Part shown: positions 1 to 60,766 of the stretch, in pieces | Position numbering within the stretch: the stretch's first letter is position 1 | How the letters are laid out: the number at the start of each line of letters is the position of its first letter | Source: Bacilli bacterium | GTDB lineage: Bacteria > Bacillota_I > Bacilli_A > ML615J-28 > CAG-313 | Length of the DNA: 60,766 nucleotides | Assembly: GCA_017398545.1 (NCBI GenBank) | Contig: JAFQFT010000074.1 | Span: 1 to 60,766 of the forward strand | Direction of reading: 5' to 3' | Notes under the pieces: model-generated | Told to the model about the DNA's origin: nothing | Databases searched by the model: none | The model's input: the letters and a program-made list of their open reading frames with translations, nothing else | Position numbers and translations under genes: made by a program

Positions 1-548
1 ATTATAATGCAGTGATTTATGGTATAGATTGTAAAGAAGGAGTTGTACTTGTAAACTTAAATCAAAGTATAAAAAAAGGTGAAGTTCTAGTAACTCCTAA
101 TAGTGAATTTGGATATTGTGATGCGGTAGTACTTGGGAGTCTTGCGGAATATAAAACTATTGTTGTTAAAAAAGAAAAACTTATGTTTGATTATACGGGT
201 AAGTTTACTAAAAAATATAGTTTAAGATTTGGTAATAAAATTATTATTAATTATAAGACAATTTATGATAATCAAAGTATTGAAATTCAACCTTTATTTA
301 AGATTTTTAATTATATTAAATTAGATAAAGTTTATTATTATGAGAAAGATTTTATTAAATTAGTTTATAATTATGAAGATGCATATAATTATGCGTTAAG
401 TACTATATATAGTAATTTAGAACTAAATAGAAAGTCTGGTTTAGAAAAAATAAATGATATTAAGTTGTTAAAATTTGAAGAAAATGAAGATAGTTTTACC
501 TTTTTTTTCTTAGTGAATGAGATAAAAAGTATTGGAATCTACTATTAA
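1..548 (+). CDS. yqfD: YqfD-like sporulation protein, C-terminal part (5' end outside window)
   Basis: The reading frame is open to the left edge (first whole codon at position 3) and ends in TAA at 546-548, so this is the C-terminal ~180 residues of a longer protein. I recognise the YqfD family by order of features: a short beta-rich segment around GVVLVNLNQSIKKGEVLV (an HlyD/biotinyl-like hairpin), then a Tyr/Lys-rich segment ending YSLRFGNKIIINYK (family pattern: tyrosine-rich, RYSLKIGNK), then a helix and a closing beta strand with EDAYNYAL. In Bacillus YqfD is a membrane protein needed in mid-sporulation, and yqfC-yqfD usually precede phoH and ybeY. Here a terminator and rnfC follow instead. 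Identification is from remembered family patterns, not an alignment. Confidence 0.6.
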   Translation, partial: YNAVIYGIDCKEGVVLVNLNQSIKKGEVLVTPNSEFGYCDAVVLGSLAEYKTIVVKKEKLMFDYTGKFTKKYSLRFGNKIIINYKTIYDNQSIEIQPLFKIFNYIKLDKVYYYEKDFIKLVYNYEDAYNYALSTIYSNLELNRKSGLEKINDIKLLKFEENEDSFTFFFLVNEIKSIGIYY

Positions 549-562
549 AAGTAGATTTTTTA
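536..562 (+). terminator. Rho-independent terminator of the yqfD-like gene
   Basis: AATCTACT (536-543) pairs with AGTAGATT (550-557) around a 6-base loop, followed by a T run. The stem begins inside the last codons of the yqfD-like gene. Confidence 0.8.
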
Positions 563-592
563 TTTGTTTTTTTTGTTAAATGATTTATTTTC

Positions 593-621
593 TCGCAACT
601 TTTTACAAAATATGATATAAT
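593..621 (+). promoter_or_regulatory. Promoter of rnfC, extended -10
   Basis: TATAAT at 616-621 is preceded by TGA at 613-615 (extended -10). The -35 at 593-598 (TCGCAA) is weak at 17-bp spacing. About 70 bases of leader follow before the rnfC ribosome binding site AAGGAGGA. Confidence 0.65.
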
Positions 622-694
622 TGTATAGTAAAATGGTAGTAATATTGTTATATGATGTTTACTATGATTTATTAATTTAACAAGGAGGAATCTT

Positions 695-2002
695 ATGTTT
701 CTCAAAGTTCATGGCATAAAACTTCATGGTAAAAAGCGTTTATCAATTAAAAATCCAATTGAAAATGCTCTTAATCCAAGTGTTGTATATTTTCCACTAG
801 AAAGTAATGGTGTTTTATATAAAAAAGTAGTAGAAATTGGAACACGTGTTTTAATGGGACAACCAATTCTTTATCGTGAGGATCGTTATGCTCATCCAGT
901 TTGTTCTTCAGTAAGTGGTACTGTTTCTGATATTAAAAAAATGCTACATTCTAATGGAAAAGTAGTTGAAATGCTTGAAATTACAAATGATTTTAAAGAA
1001 GAAACTTATTACAGTACATGTAGTAATATTGACTTATCTAGAGATGAAATTGTAAATAAAGTTAAAAATGCAGGTATCGTAGGTTTAGGTGGAGCTGGTT
1101 TTCCTACTTATGTTAAGTATTTACCTAAACAAAGTGCTAATTTAATTATTATTAATGCTGCTGAATGTGAACCTTATATTACATGTGATTTTGTTTCTAT
1201 TTTAGAAAACGCTGATAAATTAATTCGTGGCTTAAAATATATTATGAAAGCTAATGGTGCAAAACAAGGTGTTATTGCTATAAAAAAAGCAAAAGTTGAA
1301 GCTGTAGAGTTATTAACTGAAAAACTAAAGAGTGAAAAGCATATTAAATTATTCTTATTAAAAGATAAATATCCTGTAGGTTGGGAAAAACATATTGTAG
1401 AGCGTGTTACTAAAAAAACATATGCTGCATTGCCACGTGAAATAGGAGTTATTGTCAATAATGTTCAAACCGCGATTTGTGTTTGTGAAGCTGTTGAAGA
1501 AAATAAACCTTTAATTGAAAAAGTTATTACCGTTAGTGGAGAAGGAATTAAAGAACCTAAAAATTTAAGAATTAAGATTGGTACTAAATTTTCTACTCTT
1601 TTAGAACGTTGTGGTGGGTATATTGATAATTTAGAAGAAGCTTATGTTATTGCTGGTGGACCATTAAGTGGTAAATCAATGCCTAATGATGACTTTATTA
1701 TAACGTCTAATCTTAATAATGTTGTTGTGCTTTTAAAAAGTCCAACTGTTATTACATTAAATTGTATTGGATGTGGGAAATGTGCTGAAATTTGTCCAGT
1801 AAAATTAACTCCAACATTAATTAAAAAGGCATATGATAGTAATAAAATTTCAACTATTGAAGCTCTTAATACAATGAAATGTGTTAGATGTGGTTTATGT
1901 TCATATATTTGTCCATCACGTGTTGATGTAAGCGAAACTGTTGGGCTTGCTAAAGATTTGTTAGTTACATCAAAAGATGTTAAATTAGATCAGAAGAAGT
2001 AG
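695..2002 (+). CDS. rnfC: RnfC, NADH-side subunit of an Rnf-type electron transport complex
   Basis: RnfC is the peripheral subunit of the Rnf complex that passes electrons between NADH and ferredoxin while moving Na+ or H+. The 435-residue protein shows an N-terminal RnfC barrel-like region, the NADH/FMN-type glycine loop GLGGAGFPT (130-138), an SLBB-like segment (about 280-320), and two [4Fe-4S] binding motifs, C357xxC360xxC363xxxC367P and C396xxC399xxC402xxxC406P. The start ATG has a strong AAGGAGGA site. rnfD follows after 8 bases. Its length matches short Firmicutes RnfC proteins without the long alanine-rich tail of enterobacterial forms. The usual partners rnfG, rnfE, rnfA and rnfB are not in this window. 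Confidence 0.9.
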   Translation: MFLKVHGIKLHGKKRLSIKNPIENALNPSVVYFPLESNGVLYKKVVEIGTRVLMGQPILYREDRYAHPVCSSVSGTVSDIKKMLHSNGKVVEMLEITNDFKEETYYSTCSNIDLSRDEIVNKVKNAGIVGLGGAGFPTYVKYLPKQSANLIIINAAECEPYITCDFVSILENADKLIRGLKYIMKANGAKQGVIAIKKAKVEAVELLTEKLKSEKHIKLFLLKDKYPVGWEKHIVERVTKKTYAALPREIGVIVNNVQTAICVCEAVEENKPLIEKVITVSGEGIKEPKNLRIKIGTKFSTLLERCGGYIDNLEEAYVIAGGPLSGKSMPNDDFIITSNLNNVVVLLKSPTVITLNCIGCGKCAEICPVKLTPTLIKKAYDSNKISTIEALNTMKCVRCGLCSYICPSRVDVSETVGLAKDLLVTSKDVKLDQKK

Positions 2003-2010
2003 GTGAAGTT

Positions 2011-3213
2011 ATGAAGAAATTTTTAATTAGTAAAACACCATTTATTCGTTCTGTTGATTTGGGTAGTATGTCTACTACAAGAATGATGTACGATTATTTA
2101 GTAGCTTTTATATCATTTATAATGTTTGGTTTTGTTATTAATGGTTTAATTCCTTATATTAATGGGGAAATTACCCAAGTTTATTATTTAATAAAACCTT
2201 TTATAAATGTTTTAGTTGGAATTTTATGTAGTGTTACTTTTGAAGCTATTTATATATTAATCTTTAAAAAAGTTAAAGGATTTAGAGCTTTAATTACTGA
2301 AACTCATTATAGTTTTGGTTTTATGGTAGGACTTGTTATTAGTTTATTGTTACCTGTAAGAGTACCATTATATATAATTATTATTGGATGTTTCATCGGA
2401 AATATTTGTTTAAAAATGATTTTTGGTGGATTAGGTAAAAATATCTTTAATCCTGCACTTTTGGCTTATGCAATTTTATTTGTTGTATTTAATAAAATTA
2501 TTGTTAATTCAATGAATGAACAAGTATTAATATTATCAAATACTCTTAATATTACTGCAACGCAAGCTCCTGTTCCTGCAATGCGTGAACTGATGTTAAA
2601 ATTAGGCAATTTAAGTTTTACTTCAAGTAGTTTAATTCGTCAATTTGGAAGTTTATTTAATTTATTTGTAGGATTTAAAGGTGGTAACTTAGGTGAAGTA
2701 AGTGGATTTTTATGTGTTCTTGCGTATATTTATCTAGTTATAAGAAAATCAATTAATTGGCGTGTTCCTATCTTTTATGTTGCAACTGTATTTGTAATTA
2801 GTTATGCTGCTGCGATTATTAATAAAATGAATGGAACTTTATATGGAATCTGGTTTCCAGTGTTTAATCTATTATCTGGTAGTATTTTATTTGGTGCAGT
2901 TTTTCTTGCAACTGATTATGTAACAACACCTAAAACGCCAAATGGTAAAATTATTTATGCGATACTATTAGGTATTGTTACTTCGTTTATACGTTTATTA
3001 ATTGGTTTTGATGGAGTGTGTATATCAATTATTTTAGTATCATTACTTACTCCTGTAATTGATTTAATAGCTTCTAAAATTAGGGGACCAATTATTAATT
3101 CTAAAGTAATAATTTATTATGTATTAATAAGTTTTGTCTTTTTAATAATTTCTGCTTATATTGTTTATCAAACAACAAATTTAAGTTTTTTTAACAAAAT
3201 TTTTAAAAATTAA
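2011..3213 (+). CDS. rnfD: RnfD, membrane flavoprotein subunit of an Rnf-type complex
   Basis: A 400-residue integral membrane protein with about 9-10 hydrophobic segments. RnfD/NqrB family marks are the FGGLGKNIFNPALL stretch, the region TATQAPVP (family: T/S-x-A-T-P-L, where the threonine holds FMN covalently), and DYVTTPKTPNGK near the C-terminus (family: D-x-x-x-S/T-P-x-T-x-x-G). The flavin site is slightly altered: Gln-Ala sits between the Thr and the Pro. It is translated 8 bases after rnfC with an AGGTG site, so the two form one operon. The next gene on the strand is a sigma factor, not rnfG. Confidence 0.85.
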   Translation: MKKFLISKTPFIRSVDLGSMSTTRMMYDYLVAFISFIMFGFVINGLIPYINGEITQVYYLIKPFINVLVGILCSVTFEAIYILIFKKVKGFRALITETHYSFGFMVGLVISLLLPVRVPLYIIIIGCFIGNICLKMIFGGLGKNIFNPALLAYAILFVVFNKIIVNSMNEQVLILSNTLNITATQAPVPAMRELMLKLGNLSFTSSSLIRQFGSLFNLFVGFKGGNLGEVSGFLCVLAYIYLVIRKSINWRVPIFYVATVFVISYAAAIINKMNGTLYGIWFPVFNLLSGSILFGAVFLATDYVTTPKTPNGKIIYAILLGIVTSFIRLLIGFDGVCISIILVSLLTPVIDLIASKIRGPIINSKVIIYYVLISFVFLIISAYIVYQTTNLSFFNKIFKN

Positions 3214-3304
3214 TAAAAATTTGACAAAATATTAAAAAAAATAAAAAAATTTTCAAAAAAACGTACTTTTTTTTGTTATATAAGTGGTAAAGGAGAGGAT
3301 AAAA

Positions 3305-4564
3305 ATGAATATTGAATTATACAAAACTCAAATTGATGAAATAACTAAGTATGGGGATGAACATGGTTATATTCCTATTGGTTTAATTACGAAGTTTTTT
3401 TCTAATGATGATGAAGAATTATTAGATGAAGTAATTACTTATTTGGAATCAAAAAATTATGAAGTAACAAAAGATGATGCAAATTCTCCTGATATTATTG
3501 ATGATATTTCAATTGATGAAATTGGTGATGATCTAGACGACCTAGATGATTTGGATGAAGAACCAGATGATGAAGATTTAATTTCTGAAGAAGAAGTTGA
3601 AATTAAAGTTTCAGATTTTGATAATATTGATTCTACGCCTTATCAATCTGATGATATTGTTAAAATGTATTTACATGAAATTGGTCAAGTTGATCTTTTA
3701 AATATTACTCAAGAGTTAGAACTTGCAAGACAAGTTCAAGAGGGTATTATGTCAAAAGAAAAGATTGAACAATATGAAAAAGCTGGTAAAAAGTTATCAG
3801 AAGAAGAATTAAAAGAATTAGAAGAAAAAATTTCAATTGGTAAAGGTGCTCAAGATTTATTAATTGAAGCTAACCTTCGTTTAGTTGTTCATATAGCAAA
3901 ACGTTATATGACAAGAGGATTACCACTTTCTGACTTGATTCAAGAAGGTAATATGGGGCTTATGAAAGCTGTTCTTAAATATGACCCTACACGTGGTTTT
4001 AAATTCTGTACCTATGCTACATGGTGGATTCGTCAATCAATTACAAGAGCGATTGCAGATAAAGGTCGTAATGTTCGTATTCCAGTTCACATGCATGAAT
4101 GTATTAATCGTTTAACGAGAACTAGAAGACGTTTAGTACAAGAATTACATCGTGAACCAACTATTGAAGAAATTGCTGAAGAAATGAAATTACCAGTTGA
4201 AAAAATTGTTGAATTACAAAGAGTTGCTCAAGACTCTATTTCATTTGATAATGCAGTTGGTGATGAAGAAGATTCAACATTAATCGATTTAGTTGCAGAT
4301 GAAAATACTCTAAATCCACTTGAATATACTGAAAAAACTTTATATCGTGAAGAAATTGATGATGTTTTACAAACTCTTACTCCTCGTGAAGAAATGGTTA
4401 TTCGCCTTCGTTATGGTATTGGTGTAGATAGAAGTCATACTTTAGAAGAAGTAGGTAAGATTATGGGAGTTACTCGTGAAAGAGTACGTCAAATAGAAGC
4501 TAAAGCTCTTCAAAGATTACGTAATCATCAAAGAATGAATCGTTTAAAACAACATATTGAGTAA
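3305..4564 (+). CDS. rpoD: Primary (group 1-type) RNA polymerase sigma factor, copy 1
   Basis: A 419-residue sigma-70. It has a region 1.1-like N-terminus (1-60), an acidic Asp/Glu-rich linker (60-105), region 1.2 (115-150), region 2 with the core-binding and -10 recognition helix (190-258, including GFKFCTYATWWIRQ), region 3.0 IPVHMHECIN (259-268), a finger-like DEEDSTLIDL (320-329), and region 4.2 helix-turn-helix GVTRERVRQIEAKAL (388-402). The start is ATG 3305 because AAAGGAGAGG lies just upstream; an in-frame GTG at 3284 has no such site. An upstream TTGACA (3221-3226) lacks a convincing -10. The usual HPSR after region 4 reads NHQR. By sequence it is closer to Bacillus SigA than the copy at 7952, although that one sits at the classical dnaG-rpoD locus. 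Confidence 0.92.
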   Translation: MNIELYKTQIDEITKYGDEHGYIPIGLITKFFSNDDEELLDEVITYLESKNYEVTKDDANSPDIIDDISIDEIGDDLDDLDDLDEEPDDEDLISEEEVEIKVSDFDNIDSTPYQSDDIVKMYLHEIGQVDLLNITQELELARQVQEGIMSKEKIEQYEKAGKKLSEEELKELEEKISIGKGAQDLLIEANLRLVVHIAKRYMTRGLPLSDLIQEGNMGLMKAVLKYDPTRGFKFCTYATWWIRQSITRAIADKGRNVRIPVHMHECINRLTRTRRRLVQELHREPTIEEIAEEMKLPVEKIVELQRVAQDSISFDNAVGDEEDSTLIDLVADENTLNPLEYTEKTLYREEIDDVLQTLTPREEMVIRLRYGIGVDRSHTLEEVGKIMGVTRERVRQIEAKALQRLRNHQRMNRLKQHIE

Positions 4565-4584
4565 ACATATTAAATAAAATAATT

Positions 4585-4622
4585 AGAATTTAGTACATTT
4601 ATTGTATTAAATTCTTTTTTTC
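4585..4622 (+). terminator. Terminator after sigma factor copy 1
   Basis: AGAATTTAGTACA (4585-4597) pairs with TGTATTAAATTCT (4603-4615), one G-U pair, 5-base loop, followed by T7. This separates the first sigma gene from glyS. Confidence 0.85.
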
Positions 4623-4652
4623 TAAAGAGTTCTTTTCTTTATATTCTTTTTT

Positions 4653-4682
4653 TTGGTAAATAAATAGTAATTGTGGTATAAT
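4653..4682 (+). promoter_or_regulatory. Promoter of glyS
   Basis: TTGGTA (4653-4658), 18-bp spacer, TATAAT (4677-4682) with TGG directly upstream (4674-4676), an extended -10. Confidence 0.75.
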
Positions 4683-4728
4683 AAGAAAGACAAAAATGAT
4701 AAAAAATATATTAAAGGTGGTGTAAAAT

Positions 4729-6102
4729 ATGGAAATGACAATGGAAAAATTTGTTGCATATTTAAAACAATTAGGATTCGTATATCAAGGTAGTGAGATT
4801 TATGGAGGTCTTGCAAATGCATGGGACTATGGTCCACTTGGTGTTGAATTAAAAAATAATATTAAGAAAGCTTGGTGGAAAGATTTTGTACAATGCCATC
4901 CAAATAATGTTGGTATTGATGCTGCAATCTTAATGAACCCACAAACTTGGGTTGCATCAGGTCATGTTGGAGGATTCTCAGATCCACTAGTAGACTGTAA
5001 AGCATGCGGTTCTAGACATCGTGCTGATAAATTAATAGAAGACTTTACATTAGGCGCTGAAACTGGTGATGGTTGGGATAATGAAAAATTATTTAACTTT
5101 ATTATTGAAAATAAAGTTGCATGCCCTAAGTGTGGTGCAGTTAACTATACTCCAATTAGAAAGTTTAATTTAATGTTTGAAACTCATCAAGGTGTAGTTG
5201 AAGAAGCTAAATCAGTAGTTTATTTACGTCCTGAAACTGCTCAAGGTATTTTTGTAAACTTTAAGAATGTTCAAAGAACATCACGTAAAAAAGTACCATT
5301 TGGTATTGGTCAAATTGGTAAATCATTTAGAAATGAAATTACACCAGGTAACTTTATTTTTAGAACACGTGAATTTGAGCAAATGGAATTAGAATTTTTC
5401 TGTAAACCAGATACTGACTTAGAATGGTTTGCGTATTGGAAGAAGTTCTGTTTAGACTTCCTTGCAAAATTAGGGCTTAAAGATGAATCTGTAAGATTTA
5501 GAGATCACAAACCTGAAGAATTATGTTTCTATTCTAAAGCAACAACTGACGTAGAATTTAAATATTTCTTTGGTTGGGGTGAACTTTGGGGTATTGCAGA
5601 TAGAACTGATTACGATTTAGGTGTTCATCAAAAACATTCTGGTGAAAGTTTAGAATATTTAGATCCTGAAACTAATGAAAAATATATTCCATATGTAGTT
5701 GAACCAAGTGTTGGTGTAGAAAGATTATTACTTGCAGTTTTAACTGACGCATATGAAGAAGAAACATTAGAAGGTGGCGAAACAAGAGAAGTATTACATT
5801 TACATCCTGCACTTGCTCCTGTTAAGATTGCAGTACTCCCACTTGTAAATAAATTAAATGAAAAAGCTACTGAAGTATTTAAGATGCTTGCTAAAGACTT
5901 TATTTGTGAATACGATACAAGTGGTAAAATTGGTAAGAGATATCGTCGTCAAGATTCAATTGGTACACCATACTGTGTAACTGTTGACTTTGATACTTTA
6001 GAAAAAGGTTTAGTTACTATTCGTCATCGTGATTCTATGAAACAAGATGTTGTTGCAGTAGAAGACTTAAAAGCATATTTTACAGGTAAATTTGATTTTT
6101 AA
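4729..6102 (+). CDS. glyS: Glycyl-tRNA synthetase, alpha2 (single-chain) type
   Basis: Charges tRNA-Gly. At 457 residues it is the single-polypeptide class II enzyme found in many low-GC Gram-positives and eukaryotes, not the alpha/beta GlyQ-GlyS pair. Visible features: motif 1 region with GLANAWDYGPLG (27-38), a zinc-like insertion with C90xxC93 and C132xxC135, motif 2 GKSFRNEITP followed by FRTREFEQMELEFF (197-224), motif 3 GVERLLLAVL, and a C-terminal anticodon-binding domain beginning APVKIAVLPL. The start ATG is preceded by AAAGGTGGTG. In Bacillus the glycyl-tRNA synthetase gene is also just upstream of dnaG, so the position supports the call. Confidence 0.95.
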   Translation: MEMTMEKFVAYLKQLGFVYQGSEIYGGLANAWDYGPLGVELKNNIKKAWWKDFVQCHPNNVGIDAAILMNPQTWVASGHVGGFSDPLVDCKACGSRHRADKLIEDFTLGAETGDGWDNEKLFNFIIENKVACPKCGAVNYTPIRKFNLMFETHQGVVEEAKSVVYLRPETAQGIFVNFKNVQRTSRKKVPFGIGQIGKSFRNEITPGNFIFRTREFEQMELEFFCKPDTDLEWFAYWKKFCLDFLAKLGLKDESVRFRDHKPEELCFYSKATTDVEFKYFFGWGELWGIADRTDYDLGVHQKHSGESLEYLDPETNEKYIPYVVEPSVGVERLLLAVLTDAYEEETLEGGETREVLHLHPALAPVKIAVLPLVNKLNEKATEVFKMLAKDFICEYDTSGKIGKRYRRQDSIGTPYCVTVDFDTLEKGLVTIRHRDSMKQDVVAVEDLKAYFTGKFDF

Positions 6103-6141
6103 TAGCAATTAAATTATTATATAAAATAAGGAGGTGGGCAA

Positions 6142-7935
6142 ATGATTCCAGGTAATATTAGAAATAAAATAATTCAAGATTTAAGTATTGTTGAAGTAGT
6201 ATCTGAATATTTACCATTAACTAGAAAAGGTAATAGTTATTTTGGCGTATGTCCATTTCATGATGATAAAAATCCTTCAATGAGTGTAAGTGATTCTGTA
6301 AAAATGTTTAATTGTTTTAGTTGTAATACAAAAGGTAATGTAATTACGTTTGTTGCAAAATATGAAAATATTTCTTATGATCAAGCAACAATTAAACTTG
6401 CAGAAAGAATTGGGTTAAAAATCAGTGCTAATACTTCTAAAGAAGCTTTAAAACAAGAACGTTTAGAAAACATTATGAATGAAGCTGCTAAGTTTTATAG
6501 CTTTTATCTTAAGAATAGTGATGAAGGAACTGAAGCACTAAAGTACTTACACGATCGTGGAATTAGTGATGAAATTATTGAAAAGTTTAGAATTGGGCTT
6601 GCTCCTAGTTTGAGTGATGGGCTTTATCAATTCTTAATTAAAAAAGGGTTTTCAGAACTTGATTTAATTGAACTAGGACTTGTTAAACAAGGAGAAAACA
6701 ACAAAATTCACGATATTTTTAGAATACGTGTAATGTTTCCTCTTGCATCAAATAATGGTAAAATAGTAGGTTTTAGTGGACGTATTTATACAGTAAGTAA
6801 TCAAGCAAAGTATATAAACTCTAATGAAAATGTTTTGTTCCATAAAGGTGAAGTTCTTTATAATATGCATAATGCTGCTCTTTTCGCAAGACAACTAGAT
6901 AAAATCTATTTATTTGAAGGTTTTATGGATGTTATTGCAGCATATCGTGCAGGTATTAAAAATGGTGTTGCTACAATGGGTACAGCACTTACTAAAGAAC
7001 ATATTGCAAGTATTTTATCGGTAACTAAAAATATTGTATTATGTTTTGATGGTGATGAAGCTGGTATTAAAGCAATGCGTCGTTCTGCTAAAATGTTATC
7101 TAGCTATAATATTATTCCAGAAGCAGTTGTTTTACCTAATAATCAAGACCCAGATGAATATATTAAAGAATATGGTGCTAAACAATTAGAGGCTTATTTA
7201 ATTTCTAAAGCTAAACCTGTTTATTATTGGTTATATAAACTTGCATATGACAAAGTGATTAAAAGTGATATCGCAAGCGTTGAACAATTTAAACATACAG
7301 TATTTGAATTTATTAATGAAATTAATCAAGAAACGATTATAGATTATTATTTAAATCAAATGGCTAATGATTTAGGGATTGATATTAATAGTCTAAAAAA
7401 AGATTTTGTAAATAAAATTGGTAAAAATAGTTCAGTTGAGGTTAATAACCCTACTAATCAAACTAATACAGTAAGTCAAGTTCAATTAGCTGAAGTACCA
7501 ATCACAAAAGCTGTTAGAAGAGCTTATCAAATTATTATTAAGCATTGTATTTATAATCATAATAAGTTAAATAAATATTTAGCTCATACACAAGACTTTT
7601 TTGCAGGTAGTGGATTAGTTTTAGAATTTTCTATTATTCAAGCTATTGAAACAGAAGTTTTAATTAATCCTAAATTATTAAATACTTCTAAGTTTGCTGT
7701 GCATAATATTAGTGTGTTATGTTCTGATGAGCAATTTAAAGAATATATTGAAAATATAATTAATGATAAATTCATTGATATAAGTAATGATGATGACTTT
7801 GAACAAAGTCTAAATTTAATAATTAAGTTTATTAAGAAAGTTAAAACAAGAGATATTAAAAATCGTATTATCAGAGGGGACGATTCTGCGATTAATGATT
7901 TTACTGCGTCAAAAAAAGACGAAAATAATTTATAG
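6142..7935 (+). CDS. dnaG: DNA primase
   Basis: Makes RNA primers for replication. The 597-residue protein has the N-terminal CHC2 zinc finger (C37, H40, C58, C61), the RNA polymerase basic domain, and a TOPRIM fold with E259 in LFEGFMD and the acidic FDGDEAG (302-308). The C-terminal helicase-binding part is divergent and Asn/Lys-rich, as usual for the family. ATG 6142 follows AAGGAGGTGG. The sigma factor copy 2 begins 17 bases after its TAG stop, giving the classical dnaG-rpoD arrangement. Confidence 0.95.
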   Translation: MIPGNIRNKIIQDLSIVEVVSEYLPLTRKGNSYFGVCPFHDDKNPSMSVSDSVKMFNCFSCNTKGNVITFVAKYENISYDQATIKLAERIGLKISANTSKEALKQERLENIMNEAAKFYSFYLKNSDEGTEALKYLHDRGISDEIIEKFRIGLAPSLSDGLYQFLIKKGFSELDLIELGLVKQGENNKIHDIFRIRVMFPLASNNGKIVGFSGRIYTVSNQAKYINSNENVLFHKGEVLYNMHNAALFARQLDKIYLFEGFMDVIAAYRAGIKNGVATMGTALTKEHIASILSVTKNIVLCFDGDEAGIKAMRRSAKMLSSYNIIPEAVVLPNNQDPDEYIKEYGAKQLEAYLISKAKPVYYWLYKLAYDKVIKSDIASVEQFKHTVFEFINEINQETIIDYYLNQMANDLGIDINSLKKDFVNKIGKNSSVEVNNPTNQTNTVSQVQLAEVPITKAVRRAYQIIIKHCIYNHNKLNKYLAHTQDFFAGSGLVLEFSIIQAIETEVLINPKLLNTSKFAVHNISVLCSDEQFKEYIENIINDKFIDISNDDDFEQSLNLIIKFIKKVKTRDIKNRIIRGDDSAINDFTASKKDENNL

Positions 7936-7951
7936 AAAGAAGTAATGGGAT

Positions 7952-9118
7952 ATGTTTGATACAAAAAAATATAAAGAACAACTTGATAAGTTGTTAAGTT
8001 TTGAAAATGAATTTCACTATGTTACGGAAAGTTACATATGTGAAATTTTTGAAATAGATAGATCTAATTTATTTGATGAAATAGTTAAATATTTAGATTC
8101 TGAAAATATTGAAGTTGTACATGATTTAACTGATGAACTTGAACCTAGTGATGAAGAATTACTAAACGTCAATTCAAATGAAATATTAGATGATATTGAT
8201 TTTAATACCAATGAGTATATAAATGTTAATGATTTGATTAAAATATATTTGAATGATATTGGAAAAATTCCATTACTAAGTTATGAGCAAGAGCTTAAGT
8301 GTGCAAATGATATTAAAAAAGGTATAGCTGCTGAAAAAGAACTTTCAACTAATAAATCTTTAACTGTAGAAGGAAAAAAAGATCTTCGAAAAATATCGTT
8401 TGTTGGGCTTGAAGCAAGACAACTTTTGATTGAATCTAATTTAAGATTGGTTGTTTCAATCGCAAAAAGGTATTTAAATCGAGGGCTTGCTTTTATGGAT
8501 TTAATTCAAGAAGGGAATATTGGTTTAATTAAAGCAGTTTATAAATACGATCCATCACGTGGTTTTAGATTTTCTACTTATGGCACATGGTGGATTAGAC
8601 AAGCAATATCTCGTGCTATTGCAGACAAAGGAAGAATGGTTAGACTTCCAGTTCATATGACAGAAGCGGTGAGTAAATTAATGAAAGAAAGAACTGTGCT
8701 TACACAATTATTACAAAAAGAACCTACTAATGAAGAATTAGCAGCATATTTAGATATACCACTTGAAAAGGTTGAATTTTTATTACAAGTATCATTAGAT
8801 GTTATTTCATTAGACATAAGTATTGATGATGAAGAAGAAACCCTTTTATCTGATGTTATTCCTGATATTACTGCGGTAAATCCAAGTACATATTTGGAAA
8901 ATTTAGAATATAAAGATAAAATTGATAGAATGTTGAAAACGCTCACTCCTCGTGAAGAACGTATCATTAGACTTCGTTATGGATTAGAAGATAGCGCAAT
9001 TCATACATTAGAAGATATTGCGAAAGAATTTGGTATTACAAGAGAGCGAGTTAGACAATTAGAAGTTAAAGCTATTAGAAGACTTCGTCATCCTTCAAGA
9101 CTTAAAATTATTAAATAG
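7952..9118 (+). CDS. Primary-type RNA polymerase sigma factor, copy 2 (dnaG-linked)
   Basis: A 388-residue sigma-70 with all regions: 1.1-like N-terminus (1-60), acidic linker (60-90), region 1.2 (92-125), region 2 (160-232, GFRFSTYGTWWIRQ), region 3.0 LPVHMTEAVS (232-241), finger DDEEETLLSDV (292-302) and region 4.2 GITRERVRQLEVKAI (361-375) ending RHPSR. It lies at the position of sigA in Bacillus (dnaG-rpoD-trmK-nif3). It differs from copy 1 within -10 recognition (YGTWWIRQAISRAI against YATWWIRQSITRAI) and in the -35 reading helix (QLEVKAI against QIEAKAL). It keeps the region 3.0 His and Glu associated with extended -10 contacts. It may be the housekeeping factor or a stage- or condition-specific paralogue; sequence alone does not decide. 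Confidence 0.9.
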   Translation: MFDTKKYKEQLDKLLSFENEFHYVTESYICEIFEIDRSNLFDEIVKYLDSENIEVVHDLTDELEPSDEELLNVNSNEILDDIDFNTNEYINVNDLIKIYLNDIGKIPLLSYEQELKCANDIKKGIAAEKELSTNKSLTVEGKKDLRKISFVGLEARQLLIESNLRLVVSIAKRYLNRGLAFMDLIQEGNIGLIKAVYKYDPSRGFRFSTYGTWWIRQAISRAIADKGRMVRLPVHMTEAVSKLMKERTVLTQLLQKEPTNEELAAYLDIPLEKVEFLLQVSLDVISLDISIDDEEETLLSDVIPDITAVNPSTYLENLEYKDKIDRMLKTLTPREERIIRLRYGLEDSAIHTLEDIAKEFGITRERVRQLEVKAIRRLRHPSRLKIIK

Positions 9119-9132
9119 AAAAGGAATTAATT

Positions 9133-9786
9133 ATGGGATCATTAGTGAGATTAAATGCTGCATTAGATTGGATTGATTTAAATGATAGACTTGCTGATAT
9201 TGGTTGTGACCATGGATACTTAGCAATTGAAGCATTAAAAAAAGGAATCCCTTTTGTTCAATTAATTGATAACAAAGAAGGTCCGTTAAATGTTGCGAGA
9301 AATAATTTAAATAAGTATGATTATAATAATAAAACTAAATTTACACTTGCTAGTGGTTTATTAGAACTTGATTCTAAAGTGAATTGTGTAGCGATTCTTG
9401 GAATGGGTGGAGAGTTGATTATTAATATTTTAGAAGAAGGTTATGAGAAATCTTCTAATGTAAATAAATTTATTTTAGAAGCTAATACTAAAGTTCCTAG
9501 TTTAAGAAAATATTTATTTAACAATAAATATGAAATTGTATCGGAAAAAATTGTTAAAGAAAATAATAAGTATTATGAACTTATTTTATGTAAGAAAACT
9601 AATTCTATTATCGAATATGATGATTTAGATATAGAATTTGGTCCTATTTTAAGAAAAGAAAAAAGTCCTATTTTTATAGAAAAATGGACTAATGTATACA
9701 ATAAATATCAAAATATAATTAATAAATCAGAAATTATACCAGATAAATTAGTAAAAGATTGTAAAATGATTGAGGAAATATTATGA
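9133..9786 (+). CDS. trmK: tRNA (adenine-N1)-methyltransferase TrmK
   Basis: Methylates A22 of tRNAs using S-adenosylmethionine. The 217-residue protein has the SAM loop DIGCDHGYL (22-30) and the family signature ILGMGGELI (88-96, GMGG). It follows the sigma gene by 14 bases and overlaps nif3 by four bases (ATGA), as in the Bacillus yqfN-yqfO pair. It is the only gene in the window that ends in TGA; reading through that TGA would add just two codons before TAA. Confidence 0.92.
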   Translation: MGSLVRLNAALDWIDLNDRLADIGCDHGYLAIEALKKGIPFVQLIDNKEGPLNVARNNLNKYDYNNKTKFTLASGLLELDSKVNCVAILGMGGELIINILEEGYEKSSNVNKFILEANTKVPSLRKYLFNNKYEIVSEKIVKENNKYYELILCKKTNSIIEYDDLDIEFGPILRKEKSPIFIEKWTNVYNKYQNIINKSEIIPDKLVKDCKMIEEIL

Positions 9787-10562
9787 AAGTAAAAGAAATT
9801 GTCGATTATTTATTAGCTAAATATCCATTAGAACTTGCTAGTTCATTTGACTTAGGTAAAGTAGGATTACAATTTGGATCAATGTCTAAAGAAGTTAAAA
9901 AAGTAATGATTGCACTTGATGGAACAAGTGCAGTAGTAGATGAAGCAATTGAAGAAAAATGTGATTTATTACTTTGTCATCATCCTTTTTTATTTAGTCC
10001 AATTATTAATATGGATTATAATAGTCCGCTAGGTAAGAAAATGCTAAAAGTATTTAAAAATGAACTTAACATTTTTGCAATGCATACTAATTTTGATTGT
10101 GCAATTAATGGTATGAATGATCATTTAGCAAATTTATTAGGTCTTAAAAATGTATATTCAGTTCCAGAGGTTCCAACTAGTGAATCTTATATGCGTATTG
10201 GTGAAATTGATAAATGTAGTCTTGCAGAATTTGCTTATTTTGTTAAAGAAACATTTAATGAAGAAGGAATTAGAGTTGTTGGAGATTTAGATAAACAAAT
10301 TAAAAAAGTTGCAATATTAGGTGGTTCTGGTGGTAGTTATGCAGTTGCTGCTAAGAAATTAGGGTGTGACTGTATTATTACAGGTGAAGTTAAACAAAAT
10401 AACGCAATAGATGCAGTAGAATACAATATGGGAATCATTGAAGTTAGTCATAGTGTAGAAGCATTATTTAAAGAACATATTAAAAATATCTTAAGCGAAG
10501 AATTTAAGGATATTGAATTTATTCTTAGTAAGAAGGATGTAAATCCTTTTAAATGTCTATAA
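9783..10562 (+). CDS. Nif3-like dinuclear metal centre protein
   Basis: Nif3/YqfO/YbgI family, a toroidal protein with a two-metal site whose physiological role is unsettled. Candidate metal ligands are visible: H66-H67 in LLLCHHPFLFSP, H101 and D105 in HTNFDCA, and H224/E227 in EVSHSVEAL. At 259 residues it lacks the PII-like insert that makes Bacillus YqfO about 370 residues long. Start ATG 9783 overlaps the trmK stop, indicating translational coupling. Confidence 0.88.
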   Translation: MKVKEIVDYLLAKYPLELASSFDLGKVGLQFGSMSKEVKKVMIALDGTSAVVDEAIEEKCDLLLCHHPFLFSPIINMDYNSPLGKKMLKVFKNELNIFAMHTNFDCAINGMNDHLANLLGLKNVYSVPEVPTSESYMRIGEIDKCSLAEFAYFVKETFNEEGIRVVGDLDKQIKKVAILGGSGGSYAVAAKKLGCDCIITGEVKQNNAIDAVEYNMGIIEVSHSVEALFKEHIKNILSEEFKDIEFILSKKDVNPFKCL

Positions 10563-10574
10563 TTAGAGGCTATT

Positions 10575-11852
10575 ATGGAATTTGATCAAAATAAATATCA
10601 AAATTATGTTCGTATTTTAAACGAAGAATTAGTTCCTGCAATGGGGTGCACTGAACCAATTGCAATAGCATATTGTGGTGCACTTGTAAAAGATACACTA
10701 GGTAATATTCCAACTAAAGTTATTATTAATGTCAGTGGTAATATTATTAAAAATGTAAAAAGTGTTACAGTTCCTAATACGCTTGGTTTATGTGGTATTG
10801 ATACTGCATGTGCAGTAGGGATGATTGCAGGAGATGCTTCTAAAAAATTAGAAGTTATCGCAAATGTTAAAGAATCTGATGCTTTATTAATTCCTGATTT
10901 TATTAAAAATACTGATATTTCAATTAATCATGCTGAAAATGATCATACTTTATATATTGAAATTATTGGTTATTATAACAATGATTATGCAAAGGTAATT
11001 ATTGAAGATGCTCATACTAATGTTGTATTAATTGAAAAAAATAATAAAGTTATATTTGAAAGTGATAAAGAAGTAGTTTTAAAAAAAGTAGAACTTGATC
11101 ACTCTGTATTAAATATTGAAGAAATTATTAAATTTGCTGATATTGTTGATATAGATGATGTTAAAGATAAATTAGATCTTCAAATTAAATATAATATGGC
11201 TATTGCAGAAGAAGGCGTAACTAATAATTATGGAGCTAATATTGGTAAAACGATATTAAAGTATAGTAAAGGTTCTGTAATTGATAAAATGAAAGCCTAT
11301 GCAGCAGCAGGAAGTGATGCAAGAATGAATGGCTGTGATATGCCTGTTGTTATTAATAGTGGAAGTGGTAATCAAGGTATCACTGCAAGCGTGCCAGTAG
11401 TTATTTTTTCAAAGGAACAAAAATGTTCATTGGATTTATTATATCGAGCACTAGTTGTTTCTAATTTATGTACAATTCACATTAAACACAGTATTGGTAA
11501 ACTATCTGCTTTTTGTGGTGTTGTAATTGCAGGGGCAGGATGTGGTGCAGGTGTTGCTTATTTAGAAGGTGGAAAGTTTAGAGAAATTGCTCATACAATC
11601 GTAAATTCACTTGCTATAATAAGTGGTGTTGTTTGTGATGGTGCTAAATCATCTTGTGCTGCTAAAATTGCATCAAGTGTTGAAGCAGGAATACTTGGAT
11701 ATTATATGTTTAAAGATGGTAATCAGTTTGTTAGTGGTGATGGAATAGTTAAAAAAGGTGTTGAAAATACTATTAAAGCTATTGGATCACTAGCACGTGT
11801 TGGAATGTGTGAAACTGATAAAGAGATTATTGAAATTATGATAAATAAATAA
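10575..11852 (+). CDS. L-cysteine desulfidase family protein (CyuA / UPF0597)
   Basis: Family members break L-cysteine into sulfide, ammonia and pyruvate using a [4Fe-4S] cluster. The 425-residue protein opens with the family signature ELVPAMGCTEPIAIAY. C25, C314, C354 and C361 reproduce the spacing (40, then 7) of the cluster cysteines I recall for the archaeal desulfidase. Glycine-rich C-terminal segments (AGAGCGAGVAYLEGG, VVCDGAKSSCAAKI) are also typical. It starts 12 bases after nif3 and ends at a bidirectional terminator, so it is probably the last gene of the dnaG operon. A serine or other substrate cannot be excluded. Confidence 0.82.
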   Translation: MEFDQNKYQNYVRILNEELVPAMGCTEPIAIAYCGALVKDTLGNIPTKVIINVSGNIIKNVKSVTVPNTLGLCGIDTACAVGMIAGDASKKLEVIANVKESDALLIPDFIKNTDISINHAENDHTLYIEIIGYYNNDYAKVIIEDAHTNVVLIEKNNKVIFESDKEVVLKKVELDHSVLNIEEIIKFADIVDIDDVKDKLDLQIKYNMAIAEEGVTNNYGANIGKTILKYSKGSVIDKMKAYAAAGSDARMNGCDMPVVINSGSGNQGITASVPVVIFSKEQKCSLDLLYRALVVSNLCTIHIKHSIGKLSAFCGVVIAGAGCGAGVAYLEGGKFREIAHTIVNSLAIISGVVCDGAKSSCAAKIASSVEAGILGYYMFKDGNQFVSGDGIVKKGVENTIKAIGSLARVGMCETDKEIIEIMINK

Positions 11853-11857
11853 AAAAA

Positions 11858-11893
11858 AGAGTCTATTTCATAAGAAATAGACTTGCTTTTTTT
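11858..11893. terminator. Bidirectional terminator between the desulfidase gene and ferredoxin
   Basis: AGTCTATTTC (11860-11869) pairs with GAAATAGACT (11874-11883) around ATAA. A-rich sequence on the left and T8 on the right serve both convergent genes. Confidence 0.85.
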
Positions 11894-11905
11894 TCTAGAA
11901 TAATA

Positions 11906-12073
11906 TTATTCTTCAACGATTGCGCCCATTGGACATGCAGATTCACAAGCACCACAATCTACACATTGATCAGCATCAATAGCGTAGATATCGCCTTCAT
12001 GAATACATTCAACTGGACATTCAGCTGCGCAAGCACCACAAGCTACGCATGCATCAGTAATTTTTCTTGGCAT
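11906..12073 (-). CDS. Small 2[4Fe-4S] ferredoxin
   Basis: A clostridial-type electron carrier of 55 residues with two cluster motifs: C9xxC12xxC15xxxC19P and C37xxC40xxC43xxxC47P. The start is the ATG at 12073-12071, reading MPRKITDACVAC, with GGAGGT just upstream. A longer in-frame extension would run through the promoter and has no ribosome site. It is the only gene of its unit, with its own strong promoter. It is a plausible redox partner for the Rnf subunits and other anaerobic enzymes. Confidence 0.95.
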   Translation of the reverse strand: MPRKITDACVACGACAAECPVECIHEGDIYAIDADQCVDCGACESACPMGAIVEE

Positions 12074-12107
12074 AATATTTACCTCCATGTCAAAAATTAA
12101 CAATAAA

Positions 12108-12136
12108 AGTATACAATAAAAATTTAATTGTATCAA
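12108..12136 (-). promoter_or_regulatory. Promoter of the ferredoxin gene
   Basis: On the minus strand, TTGATA (12136-12131), 17-bp spacer, TATACT (12113-12108). It lies 35 bases upstream of the ferredoxin start. Confidence 0.8.
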
Positions 12137-12173
12137 GTATTTAGATATTTTTAATTTATTATTGGTTAATTTA

Positions 12174-12202
12174 TTGAATAAATTTTTTAAATATGATATA
12201 AT
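12174..12202 (+). promoter_or_regulatory. Promoter of yneF
   Basis: TTGAAT (12174-12179), 17-bp spacer, TATAAT (12197-12202), with TGA upstream of the -10 (12194-12196). It is divergent from the ferredoxin promoter. Confidence 0.8.
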
Positions 12203-12238
12203 TAAATTAATAAAAAAATATTAAAGGAGAAATATAAT

Positions 12239-12457
12239 ATGATAGCTTGGTGGGTAGGATTAATTATTGGTGTTGTTTGTCTTTTAGCAGGATTTGTTGT
12301 TGGTTTCTTTGTTATTAAGAATGTTTTCCAAAAACAATTAGAAAAGAATCCGCCAATTAATCGTGATATGATTAGAGCAATGTTCCGTCAAATGGGACGT
12401 AAACCTTCAGAACGTGATATTACAAGAGTTCTTGAGGAAATGAACAAATATAGATAA
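12239..12457 (+). CDS. yneF: YneF / UPF0154 family small membrane protein
   Basis: A 72-residue protein with one N-terminal membrane segment (about 5-27) and a conserved cytoplasmic tail containing NPPINRDMIRAMFRQMGRKPSE, the UPF0154 signature. Function is unknown in the family. ATG 12239 follows AAAGGAGAAA. It is monocistronic, between a strong promoter and a bidirectional terminator shared with plsY. Confidence 0.9.
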   Translation: MIAWWVGLIIGVVCLLAGFVVGFFVIKNVFQKQLEKNPPINRDMIRAMFRQMGRKPSERDITRVLEEMNKYR

Positions 12458-12465
12458 TAATAAAT

Positions 12466-12500
12466 AAAACAAAGTAGAGGTGACTCTACTTTGTTTTGTT
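12466..12500. terminator. Bidirectional terminator between yneF and plsY
   Basis: A 14-bp perfect stem, AAAACAAAGTAGAG (12466-12479) with CTCTACTTTGTTTT (12484-12497), loop GTGA. The plsY stop codon (TAG, 12488-12486 on minus) lies inside the stem. Confidence 0.9.
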
Positions 12501-13205
12501 TATTATTTCTTTTTCTTCATCTTCGGTAAGAAAGGCTTTTTCTTTTGGATCATTAATAGCTTTAAAATTAATTTTTGTTTCAGTGTGTTTTAGTATCCTT
12601 TTAAAATTTGGAATGTGTTTTACAATTAAAAATGTACAAATAAATATTAAAATTATACTAAAATATGTAATTGTAATATCACCAATTGTGATGTAATAAT
12701 TATCTTTATAAAAGAAAGAAGTAATTAAAACTGCTATTGCTGTTACGCATGATGATAATGATACAAATCTTGTTGTTATAATAACAATTAAGAATGTAAG
12801 AAGACCAAATGCAAATGCAATAGGGTGATAGAATAGTACAATTCCTGATGCAGTTGCCATTCCTTTACCACCTTTAAATTTTGCAAAGATTGGGAATAGA
12901 TGGCCTAAAAAAGCAGTAGCTCCATATGCAAGGGGATGAATTACAAAATCTCCTAAATCAAAGTTAAAGAAGTTGTGTTTCATGATAAATAGAATTATAC
13001 CACCTTTTAATGCATCAAGCGCAAATACTAATAATCCATATTTAAATCCTAGTACTCTAAATGCATTTGTTGCACCCATATTTTTACTTCCGTGTTCCCT
13101 TATGTCAATTCCTTTTACAAGTTTACCTATTATTAGAGCCCAAGGGATTGATCCTAAAAGATATGATATTATTAAAAATGTTATTTGAATAAATAAACCA
13201 TCCAT
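12486..13205 (-). CDS. plsY: Glycerol-3-phosphate acyltransferase PlsY
   Basis: Transfers an acyl group from acyl-phosphate to glycerol-3-phosphate, the first step of membrane phospholipid synthesis. The 239-residue protein has several membrane segments and the three family motifs: GSIPWALIIGK (18-28), HGSKNMGATNAFRVLG (38-53) and FKGGKGMATASG. A charged C-terminal tail of about 35 residues goes beyond the core fold. The minus-strand ATG at 13205-13203 follows GAGGATAATA. It is divergent from parE, as in Bacillus (yneS beside parE). gpsA at 24815 makes its substrate. Confidence 0.95.
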   Translation of the reverse strand: MDGLFIQITFLIISYLLGSIPWALIIGKLVKGIDIREHGSKNMGATNAFRVLGFKYGLLVFALDALKGGIILFIMKHNFFNFDLGDFVIHPLAYGATAFLGHLFPIFAKFKGGKGMATASGIVLFYHPIAFAFGLLTFLIVIITTRFVSLSSCVTAIAVLITSFFYKDNYYITIGDITITYFSIILIFICTFLIVKHIPNFKRILKHTETKINFKAINDPKEKAFLTEDEEKEIINKTK

Positions 13206-13407
13206 TTTTATATTATCCTCTTTCTAATTTATTAATTTACTTTATATTATTATATAATATTTTGAAATAAATTAATAGTAAAGTGATTATAAATTTTAAT
13301 AATTTATTTTTTGATATTTTCATACTATTTTTGACAATATTTTTTAATATTAAAAGTAATATTTTATGTGTTTTATGTAGGTTTTAGTTATATTTTTTTC
13401 TTTTTGC

Positions 13408-13436
13408 TTGCAAAAAAAATTGATTTATGATACAAT
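13408..13436 (+). promoter_or_regulatory. Promoter of parE-parC
   Basis: TTGCAA (13408-13413), 17-bp spacer, TACAAT (13431-13436) with TGA directly upstream (13428-13430). The rest of the plsY-parE gap (13206-13407) is AT-rich; a TTGACA at 13331 has no matching -10, and nothing else is recognised there. Confidence 0.75.
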
Positions 13437-13470
13437 AAAAATAATTATGATATTATTGGAGGTTTATGAA

Positions 13471-15457
<1,987 letters not shown>

Positions 15458-15465
<8 letters not shown>

Positions 15466-17929
15466 GGTATCTAAAAAAATAACAGATTTTATTGAAGAGA
15501 ACATTATACAAGAGAATTTTGAAAATATCATGGGTGATAGATTCGGAAGATTCTCTAAATATGTTATTCAAGATCGTGCTTTACCAGATGCAAGAGATGG
15601 ATTGAAACCTGTTCAAAGAAGAATTCTTTTTGCAATGTACAAGCTAGGTCTTTATTCTAATAAACCATTTAAGAAAAGCGCTCGTATTGTTGGTGATGTT
15701 ATTGGTAAGTATCATCCACATGGTGATGTTGCTGTATATGATGCAATGGTTAGAATGAGTCAAGATTTTAAAGTTAGACTTCCACTTATTGATATGCATG
15801 GTAATAATGGTAGTATTGATGGTGACCCAGCTGCTGCAATGCGTTATACTGAAGCAAGAATGAGTAAAAACTCAGAAATGTTACTTGAAGACATTAATAA
15901 ACGTACTGTTGGATTAGTTCCTAACTTTGATGATGAAGAGTTAGAACCAATTGTACTTCCTGCAAAGTTTCCTAACCTGTTAGTAAATGGAGCTAATGGT
16001 ATTTCTGCAGGTTATGCAACAGAAATTCCTCCACATAATCCAGGTGAATGTATTGATGCGGTAATTTATCGTATGAAAAATCGTAAATGTACATTAGAAG
16101 AATTACTTGAAATTGTAAAGGGACCTGATTTTCCTACTGGTGGGATTATGCAAGGGATTGAAGGTTTAAAACAGGCTTATACTACAGGTCGTGGTAAAGT
16201 AATTTTAAAAGCTAAAACATTTATTGATACATCTAAAGCAGACCCTAGAATTATTATTACAGAAATTCCATATGAAGTTAATAAAGCTAGTTTGTTACAA
16301 AAAATGAGCAATCAAATTCAGTTGAAAAATGTTGATGGCGTTAAGATGATTCGTGATGAAACTGATAGAAGTGGTTTACGTATTGTTATTGATGTACGTC
16401 GTGATGTTAATCCAGAAACAATTCTTAATTTCTTATTTAAAGCAACTGAACTTCAAATTAATTATAACTTTAATATGGTTGCTATTGTTCGTGGTAAACC
16501 ATGTTATATGGGATTAATGGATTTTATTGATGCTTATATTGATCATCAAAAAGAAGTAATGCGTAACAAATGTAATTATGATCTAGAACGTGCTTTAAAA
16601 CGTCAAGAGATTGTTGCGGGTTTAATTGCAATGGTATCTATTTTAGATGCAGTTATTACAACAATTAAAAATTCTAAAAATAAAGCTGATGCTAAAGAAA
16701 ATATTATTTCTAAATATGGATTTACAGAAATTCAAGCTGAAGCTATTGTTATGTTACAATTATATCGTTTAACTAATACAGATATATTTGCGTTAAAACA
16801 AGAATCTAAAGAATTAGATCAAGAAGTTAGAAAGTTAAAATCTATTTTATCGAGTAATAGTGCTTTAAATAACGCAATTATCGAAGAATTATTACATACT
16901 AAAGAAATTATTGATACTCCTCGTTTAACACAAATTGAAGATGAAATCTCTGATTTAGAAGTTAAGACTGAAGATGTAATTACTAAAGAAGATGTAATGT
17001 TATTAATTACTCATGATGGTTATTTAAAACGTATTTCAATGCGTGCATTTGGTACTCTTGGTGAAGGAGAACAAACTAAACTTAAAGATGGTGATGTTTT
17101 AACAGATATTTATTCTGTTACAACTGTTGATGTATTACTTCAATTTACTAACTTAGGTAATTATATTTTCTTACCTATTCATAAGATTCCAGAATCTAAA
17201 CATAAAGATTTAGGATATCATGTAAGTACATTAATTTCAATGGAACCTAATGAAAAAGTAATTTTCTCATTCCCTGTTGCAGACTTTGAAGAAGAAAAAT
17301 ATGTATTACTTGCTACTAAGAGTGGTTTAATTAAGCGTATGAAATTATCAAGCCTAAAAGTTAATCGTTATTCTAAGACATTAATGGCTACTAAACTTCG
17401 TGAAGGTGATGAAGTTGTTAGTGTAGATGTAATTACAGGTGAAAATTCAGAAGTTATTGTTGCAACTCATGATGGTTATATGAATCGTTATGATGCAAAA
17501 GAGATTAGTATTATTGAACCTTCTTCATTTGGTGTTAAATCAATTGAACTTAAGAGTCGTCCTAAAGACTATGTTGTCGGTGCTAAATATGTTTCTGAAA
17601 AAGATATTATCTTACTTCTTACTAATAGAGGTAATATCAAACGTATGAGACCTGATGAAGTCTTAAAAGGTAAGAAGAATCATGTTGGTAAGATGTACTT
17701 AAAGGTTGTTAAATCTAATATGCATAGTGCAATTCATATGGATGTAATTCATGGTGTTAACGCAAAAGCTAGTCTTGGCTGTTGGATATTCTGTAATGAA
17801 GGTAAAGTTGATATTGATTATACAGTATTAAGAATTGCAATTGCTGATAATGGTAAACGTTTTGTTACTGATGATAAGATGAAGCCAGAGCGTATTGTTA
17901 TCTCAAGAAATGATAATGATTTAATATAA
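15458..17929 (+). CDS. parC: DNA topoisomerase IV subunit A
   Basis: DNA-cutting subunit of topoisomerase IV, 823 residues. The catalytic tyrosine is Y130 in [12 protein letters not shown]. ParC-type residues surround it ([12 protein letters not shown], 113-123, where GyrA has GHGNFGSVDGD). The C-terminal beta-pinwheel has no GyrA box, and one repeat reads [19 protein letters not shown] as in Bacillus ParC. In the quinolone region [11 protein letters not shown] (85-95) the usual serine after GD is Val91, while the acidic Asp95 is kept. It is translated from ATG 15458, overlapping the parE end, so the two are coupled. A terminator follows. Confidence 0.92.
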
Positions 17930-17935
17930 AACAAG

Positions 17936-17970
17936 AGGATTACACTTTATTTTGGTGTAATCCTTTTAAA
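17936..17970 (+). terminator. Terminator of parE-parC
   Basis: AGGATTACAC (17936-17945) pairs with GTGTAATCCT (17955-17964), 9-base loop, followed by a short T run. Confidence 0.8.
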
Positions 17971-17981
17971 ATGTAAAGAAA

Positions 17982-18010
17982 TTGAAAAAAAAGGCAAAGT
18001 AGTTTATAAT
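17982..18010 (+). promoter_or_regulatory. Promoter of the ABC exporter gene
   Basis: TTGAAA (17982-17987), 17-bp spacer, TATAAT (18005-18010). Confidence 0.75.
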
Positions 18011-18062
18011 AAGTTAATAATATTTGATTATACTATTTAAAAAAATTAATGAGGTGGACAAA

Positions 18063-21000
18063 ATGTTAGAACTTAAAAATATTGTCAAAGAATATCCTAC
18101 GGGTAATTCTACTCTTACTGCTTTAAGAGGTATTAACATTGCTTTTAGAAAGTCAGAATTTGTGGCTATTCTTGGACAGTCAGGTTGTGGTAAAACAACA
18201 TTACTTAATATTATTGGTGGTCTAGATAAATATACAGAAGGCGACTTAATAATTAATGGAATTTTAACTAAAGAATATAAAGATGCTAATTGGGATGCGT
18301 ATCGTAATCATTCAATTGGTTTTGTATTTCAAAGCTATAATTTGATTCCTCATCAAAATGTACTTTCAAATGTTGAACTAGCACTTACTTTATCAGGTGT
18401 ATCTAAAACAGAAAGAAGAAATCGTGCAATTGAAGCGCTTACTAAAGTAGGACTTGCAGATCAAATTTATAAGAAACCTAATCAAATGTCTGGTGGTCAA
18501 ATGCAGCGTGTTGCTATTGCAAGAGCTCTTGTTAATAATCCAGATATTTTACTTGCTGATGAGCCTACTGGAGCACTTGATTCAGAAACAAGTATTCAAA
18601 TTATGGAAATCTTAAAAGAAATTGCTAAAGATAAATTAGTAATTATGGTTACTCATAATCCTGATCTTGCAGATACTTATGCGAATCGTATTGTAAAATT
18701 ATTAGATGGAAAAATTATTGATGATTCTAATCCTTATACTCCTATGTATAAAGAAACAGAAGTCACTAATACTCCTAAAAAAATTGCTAAAAATAAATCA
18801 ATGTCTTTATGGACAGCACTTACTTTATCTTTTAATAACTTGCTTACTAAAAAAGGTAGAACAATTCTTACAGCGATTGCAGGTAGTATTGGTATTATTG
18901 GTATTGCACTAATTTTGTCTATTTCTACGGGAGTAAATAATTATATTGATAATGTTCAACAAGAAACTTTATCATCATTCCCAATTCAAATTGAAAAAGA
19001 ATCTACAAACATGAGTGCCCTAATTAGTTCACTGATGGGAGTAGATGCTGAAGAACCATCTGATGGGATTGCTAAAGAAGATCGTACTGCTGTTTATGGT
19101 AACCCAGTAATGTACAAGATGATGAAGGCAATGCTTAATGCTGAAGTTTCTACTAATAATCTTGAAAAGTTTAAAGTATATTTAGATGAACATAATGAAG
19201 AGTTAAGTGATTATACAACTGCTATTCAATATGGTTATAATGTTAAACTAAATATTTATTCAACCGATCCAAATGGTGAATATGCTAAAGCAGATTTTAT
19301 GGATTTAATGAATGGTGTATTTGCTGGTGGTTCAATGTCGATGGGTATTTCTTCAATGATGGAATCTTCTGGTGGAATGACTGTATGGCAAGAGTTATTA
19401 ACAGATCCTAAGACAGGTGAAATTAGTAATTTAATCGAAAGTCAATATGATTTAGTTCATGGAACTTGGCCTAAAGAAAAGAATGAAATTTTACTTGTTT
19501 TAAACGAGAGTAATGAGATTTCTGATGTAACTTTATATTCTCTTGGATTAGTTGATAAACAAACAATGATTAACGCAACAATGGCGGCGATGATGGGGAA
19601 AGAAGATAATGGTTGGGATGCATATGAAGGTAAATCATGGAGTTATGAAGATATTTGTAACATTAGTTTAAAAATGATTTTACCAACTGATTATTATCAA
19701 TTTGATGAAGCCACTAAATTATGGGTTGATATTTCTAGTAATCAAGCATTACTTAATTCAGTTATTAATAAAGGTTTAGATTTAAAAATTTCAGGTATTG
19801 TTAAACCAAGTGAAGATGCAACATCAGCATTCTTAAGTGGTTCTTTATGTTATACAAGTGCTTTAACAAATTATTATATAGAAACTTTAAATAATACTGA
19901 TATGATTAAACAACAACTAAGTAATGATGAGTATAATATCATTTCGGGACTTCCTTTTGTTTTAGAAGAAACTGAAGAACTAACTAGAGAAGAACAAATT
20001 GCAACATTTAAAGAATATGTAAATGGTCTTACAAATAATGAAAAAGTAAAATTATATCAACAAATTTTATCTACGCCTAAAAAATCTTTTATTGATGCTA
20101 CTATTGATGGTTTGTTAAAACAATATGAAAATAAAACAGCTGAAGATATTATTAATGATATTACAACACAATACGCAACTGAACTTGGTTATAGTGAAGA
20201 ATTAATAAAAGATATGTTAAGTGGTTATACAAAAGAAGAATTAATTGATATCATAATTGAAACTGTTGAACAAATGATTATTAAACAACAAGAAGAAAAA
20301 GCGCTAAAGATAATTGAGGAAATTTATGCTACACCATCTGTAGAAGAATTACAAACAATGAAAATGATGTTGTTATCAAATTTATATAAAGATGTTTCAC
20401 AACTTCCTGTTGAGCAACAAACGATTATGAAACAACAAATTAATTATAGTTTTGTTGCGAGCAATTGGTCACAAAAAACAGGAATGTCAATTGAAACTGC
20501 TTTAGGTGTTTTAAAAACAATGAGCATTAATGAATTTAATGTTGCATTTGACAATGCCTTAAATGAGAATGCTGAAATACTTTATGCACAATATAGTGGT
20601 ATGAGTTCTAATGCTGATAAAGCTGCTAAAGTTGCAAAAGCATTTGATGAGTATTTAGCAAATTCTACTGAAGATGATTTTGTATATTTCTATTTGAATC
20701 ATATGCCTGATAAAATTTCAGATAAAACAAAAGTAGATCTTTTAAAAGATTTAGGTTACAAACAAACTAAAGATCCAGATTTTATTAATATTTATCCAAT
20801 TGATTTTGAAAATAAAGAAATAATTGCTAATATGATAACTGATTATAATAATGGTGTTGCTGAAGAAGATAAAATTGAATACACTGATATGGTTGCGATG
20901 TTAATGTCATCTGTTTCAGATATTATTACTGCTATTTCTGTTGTATTAATTTGTTTTGTATCAATTTCATTAGTTGTTTCTTCAATTATGATTGGAATTA

Positions 21001-21335
21001 TTACTTATATTTCTGTTCTTGAAAGAACAAAAGAAATTGGTATTTTACGTGCTGTAGGTGCATCTAAGAAAGATGTATCGCGTGTATTTAATGCTGAAAC
21101 AATGATAATTGGTTTATTTGCTGGTGTAATTGGTATTGGCGCTACAGTTCTTTTATGCTTCCCTATTAGTTGGATTGCACGTAGTGTTACAAATATTCAA
21201 TCTTTAACAGCAGTTTTACCATGGTATGGATACTTATTAATTGTATTAAGTGTAGGACTTACTTTAATTGCAGGTATCTTCCCATCACGAATGGCTGCTA
21301 AAAAAGATCCTGTTGTAGCACTTAGAACAGAATAA
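18063..21335 (+). CDS. ABC transporter, ATPase fused to FtsX-like permease with a very large external domain
   Basis: A 1090-residue single-chain transporter of the MacB/LolD-like class. The N-terminal ATPase (1-225) has Walker A GQSGCGKT (38-45), signature MSGGQ (142-146), Walker B ILLADEP (162-168) and the switch H198. A linker leads to membrane helix 1 (about 268-290). Residues about 291-950 form a ~650-residue external domain, Gln/Glu-rich and largely helical in look in its second half. The C-terminal FtsX block has three membrane helices (about 955-983, 1013-1035, 1055-1077) and the conserved LERTKEIGILRAVGAS (986-1001). ATG 18063 is chosen for its GAGGTGG site. Such proteins usually export or extract peptides, lipids or drugs, or act mechanically; the substrate is not evident. 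It stands alone with its own promoter and no two-component genes nearby. Confidence 0.85.
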   Translation: MLELKNIVKEYPTGNSTLTALRGINIAFRKSEFVAILGQSGCGKTTLLNIIGGLDKYTEGDLIINGILTKEYKDANWDAYRNHSIGFVFQSYNLIPHQNVLSNVELALTLSGVSKTERRNRAIEALTKVGLADQIYKKPNQMSGGQMQRVAIARALVNNPDILLADEPTGALDSETSIQIMEILKEIAKDKLVIMVTHNPDLADTYANRIVKLLDGKIIDDSNPYTPMYKETEVTNTPKKIAKNKSMSLWTALTLSFNNLLTKKGRTILTAIAGSIGIIGIALILSISTGVNNYIDNVQQETLSSFPIQIEKESTNMSALISSLMGVDAEEPSDGIAKEDRTAVYGNPVMYKMMKAMLNAEVSTNNLEKFKVYLDEHNEELSDYTTAIQYGYNVKLNIYSTDPNGEYAKADFMDLMNGVFAGGSMSMGISSMMESSGGMTVWQELLTDPKTGEISNLIESQYDLVHGTWPKEKNEILLVLNESNEISDVTLYSLGLVDKQTMINATMAAMMGKEDNGWDAYEGKSWSYEDICNISLKMILPTDYYQFDEATKLWVDISSNQALLNSVINKGLDLKISGIVKPSEDATSAFLSGSLCYTSALTNYYIETLNNTDMIKQQLSNDEYNIISGLPFVLEETEELTREEQIATFKEYVNGLTNNEKVKLYQQILSTPKKSFIDATIDGLLKQYENKTAEDIINDITTQYATELGYSEELIKDMLSGYTKEELIDIIIETVEQMIIKQQEEKALKIIEEIYATPSVEELQTMKMMLLSNLYKDVSQLPVEQQTIMKQQINYSFVASNWSQKTGMSIETALGVLKTMSINEFNVAFDNALNENAEILYAQYSGMSSNADKAAKVAKAFDEYLANSTEDDFVYFYLNHMPDKISDKTKVDLLKDLGYKQTKDPDFINIYPIDFENKEIIANMITDYNNGVAEEDKIEYTDMVAMLMSSVSDIITAISVVLICFVSISLVVSSIMIGIITYISVLERTKEIGILRAVGASKKDVSRVFNAETMIIGLFAGVIGIGATVLLCFPISWIARSVTNIQSLTAVLPWYGYLLIVLSVGLTLIAGIFPSRMAAKKDPVVALRTE

Positions 21336-21357
21336 AATTTATTTTAGAATAACTTTC

Positions 21358-21386
21358 TTGATAAAAAAAGAAAATTATGATATACT
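21358..21386 (+). promoter_or_regulatory. Promoter of the cmk-rpsA fusion gene
   Basis: TTGATA (21358-21363), 17-bp spacer, TATACT (21381-21386) with TGA directly upstream (21378-21380). No separate terminator is seen between the ABC gene and this promoter. Confidence 0.8.
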
Positions 21387-21408
21387 AAATGAGTTGAGGT
21401 GACTAAAA

Positions 21409-23481
21409 ATGTTTAAAATTGCTATTGACGGTCCAGCTGGTGCTGGAAAAAGTACTATTGCAAAAATTATTGCAAAAAAATTAAATATCGAATATATTGA
21501 CACTGGAGCAATGTATCGTGCTGTAACCTTAAAAGCACTTCGATTAGGTGTTGATATGGAAGATGAAAACGCATATGAGTTTTTAAAGACAACTGTTCTT
21601 GATATTTGCAATGGTCGTTTTATTATGGATGGTGAAGATGTTTCAGAATCTATAAGAACTGTTGAAGTAACAGAAAACGTTTCTACTCCATCTAAAATAG
21701 GTGTGGTTAGAGAATTTTTAGTTGAATATCAACGTAAAATAAGTGATTCTAAGAGTGTTATCATGGATGGACGAGACATTGGTACTGTCGTTCTTCCTAA
21801 TGCAGAACTTAAAATCTACTTAATTGCATCCGTTGAATGTCGTGCTAAACGAAGAATGCTTGAGCGCGAACAAAGTGGAATATTCAAGTCATTGGAAGAA
21901 ACTATGCTTGAAATTGAAACTAGAGATCATAAAGATTCAACGCGAAAAATCAGTCCTCTAAAATGTGCTGAGGACGCTATCGTTGTCGATTCATCAAATA
22001 TGACAATCGATGAGGTAGTTAGTGAAATTATTAAATTAGTGAATGAAAGGGGCTTAATTAAAATGAGCGAAAAAAACGAAAAGTACTATGTAGGACAAAC
22101 TGTTACAGGTACAGTTACTGGTGTAAACAGTAATGCAATTTATTTAGAAATCGAAGAAGGAGTTAAGGCTGTAATCTATGCAAATGATTTACTAGAAGTA
22201 CCAGGTAAATTATATTTAGAATACTCTGAAGGTGCAGAATATACTGCTCAAGTTAAGTCTATTGGTAAAGATAAGAAAAACCCTAATGTTGTAGTTTTAT
22301 ATCTTTCAACTAAACTTGCTTATGAAAAAGAACAAGCTGAAGCAAAAGAAAAAGCATTACAAGAAAAGATTGCTCAATTCCATGCTATTAAGGAAGCTGA
22401 TGAAGTTATCAATGCTAAAGTATTAAGAACTACAAAAAATGGTGCAGAATTACTTTATAACAATACTAAATTATTCTTATCTTATAAACATTCATCACTT
22501 AGTGAAGATGCTTTAAAACAATTAAAAGGTGAAGAAATCCCTGTTATCGTATTATATGTAAATGAAGAACGTCACTTTATTTCAGTTAGCCAAATTGCTG
22601 CTGAAAAGAAACAAAAGAGACTTGCTAAAGAAGCAGCTTATGGTGCTTTAGAAGTTGGTCAAGTTGTTGAAGGTGAAGTTGTTTCAATTCTTGCTTATGG
22701 TGCTATTGTTAAACTTGGTTTAGTAAGTGGTTTACTACATGCATCTGAAATTGATCATTTCCCTGTTCGTGATGTTAAGAAAGTTTTGTCAGTTGGTAAG
22801 AAAGTTACTTGTAAAGTTATTAAGATTGATGAAGAAAAAATTGGTCTTTCAATGAAAGCTTTAACTACTCATCCTTGGGAAGTATTAAAAGAAAAATATC
22901 ATGTTGGTGATGTATTTGAAGGTACAGTTAAGAAAATTATTCCAGCTGGTTTAATTATTGAACTTACTCCTGAATATTCTGGTTTAATGCCTAAAATGGA
23001 ATACTCTTGGTTAGTAAATGAAAAATATGATGGTGTTGTTAATGAAGGCGACAAAATCTTAGTTAAAGTAATGAATATTGATGATAAGAAATTTAGAGTT
23101 AGCTTATCTCATCGTGAAACTATTGAAAATGCTTGGAGTGGAATTAAACTTCGTAAAGGTGAAATCGTTGAAGTTGAAGTAGTACGTGATGTTGAACGTG
23201 GTGCTGAAGTTACTTATAAAACAGTTACTGGTTTCTTACCAGTTAATGAAGTTTCAAGTGCTAAACGCGTTACTAATGTAACTGATGAATTTGCAGCAGG
23301 AACAAAAGTTAATGCTATGGTATTAGAATGCGATCCAAATCGTGCAAAATTAGTAGTATCAGTAAAAGCTATTGAAGTTGCTAAAGAAAGAGAATCATTT
23401 GATTCTTATATGAAAGAACAAGAACAAGAAAACACTGGTAGCACTATTGGTGATCTTCTTGGTGATGCGTTAAAGAAATAA
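21409..23481 (+). CDS. Cytidylate kinase fused to ribosomal protein S1-like protein
   Basis: One continuous 690-residue frame. Residues 1-218 are (d)CMP kinase: P-loop GPAGAGKS (8-15), IDTGAMYRA (35-43), and the GRDIGTVVLPNA core. Residues 219-690 carry about five S1 RNA-binding repeats: two weaker ones (about 226-290 and 325-390), then clear ones beginning LEVGQVVEGEVVSILAYGAIV, YHVGDVFEGTVKK and LRKGEIVEVEVVRDVERGAEV. An internal ATG at 22063 (residue 219, MSEKNEKYY) has AAAGGGG ten bases upstream, so S1 could also be made as a separate protein. In Bacillus cmk and the S1 homologue ypfD are adjacent separate genes. der follows after 22 bases. Confidence 0.9.
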   Translation: MFKIAIDGPAGAGKSTIAKIIAKKLNIEYIDTGAMYRAVTLKALRLGVDMEDENAYEFLKTTVLDICNGRFIMDGEDVSESIRTVEVTENVSTPSKIGVVREFLVEYQRKISDSKSVIMDGRDIGTVVLPNAELKIYLIASVECRAKRRMLEREQSGIFKSLEETMLEIETRDHKDSTRKISPLKCAEDAIVVDSSNMTIDEVVSEIIKLVNERGLIKMSEKNEKYYVGQTVTGTVTGVNSNAIYLEIEEGVKAVIYANDLLEVPGKLYLEYSEGAEYTAQVKSIGKDKKNPNVVVLYLSTKLAYEKEQAEAKEKALQEKIAQFHAIKEADEVINAKVLRTTKNGAELLYNNTKLFLSYKHSSLSEDALKQLKGEEIPVIVLYVNEERHFISVSQIAAEKKQKRLAKEAAYGALEVGQVVEGEVVSILAYGAIVKLGLVSGLLHASEIDHFPVRDVKKVLSVGKKVTCKVIKIDEEKIGLSMKALTTHPWEVLKEKYHVGDVFEGTVKKIIPAGLIIELTPEYSGLMPKMEYSWLVNEKYDGVVNEGDKILVKVMNIDDKKFRVSLSHRETIENAWSGIKLRKGEIVEVEVVRDVERGAEVTYKTVTGFLPVNEVSSAKRVTNVTDEFAAGTKVNAMVLECDPNRAKLVVSVKAIEVAKERESFDSYMKEQEQENTGSTIGDLLGDALKK
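22046..22065 (+). promoter_or_regulatory. Internal ribosome binding site and start for the S1 part
   Basis: AAAGGGG (22046-22052), 10 bases, then ATG (22063-22065) exactly where the kinase domain ends and the S1 domain begins. This would allow a free 472-residue S1 besides the fusion. It is inference from position and strength of the site. Confidence 0.5.
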
Positions 23482-23503
23482 TAAAGAATAGGAAGAACTT
23501 AAT

Positions 23504-24814
23504 ATGAGACACGGAACAGTTGCGATTGTTGGACGTCCTAATGTAGGAAAGTCAAGTTTATTCAATCGTTTAGCTGGTGATAAACTTGCTATAACAGATG
23601 ATGCAAGTGGAGTTACTCGTGATCGCTTATATGCTAAATGTGAATGGCTAGATCAGCAATTTGCAATAATTGATACAGGTGGGATAGAACTATCGGATGT
23701 TCCATTTATGTTTGAAATTAGAGCACAAGCTGAACTAGCTATTGATGAAGCAGATGTAATAGTATTTGTCTGTGATGGACGAGTAGGTATTACAAAAGAA
23801 GATAGCGATGTAATGACTATTCTTCATAAATCTAAGAAACCTGTTATCGTGGCTGCAAATAAAATAGACGACGTAAAATTCATGGATAATATCTATGAAT
23901 TTTATAATTTTGGGGTAGAAGAAGTATTTGCAATAAGTACACTTCATGGTATCGGTATTGGTGATTTATTAGATAAAATAGTTGAGTTATTACCAGAAAA
24001 GAAAAGTAAAAAATATGATGACACAATTGAATTTTGTTTAATTGGTCAACCTAACGTTGGTAAGAGTTCGCTTACTAATGCAATTTTAGGTACAGAAAGA
24101 GTAATTGTTAGTGATATTGCAGGGACTACTCGTGATGCGATTGATACACCATTTACTAGAGATGGAGCAAATTATGTAGTTATAGATACTGCTGGGATTA
24201 GAAAGACTGGTAAAATCTATGAAAATGCTGAAAAATATAGTTTCTTAAGAGCTATTAAAGCGATTGAAAGATCAAGTGTTGTTTTACTACTTCTTGATGC
24301 AACTAAAGAAATTGAAGAACAAGATAAAAGGGTTGCAGGTTATGCAATGGATGCTAACAAAGCCGTTATTATTGTTGTAAATAAATGGGATGCAGTTGAG
24401 AAAAATGATAAATCAATGCAAGAATGGATTAAGAAAATTAAATCTCATTTTGTATTCTTAGATTATGCACCAATTGTATTTGTATCAGCACTTAAAAATC
24501 AAAGAGTTCATACTGTCTTTGAACAAATTAAGATTGTTTATCAAAACTATACAAGGCGTGTTGCAACAAATGTTTTAAATGATGTGTTACTTGATGCAAC
24601 ACTTATTCAACAAGCACCATTCTTTAATGGTGATCGTTTAAAAATTTATTATGCATCTCAAGTTGAGAAAAATCCTCCTTCGTTTGTTTTATTTGTAAAT
24701 GATCCTAATTATTTACATTTCTCTTATCAAAGATATCTTGAGAATAAATTAAGAGAAGCATTTAGTTTTGAAGGAACTCCAATTAAATTTATTTTAAGAA
24801 AGAAAGAGGACTAG
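23504..24814 (+). CDS. der: Ribosome biogenesis GTPase Der (EngA)
   Basis: Double GTPase needed for 50S subunit assembly. The 436-residue protein has two G domains: P-loops GRPNVGKS (10-17) and GQPNVGKS (181-188), DTGG (57-60) and a second DTAG, NKID (119-122) and a second NKWD, then a KH-like C-terminal domain. Length is standard. The cmk-rpsA-der-gpsA order is that of Bacillus. The stop TAG is directly followed by the gpsA ATG. Confidence 0.96.
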   Translation: MRHGTVAIVGRPNVGKSSLFNRLAGDKLAITDDASGVTRDRLYAKCEWLDQQFAIIDTGGIELSDVPFMFEIRAQAELAIDEADVIVFVCDGRVGITKEDSDVMTILHKSKKPVIVAANKIDDVKFMDNIYEFYNFGVEEVFAISTLHGIGIGDLLDKIVELLPEKKSKKYDDTIEFCLIGQPNVGKSSLTNAILGTERVIVSDIAGTTRDAIDTPFTRDGANYVVIDTAGIRKTGKIYENAEKYSFLRAIKAIERSSVVLLLLDATKEIEEQDKRVAGYAMDANKAVIIVVNKWDAVEKNDKSMQEWIKKIKSHFVFLDYAPIVFVSALKNQRVHTVFEQIKIVYQNYTRRVATNVLNDVLLDATLIQQAPFFNGDRLKIYYASQVEKNPPSFVLFVNDPNYLHFSYQRYLENKLREAFSFEGTPIKFILRKKED

Positions 24815-25813
24815 ATGAAAGTTACTGTAATTGGTGGCGGAAGTTGGGGAAGTGCTCTAGCTAGAATATTAGGTGATAATGGTAATGATGTAATTATTTA
24901 TGAGCAATCACTTGAAATTGTAAATGAAATTAATCTTTATCATACTAATAAAAGTAAATTACCAGTCGGAACATTACCTCTTAATGTATCTGCTACTACT
25001 TGTTTAAGTGAAGCATTAATTGAATCTAATGTAATTGTTATTGCAGTACCTACTAAGGTTATAAGAGGCGTATTGAATGATATGAATAATGTCTTAACAC
25101 ATAAATCATTATTCGTAAACGCTAGTAAAGGGTTAGAACCAGATACTTTCTTAAGAGTATCAGAAATTGTTTATCAAGAAATTAATAATGAATTTATTGA
25201 TGATTTTGTAGCACTTACAGGACCATCGCATGCAGAAGAAGTAATTAATCAATTACTAACAACTATATGTGCTGTAAGTACAAATAAAAAAGCTGCAAAA
25301 CTTGTTCAATCGTTATTCAATAATAGTAAGTATTTTAGAGTTTATACAAGTTATGATCTTGTTGGTGCAGAACTTTGTGGTGCACTTAAAAATATTTATG
25401 CTATTGCATCAGGAATGTTATCTGGTATAGGACTAGGTGACAATGCAAAAGCAGGTTTAATATCTCGTGCACTTGTTGAAATGCGAAGATTTATTATTTC
25501 ATTTGGTGCAAATGAAGAAACAATTTATGGTTTAACAGGTCTTGGTGATTTAGTTGTTACTACAACTAGTTTACATTCTAGAAACTTTCAAGCGGGGTAC
25601 CGTCTAGCTACTGGAAAAAACCTTGAAGAAACAATTTCATCAATGACAATGGTTGTTGAAGGTGCAAGAACTGTTGTTGCAGCATATCAATATGCTAGAG
25701 TTAATAATTTAGAAACTCCTATTATTGATGCTGTATATGATGTTTTATATAATAAAAAACCTGTTAAAACTGCAATTAATCAATTAATGAAAAGATCTTT
25801 AAAAGATGAATAA
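24815..25813 (+). CDS. gpsA: Glycerol-3-phosphate dehydrogenase [NAD(P)+]
   Basis: Reduces dihydroxyacetone phosphate to glycerol-3-phosphate for phospholipid synthesis, feeding PlsY. The 332-residue protein has the N-terminal dinucleotide fold GGGSWGSALA (7-16), the central TGPSHAEEV (135-143) and the catalytic lysine K192 in GALKNIYAIASG. It is translated immediately after der with no gap and ends at a terminator. Confidence 0.96.
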   Translation: MKVTVIGGGSWGSALARILGDNGNDVIIYEQSLEIVNEINLYHTNKSKLPVGTLPLNVSATTCLSEALIESNVIVIAVPTKVIRGVLNDMNNVLTHKSLFVNASKGLEPDTFLRVSEIVYQEINNEFIDDFVALTGPSHAEEVINQLLTTICAVSTNKKAAKLVQSLFNNSKYFRVYTSYDLVGAELCGALKNIYAIASGMLSGIGLGDNAKAGLISRALVEMRRFIISFGANEETIYGLTGLGDLVVTTTSLHSRNFQAGYRLATGKNLEETISSMTMVVEGARTVVAAYQYARVNNLETPIIDAVYDVLYNKKPVKTAINQLMKRSLKDE

Positions 25814-25817
25814 ATTT

Positions 25818-25848
25818 AGACTCCAATTACTTTTTGGAGTCTTTTTTC
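25818..25848 (+). terminator. Terminator after gpsA
   Basis: AGACTCCAA (25818-25826) pairs with TTGGAGTCT (25834-25842), 7-base loop, then a T run. Confidence 0.85.
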
Positions 25849-25883
25849 TATATTTAGTACATATTATTATTTGAGGTGAGAAA

Positions 25884-26120
25884 ATGAATTTTAATAAAGC
25901 ATTACAATTTATTACAGATAATAATATTCAACCAGAAGCTGTATTTGAACTTGTAGAAAAAGTTAAGAATATGGATTTATCTAATGAAGAAAATATTCGC
26001 AATGTTATCAAAGATGTGTCTATTCTTGCAGGTAAACCAATTGATAAAGCACAAGAAGATAATATTGTTCGTGAAATTATGAAAAACGGTGTTAATGATA
26101 ATTTATTTAATATGTTGTAA
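25884..26120 (+). CDS. SpoVIF-like small protein
   Basis: A 78-residue soluble helical protein. The core NIRNVIKDVSILAGKPIDKAQEDNIVREI matches the pattern I recall for stage VI sporulation protein F (YjcC) of Bacillus: V-R-K-V-I-x-x-V-A-x-I-A-x-K-P-V, then E-D-x-I-V. SpoVIF takes part in spore coat maturation under sigma-K control. ATG 25884 follows GAGGTGA. The gene is short and monocistronic in look. The family call rests on pattern memory; an unrelated small protein remains possible. Confidence 0.65.
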   Translation: MNFNKALQFITDNNIQPEAVFELVEKVKNMDLSNEENIRNVIKDVSILAGKPIDKAQEDNIVREIMKNGVNDNLFNML

Positions 26121-26146
26121 TATTATAAAATAATAATTCTTTATAC

Positions 26147-26175
26147 TTGAGTTTTAGTTTGATTTGTGGTATACT
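26147..26175 (+). promoter_or_regulatory. Promoter of yceD-rpmF
   Basis: TTGAGT (26147-26152), 17-bp spacer, TATACT (26170-26175) with TGG directly upstream (26167-26169). Confidence 0.8.
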
Positions 26176-26196
26176 ATATCAAGTGTAGGTGATTTT

Positions 26197-26685
26197 ATGA
26201 AATGGTCGTTACAACAATTATTAAAAATCAACAAATTTCCTCATTATTTTGAAGAAACATTAGATTTAAGTGCTGAAATTGAAAGTGTTGAAGATATCTA
26301 TGAAATTGGTCCAGTAAATATAACTGGTAGTATAAATCGATTAGATCATGAAACATATCAATTCACTTATAAAGTATCTGTAAAACTTATTTTACAATGT
26401 GCTTTAACACTTGATCCTGTTGAGTATATGTTTGAACAAGACTATGATGAAATATATTCTACACAAGAATCTGATGAATATATCTTAATTGAAAAGAATA
26501 CAATTGATACTTATAAAATGGTTTGGTCTAATATAATTATTGATAAACCCATCAATGTTACAAGACCTGATGCATATGAAGTATTAAAACAAAGGGGTAT
26601 TTCATTAGAAGATGAATTTGAGTTAGACGATGATGATTATGTGATTTCATATTCAGATGGTCGTCAACAAGAAGAAGAAAATTAG
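26197..26685 (+). CDS. YceD / DUF177 family protein
   Basis: A 162-residue acidic protein related to YceD, linked to accumulation of 23S rRNA and encoded beside rpmF in most bacteria. Visible: a beta-rich N-terminus, the cysteine-bearing LILQCALTLDPVEYMF segment (family: C-x-R-C-L-x-x-x-x-x-x, reduced here to one Cys), and an acidic tail DEFELDDDDYV. Start ATG 26197 was chosen because AGGTGATT precedes it and the longer frame would overlap the promoter. rpmF follows after 16 bases. Confidence 0.85.
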   Translation: MKWSLQQLLKINKFPHYFEETLDLSAEIESVEDIYEIGPVNITGSINRLDHETYQFTYKVSVKLILQCALTLDPVEYMFEQDYDEIYSTQESDEYILIEKNTIDTYKMVWSNIIIDKPINVTRPDAYEVLKQRGISLEDEFELDDDDYVISYSDGRQQEEEN

Positions 26686-26701
26686 AAAGAGGTACTAGAC
26701 A

Positions 26702-26908
26702 ATGGGTGCAATTGCTCAACAACGTCGTGTTTCTAAGACTCGTAAATTAAAACGTCGTACACATTACAAACTAGAAGTTCCTGGAATGGTAGTTTGTTCA
26801 AACTGTGGTGAATTAAAATTAAGTCATCGTGTTTGTCCTGAATGTGGATTCTACAACGGAAAACAAGTTAAAGAAATCAAACAAAAAGAAAACAAAGATA
26901 ACGAATAA
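26702..26908 (+). CDS. rpmF: 50S ribosomal protein L32, zinc-binding form
   Basis: The 68-residue protein has the conserved basic N-terminus ([13 protein letters not shown]) and a zinc ribbon C32xxC35 / C45xxC48. This is the C+ form of L32. A short charged tail (KQKENKDNE) extends beyond typical L32. The start has GAAAGAGGT upstream. Confidence 0.96.
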
Positions 26909-26949
26909 TTAGGGTTTTAATGATTCGTTTAGGAGTAATCCTAGTAAAA

Positions 26950-26974
26950 GCGCATCAGAGGATGCGTTTTTTTT
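26950..26974 (+). terminator. Terminator after rpmF
   Basis: CGCATC (26951-26956) pairs with GATGCG (26961-26966) around AGAG, followed by T8. Confidence 0.85.
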
Positions 26975-26997
26975 AATAAATTATTTGGAGGCTTAAA

Positions 26998-27930
26998 ATG
27001 GATAACTATAAGCACTATTCAGTACTATTAAACGAAAGTATTGAAATGTTAAATATTAAAAGCGATGGTATTTATGTAGACTGTACTTTAGGTGGCGGTG
27101 GTCATTCTTTAGAAATTGTAAAAAAATTAAAAGCTGGTCATTTGTACGCATTTGATCAAGATACTTATGCAATTTTAAAAGCTCAATCGCGCCTACAAGG
27201 GTATGAAGATAAATATACAATTATTAATACTAACTTTTCAAATATTAAATCATCACTTCAAGATTTAGGAATTGAACATGTTGATGGAATAATTTATGAT
27301 TTAGGTGTATCTAGTTTTCAATTTGATATTCCAGAACGTGGATTTAGTTATCGATTTGATGGCCCATTAGATATGAGAATGGATCAAAATGCAAATCTTT
27401 CTGCATATGATGTAATTAATGATTATTCAGAAAACGAACTTAAGAGAATTCTTTTTGAATATGGTGAAGAAAAATTTGCACCTAGTATTGCAAGAGCTAT
27501 TGTTAAAGCAAGATCCATTAAACCTGTTGAAACGACATTTGAATTAGTTGAAGTTATTAAAAAAGCATTACCTGCTTCAGTTTTAAGAAAGTCAGGTCAC
27601 CCTGCTAAACAAACATTTCAAGCTTTAAGAATTGAAGTAAATGGAGAGTTAGATGTTCTTAAAAATAGTTTAGAAGATGCGATTAAACTTCTTAATATTG
27701 GTGGTAGAGTTGTGGTTATTACCTTCCAATCATTAGAAGATAGAATTGTAAAACAAATGTTTAAGAAATATACTACGCTTGATGTTCCAAAAGGGCTTCC
27801 CTTTATTCCAGATTATATGAAAGTAGAATATAAACTGGTAAATAATAAGGTAATCCTTCCAAGTGAAAAAGAATTAGATGAGAATAACAGAAGTCATTCT
27901 GCTAAGATGAGAGGAATTGAAAAAATATAA
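26998..27930 (+). CDS. rsmH: 16S rRNA (cytosine-N4)-methyltransferase RsmH
   Basis: Methylates C1402 of 16S rRNA. The 310-residue protein has the opening HYSVLLNESIEML, SAM loop VDCTLGGGGHS (27-37), GIIYDLGVSSFQFD and the C-terminal SHSAKMRGIEK. In Firmicutes it heads the division and cell-wall cluster after mraZ. Here mraZ and ftsL are missing, and a convergent galM-like gene lies between rsmH and the PBP gene. Confidence 0.95.
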   Translation: MDNYKHYSVLLNESIEMLNIKSDGIYVDCTLGGGGHSLEIVKKLKAGHLYAFDQDTYAILKAQSRLQGYEDKYTIINTNFSNIKSSLQDLGIEHVDGIIYDLGVSSFQFDIPERGFSYRFDGPLDMRMDQNANLSAYDVINDYSENELKRILFEYGEEKFAPSIARAIVKARSIKPVETTFELVEVIKKALPASVLRKSGHPAKQTFQALRIEVNGELDVLKNSLEDAIKLLNIGGRVVVITFQSLEDRIVKQMFKKYTTLDVPKGLPFIPDYMKVEYKLVNNKVILPSEKELDENNRSHSAKMRGIEKI

Positions 27931-27933
27931 AAA

Positions 27934-27984
27934 AAACTATTACAAACATACTTAAACAGTGTATTTGTAATAGTTTTTATTTTT
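27934..27984. terminator. Bidirectional terminator between rsmH and the galM-like gene
   Basis: AAACTATTACAAA (27934-27946) pairs with TTTGTAATAGTTT (27964-27976), extended inward by weaker pairs, with an A run on the left and a T run on the right. Confidence 0.8.
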
Positions 27985-28863
27985 TTAGAAGAATTTGATT
28001 GAATAATTAATAGTTTTAGAAGCATTAGGTTCTACAGATATTAAATCTCTTTTTGTTTTGAAATCTCCATTTGATTGTGGTGCATCAGCACAACCAATCC
28101 ATGGTTCTAAACAAATGAATGGTGATTTAATGTGATTAGGTGTCCAAATTCCTAGCATTGGGAAGTCTTCAAAACTAAATACAACACCATGAGTTTCATC
28201 TTTATTAGTAAGAGTAACTTGATGAGATTTGATATTTTCAAATACCAATGCATCATAATCATAATCAGAGTAATTTAGTGGTAATTCTTTAAGGTTAGTA
28301 AATGTGCGAATTCTTTTTTCATAATCAATTGTACCATCTGATAAGTTTACTGCAGGCATTTCATATGTTCCAGGTTCATCAAAGATAATTTTATAATCTT
28401 CAAATGTTTCAGTATCTTCTAGTGGAACTTTAAATGCTGGGTGAAGTCCTAAATTAAACGGCATAGTTGTTTTAGAATTATTTGTGAATTCTAAATTGCT
28501 GTGAAGAGTTTGCTCTAATAATTCATAAGTTATTAAAATTGTAAAATTATAAGGGTATAGTTTTAAAGTTTTTTCGTTTGAAGTAACTTTAAATGTGATT
28601 TTATCATTAGATTGAGATTCTAGTTCACACATTGTATCTCTTAAGAAACCATGTTTTTTCATTGGATAACTAATTCCATCAATTGTTGCAGTACCATTTT
28701 TAATTGTTCCAATATTTGGCCAAAGAAGTGGAGCGCTTCTACCCCAATATTTTGGATCACTATTGTGTAAATAGTCTTTACCTAAGTATTTAATAGATTT
28801 AATTTCAGCACCATTATCTGAAATTTGTATTTCTAAATAGTTGTTTTTAATTGTATATAACAT
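27985..28863 (-). CDS. Aldose 1-epimerase family protein (GalM/LacX-like)
   Basis: The 292-residue protein fits the galactose mutarotase fold: KHGFLRD with H71, GLHPAF with catalytic-type H141, and a late Glu in CLEPW for the general base. The short LacX-like branch acts on sugars or sugar phosphates not established in most members. Minus-strand ATG at 28863-28861 with AAGGAGAAAA upstream and its own strong promoter. It is inserted on the opposite strand between rsmH and the penicillin-binding protein gene, with no other sugar genes nearby. Confidence 0.87.
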   Translation of the reverse strand: MLYTIKNNYLEIQISDNGAEIKSIKYLGKDYLHNSDPKYWGRSAPLLWPNIGTIKNGTATIDGISYPMKKHGFLRDTMCELESQSNDKITFKVTSNEKTLKLYPYNFTILITYELLEQTLHSNLEFTNNSKTTMPFNLGLHPAFKVPLEDTETFEDYKIIFDEPGTYEMPAVNLSDGTIDYEKRIRTFTNLKELPLNYSDYDYDALVFENIKSHQVTLTNKDETHGVVFSFEDFPMLGIWTPNHIKSPFICLEPWIGCADAPQSNGDFKTKRDLISVEPNASKTINYSIKFF

Positions 28864-28891
28864 AAAGTTTTTTTCTCCTTTTTACATAAAC

Positions 28892-28920
28892 ATTATAACA
28901 AATTAAATAATATTGTTCAA
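28892..28920 (-). promoter_or_regulatory. Promoter of the galM-like gene
   Basis: On the minus strand TTGAAC (28920-28915), 17-bp spacer, TATAAT (28897-28892) with TGT just upstream. Confidence 0.8.
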
Positions 28921-28972
28921 ATATTGTAATAAAAGAAATAAAAAATTAATAAATAATAGTGGTGATTTTATT

Positions 28973-30880
28973 TTGAAAAAATATCGATTATTAAAAGCAA
29001 AAAGAGTTGTGTTTATTTATATTATTACAATAATTGGTTTTGTTGCACTTATTGTAAGACTATCTTATGTAAAAATAATTAAAGGGCAAGATTATTATAG
29101 TTTAGCACTTGATTTATGGACTAGAACTGCTCCTACTAAAGGAGTTAGGGGAAATATTTATGACAGAAATGGTAATTTAATTGTAGGTAGTTATTTAGCA
29201 CCTACTGTTGTTTGTATTCCTAAACAAGTAGAAAATAAAGATGAAACAGCTAATACTTTAGCAAATATCTTAGAAGTTAAAAAAGAGGATATTTTAAAAC
29301 ATTTAAATAAAAATGTTTCTGTGGAGATTATAAAACCATCTGGTAGATACATAAGTGTTGATAAAGCAATCGAAATCATTAATAAAAATATTAAAGGGAT
29401 TTATGTAGTAAGTGATAGTAAAAGAAGTTATCCTTATCAAAGTGTTTTAGCACCTATTATAGGTGTGGTTGGTAGTGATAATCAAGGTATAACAGGAATT
29501 GAATATATTTATGATAGTTATTTAAAAGGTAGTATTGGTGGATTAAATATTTATACTGATGCACATGGTAATTTAATAAGTGATTTAACAAGTTACTATA
29601 ATAGTGCAACATCAGGTGCTGATGTATATTTAACTATTGATTTAAATATTCAACTAATTCTAGAGAGGTTACTAGATAATGCGTATGTAAAATATAATTA
29701 TGATGAAGCTATTATGATTGCGGTAAATCCAAAAACATCTGAAGTTTTAGGTATGGCAAGTAGGCCTTCATTTAATCCTGAAAATTATCAAGATTATAGT
29801 GAAGAAGTATATAACAGAAATTTACCAATTTGGAAAAATTATGAGCCAGGTAGTGTACAAAAAATTATTACTTATGCAGCAGGTCTTGAAGAAGGTGTAT
29901 TTACAATGGATGAAATGTATCATGATCCAGGATACTTAGTAATTGATGGTGTAAGAATTAAAGACTGGAAGGCAGGAGGACATGGTACTGAAACTTTTTT
30001 ACAAGTAATTGAGAATTCTTGTAATCCAGGCTTTATGACAATTGGAATGAGACTTGGTAAAGATAGATTATTTAAATATATTAGAAGTTTTGGGTTAGGA
30101 AAAAAAACAGGAATTGATTTATTAGGAGAATCAAGTGGAATTTTATTTAATGAAGAAAAAATAGGTAATGTTGAACTTGCTACTGCAAGTTTTGGACAAG
30201 GTAATGCTGTTACCGCAATTCAGCTTGTTAATGCTGCCTCTGCAGCAGTTAATGGAGGTATTTTAAATACACCATATGTGTTATCAAAAATAGAAAAAAA
30301 TGGAGAAATATTATTACAAAAAGAACCAACAAAAGTAAGAAGGGTAATAAGTGAGGAAACATCAAGTAAAGTTAGATATGCGCTAGAAAGTGTAGCCTCT
30401 CGTGGAACTGCACGCGGTGCTTATATAGATGGATATCGTGTAGGTGGAAAAACAGGTACAGCGCAGATTGCAGAAAATGGTAGTTATGTATCAGGTAAAT
30501 ATATTTTATCTTTTATGGGGATTGCACCAATGGATGATCCTGAAATTTTAATTTATCTTGCAATTGAAAATCCCAAAAATACGATTCAGTATGGTGGTGT
30601 TGTTTGTGCTCCTATTGTAAAAGAAGCTTTACAAGAAAGTTTTCAAATTTTAGGAATTGAACCATCAAGTGATGGTATACCGCTTGACGCAAGATACTAC
30701 ATCGATAAACAAATTTATTTAGTAGATGATTATATTGGAATTAATATAAAGAAATTACCTTATACAAATAAATATAATTTTATAATTGAAGGAAATGGAA
30801 ATACTGTAATATCTCAAGTACCTGCACCTGGTGAAAGATTAATTGAAGGAGGAAGTGTAATTATTTATACAGGTGAGTAG
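28973..30880 (+). CDS. Class B penicillin-binding protein, SpoVD/PBP2B type with one PASTA domain
   Basis: A peptidoglycan transpeptidase anchored by one membrane segment (about 11-33). 635 residues from TTG 28973; no ATG or GTG fits the N-terminus, and a weak AGTGGTG lies 10 bases upstream. Active-site motifs: S294-V-Q-K297 (SxxK, in EPGSVQK where most relatives have EPGSTFK), S349-C-N351 (SxN) and K493-T-G495. A dimerisation domain precedes (60-215) and one PASTA-like domain ends the protein (about 575-635). Position before murE-mraY-murD matches spoVD in Bacillus; with no pbpB beside it, this may be the sole septal transpeptidase here. Confidence 0.88.
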   Translation: MKKYRLLKAKRVVFIYIITIIGFVALIVRLSYVKIIKGQDYYSLALDLWTRTAPTKGVRGNIYDRNGNLIVGSYLAPTVVCIPKQVENKDETANTLANILEVKKEDILKHLNKNVSVEIIKPSGRYISVDKAIEIINKNIKGIYVVSDSKRSYPYQSVLAPIIGVVGSDNQGITGIEYIYDSYLKGSIGGLNIYTDAHGNLISDLTSYYNSATSGADVYLTIDLNIQLILERLLDNAYVKYNYDEAIMIAVNPKTSEVLGMASRPSFNPENYQDYSEEVYNRNLPIWKNYEPGSVQKIITYAAGLEEGVFTMDEMYHDPGYLVIDGVRIKDWKAGGHGTETFLQVIENSCNPGFMTIGMRLGKDRLFKYIRSFGLGKKTGIDLLGESSGILFNEEKIGNVELATASFGQGNAVTAIQLVNAASAAVNGGILNTPYVLSKIEKNGEILLQKEPTKVRRVISEETSSKVRYALESVASRGTARGAYIDGYRVGGKTGTAQIAENGSYVSGKYILSFMGIAPMDDPEILIYLAIENPKNTIQYGGVVCAPIVKEALQESFQILGIEPSSDGIPLDARYYIDKQIYLVDDYIGINIKKLPYTNKYNFIIEGNGNTVISQVPAPGERLIEGGSVIIYTGE

Positions 30881-30947
30881 TAAATATTAAACAATATATG
30901 TATATTTATGTTATATTATATTATATCTATATATTGAGGTATCAAAA

Positions 30948-31892
30948 ATGAAGAAAAACAAAATTATTTTATTAACCATGATTTATGTTGTAAGTTTATT
31001 AATATTTGTATTATTATTATTAAGTATTGAATCATATAAATGCGATGCAATTATAAATAGTTTTAATGATTCTTTACATAATGGTAATGGTCAAAGTGTC
31101 AAAGTAATTATCCTTGCAGGACAATCTAATGCATCTGGTTGTAGTAGAGATGATTATCTAAGAAAAAATGTTAGTACAGATAAATATTTAGAATATGAAA
31201 CTGGATATGATAATGTATATATTAATTATTTTGCATCTAGTTCGAATGTATCAAATGGTTTTGTGAAATGTAGTACTAGACAAGGTGAAGCAGGAGGATA
31301 TTTTGGTCCAGAACTTGGTATTGCAGAAAGATTACATGATGAATTTCCTAATGAGATGTTTTTTATTATAAAGTGGGCATGGGGAGGCACTAATTTATAT
31401 GATCAATGGTTATCTCCTTCAAGTAAAGGTAAAACGGGAAAATTATATAAACAATTTATAAAATATGTTGACAATAGTTTAATGTATTTAGAACATAAAA
31501 ATTATAATATTAAAATTGAAGGACTTTGTTGGATGCAAGGCGAATCCGATTCATTTTCTGAAGAAAATGCAATTAATTATAAAAATAATTTAAATAATTT
31601 TATAAACGATATTCGTAAAAAATTTTCAAAGTATGCATCAAATGATGGTCTTGCATTTATTGATGCTTGTATTGCTAATAATCCTGTTTATTGGGTGTAT
31701 TGTGATTTTGTAAATGAATCAAAAAAAGAAGTTTCGAAATTATCTAATTTAAACACTTTAATTGATACAAATGCATGTGGCTTATCTTGTTCAAATGAAC
31801 CGATTGAAGCTCCTGATATTCCGCATTATGATTCTTTAAGTCAAATTAAACTTGGTAATTTATTTGCAGAGGAACTTATAAAATTCTTTTAA
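30948..31892 (+). CDS. Membrane-anchored acetyl-esterase-like protein (SASA / CE6-type SGNH fold)
   Basis: A 314-residue protein with an N-terminal membrane anchor (about 6-26) and an external hydrolase domain. Catalytic features of the sialate-O-acetylesterase-like family: nucleophile S60 in LAGQSNASG, the WMQGESD block (195-201), and D290-x-x-H293 in PDIPHYD. Such enzymes remove acetyl groups from carbohydrates. Its place between a PBP and murE suggests it could act on wall glycans or surface polymer; this is inference from position only. An extended -10 candidate (TGT TATATT, 30909-30917) precedes it and a terminator follows, so it is its own unit. Confidence 0.8.
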   Translation: MKKNKIILLTMIYVVSLLIFVLLLLSIESYKCDAIINSFNDSLHNGNGQSVKVIILAGQSNASGCSRDDYLRKNVSTDKYLEYETGYDNVYINYFASSSNVSNGFVKCSTRQGEAGGYFGPELGIAERLHDEFPNEMFFIIKWAWGGTNLYDQWLSPSSKGKTGKLYKQFIKYVDNSLMYLEHKNYNIKIEGLCWMQGESDSFSEENAINYKNNLNNFINDIRKKFSKYASNDGLAFIDACIANNPVYWVYCDFVNESKKEVSKLSNLNTLIDTNACGLSCSNEPIEAPDIPHYDSLSQIKLGNLFAEELIKFF

Positions 31893-31899
31893 TTTAATA

Positions 31900-31941
31900 A
31901 ATAACGATCTAATTGTTTTGAATTTGGTCGTTATTTTTTTT
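31900..31941 (+). terminator. Terminator between the esterase-like gene and murE
   Basis: AATAACGATC (31900-31909) pairs with GGTCGTTATT (31926-31935), one wobble pair, 16-base loop, then a T run. No clear separate promoter for murE was found, so partial read-through may serve murE. Confidence 0.7.
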
Positions 31942-31983
31942 ATGGCTATATCATATACTTTAAATATAAAGAGGTGTTGTAAA

Positions 31984-33396
31984 ATGAAATTATATGATTA
32001 TTTAAAAAAATTAAATATGAATATTAGTAATAAGGTTGATATTGATATTAATAATGTTACAAGTGATTCTAGAAAATGTGATGAAAATTCTTTATATGTA
32101 AATATTAATAATGGATATTTAGAAAATGCAGTTGAAAAAGGAATAAAAGTAGTAGTATCTGAAAGTTATATTGATAGTGTTAATATAATAAATAATGTAG
32201 AATTAATAATTATTTATGTAAAAGATATAAAAGATTTCTATTACCAAGCGTTAAAAACATTTTATAATATAAATAATGGATATAAAATAGGAGTAACTGG
32301 TACTTGTGGTAAAACTACTACAGTTACTTTATTATATGAAACATTAAAATTAAAAAAATTTAATTTATTATTGATAAGTAGTAATGGAAATTCCACTTTT
32401 ATTGGTGGCATTGAAAAATTTTATCCTACTAAAAATACAACACCAGATATTGAAACAATTTATGAATTGATCAATAAATGTAATTATGATTATGTAATAA
32501 TTGAAGCTAGTAGCCAAGGGATAATGAATAATAGATTAAAAGGAATAGTATTTGATATGTGTGTATTTTTAAATTTATCTAGTGACCATTTAGATTATCA
32601 TAAGACATTAAGTAATTATTTAAATGCTAAATTAGAATTATTTAATAATTTAAAAAATAATGGAATTGGTTTAGTGAATTATCATAACAAATTTAAGAGT
32701 TTATTTTTATCTGATAAATATGATACCTATACATTTGGAATTAATGAAGGTGACTATTATATATCCTATGAAAAAGTCGATTTTGAGACAATGAAAATAA
32801 AATTAGGAGATAAATATGTATTAACTTATCTTGTTGGGGATTATAATGCAGAAAATATAAGTGCTGTTAATGCAATTCTTTCTTTATTAAATATTAATAG
32901 CGATAGTTTAATTAATTGTTTGAATGATGGATTTATTGTTGATGGAAGGTTTAATGTAATTAGTTACAAAGATAATAAAATAATAATTGATTTTGCTCAT
33001 ACGGAAAAAGAAGTAGAGAAGTTATTAAATCATGTTTTTGAGTATAAATTAAATAAATTATATATTGTAATAGGAGCTGGTGGAGATCGTGATAAAAGTA
33101 AAAGACCTGTTTTTGGTTACTTAACTACAATGTATAGTGATTTAGTTATCTTTACAGAAGATAATAGTAGAAGTGAATCTACAATTGATATAGTTAAAGA
33201 TATGACAAGAGACCTTACGAAAAATAATTATTTAAGTATTTTAAATAGATATGATGCTATTAAATATGGGATAGGATTATTAGATAAAAATGATATTTTA
33301 TTAATAATTGGAAAAGGAATAGATAAATCTAAATGTTATGATAGATACTTAAGTGATTTTGAAATTGTAAAAGAGGTAATAAATAATGACTTTTAA
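31984..33396 (+). CDS. murE: UDP-MurNAc-tripeptide synthetase MurE
   Basis: Adds the third amino acid to the peptidoglycan stem. 470 residues from ATG 31984, which follows GAGGTGTTG; a longer in-frame extension runs into the terminator. Visible: P-loop GTCGKTT (106-112), SSDHLDYHKTLSNYLNAK with the carbamylated-type lysine K216, and DNSR (393-396) in the substrate-selecting position. E. coli and Bacillus have DNPR there for meso-diaminopimelate; lysine-adding enzymes lack the Arg. The retained Arg favours diaminopimelate, with Ser replacing Pro. It overlaps mraY by 11 bases. Confidence 0.9.
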   Translation: MKLYDYLKKLNMNISNKVDIDINNVTSDSRKCDENSLYVNINNGYLENAVEKGIKVVVSESYIDSVNIINNVELIIIYVKDIKDFYYQALKTFYNINNGYKIGVTGTCGKTTTVTLLYETLKLKKFNLLLISSNGNSTFIGGIEKFYPTKNTTPDIETIYELINKCNYDYVIIEASSQGIMNNRLKGIVFDMCVFLNLSSDHLDYHKTLSNYLNAKLELFNNLKNNGIGLVNYHNKFKSLFLSDKYDTYTFGINEGDYYISYEKVDFETMKIKLGDKYVLTYLVGDYNAENISAVNAILSLLNINSDSLINCLNDGFIVDGRFNVISYKDNKIIIDFAHTEKEVEKLLNHVFEYKLNKLYIVIGAGGDRDKSKRPVFGYLTTMYSDLVIFTEDNSRSESTIDIVKDMTRDLTKNNYLSILNRYDAIKYGIGLLDKNDILLIIGKGIDKSKCYDRYLSDFEIVKEVINNDF

Positions 33397-34375
33397 TTCT
33401 TTAATTCTTTTAGATTGTATTTTGTTTGTATCTTTCGGAATATTATTATATTTATATTTTTTGCCATTATTAAAAAGATTAAATTTTGGACAAAATGTAA
33501 GGGCACTAGGACCTAAAGAGCATTTTAAAAAGTCTGGAACTCCTACAATGGGAGGAATAATAATTCTAATATGTGTGTTAATTTTCTATAGTTTGTTATT
33601 AATTGAATTTAAATATTTTTATCATGTTGAATTATTAAAATGTTTATTTTTAATAATACCTATTATTTTATATGGAATTATTGGTTTTGTTGATGATTAT
33701 TTAATTGTCATTAAACATAACAATGATGGTATTAAACCTACTTTAAAGTTTATTATTCAGTTAGTTATATCAGTAATTGTGTATTTTTGTTATTTAACAA
33801 TATTTAAGTCTAATGAAATAAATTTCTTTGGAATTATGGTTGATATTAAATTTTTATATGGTTTATTTATTATCTTTTTATTAGTAGGTGTTACTAACGC
33901 AACAAATCTTACAGATGGGATTGATGGCCTTTTATCAATTTGTTCAATAATATCTTATTTGGGATTTGGAATACTTGGAATTTATAAGGGAGAATTAAGT
34001 GTTGTTGTATTTAGTTTTTCAGTAGTATTAGCATTATGTTCATTTCTATTATTTAATCTTCCTACAGCAAAACTATTTATGGGAAATATTGGATCATTAC
34101 TGCTTGGAAGTGGTCTTGTAATGATGAGTATAATTTTACATGTTGAGATACTATTGATATTTATTGGCTTTGTTTATTTTATGGAAGTAGTATCAGTTAT
34201 TTTACAAGTATGGTTTTTTAAGAAAAAGAATGGGGAACGATTATTTAAAATGACACCTATTCATCATCATTTAGAATTATCGGGTTTTAGTGAAATTGAA
34301 ATTGATATTGCGTTTGGGGTTTTACAATTAATAATGACAGTGATAGGTGTATGGCTTGGAATAATGTTTTTCTAA
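33386..34375 (+). CDS. mraY: Phospho-MurNAc-pentapeptide transferase MraY
   Basis: Makes lipid I at the membrane. The 329-residue protein has about ten membrane segments and the family motifs GTPTMGGI (51-58), the acidic pair D103-D104 in GFVDDYL, NATNLTDGIDGL (170-181), FMGNIGSL and the HHH motif in TPIHHHLEL. Its start overlaps murE and its end overlaps murD by 25 bases, so the three are tightly coupled. Confidence 0.95.
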   Translation: MTFNSLILLDCILFVSFGILLYLYFLPLLKRLNFGQNVRALGPKEHFKKSGTPTMGGIIILICVLIFYSLLLIEFKYFYHVELLKCLFLIIPIILYGIIGFVDDYLIVIKHNNDGIKPTLKFIIQLVISVIVYFCYLTIFKSNEINFFGIMVDIKFLYGLFIIFLLVGVTNATNLTDGIDGLLSICSIISYLGFGILGIYKGELSVVVFSFSVVLALCSFLLFNLPTAKLFMGNIGSLLLGSGLVMMSIILHVEILLIFIGFVYFMEVVSVILQVWFFKKKNGERLFKMTPIHHHLELSGFSEIEIDIAFGVLQLIMTVIGVWLGIMFF

Positions 34376-35613
34376 AAAATAAGTTTGTTTTATATGGAAT
34401 GGGAATAAGTAACAAAGAAGTTGAAAAATTCTTTATTAAAAATAATATTAATTATTTAGTTGTTCTTGATGATTTAGATATTGATAATAACTACGTTATT
34501 ATTAAATCCCCTGGTATTCCAAATAATACGACATTCTTAAAAAAATGTCATATGTTAAATTTATTAATTATTAATGATATTGAATTATTTTATTTATTAA
34601 GAACTGATATTAAATATATTGGAATTACTGGCTCTTGTGGAAAGACTACTACATGTAGTGTTTTATATAATATAATGAAGGAAAAATATAAAGTTGGACT
34701 TTGTGGTAATATTGGTATTCCAATCTTTAAGTTTATAAAAGAAGAATTAGATTATTTAATTGTTGAACTTTCTAGTTATCAATTAGAATATATTGATAAA
34801 TTTAGAGTAGATTATTTTATTATTTTAAATGTTTATAATCATCATTTAAATCATCATCAAACTTTTAATAATTATATAAATGCTAAAATGAGTGTGATTA
34901 AGAATTTATCTTTAGATGATACTTTAATTATTAATGATGAATTAAACCATTATTTAAGAGGTCGAGAAATAAAATGTAAGGTATTTACGTATTCTCTCTC
35001 TTTAAAAAGAGATGCTTATTATGAAGATACAAAATTATATTTTAATGATGAAAGATTTGACATTAGTAATATTGAGTATTTTAAATATGAATTTAATAAA
35101 GAAAATTTCTTAAGTATATTTATTTTAATGAAATTATTAATGATTGATAATAAATTAATTATTGATAAGATGAAGAGTTATAGTGGATTACCACACCGAA
35201 TGGAAGAAATAATTAATTTTAATGAATTAATAGTTATTAATGATTCTAAATCAACTAGTTTTAATTCTTTAAATAAGGCTATTGATTATTGTATAAGTAA
35301 TTATGATGATTATGAATTAAATATTATAATAGGTGGAAAAATTGATATAGAAGAAATTAGAAGTAATATTTTATTAATTAGAAAATTAAACAGTTATAAT
35401 GTTTATTGTTATGGTGAAAATAAGGTACTTATTAGTAAAATATTGAATATAAAATATTATCAAAATTTATGTGATGTTATTGATAATGTTAATTTAAATA
35501 TTAAACAAGTTATATTATTTTCACCTGCTGCACAGAGTTTTGATGAATTTAAATCATATGAAGATCGAGGAGAAAAGTTTAAGGAATTGATTTTAAAAAA
35601 GTTAAATAATTAA
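34351..35613 (+). CDS. murD: UDP-MurNAc-L-alanine--D-glutamate ligase MurD
   Basis: Adds D-glutamate to the peptidoglycan precursor. The 420-residue protein has P-loop GSCGKTT (94-100), VELSSYQLEY, and the C-terminal domain with NDSKSTSFNSL. Start ATG 34351 lies 25 bases inside mraY. In Bacillus spoVE/ftsW, murG and murB follow; here a redox-NadD fusion follows instead and the remaining wall genes are elsewhere. Sequence is extremely Asn/Ile/Lys-rich. Confidence 0.92.
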   Translation: MAWNNVFLKNKFVLYGMGISNKEVEKFFIKNNINYLVVLDDLDIDNNYVIIKSPGIPNNTTFLKKCHMLNLLIINDIELFYLLRTDIKYIGITGSCGKTTTCSVLYNIMKEKYKVGLCGNIGIPIFKFIKEELDYLIVELSSYQLEYIDKFRVDYFIILNVYNHHLNHHQTFNNYINAKMSVIKNLSLDDTLIINDELNHYLRGREIKCKVFTYSLSLKRDAYYEDTKLYFNDERFDISNIEYFKYEFNKENFLSIFILMKLLMIDNKLIIDKMKSYSGLPHRMEEIINFNELIVINDSKSTSFNSLNKAIDYCISNYDDYELNIIIGGKIDIEEIRSNILLIRKLNSYNVYCYGENKVLISKILNIKYYQNLCDVIDNVNLNIKQVILFSPAAQSFDEFKSYEDRGEKFKELILKKLNN

Positions 35614-35628
35614 ATTTATTTAATTTTA

Positions 35629-35637
35629 TGATATACT
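35629..35637 (+). promoter_or_regulatory. Extended -10 promoter of the FeS flavoprotein-NadD fusion
   Basis: TGA (35629-35631) plus TATACT (35632-35637) with a weak -35. It lies about 28 bases before the start codon, indicating the fusion is transcribed apart from murD. Confidence 0.6.
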
Positions 35638-35665
35638 ATAAAAAAAGAATTTTATAGGTGATTAT

Positions 35666-37402
35666 ATGAAGAATAAAATTACTAGTATTAATAATTGTTT
35701 AAATTGTAAAAAAGCAGGTTGCAATAATAATTGTTTTATAAGTACCAATATTAAAGATATTATTAATTTAATAAAAGAAGATAAAATTGAAGAAGCTATA
35801 AATTTACATTATAATTATAATAGTATTGGTTTTATATGTGGTATATTATGTGATCATATGCGTGGATGTTTAGGTGGCTGTAATAATAAGAAAAATCCTG
35901 TATCTACAAATGAACTTTGTTATTTATTAGGTGCTGAAAGGCTTAATTTACCTATTTATAAAATGAAACCTCGAAATAAACACGTTGTTATTATTGGTGG
36001 TGGAGTAGCTGGAATGATTGCAGCAGAAAAGTTATTAGAAGCAGGATTTGAAGTATCACTTTATGAAAAAAGTAATAAACTTGGTGGTGTATTAAATTTA
36101 GTAATGCCTGAGTTTAGATATGATATGAGTGTGTTTAATAAATGGGAAGAACGATTAATTAATTTAGGGTTAAAAGTTTATTTAAATAGAACTGTTAAGA
36201 ACTTATCTGATGTTGAACAATTTGATTATTTAGTTGTTGCAACAGGTGCAGGGATTGCCAAAAGATTATATGATGATAGTCTTACAATAGATGCGTTAAA
36301 AATATTAGAAGATGCAAAACTTAATAAATTAAATTTAAATGGATTAGACATTGTAGTTTTAGGTGGTGGAAATACCGCTTATGACGTAGCTCGAGTTGTT
36401 AATCGTCTTGGTAATAATGTTTCAATTGCTTACAGAAGGGATATTATAAATTCACCTGCTGCAATTAAAGAAGTAGAAGTTGCAGTAAGTGAAGGAGTAA
36501 AAGTTTTGGAATGTATTGCACCTAAGGAAATAACTATTTTAGGTAATAAAAAACAAATTAGATTTGTTAAAACTAATCTTGTTAATGATGGTGGAACTCG
36601 TCTTAATTTTAAAGAAACTACAGATGAAATTAATATTACTTGTGATTTAGTAATAGAAGCCATTGGTGCTAATTCAGACCTCAAATTTATTAAGGAAAAT
36701 TACCCATCTTTAATTAATGAAAAAGGTTATGTAACTGATATTGAAAATAATAATATTTATGTTATTGGTGATGCATATAGTGGTGCTAGCAATTTTGCGA
36801 GTGCTAATCTTACAGCACGCATATGTGTTTCTAAAATTATTGAAAAAGAAAAAAGAAGTGTGTTATTTGGTGGATCATTTAATCCTCCTACGATTGCACA
36901 TTATGAAATTATTAAATATTTAAGTAAGAATTATGATGAAGTTTTAGTGTTACCTAATGGTGATACTTATACATTTGCTGGAAAAGTACTAGATTCATTT
37001 AAACACCGAGTTAATATGTTAAATGAAATGGTTAAATATTTACCAAATGTAAAGGTATTAGAACTTGAAAATGATCAAGAATTTATGGGAACTTATTATA
37101 CACTTAGAACTCTAAATCATCCAACATTTGTGCTTGGTGCTGATTGTTTAGATAAACTTCATTTATGGAAACATTTTGATGAATTAATGACTGAAAATAA
37201 TTTCATTGTTTTCAATAGAGGTGAAAGCAATATTTCAAATATGATTAATACTAATATTTATCTTAATAAGTATTTAAATAAGTTTGAAATTATTGATTTA
37301 AATGTTCCTGATGTGTCATCAACTGAGTTTAGAAAGTCTTTAAATAAAGATATTGTTTGTAAAGAAGTTTATGATTATATTATTAAAAATGAACTTTATT
37401 AG
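35666..37402 (+). CDS. Fusion: GltD-like Fe-S/FAD/NAD(P)H oxidoreductase + nicotinate mononucleotide adenylyltransferase (NadD)
   Basis: One continuous 578-residue frame with two enzymes. Residues 1-395 resemble the glutamate synthase small subunit and related flavoproteins: cysteines C11, C14, C19, C23 and C58, C62, C68, C72 for two [4Fe-4S] clusters, FAD loop GGGVAG (111-116), NAD(P)H loop GGGNTA (233-238) and the FAD-closing VIGDA (366-370). Residues about 398-578 are NadD: FGGSFNPPTIAH (401-412), LGADCLDKL with nearby W501, and SSTEFR (551-556). NadD joins nicotinate mononucleotide and ATP on the way to NAD. No frameshift or internal start with a good ribosome site separates them. No gltA-like large subunit is adjacent. 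nadD usually sits near obg with yqeK and rsfS; it is absent from the obg locus here. The redox partner is unknown. Confidence 0.85.
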   Translation: MKNKITSINNCLNCKKAGCNNNCFISTNIKDIINLIKEDKIEEAINLHYNYNSIGFICGILCDHMRGCLGGCNNKKNPVSTNELCYLLGAERLNLPIYKMKPRNKHVVIIGGGVAGMIAAEKLLEAGFEVSLYEKSNKLGGVLNLVMPEFRYDMSVFNKWEERLINLGLKVYLNRTVKNLSDVEQFDYLVVATGAGIAKRLYDDSLTIDALKILEDAKLNKLNLNGLDIVVLGGGNTAYDVARVVNRLGNNVSIAYRRDIINSPAAIKEVEVAVSEGVKVLECIAPKEITILGNKKQIRFVKTNLVNDGGTRLNFKETTDEINITCDLVIEAIGANSDLKFIKENYPSLINEKGYVTDIENNNIYVIGDAYSGASNFASANLTARICVSKIIEKEKRSVLFGGSFNPPTIAHYEIIKYLSKNYDEVLVLPNGDTYTFAGKVLDSFKHRVNMLNEMVKYLPNVKVLELENDQEFMGTYYTLRTLNHPTFVLGADCLDKLHLWKHFDELMTENNFIVFNRGESNISNMINTNIYLNKYLNKFEIIDLNVPDVSSTEFRKSLNKDIVCKEVYDYIIKNELY

Positions 37403-37430
37403 CAAAATTCTTTAATTTAAAGTAATATTT

Positions 37431-37439
37431 TGATATAAT
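37431..37439 (+). promoter_or_regulatory. Extended -10 promoter of the valS T-box transcript
   Basis: TGA (37431-37433) plus TATAAT (37434-37439), just upstream of T-box stem I; -35 weak. Confidence 0.65.
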
Positions 37440-37445
37440 ATTTGC

Positions 37446-37690
37446 GTATTTATATTAAAGTCTATGAATAGGAAGAGTAAATTAATAATAGTAATTAGAG
37501 AATATTCGGTTGGTGAAAGAATATCAAGTTATTAATTGAAGGTAGCCTAGGAGATGTTATTGGGAAAAAAGTAGTACTGATAAACGTAGCTGGCGTTAAC
37601 AGGTAATGAGGGAAGACGTTGTCTTCTAAATTAAGGTGGTACCACGAATATTTATTCGTCCTTAAAAACTTAAGGGCGAATTTTTTATTT
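37446..37690 (+). promoter_or_regulatory. T-box leader of valS, likely valine specifier GTA
   Basis: A T-box riboswitch senses uncharged tRNA and lets transcription continue. Visible: stem I helix AATTAATAA (near 37479) with TTATTAATT (37529-37537); the AGTA/GAA loop-E-like pair; candidate specifier GTA at 37542-37544 just after GAAG, a Val codon; the T-box AAGGTGGTACCACG at 37633-37646; and the terminator ATTCGTCCTTAA (37654-37665) with TTAAGGGCGAAT (37670-37681) plus T run. This explains nearly all of the 319-base gap before valS. Confidence 0.93.
37654..37688 (+). terminator. Regulated terminator of the valS T-box
   Basis: A 12-bp stem with one wobble pair, loop AAAC, followed by T6. It competes with the antiterminator formed by the T-box sequence. 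Confidence 0.9.
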
Positions 37691-37721
37691 GCCTAAAAAT
37701 TAATGAAAGGAAAAAGATACT

Positions 37722-40352
37722 ATGAAAAAAGAACTTATGGCTCCAAAATACGATTTTAAATTAGTAGAAGCGGGCAAATATGATGAATGGTTAAAAGAAG
37801 GATATTTTACTAGTGGTGATAACACTAAAATTCCTTATACAATTGTTATTCCACCACCAAATGTAACTGGTAAATTACATTTAGGTCATGCGTGGGATAC
37901 AACACTTCAAGATATTTTAATTAGAAGAAAGAGAATGCAAGGATATGATGCGTTATGGCTTCCAGGTATGGACCATGCAGGTATTGCAACTCAAGCAAAA
38001 ATTGACGCAAAACTTAAAAGTCAAGGTGTAAGTCGTTATGATTTAGGACGTGAAAAATTTTTAGAAGTTGCATGGGATTGGAAACATGAATATGCTACAT
38101 ACATTCGTGCTCAATGGGCAGCACTAGGTCTATCACTTGATTATTCTAAAGAACGTTTTACACTTGATGAAGGTTTACATAAAGCAGTAAATACTGTATT
38201 TGTTACTTTATATAACGAAGGTTTATTATATCGTGGTGAAAAAATTATTAACTGGGATGTTCAAGCAAAAACGGCATTATCTAATGTTGAAGTAGAATAT
38301 AAAGATATTGAAGGTGCTTTCTATCACTTTATTTATCCATTTGTTGATGGTGAAGGAGGACTTGAAATTGCAACAACTCGTCCAGAAACAATGTTTGGTG
38401 ATAGTGCTTTAATGGTTCATCCAAATGATGAAAAATATAACTTTGCGATTGGTAAAGAAGTTTATATTCCAGGAACTACTCGTAAAATAAAAGTTATTGC
38501 TGATGAATATGTAGAAATTGGTTTTGGTACAGGTGTAGTTAAAGTAACTCCAGCTCACGATCCTAATGACTTTGAAGTAGGTAATCGTCATAATCTAGAA
38601 AGAATTATTTGTATGAATGAAGACGGTACAATGAATTCTTTAGCTGGTAAGTATGAAGGAATGGATCGTTTTGAATGCCGCAAAGCAGTAGTTAAAGATT
38701 TAACTGAAGCTGGACTTTGTCCAAAAATTGAAAAAATGATTCACTCAGTAGGTCACTCAGAACGTACTGGTGTAGTTGTTGAACCACGTCTATCTAAACA
38801 ATGGTTTATTAAGATGAAACCTCTTGCTGAAGACGTTGTAAAAATGCAAGTAAGTGATGAAGCAATTGAATTTGTACCTAGTCGTTTTAATAAAACTCTT
38901 GTTCAATGGTTTGATTGTGAAGATGTTCAAGACTGGTGTGTATCACGTCAACTTTGGTGGGGACATCGAATTCCTGCTTGGTATAAAGGTGATGAAATCT
39001 ATGTTGGATATGAAGCACCAGAAGGTGATGGTTGGGTTCAAGATGAAGATGTTCTTGATACTTGGTTCTCAAGTGCACTATGGCCTTTCTCAACACTTGG
39101 TTGGCCTCTAAAAACACCTGATTTAGAAAGATATTATCCAACTGATTGTTTAGTTACAGGTTATGATATTATTACATTCTGGGTATCTAGAATGGCACTT
39201 CAAGGACGTCACTTCACAGGTAAAAGACCATTTAAGAAATGTTTCATTCATGGTTTAATTCGTGATGAACAAGGAAGAAAAATGTCAAAATCACTTGGAA
39301 ATGGTATTGACCCATTTGATTTAATCGATCAATATGGATGTGATGCAATGCGTTATTTCTTAACAACTAACGCAACACCAGGGCAAGATTTAACATTCTC
39401 AAGTGAAAAGATGGCATCATCTTGGAATTATATTAATAAGATTTGGAATGTATCTAGATTTATTCAAATGAATTTAGATAAAGTAGAATATGATGGAAGA
39501 AGTATTGATTTTAATAATCTTACTAAGATTGATGAATGGATTTTAAATGCTGAAAAAGCATTAATTGAAGGTGTTGATGCAAGATATGAAGATTATGAAC
39601 TAGGTGAAGTTGCAAGATTAATCTATAACTTTACTTGGAATGATTTCGCATCATGGTATCTAGAACTTACTAAAGTAACTTTTGCAACAGGAACAGTTGA
39701 TCAAAAACAAAATACTTGTGCTATTTTAAAACAAGTTCTTACAACAATTATTAAATTACTTCACCCATTTATGCCATTTGTTACAGAAGAAATTTATCAA
39801 CATTTCTATGATGGATCAATTATGGTAAGTGATTGGCCAGTTGTTAATAATAATCTAACTGGTTTTGATATGGAAGAAATTAATCGTTTATTCAATATCA
39901 TTACAACAGTTCGTAATATTCGTGCTGAGAAGAATGTTGGAAATAGCAAGAAAATTAATATTATCTTAGAAGATACTAAGAAATTAGGTTTAGAAAAATT
40001 TACTAAAACTTATGATGAATATCTTGCAAAATTCTTAAATTTTGAAACACTTGAAGTTATGCTTGAAGCAGAATCTAAAAAAGAAGATGCGGTTGTTAGT
40101 GTTTTAAGTGACTGTACAGTCATTGTTCCACTTAAAGAACTTGTTAATATGGATGAAGAAATTGCTAAATTAAAAGTACAAAAAGAAAAATTATTATCTG
40201 AAATTGCACGTTGTGAAGGTATGCTTTCAAATCCTAGATTTGTAGAAAAAGCTCCAGCTCAAAAAGTAGAAGCTGAACGTAAAAAATTAGAAGACTATAA
40301 ACTACAACTTTCTGAAATTGAAACTACTTTAAATAAGTACGAAGGAAAATAA
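37722..40352 (+). CDS. valS: Valyl-tRNA synthetase
   Basis: Charges tRNA-Val. The 876-residue class I enzyme has HLGH (53-56) following PPPNVTGK, the editing domain, WWGHRIPAWYKG, KMSKS (520-524), an anticodon-binding domain and the C-terminal coiled-coil arm (about 805-876, rich in Glu/Lys heptads). ATG 37722 follows GAAAGGAAA. folC starts 2 bases after the stop, the valS-folC order of Bacillus. Confidence 0.97.
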   Translation: MKKELMAPKYDFKLVEAGKYDEWLKEGYFTSGDNTKIPYTIVIPPPNVTGKLHLGHAWDTTLQDILIRRKRMQGYDALWLPGMDHAGIATQAKIDAKLKSQGVSRYDLGREKFLEVAWDWKHEYATYIRAQWAALGLSLDYSKERFTLDEGLHKAVNTVFVTLYNEGLLYRGEKIINWDVQAKTALSNVEVEYKDIEGAFYHFIYPFVDGEGGLEIATTRPETMFGDSALMVHPNDEKYNFAIGKEVYIPGTTRKIKVIADEYVEIGFGTGVVKVTPAHDPNDFEVGNRHNLERIICMNEDGTMNSLAGKYEGMDRFECRKAVVKDLTEAGLCPKIEKMIHSVGHSERTGVVVEPRLSKQWFIKMKPLAEDVVKMQVSDEAIEFVPSRFNKTLVQWFDCEDVQDWCVSRQLWWGHRIPAWYKGDEIYVGYEAPEGDGWVQDEDVLDTWFSSALWPFSTLGWPLKTPDLERYYPTDCLVTGYDIITFWVSRMALQGRHFTGKRPFKKCFIHGLIRDEQGRKMSKSLGNGIDPFDLIDQYGCDAMRYFLTTNATPGQDLTFSSEKMASSWNYINKIWNVSRFIQMNLDKVEYDGRSIDFNNLTKIDEWILNAEKALIEGVDARYEDYELGEVARLIYNFTWNDFASWYLELTKVTFATGTVDQKQNTCAILKQVLTTIIKLLHPFMPFVTEEIYQHFYDGSIMVSDWPVVNNNLTGFDMEEINRLFNIITTVRNIRAEKNVGNSKKINIILEDTKKLGLEKFTKTYDEYLAKFLNFETLEVMLEAESKKEDAVVSVLSDCTVIVPLKELVNMDEEIAKLKVQKEKLLSEIARCEGMLSNPRFVEKAPAQKVEAERKKLEDYKLQLSEIETTLNKYEGK

Positions 40353-40354
40353 TC

Positions 40355-41641
40355 ATGCAGCTTTTTACTGATATAAATTCATTTATTGAATTTGTAGAAT
40401 CTAGAAAAAGATTCTCTAAAAAAGTATCTTTAGAAAATATGGAATACTTTGTATCACTTTTTGATCATCCAGAAAATAAATTTAAGTCTATTCATGTAAC
40501 TGGTACAAATGGAAAAGGAAGTACTGTATCATATTTAAAAAATATTTATCTAAAAAATGGTTATAATGTTGCAACATTTACATCTCCTTATGTAATTAAA
40601 TTTAATGAACGTATTACTTATAATAATGAGTATATTTCAGATGAAGATTTATTAAAATATGGTAATATGATTCTTTCAAAGTATGATTACATAGAAAATA
40701 GTGGTTATGAATTACCAGGTTTTTTCGAGTTTATTACTTTACTTGCATTCTTATATTTTGCAGATTTAAATATTGATATTGCAATAATAGAAGTAGGTAT
40801 TGGTGGAAGACTTGATGCTACAAATGTTATTACTCCTATCGCATCGGTAATTACAAGTGTTGGAATGGATCATACTGAACAACTTGGAAGTACAAAAGAA
40901 TTAATTTTAAATGAAAAACTTGGAATTGTTAAAAAAGGGATTCCTTTATTTACTGCTGTAAAAGAAGATGCTTTAATTAATCAAATGAGGGAAAAATGTT
41001 TTAGTACTTTATCTGATTTTATAAAAGTCGATTATGAGAACTTAAAAATAAAAAAGATGGATTTAGATTCATCCATCTTCTCATATAAGGGATTTAATGA
41101 TTTAAAAATAAAACTGCCTGGTATGCATCAAATTGAAAATAGTATACTTGCAATAGAAGTAATAAATTTTTTAAATAAAAAGAGCAATTTGCGTGTTTCG
41201 TGCGAATTATTATATGAGGGGCTTATTTCTACTACTTGGCCTGGTAGACTTGAATGTGTATCAAATAATCCATTAATTTATATTGATGGTGGTCATAATA
41301 TTGATTGTATTAAACGTGTATGTGAATTTGTTAATAATTTAAATTTTAATCATAAACGTGTTATTATTTCTATATCTAATGATAAAGATAAGAAATCAAT
41401 GATTGATTTACTTGATCATACATTTAATGAATTAATATTTACTAAATACACATATAAACGTAGTGCTTCATCTAATGAATTATTTGACTTATCTAATAGT
41501 AGTAATAAAATTATTATTAAAGATATTGATGATGTTATTGATTATTGTTTTAATAATCAATGTGAATTTACACTATTTATTGGAAGTTTATATTTAATTA
41601 GTGAAATAAGACCTTTAATTTTAAATTATAAAAAGAATTAG
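40355..41641 (+). CDS. folC: Folylpolyglutamate synthase / dihydrofolate synthase family
   Basis: Adds glutamate to folates (and in some organisms joins dihydropteroate and glutamate). The 428-residue protein has P-loop GTNGKGST (50-57), TSPYVIKFNERI, and IEVGIGGRLDATNVI. Lacking other folate genes nearby, single or dual activity cannot be settled. It is coupled to valS and ends at a terminator that includes its stop codon. Confidence 0.92.
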   Translation: MQLFTDINSFIEFVESRKRFSKKVSLENMEYFVSLFDHPENKFKSIHVTGTNGKGSTVSYLKNIYLKNGYNVATFTSPYVIKFNERITYNNEYISDEDLLKYGNMILSKYDYIENSGYELPGFFEFITLLAFLYFADLNIDIAIIEVGIGGRLDATNVITPIASVITSVGMDHTEQLGSTKELILNEKLGIVKKGIPLFTAVKEDALINQMREKCFSTLSDFIKVDYENLKIKKMDLDSSIFSYKGFNDLKIKLPGMHQIENSILAIEVINFLNKKSNLRVSCELLYEGLISTTWPGRLECVSNNPLIYIDGGHNIDCIKRVCEFVNNLNFNHKRVIISISNDKDKKSMIDLLDHTFNELIFTKYTYKRSASSNELFDLSNSSNKIIIKDIDDVIDYCFNNQCEFTLFIGSLYLISEIRPLILNYKKN

Positions 41642-41662
41642 TTTTTAAGCTAATTCTTTTTA
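41631..41662 (+). terminator. Terminator of valS-folC
   Basis: AAAAGAATTAG (41631-41641) pairs with CTAATTCTTTT (41650-41660), 8-base loop, T run included in the stem end. Confidence 0.85.
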
Positions 41663-41678
41663 CTTTAGGGAGGGTAAA

Positions 41679-42359
41679 ATGATTTTAAAAGAAGTTCCAA
41701 TGTGCGAACGTCCAAGAGAAAAATTATTACAAGAAGGGAGTGAAAAATTATCAAATATTGAACTAATTGCAATATTACTTAGAACTGGTTGTAAAGATGA
41801 AAATGTGTTAGATGTTGCTAAAAAAGTTGTATATTTACTTGAAGATATAACTGATTTATCTAGTCTTACGATTCAAGAATTAACTAAAATAAAAGGTATC
41901 GGAGAGTCTAAAGCCATTACTATCTTAGCTAGTGTTGAACTAGGAAAAAGAATAAGTGAACATAAACAAAATAAATTATCTTTTGCAAATCCAAAAGAAA
42001 TATTTGAATATTTTTATCCTAGAGTAAAAGATTTGAAACAAGAACATTTATATGTAATATATTTAGATTTAAAAGGTAAAGTTACTGCAATTAAAAATTT
42101 AACAATCGGAACTATATCATCAACATTGATTGATGCTAATCTAATTTTTAAATGGGCATATAAACTTTCATCTACAAATTTTATTCTAGTTCATAATCAT
42201 CCATCAGGTGATTCTACACCATCAATTGCAGATATTAAGCTTACAATAGATTTAGTTAAAAAAAGTAAAGTTATAAATTTAGAAGTTTTAGATCATGTTG
42301 TAATTGGGGATGATTATTTTAGTATGAGAAAGAACATTAAAGATATTAAAGTGTTCTAA
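41679..42359 (+). CDS. radC: RadC (JAMM/MPN+ domain) family protein
   Basis: A 226-residue protein with an N-terminal helix-hairpin-helix segment (KIKGIGESKAITILA) and a C-terminal JAMM domain with H172, H174 and D185 in HNHPSGDSTPSIAD. Its cellular role is unclear despite the old DNA repair name. ATG 41679 follows GGGAGGG. It occupies the same place as in Bacillus, downstream of folC and upstream of the spoIVF genes, but mreBCD and minCD are missing between. Confidence 0.94.
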   Translation: MILKEVPMCERPREKLLQEGSEKLSNIELIAILLRTGCKDENVLDVAKKVVYLLEDITDLSSLTIQELTKIKGIGESKAITILASVELGKRISEHKQNKLSFANPKEIFEYFYPRVKDLKQEHLYVIYLDLKGKVTAIKNLTIGTISSTLIDANLIFKWAYKLSSTNFILVHNHPSGDSTPSIADIKLTIDLVKKSKVINLEVLDHVVIGDDYFSMRKNIKDIKVF

Positions 42360-42369
42360 TATTAAATAA

Positions 42370-42404
42370 GAGTTCATATACTATAATGGTGATAGTATGA
42401 ACTC
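42370..42404 (+). promoter_or_regulatory. Hairpin enclosing the ribosome binding site of the SpoIVFA-like gene
   Basis: GAGTTCATATACTAT (42370-42384) can pair with ATAGTATGAACTC (42392-42404) with a two-base bulge. The GGTG ribosome site is in the loop and the start ATG (42397-42399) is in the stem. There is no T run after it, so it looks like a translation-control hairpin rather than a terminator. TATAAT at 42382-42387 within it is too near the start to give a normal leader. Confidence 0.5.
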
Positions 42405-43002
42405 ATATTTAAACGATAAAAAGAGACAAAAGTTATTGCATAAAAAATATTTAAGTGATAAAAAAGAAAAGAAAAAACATATTAAATTTATTGATAAAGT
42501 TTTTATAAGAATTTTCTTTAGTAGTTTAGTGCTTTTATTTTTAACTTATTTTCAAACAATTGAAAATAGTCTTACAAAAAACATTAAAAATAATATAAAT
42601 TTTTTAAGTATAAGTAGTGGGATTGATAATTTATTTGGCAGTAATTTATTTAATAAGGGGGAATTAACCGTTTACTCACAAACCTTCTATGAAGAGGTGA
42701 GATTTGAAAATGAAGTTAATTATATTACCAACTCCTCATTTGCAGGGGTAGAAGCACTTGTTGATGGTGTTGTAATTAAAATAGAAAAAATAGATAATTT
42801 ATATAATGTATATGTTCAATCATCAGATGATATTATTTATAAGTATTGTAGTTTAGAAAGTATTGATATTCATATTTATAGTTATGTTAAACAAAAAGAT
42901 GTTATTGGTAAAGCAAGATTAATAAACGATTTATATCAGTTTGAACTATATATTATAAAAGATAATAAATATATTAGTTACTATGATAATAGCGAAGATT
43001 AA
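42397..43002 (+). CDS. SpoIVFA-like membrane protein with degenerate M23 domain
   Basis: A 201-residue protein: basic cytoplasmic N-terminus, one membrane segment (about 34-53), and an external domain whose end (GVEALVDGVVIKIEKIDNLYNVYV..., about 115-175) has the beta pattern of LytM/M23 domains but no metal-binding His/Asp set. This is the layout of SpoIVFA, which holds the protease SpoIVFB inactive during sporulation. The call rests mainly on the next gene being an M50 protease, with a 20-base overlap, and on synteny with the Bacillus radC...spoIVFAB-rplU locus. Sequence resemblance alone is weak. Confidence 0.65.
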   Translation: MNSYLNDKKRQKLLHKKYLSDKKEKKKHIKFIDKVFIRIFFSSLVLLFLTYFQTIENSLTKNIKNNINFLSISSGIDNLFGSNLFNKGELTVYSQTFYEEVRFENEVNYITNSSFAGVEALVDGVVIKIEKIDNLYNVYVQSSDDIIYKYCSLESIDIHIYSYVKQKDVIGKARLINDLYQFELYIIKDNKYISYYDNSED

Positions 43003-43585
43003 AATTCATTATTCACTTATTTTTTTACTTATTTTAAGTTTATTTACAGGAAGTTTTTTTAAAATATTAGGTATTATATTTTGTATTTTTTTTCATGAAT
43101 TTAGTCACTTTATTTTTCTTAAATTATTTAGAGTTAAAGTAAATCATTTAGAACTTTCTGTAATAGGTGGAATATTAGAAATTGAAGAAGTAAATTTATC
43201 ATTAATAAAAAAACTAATTATAAATTTCTCAGGAATATGTGCTAATATACTAATTATTATAGTTTTAAAGTATTTAGATTTTTCTACTCTAAATTATTTA
43301 ATCTCATATAATTTTTGTATAATTATATTTAATTTAATTCCAATAATTCCCCTTGATGGATTTAGAATTTTAAATGATTTATTATCTACTATTTATGATG
43401 ATGATTATACTTTTTTATTAATAAAAAGAATTGATTTATTTTGTTTGATTATGTTATTGATAATATTACTTTTACTAAAAATATATGGGTTGTTTTTGAT
43501 ATGGTGTTTTCTACTTTATAAATATTTTAAGTATAATATAGATGATAGAAAATTAAAAAAACTAATGTACTTATTAAAAAAATAA
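42983..43585 (+). CDS. M50 family intramembrane metalloprotease, SpoIVFB-like
   Basis: A 200-residue, almost entirely membrane-embedded protein. Zinc site H38-E39-x-x-H42 in FHEFSHF, and a second-half motif NLIPIIPLDG (117-126) with the metal-binding D125, both typical of site-2-type proteases; SpoIVFB has the same order and a similar short length without a PDZ domain. In Bacillus SpoIVFB cleaves pro-sigma-K. It overlaps the SpoIVFA-like gene, so the two are co-translated. The substrate here is unknown: neither sigma factor in the window carries an obvious cleavable pro-sequence. Confidence 0.82.
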   Translation: MIIAKIKIHYSLIFLLILSLFTGSFFKILGIIFCIFFHEFSHFIFLKLFRVKVNHLELSVIGGILEIEEVNLSLIKKLIINFSGICANILIIIVLKYLDFSTLNYLISYNFCIIIFNLIPIIPLDGFRILNDLLSTIYDDDYTFLLIKRIDLFCLIMLLIILLLLKIYGLFLIWCFLLYKYFKYNIDDRKLKKLMYLLKK

Positions 43586-43615
43586 GTTTAAATATTTTAA
43601 ATATAAATCTTTATT

Positions 43616-43624
43616 TGGTATAAT
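43616..43624 (+). promoter_or_regulatory. Extended -10 promoter of the leucine-rich repeat gene
   Basis: TGG (43616-43618) plus TATAAT (43619-43624); no strong -35. Confidence 0.65.
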
Positions 43625-43655
43625 ATTGTTAAGTTATAAAAAATAGAGGTAAAAA

Positions 43656-44627
43656 ATGAATAAAAAAAGTTATATATTTACAATATTTATATTTAGTGTT
43701 GTAATAATTGTATTAAGTGTTTTAGTTGGTATTAAAGTAGTAAATGGTGGTTTTGAACAAAATGAGAAAAAAAGTGATGAATACATTTATTATAGTGAGA
43801 TGTTTGGTTTAAAATTATCAGATGATAAAACGTATTATTCAATCACAAAATTAAAAGATACTACACTTACTTCAGTTGAAATTCCAGATACAATTGATAA
43901 TATCCCAGTAAAAAAGTTAATGGGTAATAAAGATTCGAATAATTTTTCATCTTGGAATAATTGTATTACAATTAGAATTGGTAAAAATATTGAATATATC
44001 GGCACAGAAGAAGATAATGATGGCGTATTAAATGGTGGTACACTTGGTGATAATTTCTTAAGTTCTATAAGTAAGACTTCAACTATTATTGTAGATGAAG
44101 AGAATCTTGTATATGCATCAAAAGATGGTGTGTTATATAATAAAGATTTTACTGTATTAATAAGATATCCTAATAATAAAATAGATAATACTGAATCATT
44201 TAATGTGGTAATTCCTGATACTGTAACAACTATTTATAATAGAGCCTTTTATTACAATACTAAAATTACTAAATTAGTACTTGGTTCAAATGTTGAACAT
44301 ATTGGTAATTTAGCATTTATAGGTTGTGAAAAATTAACTACAATTACATTTAATAATAAACTAAAAACAATTGGTCAAGCTGCTTTTAAAGACTGTGACT
44401 TTACAAGTATTAAGTTACCTGAAAGTGTTGAATCATTAAGTGATTTATGTTTTGCCTTTAATAGTAATTTAGATTATTGTTATATAGGTAAAAATTGCAT
44501 AGAATTTGGTAGAAATATTTTTTCAGAGGTTTCTAAAGTGTTTGTTATTGCAACAAGTAGTGATAATTTAACGAATTTAGAAGAACTAGAGGTATTAAAA
44601 CAATATCAAAAAAGAGCAGAAGACTAA
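43656..44627 (+). CDS. Membrane-anchored leucine-rich repeat (BspA/LRR_5-like) protein
   Basis: A 323-residue protein with an N-terminal membrane anchor (about 6-25) and an external part made of BspA-type leucine-rich repeats, for example VVIPDTVTTIYNRAFYYNT, LVLGSNVEHIGNLAFIGCEK and FNNKLKTIGQAAFKDCD. Such repeats bind proteins or surfaces; no enzyme domain is visible. It stands alone between a promoter and a strong terminator. Confidence 0.83.
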   Translation: MNKKSYIFTIFIFSVVIIVLSVLVGIKVVNGGFEQNEKKSDEYIYYSEMFGLKLSDDKTYYSITKLKDTTLTSVEIPDTIDNIPVKKLMGNKDSNNFSSWNNCITIRIGKNIEYIGTEEDNDGVLNGGTLGDNFLSSISKTSTIIVDEENLVYASKDGVLYNKDFTVLIRYPNNKIDNTESFNVVIPDTVTTIYNRAFYYNTKITKLVLGSNVEHIGNLAFIGCEKLTTITFNNKLKTIGQAAFKDCDFTSIKLPESVESLSDLCFAFNSNLDYCYIGKNCIEFGRNIFSEVSKVFVIATSSDNLTNLEELEVLKQYQKRAED

Positions 44628-44660
44628 AACTAACTAATAAAATTTAGTTAGTTTTTTCTT
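44626..44660 (+). terminator. Terminator after the leucine-rich repeat gene
   Basis: AAAACTAACTAA (44626-44637) pairs perfectly with TTAGTTAGTTTT (44644-44655), 6-base loop, then T run. Confidence 0.9.
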
Positions 44661-44698
44661 TTTATTTAAGCAATTTCTATAAATAAATCTCAAAAATA

Positions 44699-44707
44699 TG
44701 ATATAAT
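44699..44707 (+). promoter_or_regulatory. Extended -10 promoter of ppdK
   Basis: TGA (44699-44701) plus TATAAT (44702-44707); weak -35. About 40 bases upstream of the start codon. Confidence 0.7.
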
Positions 44708-44749
44708 AGGTATCGTGAAAATACACAATATTATATAAAGGAGAAAAAT

Positions 44750-47374
44750 ATGAGTAAATTTGTTTATTTATTCGCAGAAGGTAATGCTACAATGCGTAAT
44801 CTTCTTGGTGGTAAAGGTGCTAACCTTGCTGAAATGACAGGTTTAGGATTACCAGTTCCTCATGGTTTTACAGTTACAACTGAAGCTTGTACTAAATACT
44901 ATGAAGATGGTAAAGTTTTAGCACAAGAAGTAGTTGATCAAATTTTTGCTGCATTAAAAGTTGTTGAAGAACAACAAGGTAAAAAATTTGGTGATAACGC
45001 TAATCCATTACTAGTTTCTGTAAGAAGTGGTGCTAGAGCATCAATGCCTGGTATGATGGATACAATCTTAAACTTAGGTTTAAATAATGTTTCTGTTGAA
45101 GGTTTAGCTAAACTTACTAACAATCCTCGTTTTGCTTATGACTCATATCGTCGTTTCATTCAAATGTTTGCTGACGTTGTAATGGAAATCGACAAGGCTA
45201 ACTTTGAAGCAATTATGGATGCTAGAAAAGAAGAAAAAGGTGTAAAATTAGATACTGAACTTGATGCTGATGATTTAAAAGGAATTGTTGAAAAATTCTT
45301 AGTTCGTTATGCTGAATTAAAAGGTGAACCATTCCCACAAGATCCAACTGAACAATTAATTGAAGCTGTTAAAGCAGTATTCAGATCATGGGATAATCCT
45401 CGTGCTAATGTTTATCGTCGTTTAAATGGTATTCCTTACTCTTGGGGTACAGCTGTAAACGTACAATCAATGGTATTTGGTAATATGGGTCCTACATCTG
45501 GTACAGGTGTTGCATTCTCAAGAAACCCTTCTACTGGTGAAAATGTACTTTATGGTGAATACTTATTTAACGCTCAAGGTGAAGACGTAGTTGCAGGTAT
45601 TAGAACTCCTCAACCTATCGCTCACTTAGAACAAGACAATCCTGCTGTATATGCACAATTTAAAGAAGTTGCATTAAAACTTGAAAAACATTACCGTGAC
45701 ATGCAAGATATGGAATTTACTATTGAAAATGGTAAATTATTCATGTTACAAACTCGTAATGGTAAGAGAACTGCTCAAGCTGCTTTAAAGATTGCTATTG
45801 ATTTAGTTAAAGAAGGTTTAATTACTGAACAAGAAGCGGTATTAATGGTTGAACCTAAATCACTTGATGCATTACTTCACAAAGGATTTGATCAAAAAGC
45901 TTTAAAAGCTGCAAAACCTATTACTAAAGGTTTAGCTGCTTCTCCAGGTGCTGCTTGTGGTCAAGCTGTATTTAGTGCTGAAGTTGCTAAAGAATGGAAT
46001 GCTGCTGGTAAAAAAGTAGTACTTGTTCGTATGGAAACTTCTCCAGAAGACATTGAAGGTATGATTGCTTCTCAAGGTATCTTAACTGGTCGTGGTGGTA
46101 TGACAAGCCATGCTGCAGTAGTTGCTCGTGGTATGGGTACTCCATGTGTTGCTGGTGCTGGTGAAATTAGAGTTAACGAAGAAGAAAAATACTTTGAAGT
46201 TAATGGTGTACGTTATGAAGAAGGTGCATGGATTTCATGTGATGGTTCTACTGGTTATGTTTATGGTGAAGCTGTTGCTACTGTTGATGCTGAAATCTCT
46301 GGTGATTTCGCAGTATTAATGGGATGGGCTGATAAATATCGTGCATTAAAAGTTAGAACAAATGCTGATAATCCTCGTGATGCTAAAGTTGCTAATGACT
46401 TTGGTGCTGAAGGTGTTGGTCTATGTCGTACAGAACATATGTTCTTTGAAGGTGATCGTATCAAGGCTATTCGTGAAATGATCGTTGCTGACAACGTTGA
46501 AGATCGTAAAAAGGCTTTAGCTAAATTACTTCCAATGCAACGTCAAGACTTCATCGGAATTTATAAAGCTATGGAAGGTAAGAGCGTTACAGTTCGTTAC
46601 CTAGACCCACCTCTACATGAATTCGTTCCTCATACAGATGAAGAAATGGCTGAACTTGCTAAAGAAATGGGATTACCATTTGAAAAGATTAAAGCTACAG
46701 TTGAAGGTTTACACGAATTTAACCCAATGTTAGGTCATCGTGGATGCCGTCTATCAATTACTTACCCTGAAATTGCTGAAATGCAAACAAGAGCTGTAAT
46801 TGAAGCTGCAATTGCTGTTAACAAAGAAGGTTACAAAGTAGTTCCTGAAATCATGATCCCACTTGTTGGTGATGTTAAAGAACTTAAGTATGTTCATGAA
46901 GTAGTTAAAGCTACTGCTGATGCAGTTATCGCTGAAGCTGGTGTTGAACTTGAATACAAATTCGGTACAATGATTGAAGTTCCTCGTGGTGCATTAACAG
47001 CTGGTGAAATTGCTGAAGTTGCTGAATTCTTCAGTTTTGGTACTAATGACTTAACACAAATGACATTCGGTTTCAGCCGTGATGATGCTGGTAAGTTCTT
47101 AGAAGAATATTACGCTAGAAAAGTATTTGAAAGCGATCCATTTGCTCACTTAGACCAAAATGGTGTTGGTAAACTTGTTGAAATGGCTGTTAAAGCTGGT
47201 CATGAAACTCGTTCAGACATCCACTGTGGTATTTGTGGTGAACATGGTGGTGACCCAGAATCAATTGAATTCTGTCACCGTGCTGGTTTAGACTATGTGT
47301 CATGCTCTCCATTCCGTGTTCCAATTGCACGTTTAGCAGCTGCACATGCTAACATCAAATTCCCTAGAAAATAA
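44750..47374 (+). CDS. ppdK: Pyruvate, phosphate dikinase
   Basis: Interconverts pyruvate, ATP and phosphate with phosphoenolpyruvate, AMP and pyrophosphate; in anaerobes it often works in glycolysis. The 874-residue protein has the ATP-grasp N-terminus (SVRSGARASMPGMMDTILNL), the swivelling domain with phosphohistidine H454 in GGMTSHAAVVARGMGTPC, and the barrel with GFGTMIEVPRGAL-like and C829 in HCGICGEHGG. Length equals the family norm. ATG 44750 follows AAAGGAGAAAA. C-ending codons (AAC, TTC, GAC, TAC) look more frequent than in neighbours, as expected for a highly expressed gene. It sits alone between a promoter and a terminator. Confidence 0.97.
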   Translation: MSKFVYLFAEGNATMRNLLGGKGANLAEMTGLGLPVPHGFTVTTEACTKYYEDGKVLAQEVVDQIFAALKVVEEQQGKKFGDNANPLLVSVRSGARASMPGMMDTILNLGLNNVSVEGLAKLTNNPRFAYDSYRRFIQMFADVVMEIDKANFEAIMDARKEEKGVKLDTELDADDLKGIVEKFLVRYAELKGEPFPQDPTEQLIEAVKAVFRSWDNPRANVYRRLNGIPYSWGTAVNVQSMVFGNMGPTSGTGVAFSRNPSTGENVLYGEYLFNAQGEDVVAGIRTPQPIAHLEQDNPAVYAQFKEVALKLEKHYRDMQDMEFTIENGKLFMLQTRNGKRTAQAALKIAIDLVKEGLITEQEAVLMVEPKSLDALLHKGFDQKALKAAKPITKGLAASPGAACGQAVFSAEVAKEWNAAGKKVVLVRMETSPEDIEGMIASQGILTGRGGMTSHAAVVARGMGTPCVAGAGEIRVNEEEKYFEVNGVRYEEGAWISCDGSTGYVYGEAVATVDAEISGDFAVLMGWADKYRALKVRTNADNPRDAKVANDFGAEGVGLCRTEHMFFEGDRIKAIREMIVADNVEDRKKALAKLLPMQRQDFIGIYKAMEGKSVTVRYLDPPLHEFVPHTDEEMAELAKEMGLPFEKIKATVEGLHEFNPMLGHRGCRLSITYPEIAEMQTRAVIEAAIAVNKEGYKVVPEIMIPLVGDVKELKYVHEVVKATADAVIAEAGVELEYKFGTMIEVPRGALTAGEIAEVAEFFSFGTNDLTQMTFGFSRDDAGKFLEEYYARKVFESDPFAHLDQNGVGKLVEMAVKAGHETRSDIHCGICGEHGGDPESIEFCHRAGLDYVSCSPFRVPIARLAAAHANIKFPRK

Positions 47375-47387
47375 TTAAATAATCCTT

Positions 47388-47422
47388 AATAGTTCCTATT
47401 AATTTAGGAACTATTTTCTTTT
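47388..47422 (+). terminator. Terminator after ppdK
   Basis: AATAGTTCCTA (47388-47398) pairs perfectly with TAGGAACTATT (47405-47415), 6-base loop, then a broken T run. Confidence 0.85.
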
Positions 47423-47438
47423 AAAAAACAACATTTTT

Positions 47439-47447
47439 TGATATACT
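47439..47447 (+). promoter_or_regulatory. Extended -10 promoter of the metallo-beta-lactamase-fold gene
   Basis: TGA (47439-47441) plus TATACT (47442-47447), in a T/A-rich context; -35 weak. Confidence 0.6.
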
Positions 47448-47476
47448 ATTAATAGAAAAAGAAGGGAGTAATTTAT

Positions 47477-48616
47477 ATGGCATCTAAGAAAGTACAAAAA
47501 CAAGTAAAGAAATTAGCTAAAAAGAATCCTACAGCTTTCGTTACAATTATAGTTATTTTAATTTTAATTGGAGTTTCATTATTTATTGTAGATTACTATA
47601 ATATTTATGATTTAGGTATTATTGATGGAGAATTTATAGATAATGATAATGATGATGATGATGATAACATTATTGTATCTGGGGAGCTTATAGTAGCATT
47701 TTTAGAAACTGGGAATACTTATACAGGTGATGCAGTTTATGTAAAAGCTGGAAACACAGATTTATTAATTGATGCAGGATCAAGAAAATCTAGTTCAGTA
47801 ACAATCAAAAATTTTATTAATCAATATGTGTCTGATGGTGTATTAGAATATGTTATCGCAACTCATGCTCATCAAGATCACATTGCTGGATTTGTTGGTA
47901 CTAAAAGTGATCCAGGAATATTTGATTTATATGATGTAAAAACTATTATTGATTTCCCTAAAACTAATGCAACTTCAAAAGTATACAACGATTATGTTGA
48001 AAAAAGAACTGCTGAAATAAATAATGGAGCAACACATTATACTGCATTAGAATGTTATAACAATGAAAATGGTGCGTCAAGAGTAATTAATTTAACAGAA
48101 GATGTAACGCTAGAAATTCTTTATAACTATTATTATGAAAATAAAACTAGTAATGAAAATAATTATTCAGTATGTGTAATGATTACACATGGAAACAAAA
48201 AATTCTTACTAACAGGAGATTTAGAAGATGAAGGAGAAAAGAAGTTAGTTGAATATAATGATTTATCTAAAGTAGATGTTTATAAAGCTGGTCATCATGG
48301 TTCTTATACTGCTGGTAGTAACGAATTATTAAGTGTTATTGATCCAGACATTGTATGTATTTGTTGTTGTGCAGGTCATGATGAATATACTGATAATCCT
48401 TTAAATATGTTTCCTGCTCAAGATTTTATTTCAAGAATTTGTAAATATACTGATCAAATTTATGTAACAACTCTTGCAACAGAAACTGGTTTTGAATCAA
48501 TGAATGGTAATATTATTATTACTTCTAATACAACTGGCATAGAAGTTAATTGTTCTAATAATAATACAATTTTAAAAGAAACAGATTGGTTTAAAAAGAA
48601 TAGGAAGTGGGAATAA
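47477..48616 (+). CDS. Membrane-anchored metallo-beta-lactamase-fold hydrolase (ComEC C-terminal-like)
   Basis: A 379-residue protein: basic cytoplasmic N-terminus, one membrane helix (about 20-38), an Asn/Asp-rich spacer (55-63), then a metallo-beta-lactamase domain facing outward. Metal motif HAHQDH (130-135), LLTGDLEDEGE, and AGHHGS for the later ligands. The order and the GHHGS motif are those of the soluble domain of ComEC and its stand-alone relatives, some of which act on nucleic acids or phosphodiesters. The substrate cannot be read from sequence. The stop overlaps the next start by one base. Confidence 0.85.
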   Translation: MASKKVQKQVKKLAKKNPTAFVTIIVILILIGVSLFIVDYYNIYDLGIIDGEFIDNDNDDDDDNIIVSGELIVAFLETGNTYTGDAVYVKAGNTDLLIDAGSRKSSSVTIKNFINQYVSDGVLEYVIATHAHQDHIAGFVGTKSDPGIFDLYDVKTIIDFPKTNATSKVYNDYVEKRTAEINNGATHYTALECYNNENGASRVINLTEDVTLEILYNYYYENKTSNENNYSVCVMITHGNKKFLLTGDLEDEGEKKLVEYNDLSKVDVYKAGHHGSYTAGSNELLSVIDPDIVCICCCAGHDEYTDNPLNMFPAQDFISRICKYTDQIYVTTLATETGFESMNGNIIITSNTTGIEVNCSNNNTILKETDWFKKNRKWE

Positions 48617-49143
48617 TGGCTATTGAAACTGAAGTAAAATATTTAATTAATAAACTACCTGATAATTTGCCACATCCAATGTATATAGAACAACGATACT
48701 TTGAACCTGTTAATACTTTAAATAAAATCTTAGAATTATTTAATTTAGAATCACTTGATAAAATTTCGACAAGAAGAGTAAGACTTATTAAAACAGATAA
48801 AATTTCTTATGTAATTACACTTAAAACTAAAGGAATGTATTCTAGAGTTGAATATGAAAAAGAGATTAATGAAGAATTATATAATGAAATTTTAAAAGAA
48901 AAAATTTTATCTTGTGTTATTAAGAATCGTTATAAAGTTATTAATTCAAATTATGTTTTTGAATTTGATGAGTATTTAAATTTAAAGACTAAACTCTATA
49001 CTTGTGAAGTAGAAGATGAAGAGTTTGATAAGCATAAGAAAGAAATTGAAGATATTCTTAAAGAATATTTTAAAATAGAATATATTGATGTAACACTTGA
49101 TCCCAAATATAAAAATAGTAATTTAATTAAATATTTTGGATAA
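48616..49143 (+). CDS. CYTH domain protein (triphosphate tunnel family)
   Basis: A 175-residue protein opening with ExExK (E4-T-E6-V-K8), the hallmark of CYTH/triphosphate tunnel enzymes, followed by alternating charged strands (STRRVRLIKTDK, TLKTKGMYSRVEYEKEI, CEVEDEEFD). Members hydrolyse inorganic triphosphate or thiamine triphosphate, or make cAMP. Start ATG 48616 forms a TAATG overlap with the preceding gene; an in-frame GTG nine bases upstream is possible but sits within the ribosome site. Co-translation links it to the anchored hydrolase; no functional link is known to me. Confidence 0.85.
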   Translation: MAIETEVKYLINKLPDNLPHPMYIEQRYFEPVNTLNKILELFNLESLDKISTRRVRLIKTDKISYVITLKTKGMYSRVEYEKEINEELYNEILKEKILSCVIKNRYKVINSNYVFEFDEYLNLKTKLYTCEVEDEEFDKHKKEIEDILKEYFKIEYIDVTLDPKYKNSNLIKYFG

Positions 49144-49151
49144 AACTATAA

Positions 49152-49228
49152 AACCCGTTTTTGAGCGTTTGAGTGGGTAAATACCCATTAAAATTTAATT
49201 TAAGCGCTTAAAAGCGGGTTATTTTATT
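49152..49228 (+). repeat. Large structured intergenic element A (nested hairpins)
   Basis: AACCCGTTTTTGAGCG (49152-49167) can pair with CGCTTAAAAGCGGGTT (49205-49220) over 16 bp with two G-U pairs. Inside, TGGGT/ACCCA (49174-49178 / 49183-49187) forms a second hairpin, and TTTAAGCGCTTAAA (49199-49212) is a perfect palindrome. ATTTTATT follows, so it may act as terminator of the CYTH operon. It resembles elements at 53312 and 54597. Confidence 0.6.
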
Positions 49229-49318
49229 GTAGAATTTAATACTCTACTTTGAGTAGAATTAAATTTTTAACTAGTAGATTAATAAATTATTAATTAGAGG
49301 AATTAAATCAACAGTAGG

Positions 49319-49347
49319 GTGACATTAATTGGAGGATGTTATATAAT
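49319..49347 (+). promoter_or_regulatory. Promoter of the hemolysin III gene
   Basis: GTGACA (49319-49324), 17-bp spacer, TATAAT (49342-49347). Confidence 0.65.
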
Positions 49348-49377
49348 CTTAGTATACGTATTTTACAGGAGGTTAAT

Positions 49378-50055
49378 ATGACATATCAAAAATTTATCAC
49401 TGATCCAATGCCAGAATATACTAAAGGAGAAGAAATCTTTAATTATGTTTCTCATATTGTTGGTGGTAGTATTGGAATTTTTTTAATTATTTTTAGTTCT
49501 ATTTGTTTTGGTGTTAAAGATATTAAATTATCATCTTATTTAGGGATGTTAATATTTGCAGTAAGTATAATTTTACTTTATACTATTTCATCTTTATATC
49601 ATGCCTTAAAAAAAGATAGTATCGCAAAACGTGTATTTAGAATATTAGATCATTGTACTATTTATTTACTAATTGCAGGTACTTATACTCCTATTTGTTT
49701 AATTGCAATGCAAGGTAGTATTTATTGTACAATATTATTAGTATTAGAATGGGTATGTGCAATACTAGGAATATTATTAAAAGTTATTGATATGAATAAT
49801 AAAATTATCAAGATAATATCAACAAGCCTTTATGTAATTATGGGTTGGGGACTTATTGCATTTCCTGCAGCAATTAAATTATTAAGTGTATATCAATTTA
49901 TTATGATTTTATCTGGAGGAGTAGCTTATACAGTTGGGATTTTCTTTTTTATAGGGGGTAAAAATAATAAATGGTATCATTCTATATTTCATATTTTTTG
50001 TTGTATAGGAACTATTGTACAAATGCTTGGCGTAATTGATATATTCTTATCATAA
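49378..50055 (+). CDS. Hemolysin III / PAQR family membrane protein
   Basis: A 225-residue protein with seven membrane segments and the family pattern: KGEEIFNYVSHIVGG, SSLYHAL, FRILDHCTIYLLIAGTYTP and a final WYHSIFHIFCCIG. The conserved histidines and Asp fit the metal site of PAQR proteins. The haemolysin name is historical; bacterial function is not settled. ATG 49378 follows AGGAGG; an upstream in-frame ATG at 49336 lies inside the promoter. Confidence 0.92.
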   Translation: MTYQKFITDPMPEYTKGEEIFNYVSHIVGGSIGIFLIIFSSICFGVKDIKLSSYLGMLIFAVSIILLYTISSLYHALKKDSIAKRVFRILDHCTIYLLIAGTYTPICLIAMQGSIYCTILLVLEWVCAILGILLKVIDMNNKIIKIISTSLYVIMGWGLIAFPAAIKLLSVYQFIMILSGGVAYTVGIFFFIGGKNNKWYHSIFHIFCCIGTIVQMLGVIDIFLS

Positions 50056-50072
50056 AAAATAAGGCCAAATAG

Positions 50073-50101
50073 TTGCAAAAAATGTTGTTTTAGTGTATAA
50101 T
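50073..50101 (+). promoter_or_regulatory. Promoter of rplU-prp-rpmA
   Basis: TTGCAA (50073-50078), 17-bp spacer, TATAAT (50096-50101). Confidence 0.75.
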
Positions 50102-50107
50102 ATATTC

Positions 50108-50218
50108 GTTGCAAAATCTATGAGAATAAGCAACCGCACAAGAAGAGTCTTTAAGAATAATTATTATAATTATCACTCTGATGGCGTGTCTTAAATTTTA
50201 ATGAGGAGGTGCTTTTAG
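50108..50218 (+). ncRNA. Probable L21 leader RNA of the rplU operon
   Basis: About 110 untranslated bases precede rplU. A long-range hairpin is possible: GCAC (50136-50139) with GTGT (50186-50189) and AGAGT (50144-50148) with ACTCT (50175-50179). Firmicutes rplU transcripts commonly carry an L21 leader thought to mediate autoregulation; this assignment is by position plus structure, not by a covariance match. Confidence 0.45.
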
Positions 50219-50518
50219 ATGTACGCAATTTTTGTAGTAGGCGGTAAACAATATCGTGCTCAAGCTGGTGACGTTCTTTATGTTGAAAAACTTGAAGGCG
50301 AAGCTGGTACTGAAGTTGTTTTTGATCAAGTTTTAATTGCAGGTGACAAAATTGGTCAACCTTATATTGAAGGTGCAAAAGTAACTGGTACGATTGAAAA
50401 ACAAGGACTAGGAAAAAAGATCGTTGTTTTCAAATACAAATCTAAGAAAAATGAACGTAAAAAACAAGGTCATCGTCAAGCTTATACTAAAGTTACAGTT
50501 AAAGAAGTTATTGCTTAA
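50219..50518 (+). CDS. rplU: 50S ribosomal protein L21
   Basis: The 99-residue protein shows the family signature MYAIFVVGGKQYRAQAGD at the start and basic FKYKSKKNERKKQGHRQ near the end. ATG 50219 follows GAGGAGGTG. First gene of the rplU-prp-rpmA operon. Confidence 0.97.
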   Translation: MYAIFVVGGKQYRAQAGDVLYVEKLEGEAGTEVVFDQVLIAGDKIGQPYIEGAKVTGTIEKQGLGKKIVVFKYKSKKNERKKQGHRQAYTKVTVKEVIA

Positions 50519-50536
50519 TTGTAGAGGTATTAACTA

Positions 50537-50869
50537 ATGACGAAAATTATCGTTAAGTACGATAAATCCTTATGTTCTTTTATTGAACTTTCTGGTCACG
50601 CTGGTTATGCAAAATCAGGATTTGATATTGTGTGTAGCGGGATCACAACAGCAACTTATACATCAATCAATCTAATTGATAAAATCAATAGTGATTGTTT
50701 TAAACTTGATGCTAATGACGATGCTGGTTATCTTCATATGAGTTTGGATTATCAGAACTTATCTAATACTGATATTGAATTTATTCAACTAATTATTAGA
50801 AATTTAATTGATATGTATGAAGAGATTAAAAGAAATTATCCAAAATATTTGAAAATCGAAATTTTATAG
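50537..50869 (+). CDS. prp: Ribosomal-processing cysteine protease Prp
   Basis: Removes the N-terminal extension of L27 in Firmicutes. The 110-residue protein has the catalytic pair H21 (SGHAGYAK) and C33 (DIVCSGITTATY). It is between rplU and rpmA, the family's standard position, and its target site is present in the next gene. Confidence 0.93.
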   Translation: MTKIIVKYDKSLCSFIELSGHAGYAKSGFDIVCSGITTATYTSINLIDKINSDCFKLDANDDAGYLHMSLDYQNLSNTDIEFIQLIIRNLIDMYEEIKRNYPKYLKIEIL

Positions 50870-50878
50870 GAGGTTGCC

Positions 50879-51160
50879 ATGATTAGATTTAATTTACAAT
50901 TATTCGCATCTAAAAAAGGTGTAAGTTCTACTAAGAACGGTCGTGACTCTATTGGTAGACGTTTAGGTGCTAAATTATCAGATGGTCAATTTGCTACTGC
51001 TGGTTCTATTATCTACCGTCAAAGAGGAACTAAGGTTCATCCAGGAAACAATGTTGGTATTGGTAAAGATGATACTTTATTCTGCTTAATTGATGGTATC
51101 GTAAAATACGAAACTAAAGGTGCAGGTAAGAAGCAAGTATCAGTTTATCCAGCTGAATAA
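50879..51160 (+). CDS. rpmA: 50S ribosomal protein L27 with Prp-cleavable N-terminus
   Basis: The 93-residue protein begins [14 protein letters not shown], matching the Firmicutes pattern LQ-F/L-F-A in which Prp cuts near F9-A10 to expose the mature N-terminus that reaches the peptidyl transferase centre. The body [16 protein letters not shown] is standard. AGGAGG is just upstream. Confidence 0.97.
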
Positions 51161-51186
51161 TTGATTACATTGAACATTGTAAAAAT

Positions 51187-51214
51187 AAAGGCACTAAAAA
51201 ATTTAGTGTCTTTT
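51187..51214 (+). terminator. Terminator of the rplU operon
   Basis: AAAGGCACTAAA (51187-51198) pairs with TTTAGTGTCTTT (51202-51213), one G-U pair, 3-base loop. obg is therefore at least partly a separate unit. Confidence 0.75.
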
Positions 51215-51251
51215 ATTTTGATTTTTTATTATTATAAAATGAGGTGAAAAT

Positions 51252-52529
51252 ATGTTTGTAGATAGTGTCAAAATTCACGTTAAAGCGGGAGATGGTGGAG
51301 ACGGGATTGTAGCATTTTTACATGAAAAATATATGGACAAAGGTGGTCCATCAGGTGGACACGGTGGTCGTGGTGGAAGTGTTATCTTTGTTGGAGAAGA
51401 AGGCTTAACTACGCTTCTTGACTTTAGATTTAATCGTAAAATTAAAGCACAACCTGGACAAAAAGGTATGGATAAAAATTGTGCTGGTAAAAAAGGTGAA
51501 AATACTTATGTAAAAGTCCCTGTTGGAACAACGATTATTAATGCTGAAACTAACCAAGTAATTGGTGATATCACTAAACATAACCAAGAAGTTATTGTTG
51601 CACATGGTGGTCGTGGTGGTAAGGGTAATGCTGCTTTTGCTAGTCCTAGAAATACTACTCCACAATTTGCAGAAAAAGGGATTAAAGGTGAAGAATTTGA
51701 TGTTCAATTAGAACTAAAAGTTTTAGCTGATGTTGGACTTGTAGGTTTTCCTAGTGTAGGTAAATCTACATTAATTAGCGTTGTTTCTAAAGCAAAACCT
51801 AAAATTGCTGCATATCACTTTACAACTCTTGTTCCAAATCTAGGTGTTGTTGGTGTAGGGGACGGAAGAAGTTTCATTATGGCTGATTTACCAGGCTTAA
51901 TTGAAGGTGCTTCAAGCGGGGCTGGTCTTGGAATTCAGTTTTTAAAACATATTGAAAGAACTAAAGTAATCGTTCATATTATTGATATGTCTGCAACAGA
52001 TGGAAGAGATCCAGTTGAGGATTATAAAATAATTAGAAAAGAACTTGGTGATTTTAAAGAAGATTTATTAAAACGTGCTGAAATTTTAGTAGCTAATAAA
52101 ATGGATGTACCAGGTGCAATAGATAACTTGAAACGTTTTAAAGAAGAAACTGGTATTAAAAATATCATTCCAATTAGTGCTTATACAAAAGATAATTTAA
52201 ATGAATTGTTGTATAAAATAGCAGATACACTAGATGAAGTAAGATCTAAAGTTGATTATCAAGTAATCACTGATACAGTAGTTGAATATAACTTTGTTCC
52301 AGAAAAAGCAAAATTTGAAATCACAATGGATGATTCTGGATTCTTCCATGTAGATGGTCCAGCCATTGAAAAGATATTTGAAAGAACTGACTTTAATAAT
52401 GAAGTTAGTGTTAGACAATTTGCACGAGCACTTCGTGACTTAGGAGTTGACGATGAACTTCGTAAACTAGGTGCTGAACAAGGTGAAACAATAATTATTT
52501 TAGGTTATGAATTTGAATTTGTAGCATAA
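51252..52529 (+). CDS. obg: Obg family GTPase (CgtA)
   Basis: GTPase for 50S assembly and stress coupling. The 425-residue protein has the glycine-rich Obg fold (GDGGDGIVAF, GGPSGGHGGRGG), G domain with P-loop GFPSVGKS (165-172), DLPGLIEG and NKMD, and a C-terminal OCT domain (from about 345), which Gram-positive members carry. ATG 51252 follows GAGGTGAAA. In Bacillus spo0B lies between rpmA and obg; it is absent here. Confidence 0.96.
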   Translation: MFVDSVKIHVKAGDGGDGIVAFLHEKYMDKGGPSGGHGGRGGSVIFVGEEGLTTLLDFRFNRKIKAQPGQKGMDKNCAGKKGENTYVKVPVGTTIINAETNQVIGDITKHNQEVIVAHGGRGGKGNAAFASPRNTTPQFAEKGIKGEEFDVQLELKVLADVGLVGFPSVGKSTLISVVSKAKPKIAAYHFTTLVPNLGVVGVGDGRSFIMADLPGLIEGASSGAGLGIQFLKHIERTKVIVHIIDMSATDGRDPVEDYKIIRKELGDFKEDLLKRAEILVANKMDVPGAIDNLKRFKEETGIKNIIPISAYTKDNLNELLYKIADTLDEVRSKVDYQVITDTVVEYNFVPEKAKFEITMDDSGFFHVDGPAIEKIFERTDFNNEVSVRQFARALRDLGVDDELRKLGAEQGETIIILGYEFEFVA

Positions 52530-52536
52530 AATTTTT

Positions 52537-52567
52537 AGGCTTAAAACATAAGTTTTAGGCCTTTTTT
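52537..52567 (+). terminator. Terminator after obg
   Basis: AGGCTTAAAAC (52537-52547) pairs with GTTTTAGGCCT (52552-52562), loop ATAA, then T run. Confidence 0.85.
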
Positions 52568-52591
52568 CTTTTAAAATCTATTAAAAAATAG

Positions 52592-52709
52592 TATAATAAT
52601 ATTGCACGATACTTATACTATATAAGATTGTAGCATTTAAAATTTTATGTTTTCTTAAATTAAAAATCATATTAATTTATATTAAACGATATTTTAAAAG
52701 GAGAAGAAA
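52592..52709 (+). promoter_or_regulatory. Promoter and long leader of the ECF S-component gene
   Basis: TATAAT at 52592-52597 without a clear -35, followed by about 105 bases of leader with a small hairpin CTTATA/TATAAG near 52612. No known riboswitch was recognised, but vitamin-uptake S components are often riboswitch-controlled, so the leader deserves attention. Confidence 0.4.
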
Positions 52710-53288
52710 ATGAAAAACAAAAAAATTATTTATGAAATGTCCTTAATGGCAATACTAATTGCTCTTTTATGGATGTTAGATTTAACTGGTATTGGTTATA
52801 TTCCAACAGGCCCTGGCCTTACAATTACTCTTTTAGTATTCCCTGTTGCAATAGCAGCAATTTGTTTGAAAGAAAAAGGCGGAATAGTTTTAGGATTAAT
52901 GTTTGGTCTAACTAGTTATTTAACTGCTGTTCAAGGTAAAGATCCAGTAGGTGCTGTACTTTTTGAACAACAACCAATTGCTCTTGCTATTGTATGTATT
53001 GGTTCAAGAATTTTAATGGGATTAGGCGTTGCACTTTTATATCGCTTATTGAATAAATATATCAAACAAGATATTATTTCAATAACTATTGCAAGTATTT
53101 CTGGAACATTTTTAAACACACTATTCTTTTTAACTTTCTTTTGGGCTTTCTTTAATAATCAAGATAATTTATTTAAAATCATTATTGGCGCAATGACAGT
53201 TAATTTCTTAATTGAATTAGTAGTTAACTCAGTAATTAGTATTGCACTAAGTAAAGTTATTTATATGTTCAAAAAAAGAATGGCTTAA
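52710..53288 (+). CDS. ECF transporter substrate-binding (S) component
   Basis: A 192-residue protein with about six membrane helices, the substrate-capturing subunit of an energy-coupling factor importer. The start (MSLMAILIALLWMLDLTGIGYIP, with short stretches typical of S components) and PTGPGLTITLL plus GLMFGLTSYL point to this group; the exact vitamin (pantothenate, pyridoxine, riboflavin or other) is not clear. It has no ATPase partners nearby, as usual for group II ECF systems. ATG 52710 follows AAAAGGAGAAG. Confidence 0.82.
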   Translation: MKNKKIIYEMSLMAILIALLWMLDLTGIGYIPTGPGLTITLLVFPVAIAAICLKEKGGIVLGLMFGLTSYLTAVQGKDPVGAVLFEQQPIALAIVCIGSRILMGLGVALLYRLLNKYIKQDIISITIASISGTFLNTLFFLTFFWAFFNNQDNLFKIIIGAMTVNFLIELVVNSVISIALSKVIYMFKKRMA

Positions 53289-53310
53289 TCAAATAGATTA
53301 AGTCTTTTTT
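53284..53310 (+). terminator. Terminator of the ECF S-component gene
   Basis: CTTAATC (53284-53290) pairs with GATTAAG (53296-53302), 5-base loop, then TCTTTTTT. The gene's stop codon is inside the stem. Confidence 0.8.
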
Positions 53311-53311
53311 A

Positions 53312-53376
53312 AACCCTTTTTTAAGCTGATGAAATAAAAAAAGTAGATAAATATTTATCTCAAGTTCGTTAAAAAA
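53312..53376 (+). repeat. Structured intergenic element B
   Basis: Begins AACCCTTTTTTAAGC and contains the perfect 16-base palindrome AGATAAATATTTATCT (53345-53360). It aligns by eye with element C (54597-54660): both have ACCCTTTTxTAAGC, then TGA, AAAAAG, a GAT...ATC hairpin and CTCAA. It lies between a terminator and the promoter of the next gene. Confidence 0.5.
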
Positions 53377-53397
53377 GTTAGATATTATATTAATTAA

Positions 53398-53426
53398 TTG
53401 ACATAAAAAAATAATTAATGTAAAAT
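53398..53426 (+). promoter_or_regulatory. Promoter of the Sel1-like gene
   Basis: TTGACA (53398-53403), 17-bp spacer, TAAAAT (53421-53426). Confidence 0.75.
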
Positions 53427-53456
53427 AAAAATATAAATATAGTTTAGGAGTAATAT

Positions 53457-54566
53457 ATGAAAGTACTTAAAATAAATTATCAAACCTATAAAGAACATCA
53501 ACAATATGTAATTATTAATGGAAAAGTAACTCATGCATCTTACGATTTTCCTGTTAATATTTCTTGTACTGATTTAAATAATGGGACATATCTTGTTGAA
53601 TATGATTATACTAAATATGCTAATGCAGGTAAAAGTAGCTTTAATTACGATTATACTTTAGAAACGGTAAAAGAAAGTTTTACTATCTCAAAAAATGAAA
53701 AATTTAATGCAAGCTATATAAAAATGCGATGGGAATATATTAAAGGGGCCATTAATGATTATGAAACGTTCACTGCAAGCATCGTTCCAATCGAAAAGAT
53801 AATTGAAGAATTAACTACTAAAGATACTACTCAAAATCATTTATTATTAACTAGAATTTATCTTAAGTTAGAACAATATAACGTTGCCGATAATTATATT
53901 AATGAAGTATTAAAAACAGATGAATTGTTTAATCTAAAAGAATTAAATATTATTTTAGGTGAACGTTATGAATATGGTATGGGTATAGAAATAGATCTAG
54001 AAAAAGCTTATATTCATTATTTACTAGGTCATTCGAAATATGATTTAAAAAGATTTTTTGAATTAGGATTTGGGATAAATAGATTTCCTAATTATGAAGA
54101 ATTATTATTTGAAAATTATATTGAATTAGCTTATATTTTTAATATCTTATTATTAGATACTGAATATAAAAAACAAGCTATTGAAGAATTAATTACCTAT
54201 GCAGGATTTTGGGACTATGATGTAGATGAACAAGAAGATAAAGCATATACTAGAAGAAGAATGTTTTTAGCATTAACACAACTTGAAGCGGCCAAATTAA
54301 TAGTTGATAATAATTTGATTGAAAATAATAATTATGAAAAATGCGTTTTATTTTTAGGCGGATATTTTGCGTGGAAAGAAAAAGGACACTCAGGTCTAAT
54401 AGCTTATGAATATGAAGAAAATATTGGCGATGAATATGATTCTTTATATGTTAAGAAAGAAGCTACAAGATTTAATGTTGCGTTAGAGCTTGTTGAAAAG
54501 TATGCAAAACTAAATGATGATTTAGCAATTAAAGTTTTAAATTTTTATAATTTAAATAAAAAGTAA
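53457..54566 (+). CDS. Unknown protein with a Sel1-like repeat
   Basis: I do not recognise this 369-residue protein. The first ~90 residues look beta-rich (VIINGKVTHASYDFPVN, NGTYLVEYDYTKY). From about 100 on it is helical, with TPR-like pairs (LTRIYLKLEQYNVADNYINEVL) and one good Sel1 repeat, LGERYEYGMGIEIDLEKAYIHYLLG (split here as LGERYEYGMG then IEIDLEKAYIHYLLG). Tyr, Glu and Asn are abundant; no signal peptide or membrane helix is seen. Such repeats scaffold protein complexes. It is a single-gene unit with its own promoter and terminator, flanked on both sides by related structured elements. Confidence 0.7.
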   Translation: MKVLKINYQTYKEHQQYVIINGKVTHASYDFPVNISCTDLNNGTYLVEYDYTKYANAGKSSFNYDYTLETVKESFTISKNEKFNASYIKMRWEYIKGAINDYETFTASIVPIEKIIEELTTKDTTQNHLLLTRIYLKLEQYNVADNYINEVLKTDELFNLKELNIILGERYEYGMGIEIDLEKAYIHYLLGHSKYDLKRFFELGFGINRFPNYEELLFENYIELAYIFNILLLDTEYKKQAIEELITYAGFWDYDVDEQEDKAYTRRRMFLALTQLEAAKLIVDNNLIENNNYEKCVLFLGGYFAWKEKGHSGLIAYEYEENIGDEYDSLYVKKEATRFNVALELVEKYAKLNDDLAIKVLNFYNLNKK

Positions 54567-54571
54567 TTTAT

Positions 54572-54597
54572 AGGTCCAATTTTTGGGCCTTTTTTTA
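54572..54597 (+). terminator. Terminator of the Sel1-like gene
   Basis: AGGTCCAA (54572-54579) pairs with TTGGGCCT (54583-54590), one wobble pair, then T7. Confidence 0.85.
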
Positions 54598-54660
54598 TAC
54601 CCTTTTATAAGCGGTTGAGTTTAAAAAGATGGGTAATTAATCATCTCAAACTCTAAAAAC
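54597..54660 (+). repeat. Structured intergenic element C
   Basis: Begins ATACCCTTTTATAAGCGG. A two-part hairpin is possible: GAGTTT with AAACTC outside, and AGATG with CATCT inside. It matches element B closely and element A partly (ACCC, TTTT, AGCG, TTGAGT, GGGTAA). It lies between the terminator of the Sel1-like gene and the mutS promoter. Confidence 0.5.
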
Positions 54661-54671
54661 TTGACAATTAT

Positions 54672-54700
54672 TTGATTAAAATCTCAAATTATGATATAAT
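54672..54700 (+). promoter_or_regulatory. Promoter of mutS-mutL-miaA
   Basis: TTGATT (54672-54677), 17-bp spacer, TATAAT (54695-54700) with TGA directly upstream (54692-54694). A TTGACA at 54661 is too far for this -10. Confidence 0.8.
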
Positions 54701-54731
54701 AATTACAAAACTATAAAAATGAGGAAATATT

Positions 54732-57311
54732 ATGTACGAAAATATTGATAAAAGTAAATACACTCCAATGATGCGTCAATACTTAGAAATTAAAGAACAA
54801 TATAAAGATGCTTTAGTATTCTTTAGACTAGGGGATTTTTATGAGATGTTTTTTAATGATGCAATTGTTGCAAGTCGTGAATTAGAGATCGTTTTAACAG
54901 GGCGAGATGCTGGGGTAGAAAATGACCGAGTGCCAATGTGTGGTGTTCCTCATCATGCAGTTAATTCATATATTGAAAAACTAAGTCAAAAAGGCTATAA
55001 AGTTGCGATTGTAGAACAACTAGAAGAACCAGGTGGAAAGAAGATTGTACATCGTGATGTTATCCGTATCATTACACCAGGTACAAATATTGATGAATCT
55101 TACTTATCTGATAAAAGTAATAACTATATTGGTTGTTTAGATAAATACGAAGCAGGGTATATTCTTAGCTATATTGATTTATCTACAGGTGATGCATTAA
55201 TTACAAGTTTCCCTAATAACATAGATCTAGTAATTAGTGAAATCAATAAACTTGGTATTAAAGAATTAGTAGTTCCAAGTAATCTAAATAATAGTATAAA
55301 AAATTCTCTTACTAAAATTTATGGTATATTACTTTCAATTAATGAAGATTTAACTGTTGATGGTTATTTAAATGGTTTAACGGCTAATTTAAATACATCG
55401 TTAGAGTTTTCTGCAAAAAGATTATTATCTTACATTATAAAAACGCAAAAACGAGTTTTAGTACACTTAAAAGAATTTGTTTATTATGATAATAAAGAGT
55501 ATTTAAGACTTGATAATAATGCGGTTAGAAACTTAGAACTTGTCGAAAGTCTTCATGGTAATCGCTTTAAAAACAATTTATTTGCTATTTTAGATAAATG
55601 TTCTACAGCAATGGGATCAAGATTTTTAAAGAAAAGTATTTTATTTCCACTAGTTAATTTAAATAAAATTAATTCAAGACTTGATTTTATTGGTGAACTT
55701 CATAAAAACTATATTGTTACTGAAGAACTAAAAAAATTACTTACTGAAATTTACGATTTAGAACGTATTGTTGGTCGCATTAGTTTTGGTGCACCTAGTC
55801 CAAAAGATTTATTACAACTAAAAAAATCAATTGGTGTTTTACCTTCTGTTAAACTTAAATTAAAAGAATTAAAAGGTGTAGAAAGTGCTAAATTTAGTGA
55901 AGCAGTTACTTTATTTAATGAATTACATGACGAATTAGAAAATGCAATTAGAGAAGATGCTCCATATCTATTAAAAGATGGTGGCGTAATTAAAGATGGT
56001 TATAGTGCTGAACTAGATAAGATTCGTAACGTTGAATCTACTAATAAAGAGTTCTTACTTAACTTAGAACAAAGAGAACGTGAACGTACAGGAATTAAGG
56101 GATTAAAAGTTGGTTATAATAGAGTATTTGGTTATTATATTGAAGTAACTAAATCATATTTACCACTAGTAAAAGATGAGTTTGGTTATATTCGTAAACA
56201 AACTACTGCTAATTCTGAACGATATATTACAGAAGAATTAAAAGAACGTGAAGCTCTAATTTTAAGAAGTGCTGAGCTTGCGCTTAATCTTGAAATTGAA
56301 TTATTTAATAATTTAAGAAATAAATGTAAAGAACAAACTCACGAAATTCAAAAACTGGCTAATATAATTTCGCATATCGATATGTTAATTAGTTTAAGTA
56401 TTGTTTCAAAAGAAAACAACTATGTAAGACCAACTTTCTCAAGATATAATGAACTTGTTATTAAAGATGGTCGTCATCCAGTTATTGAAGTAGTATCAGA
56501 AAAAGAGTTTATTCCAAATGATTTAACTTTATATAATGATGAAAAGATTTTAGTTATCACTGGACCTAATATGAGTGGTAAAAGTACTTTTATGCGACAA
56601 AATGCTATTATTGCGATAATGGCACAAATGGGTTCATATGTTCCTTGTAAGAGTTGCACACTTCCAATTTTTGATCAAATCTTTACAAGAATTGGTTCAA
56701 GTGATGATATTGCAAGTGGGGAATCTACATTTATGACTGAAATGTTAGAAGTTAATGATGCTCTTACTAACGCAACAGAAAGAAGTTTAATCGTTTTAGA
56801 TGAGGTAGGTCGTGGTACAGCTACATTTGATGGTATGGCTCTTGCACAAGCCATTCTAGAATATATTCATGATACGATTGGTGCAAAAACTTTCTTTTCA
56901 ACACATTATCACGAACTTACAAGTTTAGATAAAAGCTTACCTTTTTTAAGAAATGTACATGTTGAAGCTAATGCTGATAATTTTGATGAAACAGGTGAAC
57001 TAATTTTCTTACATAAAGTACTTCCTGGTGCTACACTAAATAGTTATGGTATTAATGTTGCTAGTCTTGCAAAAATACCTTTAAAAGTAACACTACGTGC
57101 AAAAGATATTTTAAATAAACTTGAAAATAAAAATAGTTATGACGTAGAATTATTATCAAAAAATAATTATACAGAACCAATTATTATATCCGAATTAGAT
57201 CCTAAACAAAAAGCTATTTTATCAGAATTAGATGAATTAGATGTTGATAGTTTAAGACCAATTGATGCCTTAATGTTACTTAATAAATGGAAGAAGGAGG
57301 CAAGTGATTAA
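54732..57311 (+). CDS. mutS: DNA mismatch repair protein MutS
   Basis: Finds mispaired bases. The 859-residue protein has the mismatch-reading N-terminus with FRLGDFYEMF (Phe-x-Glu motif), connector, core and clamp domains, Walker A GPNMSGKS (611-618) and DEVGRGT (690-696) with nearby STHYHEL. ATG 54732 follows a GAGGAAA site. The stop TAA shares its last base with the mutL ATG. Confidence 0.97.
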   Translation: MYENIDKSKYTPMMRQYLEIKEQYKDALVFFRLGDFYEMFFNDAIVASRELEIVLTGRDAGVENDRVPMCGVPHHAVNSYIEKLSQKGYKVAIVEQLEEPGGKKIVHRDVIRIITPGTNIDESYLSDKSNNYIGCLDKYEAGYILSYIDLSTGDALITSFPNNIDLVISEINKLGIKELVVPSNLNNSIKNSLTKIYGILLSINEDLTVDGYLNGLTANLNTSLEFSAKRLLSYIIKTQKRVLVHLKEFVYYDNKEYLRLDNNAVRNLELVESLHGNRFKNNLFAILDKCSTAMGSRFLKKSILFPLVNLNKINSRLDFIGELHKNYIVTEELKKLLTEIYDLERIVGRISFGAPSPKDLLQLKKSIGVLPSVKLKLKELKGVESAKFSEAVTLFNELHDELENAIREDAPYLLKDGGVIKDGYSAELDKIRNVESTNKEFLLNLEQRERERTGIKGLKVGYNRVFGYYIEVTKSYLPLVKDEFGYIRKQTTANSERYITEELKEREALILRSAELALNLEIELFNNLRNKCKEQTHEIQKLANIISHIDMLISLSIVSKENNYVRPTFSRYNELVIKDGRHPVIEVVSEKEFIPNDLTLYNDEKILVITGPNMSGKSTFMRQNAIIAIMAQMGSYVPCKSCTLPIFDQIFTRIGSSDDIASGESTFMTEMLEVNDALTNATERSLIVLDEVGRGTATFDGMALAQAILEYIHDTIGAKTFFSTHYHELTSLDKSLPFLRNVHVEANADNFDETGELIFLHKVLPGATLNSYGINVASLAKIPLKVTLRAKDILNKLENKNSYDVELLSKNNYTEPIIISELDPKQKAILSELDELDVDSLRPIDALMLLNKWKKEASD

Positions 57312-59182
57312 TGAATCTACCTACAATTAATGAATTATCAAAAGAAATTGCTAATTTAATATCAGCTGGTGAAGTTGTAGAACGCCCCTCAAGTGTTGTG
57401 AAGGAACTTGTTGAAAACGCGATTGATGCTAATGCTTCTATTATAAAGGTTGAATTAATAAATAGTGGTATAAAAAAAATCAACGTCTTAGATAACGGTT
57501 TTGGGATGACTAAAGATCAAATACCTGTTGCTATAAAACCTCATGCAACTTCAAAAATTAAAACTTCTAAAGATTTATTTAATATTGCAACACTTGGTTT
57601 TAGAGGTGAAGCACTTCCATCAATTCAAAGTGTTTCTAAAATGCGTATTTCATCTTGTACTGATGGTGTTAATGGTTATTTTTATCAATATAAATCGAGT
57701 GATCTAGTTGATGAAGGAGTAACTTCAATGCCAATTGGCACTAAAGTAGAGGTTGAAAATCTATTTTTCAATACTCCCGCAAGACTAAAACACCTAAGTA
57801 CAGAAAGCGTCGAATTATCACATATAACAACGCTTATTAACCGTATTGCGCTTGCAAATCCAACAATTCAGTTTATTCTAATTAATAATAATAAATTAAT
57901 TTATCAAACAGATGGATCAGGAGACATTATTTCTTTAATGGGACAAACTTATGGTCTTGATGTTGCCAAAAGCTTAATAAAATTCGAAAATAAGAACGAT
58001 TTATATCATATTAAAGGATACACTACGACAAATAATGTATATCGTTCTAATAAAAACTACATTAATATAATTATTAATAATCGTATTATTAGAAATTTAA
58101 ATATCTTATTTGCAGTAACAGATGCGTATAAATCTATCATTCCTGTCGGTAAATATCCTATTACGATTTTAGAAATAGAATGTGATCCATCACTTATTGA
58201 TGTAAACGTTCATCCAACAAAACTTGAAATTAGATTTACTGATGAACTAATTTTACGAGAAATGATTACTTCAACTATTGGAAAAGCATTATATCATACA
58301 GAACTTGTCTATGAAGCAAAAGAAAAAGATATTAAGAAAGAAATTCCTGTAATTGATGAAAATCCTTATGTAACTGTAATTAAAGAGGATGAACCAGAAA
58401 TTATTAAAGAAGAATCCATTGAAACGCTATGGGACGAGTTTGATGAAGGGAATGTTTTTCCTGACTTAGAAGATGCGGAAGATAATTTTGACGATGATGA
58501 AGAGTACGATGATGATGAAAATGATGAAGACGATGATAATGCTTTTGAATTAGAAATAGAAACTAAAGTAGAAGTTCAAAAAGTAGAGTTTCAAGAATCA
58601 ATCTTTGATACGCTTACTTATATTGGTCAATATCATAAAACATACCTTTTATTTGATGGTGGAGCTGAATTATATCTAATTGATCAACATGCTGCAATGG
58701 AAAGATGTATGTATGAAAAGATTAGAAAATCTTTTGAAAAAGAATCTAATCAATCTTATGAATTATTAGTTCCAATTAAATTAGAATTTAGTGTTTCAGA
58801 AATTCCTCTTATCAATGAAAAAGAACATGAATTAAATAAATTAGGTATTAAATTTGAACCATTTGGTGGTACAACAATCATTGTTAGAGAGATACCTTTA
58901 TGGATACCTAAAAATTTAGAAATTGAGTTTATTAATGACATTATTAATCACTTAATTAATAATCAAAATGTTTCTAAAAGTGTTATGTATGAAAGCCTTG
59001 CTAAAAAGTTATCTTGTAAAAAATCTATTAAAGCAAATACTTCTATTCTTGATTCAGAAGTAAATGAACTGTTAAATAACTTAAAACAATGCCAGATGCC
59101 TTATACTTGTCCACATGGCCGTCCAACACTTGTGAAAATTTCTACTTATGAAATTGAAAAAATATTTAAGAGGGTTATCTAA
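57311..59182 (+). CDS. mutL: DNA mismatch repair protein MutL, endonuclease type
   Basis: Couples mismatch recognition to strand cutting. The 623-residue protein has the GHKL ATPase (ISAGEVVERPSSVVKELVENAIDA, split in the family as motif I; FRGEALPSI), a very acidic Asp/Glu linker near 58470-58560, and the C-terminal endonuclease site D458-Q-H-A-A-M-E464-R. CPHGRP and SCKKSIKAN supply further metal-site motifs. This is the nicking class of MutL used by bacteria without MutH. Overlaps at both ends (TAATG) tie it to mutS and miaA. Confidence 0.96.
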   Translation: MNLPTINELSKEIANLISAGEVVERPSSVVKELVENAIDANASIIKVELINSGIKKINVLDNGFGMTKDQIPVAIKPHATSKIKTSKDLFNIATLGFRGEALPSIQSVSKMRISSCTDGVNGYFYQYKSSDLVDEGVTSMPIGTKVEVENLFFNTPARLKHLSTESVELSHITTLINRIALANPTIQFILINNNKLIYQTDGSGDIISLMGQTYGLDVAKSLIKFENKNDLYHIKGYTTTNNVYRSNKNYINIIINNRIIRNLNILFAVTDAYKSIIPVGKYPITILEIECDPSLIDVNVHPTKLEIRFTDELILREMITSTIGKALYHTELVYEAKEKDIKKEIPVIDENPYVTVIKEDEPEIIKEESIETLWDEFDEGNVFPDLEDAEDNFDDDEEYDDDENDEDDDNAFELEIETKVEVQKVEFQESIFDTLTYIGQYHKTYLLFDGGAELYLIDQHAAMERCMYEKIRKSFEKESNQSYELLVPIKLEFSVSEIPLINEKEHELNKLGIKFEPFGGTTIIVREIPLWIPKNLEIEFINDIINHLINNQNVSKSVMYESLAKKLSCKKSIKANTSILDSEVNELLNNLKQCQMPYTCPHGRPTLVKISTYEIEKIFKRVI

Positions 59183-60081
59183 TGGATAAGGTAATAATAA
59201 TAACCGGTCCTACAGCAGTTGGAAAAACAAAGTGTTCACTATTAGTCGCTCAAGCGCTTAAAACTGAGATTATTAATGGTGATGCATATCAAGTATATAA
59301 AGGCATGAATATTGGAACTGCTAAACCAACAAAAGAAGAATTATCTGAAATTAACCATCATTTAATAGATTATTTAGATCCTTTAGAATTATTTAGTGTT
59401 GCCGATTATCAAAAAATCGTAAGACAAAAAATTAATGATTTTAAAGAAAAAAACTTAGTTCCTTTAATTGTTGGTGGAAGTGGATTATATTTAGAAAGTG
59501 TTATTTGTAATTATACTTTTGATGGAAAAACAAGAGATGCTAGTTTTGAAGAAAAGTATTTTGATTTATCAAACGAAGAATTACATGAATTATTAAAAGA
59601 TATTGATCCTGTTTCATATGAAAATATTCATCCAAACAATAGAAAAAGAGTTTTAAGAGCATTAGAATTAGCACTTAGTAATGAACAAAAAGGAACTAAA
59701 AAGAAAGAAATGTTATATGATGCATTAGTAATCGTTTTAAATGATGATCGAAATGCTTTATATAACCGAATTAATTCTAGAGTTGATAAAATGCTTGAAG
59801 AAGGTTTACTTGAAGAAGTTAAAAGTTTTTATCCAGATAAACTAGGGACAACCGCTAAAGCTGCAATAGGATATAAAGAATTATTTGAATATTTTGATGG
59901 TAAATATACCTTAGAAGAAGCTATTGATAAAATTAAACAATATTCACGAAACTACGCAAAGCGTCAACTTACATGGTTTAGAAACAAAGAATATGTTACA
60001 GAAGTATTGATCGATGTAAATAACTTTAATAATACTGTTGATGAAGTTTATAACTTAATAAATAGTTTCTTAACAAAATAA
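59182..60081 (+). CDS. miaA: tRNA dimethylallyltransferase MiaA
   Basis: Adds the isopentenyl group to A37 of tRNAs reading UNN codons. The 299-residue protein has P-loop GPTAVGKT (9-16), the GDAYQVYKGMNIGTAKP block with the catalytic Asp, and GGSGLYLES. The mutS-mutL-miaA order is common in Firmicutes. A terminator begins at its stop codon. Confidence 0.96.
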   Translation: MDKVIIITGPTAVGKTKCSLLVAQALKTEIINGDAYQVYKGMNIGTAKPTKEELSEINHHLIDYLDPLELFSVADYQKIVRQKINDFKEKNLVPLIVGGSGLYLESVICNYTFDGKTRDASFEEKYFDLSNEELHELLKDIDPVSYENIHPNNRKRVLRALELALSNEQKGTKKKEMLYDALVIVLNDDRNALYNRINSRVDKMLEEGLLEEVKSFYPDKLGTTAKAAIGYKELFEYFDGKYTLEEAIDKIKQYSRNYAKRQLTWFRNKEYVTEVLIDVNNFNNTVDEVYNLINSFLTK

Positions 60082-60112
60082 GATCACAATATCATTATTG
60101 TGGTCTTTTTAT
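60080..60112 (+). terminator. Terminator of mutS-mutL-miaA
   Basis: AAGATCACAAT (60080-60090) pairs with ATTGTGGTCTT (60097-60107), 6-base loop, one wobble pair, then T run. Confidence 0.85.
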
Positions 60113-60120
60113 TCATAATA

Positions 60121-60129
60121 TGCTAAAAT
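60121..60129 (+). promoter_or_regulatory. Possible extended -10 of the SGNH hydrolase gene
   Basis: TGC (60121-60123) plus TAAAAT (60124-60129); no clear -35. Confidence 0.4.
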
Positions 60130-60158
60130 TAGTTATGTGATTTAGAAAGGTATTTTTT

Positions 60159-60766
60159 GTGTATAATATGATTAAACAAAAGAAAATAATTTTAATTATT
60201 TTATCAATATTTTTTTTAGCATTAATTTCATTTTTGATTATCTTATTTACAATAATTATTCCTGAAAGAAAAGAAAAAGAGTATTTTGAAGAACAAGTTA
60301 AGTTATATTACGAAAATAAATTAAAAATTTATGAAGAAGAAAATGAGAAATTTGAAGACTATGAAATTGATGTTGCATTTATTGGTGATAGCTTAACTGA
60401 CGCTTATGATTTAGAAAAATACTATCCAGAGTTTGTGGTTTCTAATCGTGGGATTGGTGGTGAAACAACAATAGGGTTGGAAAAACGTATGCAAGTAAGT
60501 GTATATGATTTAAAACCTAAAGTTGTAGTAATGCTTATTGGTGCAAATAATATGGATTCAATGTTTGATAATTATGAAAATTTATTAATAGGACTAAGTG
60601 AAAATTTACCAAATACTAAAGTTGTGTTGTTATCTTTGACCGCAATGGGTGATAATTGGGGGAGAAAAAATCAACTTGCTGCTTTTAATAATGTTAAAAT
60701 TAGAAAATTAGCAGAAAAATATAATTATCATTTTATTGATTTATATACTCCTTTATTAGATGTAAC
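60159..60766 (+). CDS. Membrane-anchored SGNH/GDSL hydrolase (3' end outside window)
   Basis: The frame is open to the right edge. Start is GTG 60159, eight bases after AGAAAGG; an ATG three codons later is less well placed. The first 202 residues show a membrane anchor (about 9-33), a Glu/Lys-rich helix likely to be coiled (35-68), then an SGNH hydrolase: block I IGDSLTD with nucleophile S78, block II SNRGIGGET (96-104) and block III GANN (129-132). The catalytic Asp-His block lies beyond the edge. Family members are esterases or lipases, often deacylating surface glycans. Confidence 0.85.
   Translation, partial: MYNMIKQKKIILIILSIFFLALISFLIILFTIIIPERKEKEYFEEQVKLYYENKLKIYEEENEKFEDYEIDVAFIGDSLTDAYDLEKYYPEFVVSNRGIGGETTIGLEKRMQVSVYDLKPKVVVMLIGANNMDSMFDNYENLLIGLSENLPNTKVVLLSLTAMGDNWGRKNQLAAFNNVKIRKLAEKYNYHFIDLYTPLLDV

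Follow-up and report, generated by a model that had tools for sequence, protein, structure and literature searches.

An in-frame fusion of a GltD-like iron-sulfur flavoprotein module with NadD in uncultured gut-type bacteria of one small family

The window analyzed here, a 60,766-nucleotide stretch of a Bacilli bacterium (contig JAFQFT010000074.1), carries on its forward strand an open reading frame (35666..37402) that starts with ATG and encodes 578 amino acids plus a stop. A preliminary sequence-only reading had described this gene as a one-frame fusion of an oxidoreductase with NadD, and our analysis confirmed it: the frame is single and uninterrupted, it is kept in four other genomes, and its three Pfam domains, Fer4_20 (residues 9-84), Pyr_redox_2 (106-371), and CTP_transf_like (400-557), all score above the gathering cut-offs. 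With the ligand alignment, the two-[4Fe-4S] domain spans residues 9-85 (35690..35920, +), and it is followed by the FAD and NAD(P)H domain (residues 106-371, 35981..36778, +), which carries the motif loops GGGVAG and GGGNTA. In the AlphaFold2 model, the last oxidoreductase helix (residues 377-394, 36794..36847, +) is separated by a three-residue junction from the NadD domain (residues 398-578, 36857..37399, +), identified by Pfam, NCBIfam, and the motifs GGSFNPPTIAH, GAD..LW, and SSTEFR. A GltD-like [4Fe-4S]/FAD/NADPH module of approximately residues 9-394 is thus followed by a complete NadD with almost no linker. In NCBIfam, the N-terminal part matched NAD(P)-binding or GltD-like models best and the C-terminal part nicotinate nucleotide adenylyltransferase, at scores below the curated cut-offs. 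Neither a second nadD nor a second GltD-like protein was found in the window genome assembly (1.83 Mb, 76 contigs, 88% complete).

The upstream neighbor is a Mur ligase gene (34351..35613, +), assigned as murD by its position in the cell wall cluster, and downstream lies the T-box leader of valS (37455..37666, +), which begins the next transcription unit. The fusion had been credited with its own promoter; we found no convincing site in the 52-base gap after murD, and promoter-like sites were fewer than in shuffled sequences (12 found, 18.7 expected). The observation that nadD is absent beside obg was borne out, as obg (51252-52529) is followed by an ECF transporter. A ribosomal protein L21 leader (50122-50201) lies ahead of the L21-obg region, and the cell wall cluster also contains a SASA-type carbohydrate esterase gene (30948-31892) between a penicillin-binding protein and a Mur ligase.

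NadD is essential and is usually a stand-alone enzyme. The NadD half of the fusion scored 56.8 bits against PF01467 (cut-off 21), and both the GGSFxPPxxxH and SSTxxR motifs were present. Its score against the NadD equivalog model TIGR00482 was 101.1 bits, below the cut-off of 112.45, with motifs intact; a NadD-NadE protein of the same family (G005) also falls below this cut-off (88.6 bits), indicating lineage divergence. Compared with solved NadD structures (5llt, 1kam), the fusion shares the full domain and the nucleotidyltransferase motifs but differs in its N-terminal reductase and in having PTIAH where PHxGH is usual, a variant common to unfused NadD of the same order. The window genome contains PncB and NadE, the latter as a separate gene on another contig (C34), and lacks NadA. 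PncB is present and NadA absent in each of the five fusion genomes, whereas NadA occurs in all five genomes whose NadD is unfused, a pattern drawn from few lineages and confounded by ancestry. Nicotinate salvage is therefore the visible route to NAD in the fusion genomes. In another genome of the same genus (G013, 95% complete), no NadD, NadA, PncB, or full NadE was found, and this organism may be an NAD auxotroph or its assembly may miss contigs. In G002 and G004, the module, NadD, and NadE all appear to be missing, but this was not used as evidence, because a single contig missing from the assembly could account for the three absences.

The reductase half has both the two-cluster domain and the FAD/NAD(P)H domain of a GltD-like module, and among solved structures it is closest to NfnL, GltD, and the N-terminal part of dihydropyrimidine dehydrogenase. 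The best fold match was NfnL/NfnB, the large subunit of NADH-dependent ferredoxin:NADP oxidoreductase (Pyrococcus furiosus NfnI, PDB 5jca; Foldseek E 1.4e-32, 28% identity), with which it shares the Fe-S ligand pattern and the FAD/NADPH domain. However, the reductase half is shorter than NfnL, is fused to NadD, has Cys85 in place of Glu126, and lacks an adjacent NfnS-type partner, its neighbors being the Mur ligase and valS. The only PyrK/NfnS-type protein (PF10418) of the genome is encoded on contig C33 next to a DHO_dh gene, as expected for a PyrK-PyrD pair. We therefore rejected the fusion as an Nfn large subunit, since both the Glu ligand and the NfnS-type partner are missing. The PF10418 gene adjoins a PF01180 (DHO_dh) gene in all five fusion genomes (G000 C33, G011 C14, G012 C10, G007 C30, and G009 C1), and none of the other family genomes has such a pair; this pattern looks like shared ancestry, and a pyrimidine link of the fusion was set aside. 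With GltD, the reductase half shares the module of two [4Fe-4S] clusters, FAD, and NADPH, but the fusion scores far below the GltD model cut-offs. The large subunit of glutamate synthase (GltB, PF01645) was absent from 14 of the 15 family genomes, including the window genome, the remaining one (G002) giving one weak match of 91 positions. The fusion was therefore also rejected as a glutamate synthase small subunit, as its genome has no GltB partner. GltD-like modules generally pass electrons from NAD(P)H on to a partner protein or domain (PMC8097209). In the fusion, the cofactor sites were located by sequence and model, and from them we infer the reaction; the arginine pair of a YRRD motif that follows the second Rossmann strand suggests NADPH as the cofactor.

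Eight cysteines had been assigned to two [4Fe-4S] clusters. The module in fact contains nine (residues 11, 14, 19, 23, 58, 62, 68, 72, and 85), and the count of eight cysteine ligands held, with a set that includes Cys85 and leaves out Cys58. Cys11, 14, 19, 23, 62, 68, and 72 align with the cluster cysteines of NfnL. Cys58 aligns with NfnL Thr97 and is replaced by threonine in G012; it is therefore not a ligand. Cys85 (codon 35918-35920) aligns with NfnL Glu126, which is the one ligand of the proximal cluster that is not a cysteine. Cysteine occurs at this position only in three proteins of the window genus (g1); all other homologues aligned, including family members outside this genus, retain glutamate. 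An E126C variant has been engineered in P. furiosus NfnL, where it partly uncoupled bifurcation (PMC9503767), and by alignment Cys85 is its natural equivalent.

Uninterrupted orthologues of the fusion were found at 94% (G011), 70% (G012), 38% (G007), and 35% (G009) identity, so that the fusion is present in five genomes from three genera of one family, G011 and G012 belonging to the genus of the window protein. The G011 fusion is also present on a public contig (SVBG01000003.1, 254 kb; Erysipelotrichaceae MAG). Comparison with G011 gave a dN/dS of 0.18 in the reductase, 0.16 across the junction, and 0.12 in NadD, showing purifying selection on both halves and on the junction. A stop or frameshift at the junction was sought in the related genomes, and the frame was intact in all four orthologues. 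Although a sister genus keeps the same genes separate and overlapping, it is extremely improbable that an assembly error or frameshift joined two genes here, because the same fusion, in the same frame, occurs in independent assemblies of four other family genomes at these four levels of identity, with its junction under selection. Outside the family, no fusion was found in overlapping samples of 395 genomes from the class and 392 from the phylum, plasmid records gave partial matches alone, and a viral fold search returned nothing useful. The sequence-only reading knew of no described enzyme of this kind, and we likewise found no published description of a reductase-NadD fusion in the open-access literature. 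The fusion is genuine and was new to us, and the bacteria that carry it are uncultured, gut-type members of one small family.

Gene order varies within this family. In genus g2 (G001, G003, and G005), the reductase has its own ORF, which overlaps by a few bases (ATGA in G005) with a following ORF that encodes NadD fused to glutamine-type NadE. The NadD-NadE protein, of about 800 aa (L095:5225-7627 (-) in G005, L096 in G003, and L015 in G001), joins consecutive steps of NAD synthesis and is possibly also undescribed. G007 has murD, the fusion, and nadE in that order; G010 has murD, nadD, and nadE and no reductase among them; and G006 has nadD followed by nadE. Two genomes have NadD without the fused module. 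Genera g1 and g5 have the fusion flanked by murD and valS, with a short, ammonia-type NadE encoded elsewhere. All reductase halves in the family, whether or not they are fused, group in a single clade (support 100/99). With fewer rows in the reductase tree, the fused proteins grouped on the same side, weakly supported (78/63), and with more rows they did not; the NadD tree was too weak to separate one fusion event from two (p-AU 0.147). An AroC species tree, in which g1, g4, and g5 as one clade gave p-AU 0.028 and the fusion genera were not cleanly grouped, is a single-gene tree and was left out of dating the fusion.

The nearest stand-alone modules (L045-L062, related Bacilli) share approximately 30-37% identity with the reductase half. 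In related families, the stand-alone module directly follows aroC, overlapping or abutting it, at 11 of 19 loci (L045-L048, L051, L054, L057, and L059-L062), and such overlap or abutment was found in 11 of the 12 f21 loci. Those aroC loci that were read further place it within aroB-aroA-aroQ-aroE-aroC clusters, and at two further stand-alone loci (f19) the module adjoins chorismate mutase. In G185 (L058:1486-2973, +), the same module is fused in frame with chorismate mutase, with CM_2 at residues 418-492. Like the window protein, these modules overlap or fuse with a neighboring gene; unlike it, they lie in a shikimate rather than an NAD context and have glutamate at the cluster ligand. Overlapping genes, aroC and chorismate mutase as neighbors, and the chorismate mutase fusion together indicate that the module tends to fuse with its operon neighbor. 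A separate case of neighboring genes being joined was seen in the window genome itself, where AroE is fused to shikimate kinase (L103:2572-3804, contig C56).

Chorismate synthase needs reduced FMN, and its monofunctional forms rely on an outside source (PMC2386126). Given this need and the aroC context, an NADPH-driven donor role is reasonable for the stand-alone family, which we regard as a candidate electron donor for chorismate synthase on the basis of gene neighborhoods. The reductase half of the fusion might likewise donate electrons to one partner, most likely the FMN bound to chorismate synthase, with NadD as a mere carrier or expression partner, and the presence of aroC in all 15 family genomes is consistent with this. 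However, aroC is not adjacent to the module in this family, so the link is not directly transferable and a donor role of the fusion is something we infer. Moreover, G002 and G010 (96% complete) have aroC, yet their module matches are a short FAD-loop or NadD only. We consider a dedicated donor of this kind unlikely as the explanation of the fusion.

AlphaFold2 predicted the window protein with a mean pLDDT of 92.4 and a pTM of 0.91, placing a helix at residues 377-394 and the first NadD strand at 398; the G007 fusion (pLDDT 92.8, pTM 0.89) has a longer continuous helix (387-418) and its first NadD strand at 422. These models suggest that the halves are joined stiffly, and the confident relative placement leaves room for a real interdomain contact, although a helix predicted between domains can inflate the apparent certainty of such models. 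A flavin/Fe-S module that senses NADPH or redox state could act on NadD through this stiff helical junction, and the near-linkerless, continuous helix with high pTM in two distant orthologues, the genus-specific change from Glu to Cys at a cluster ligand, and niacin salvage as the sole visible route in the fusion genomes are all compatible with such control. However, the window and G007 lineages differ by about 14 residues in the length of the joint, which should shift the halves relative to each other and makes a conserved interdomain interface doubtful. In addition, the module is also found by itself or joined to chorismate mutase, sister genera have NadD without it, and the NadA pattern is limited by shared ancestry as noted above. 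Redox regulation of NadD is accordingly a doubtful reading, and so, a little more strongly, is its extension to a built-in sensor that would let niacin-dependent anaerobes adjust NAD synthesis to their reducing state, with the all-cysteine cluster tuned for this in the window genus. Channeling of substrate or product between the halves, also suggested earlier, has the physical fusion itself in its favor. NadE and NAD kinase stand between NaAD and an NADP(H)-type substrate of the reductase, and NadE is encoded elsewhere; because NaAD, the product of NadD, is not a reductase substrate, channeling is chemically unlikely, and we give it very little weight.

The variable linker, the unfused sister genus, NadD without the module, and the chorismate mutase fusion fit the joining of neighboring genes better than a dedicated sensor. 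We therefore favor, with a probability of roughly 0.6, a bifunctional protein that arose by fusion of adjacent, overlapping, co-translated genes and was kept for shared expression. In such a protein, the C-terminal half, assigned to the NadD family by sequence, would adenylylate nicotinate mononucleotide, supplied by PncB from scavenged nicotinate, to NaAD, which the separate ammonia-type NadE, likewise assigned by family, would convert to NAD. The N-terminal half would take hydride from NADPH to FAD and pass single electrons through the two [4Fe-4S] clusters to another protein. This acceptor is not glutamate synthase; judging from the context of the nearest relatives, a flavin for chorismate synthase or a ferredoxin is plausible. 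The fusion would hold the two activities equal in amount from one translation start, and chemical coupling between them would not be needed.

A natural fusion of NadD with an NADPH Fe-S flavoprotein, under selection in three genera, offers a clean test of whether NAD supply can be wired to redox state, and the same family provides natural controls in the unfused arrangement and the alternative NadD-NadE fusion. The window genus also supplies, in nature, a counterpart to the cluster engineered as NfnL E126C, and the nearest relatives suggest that a so far unassigned family of GltD-like reductases serves chorismate synthase.
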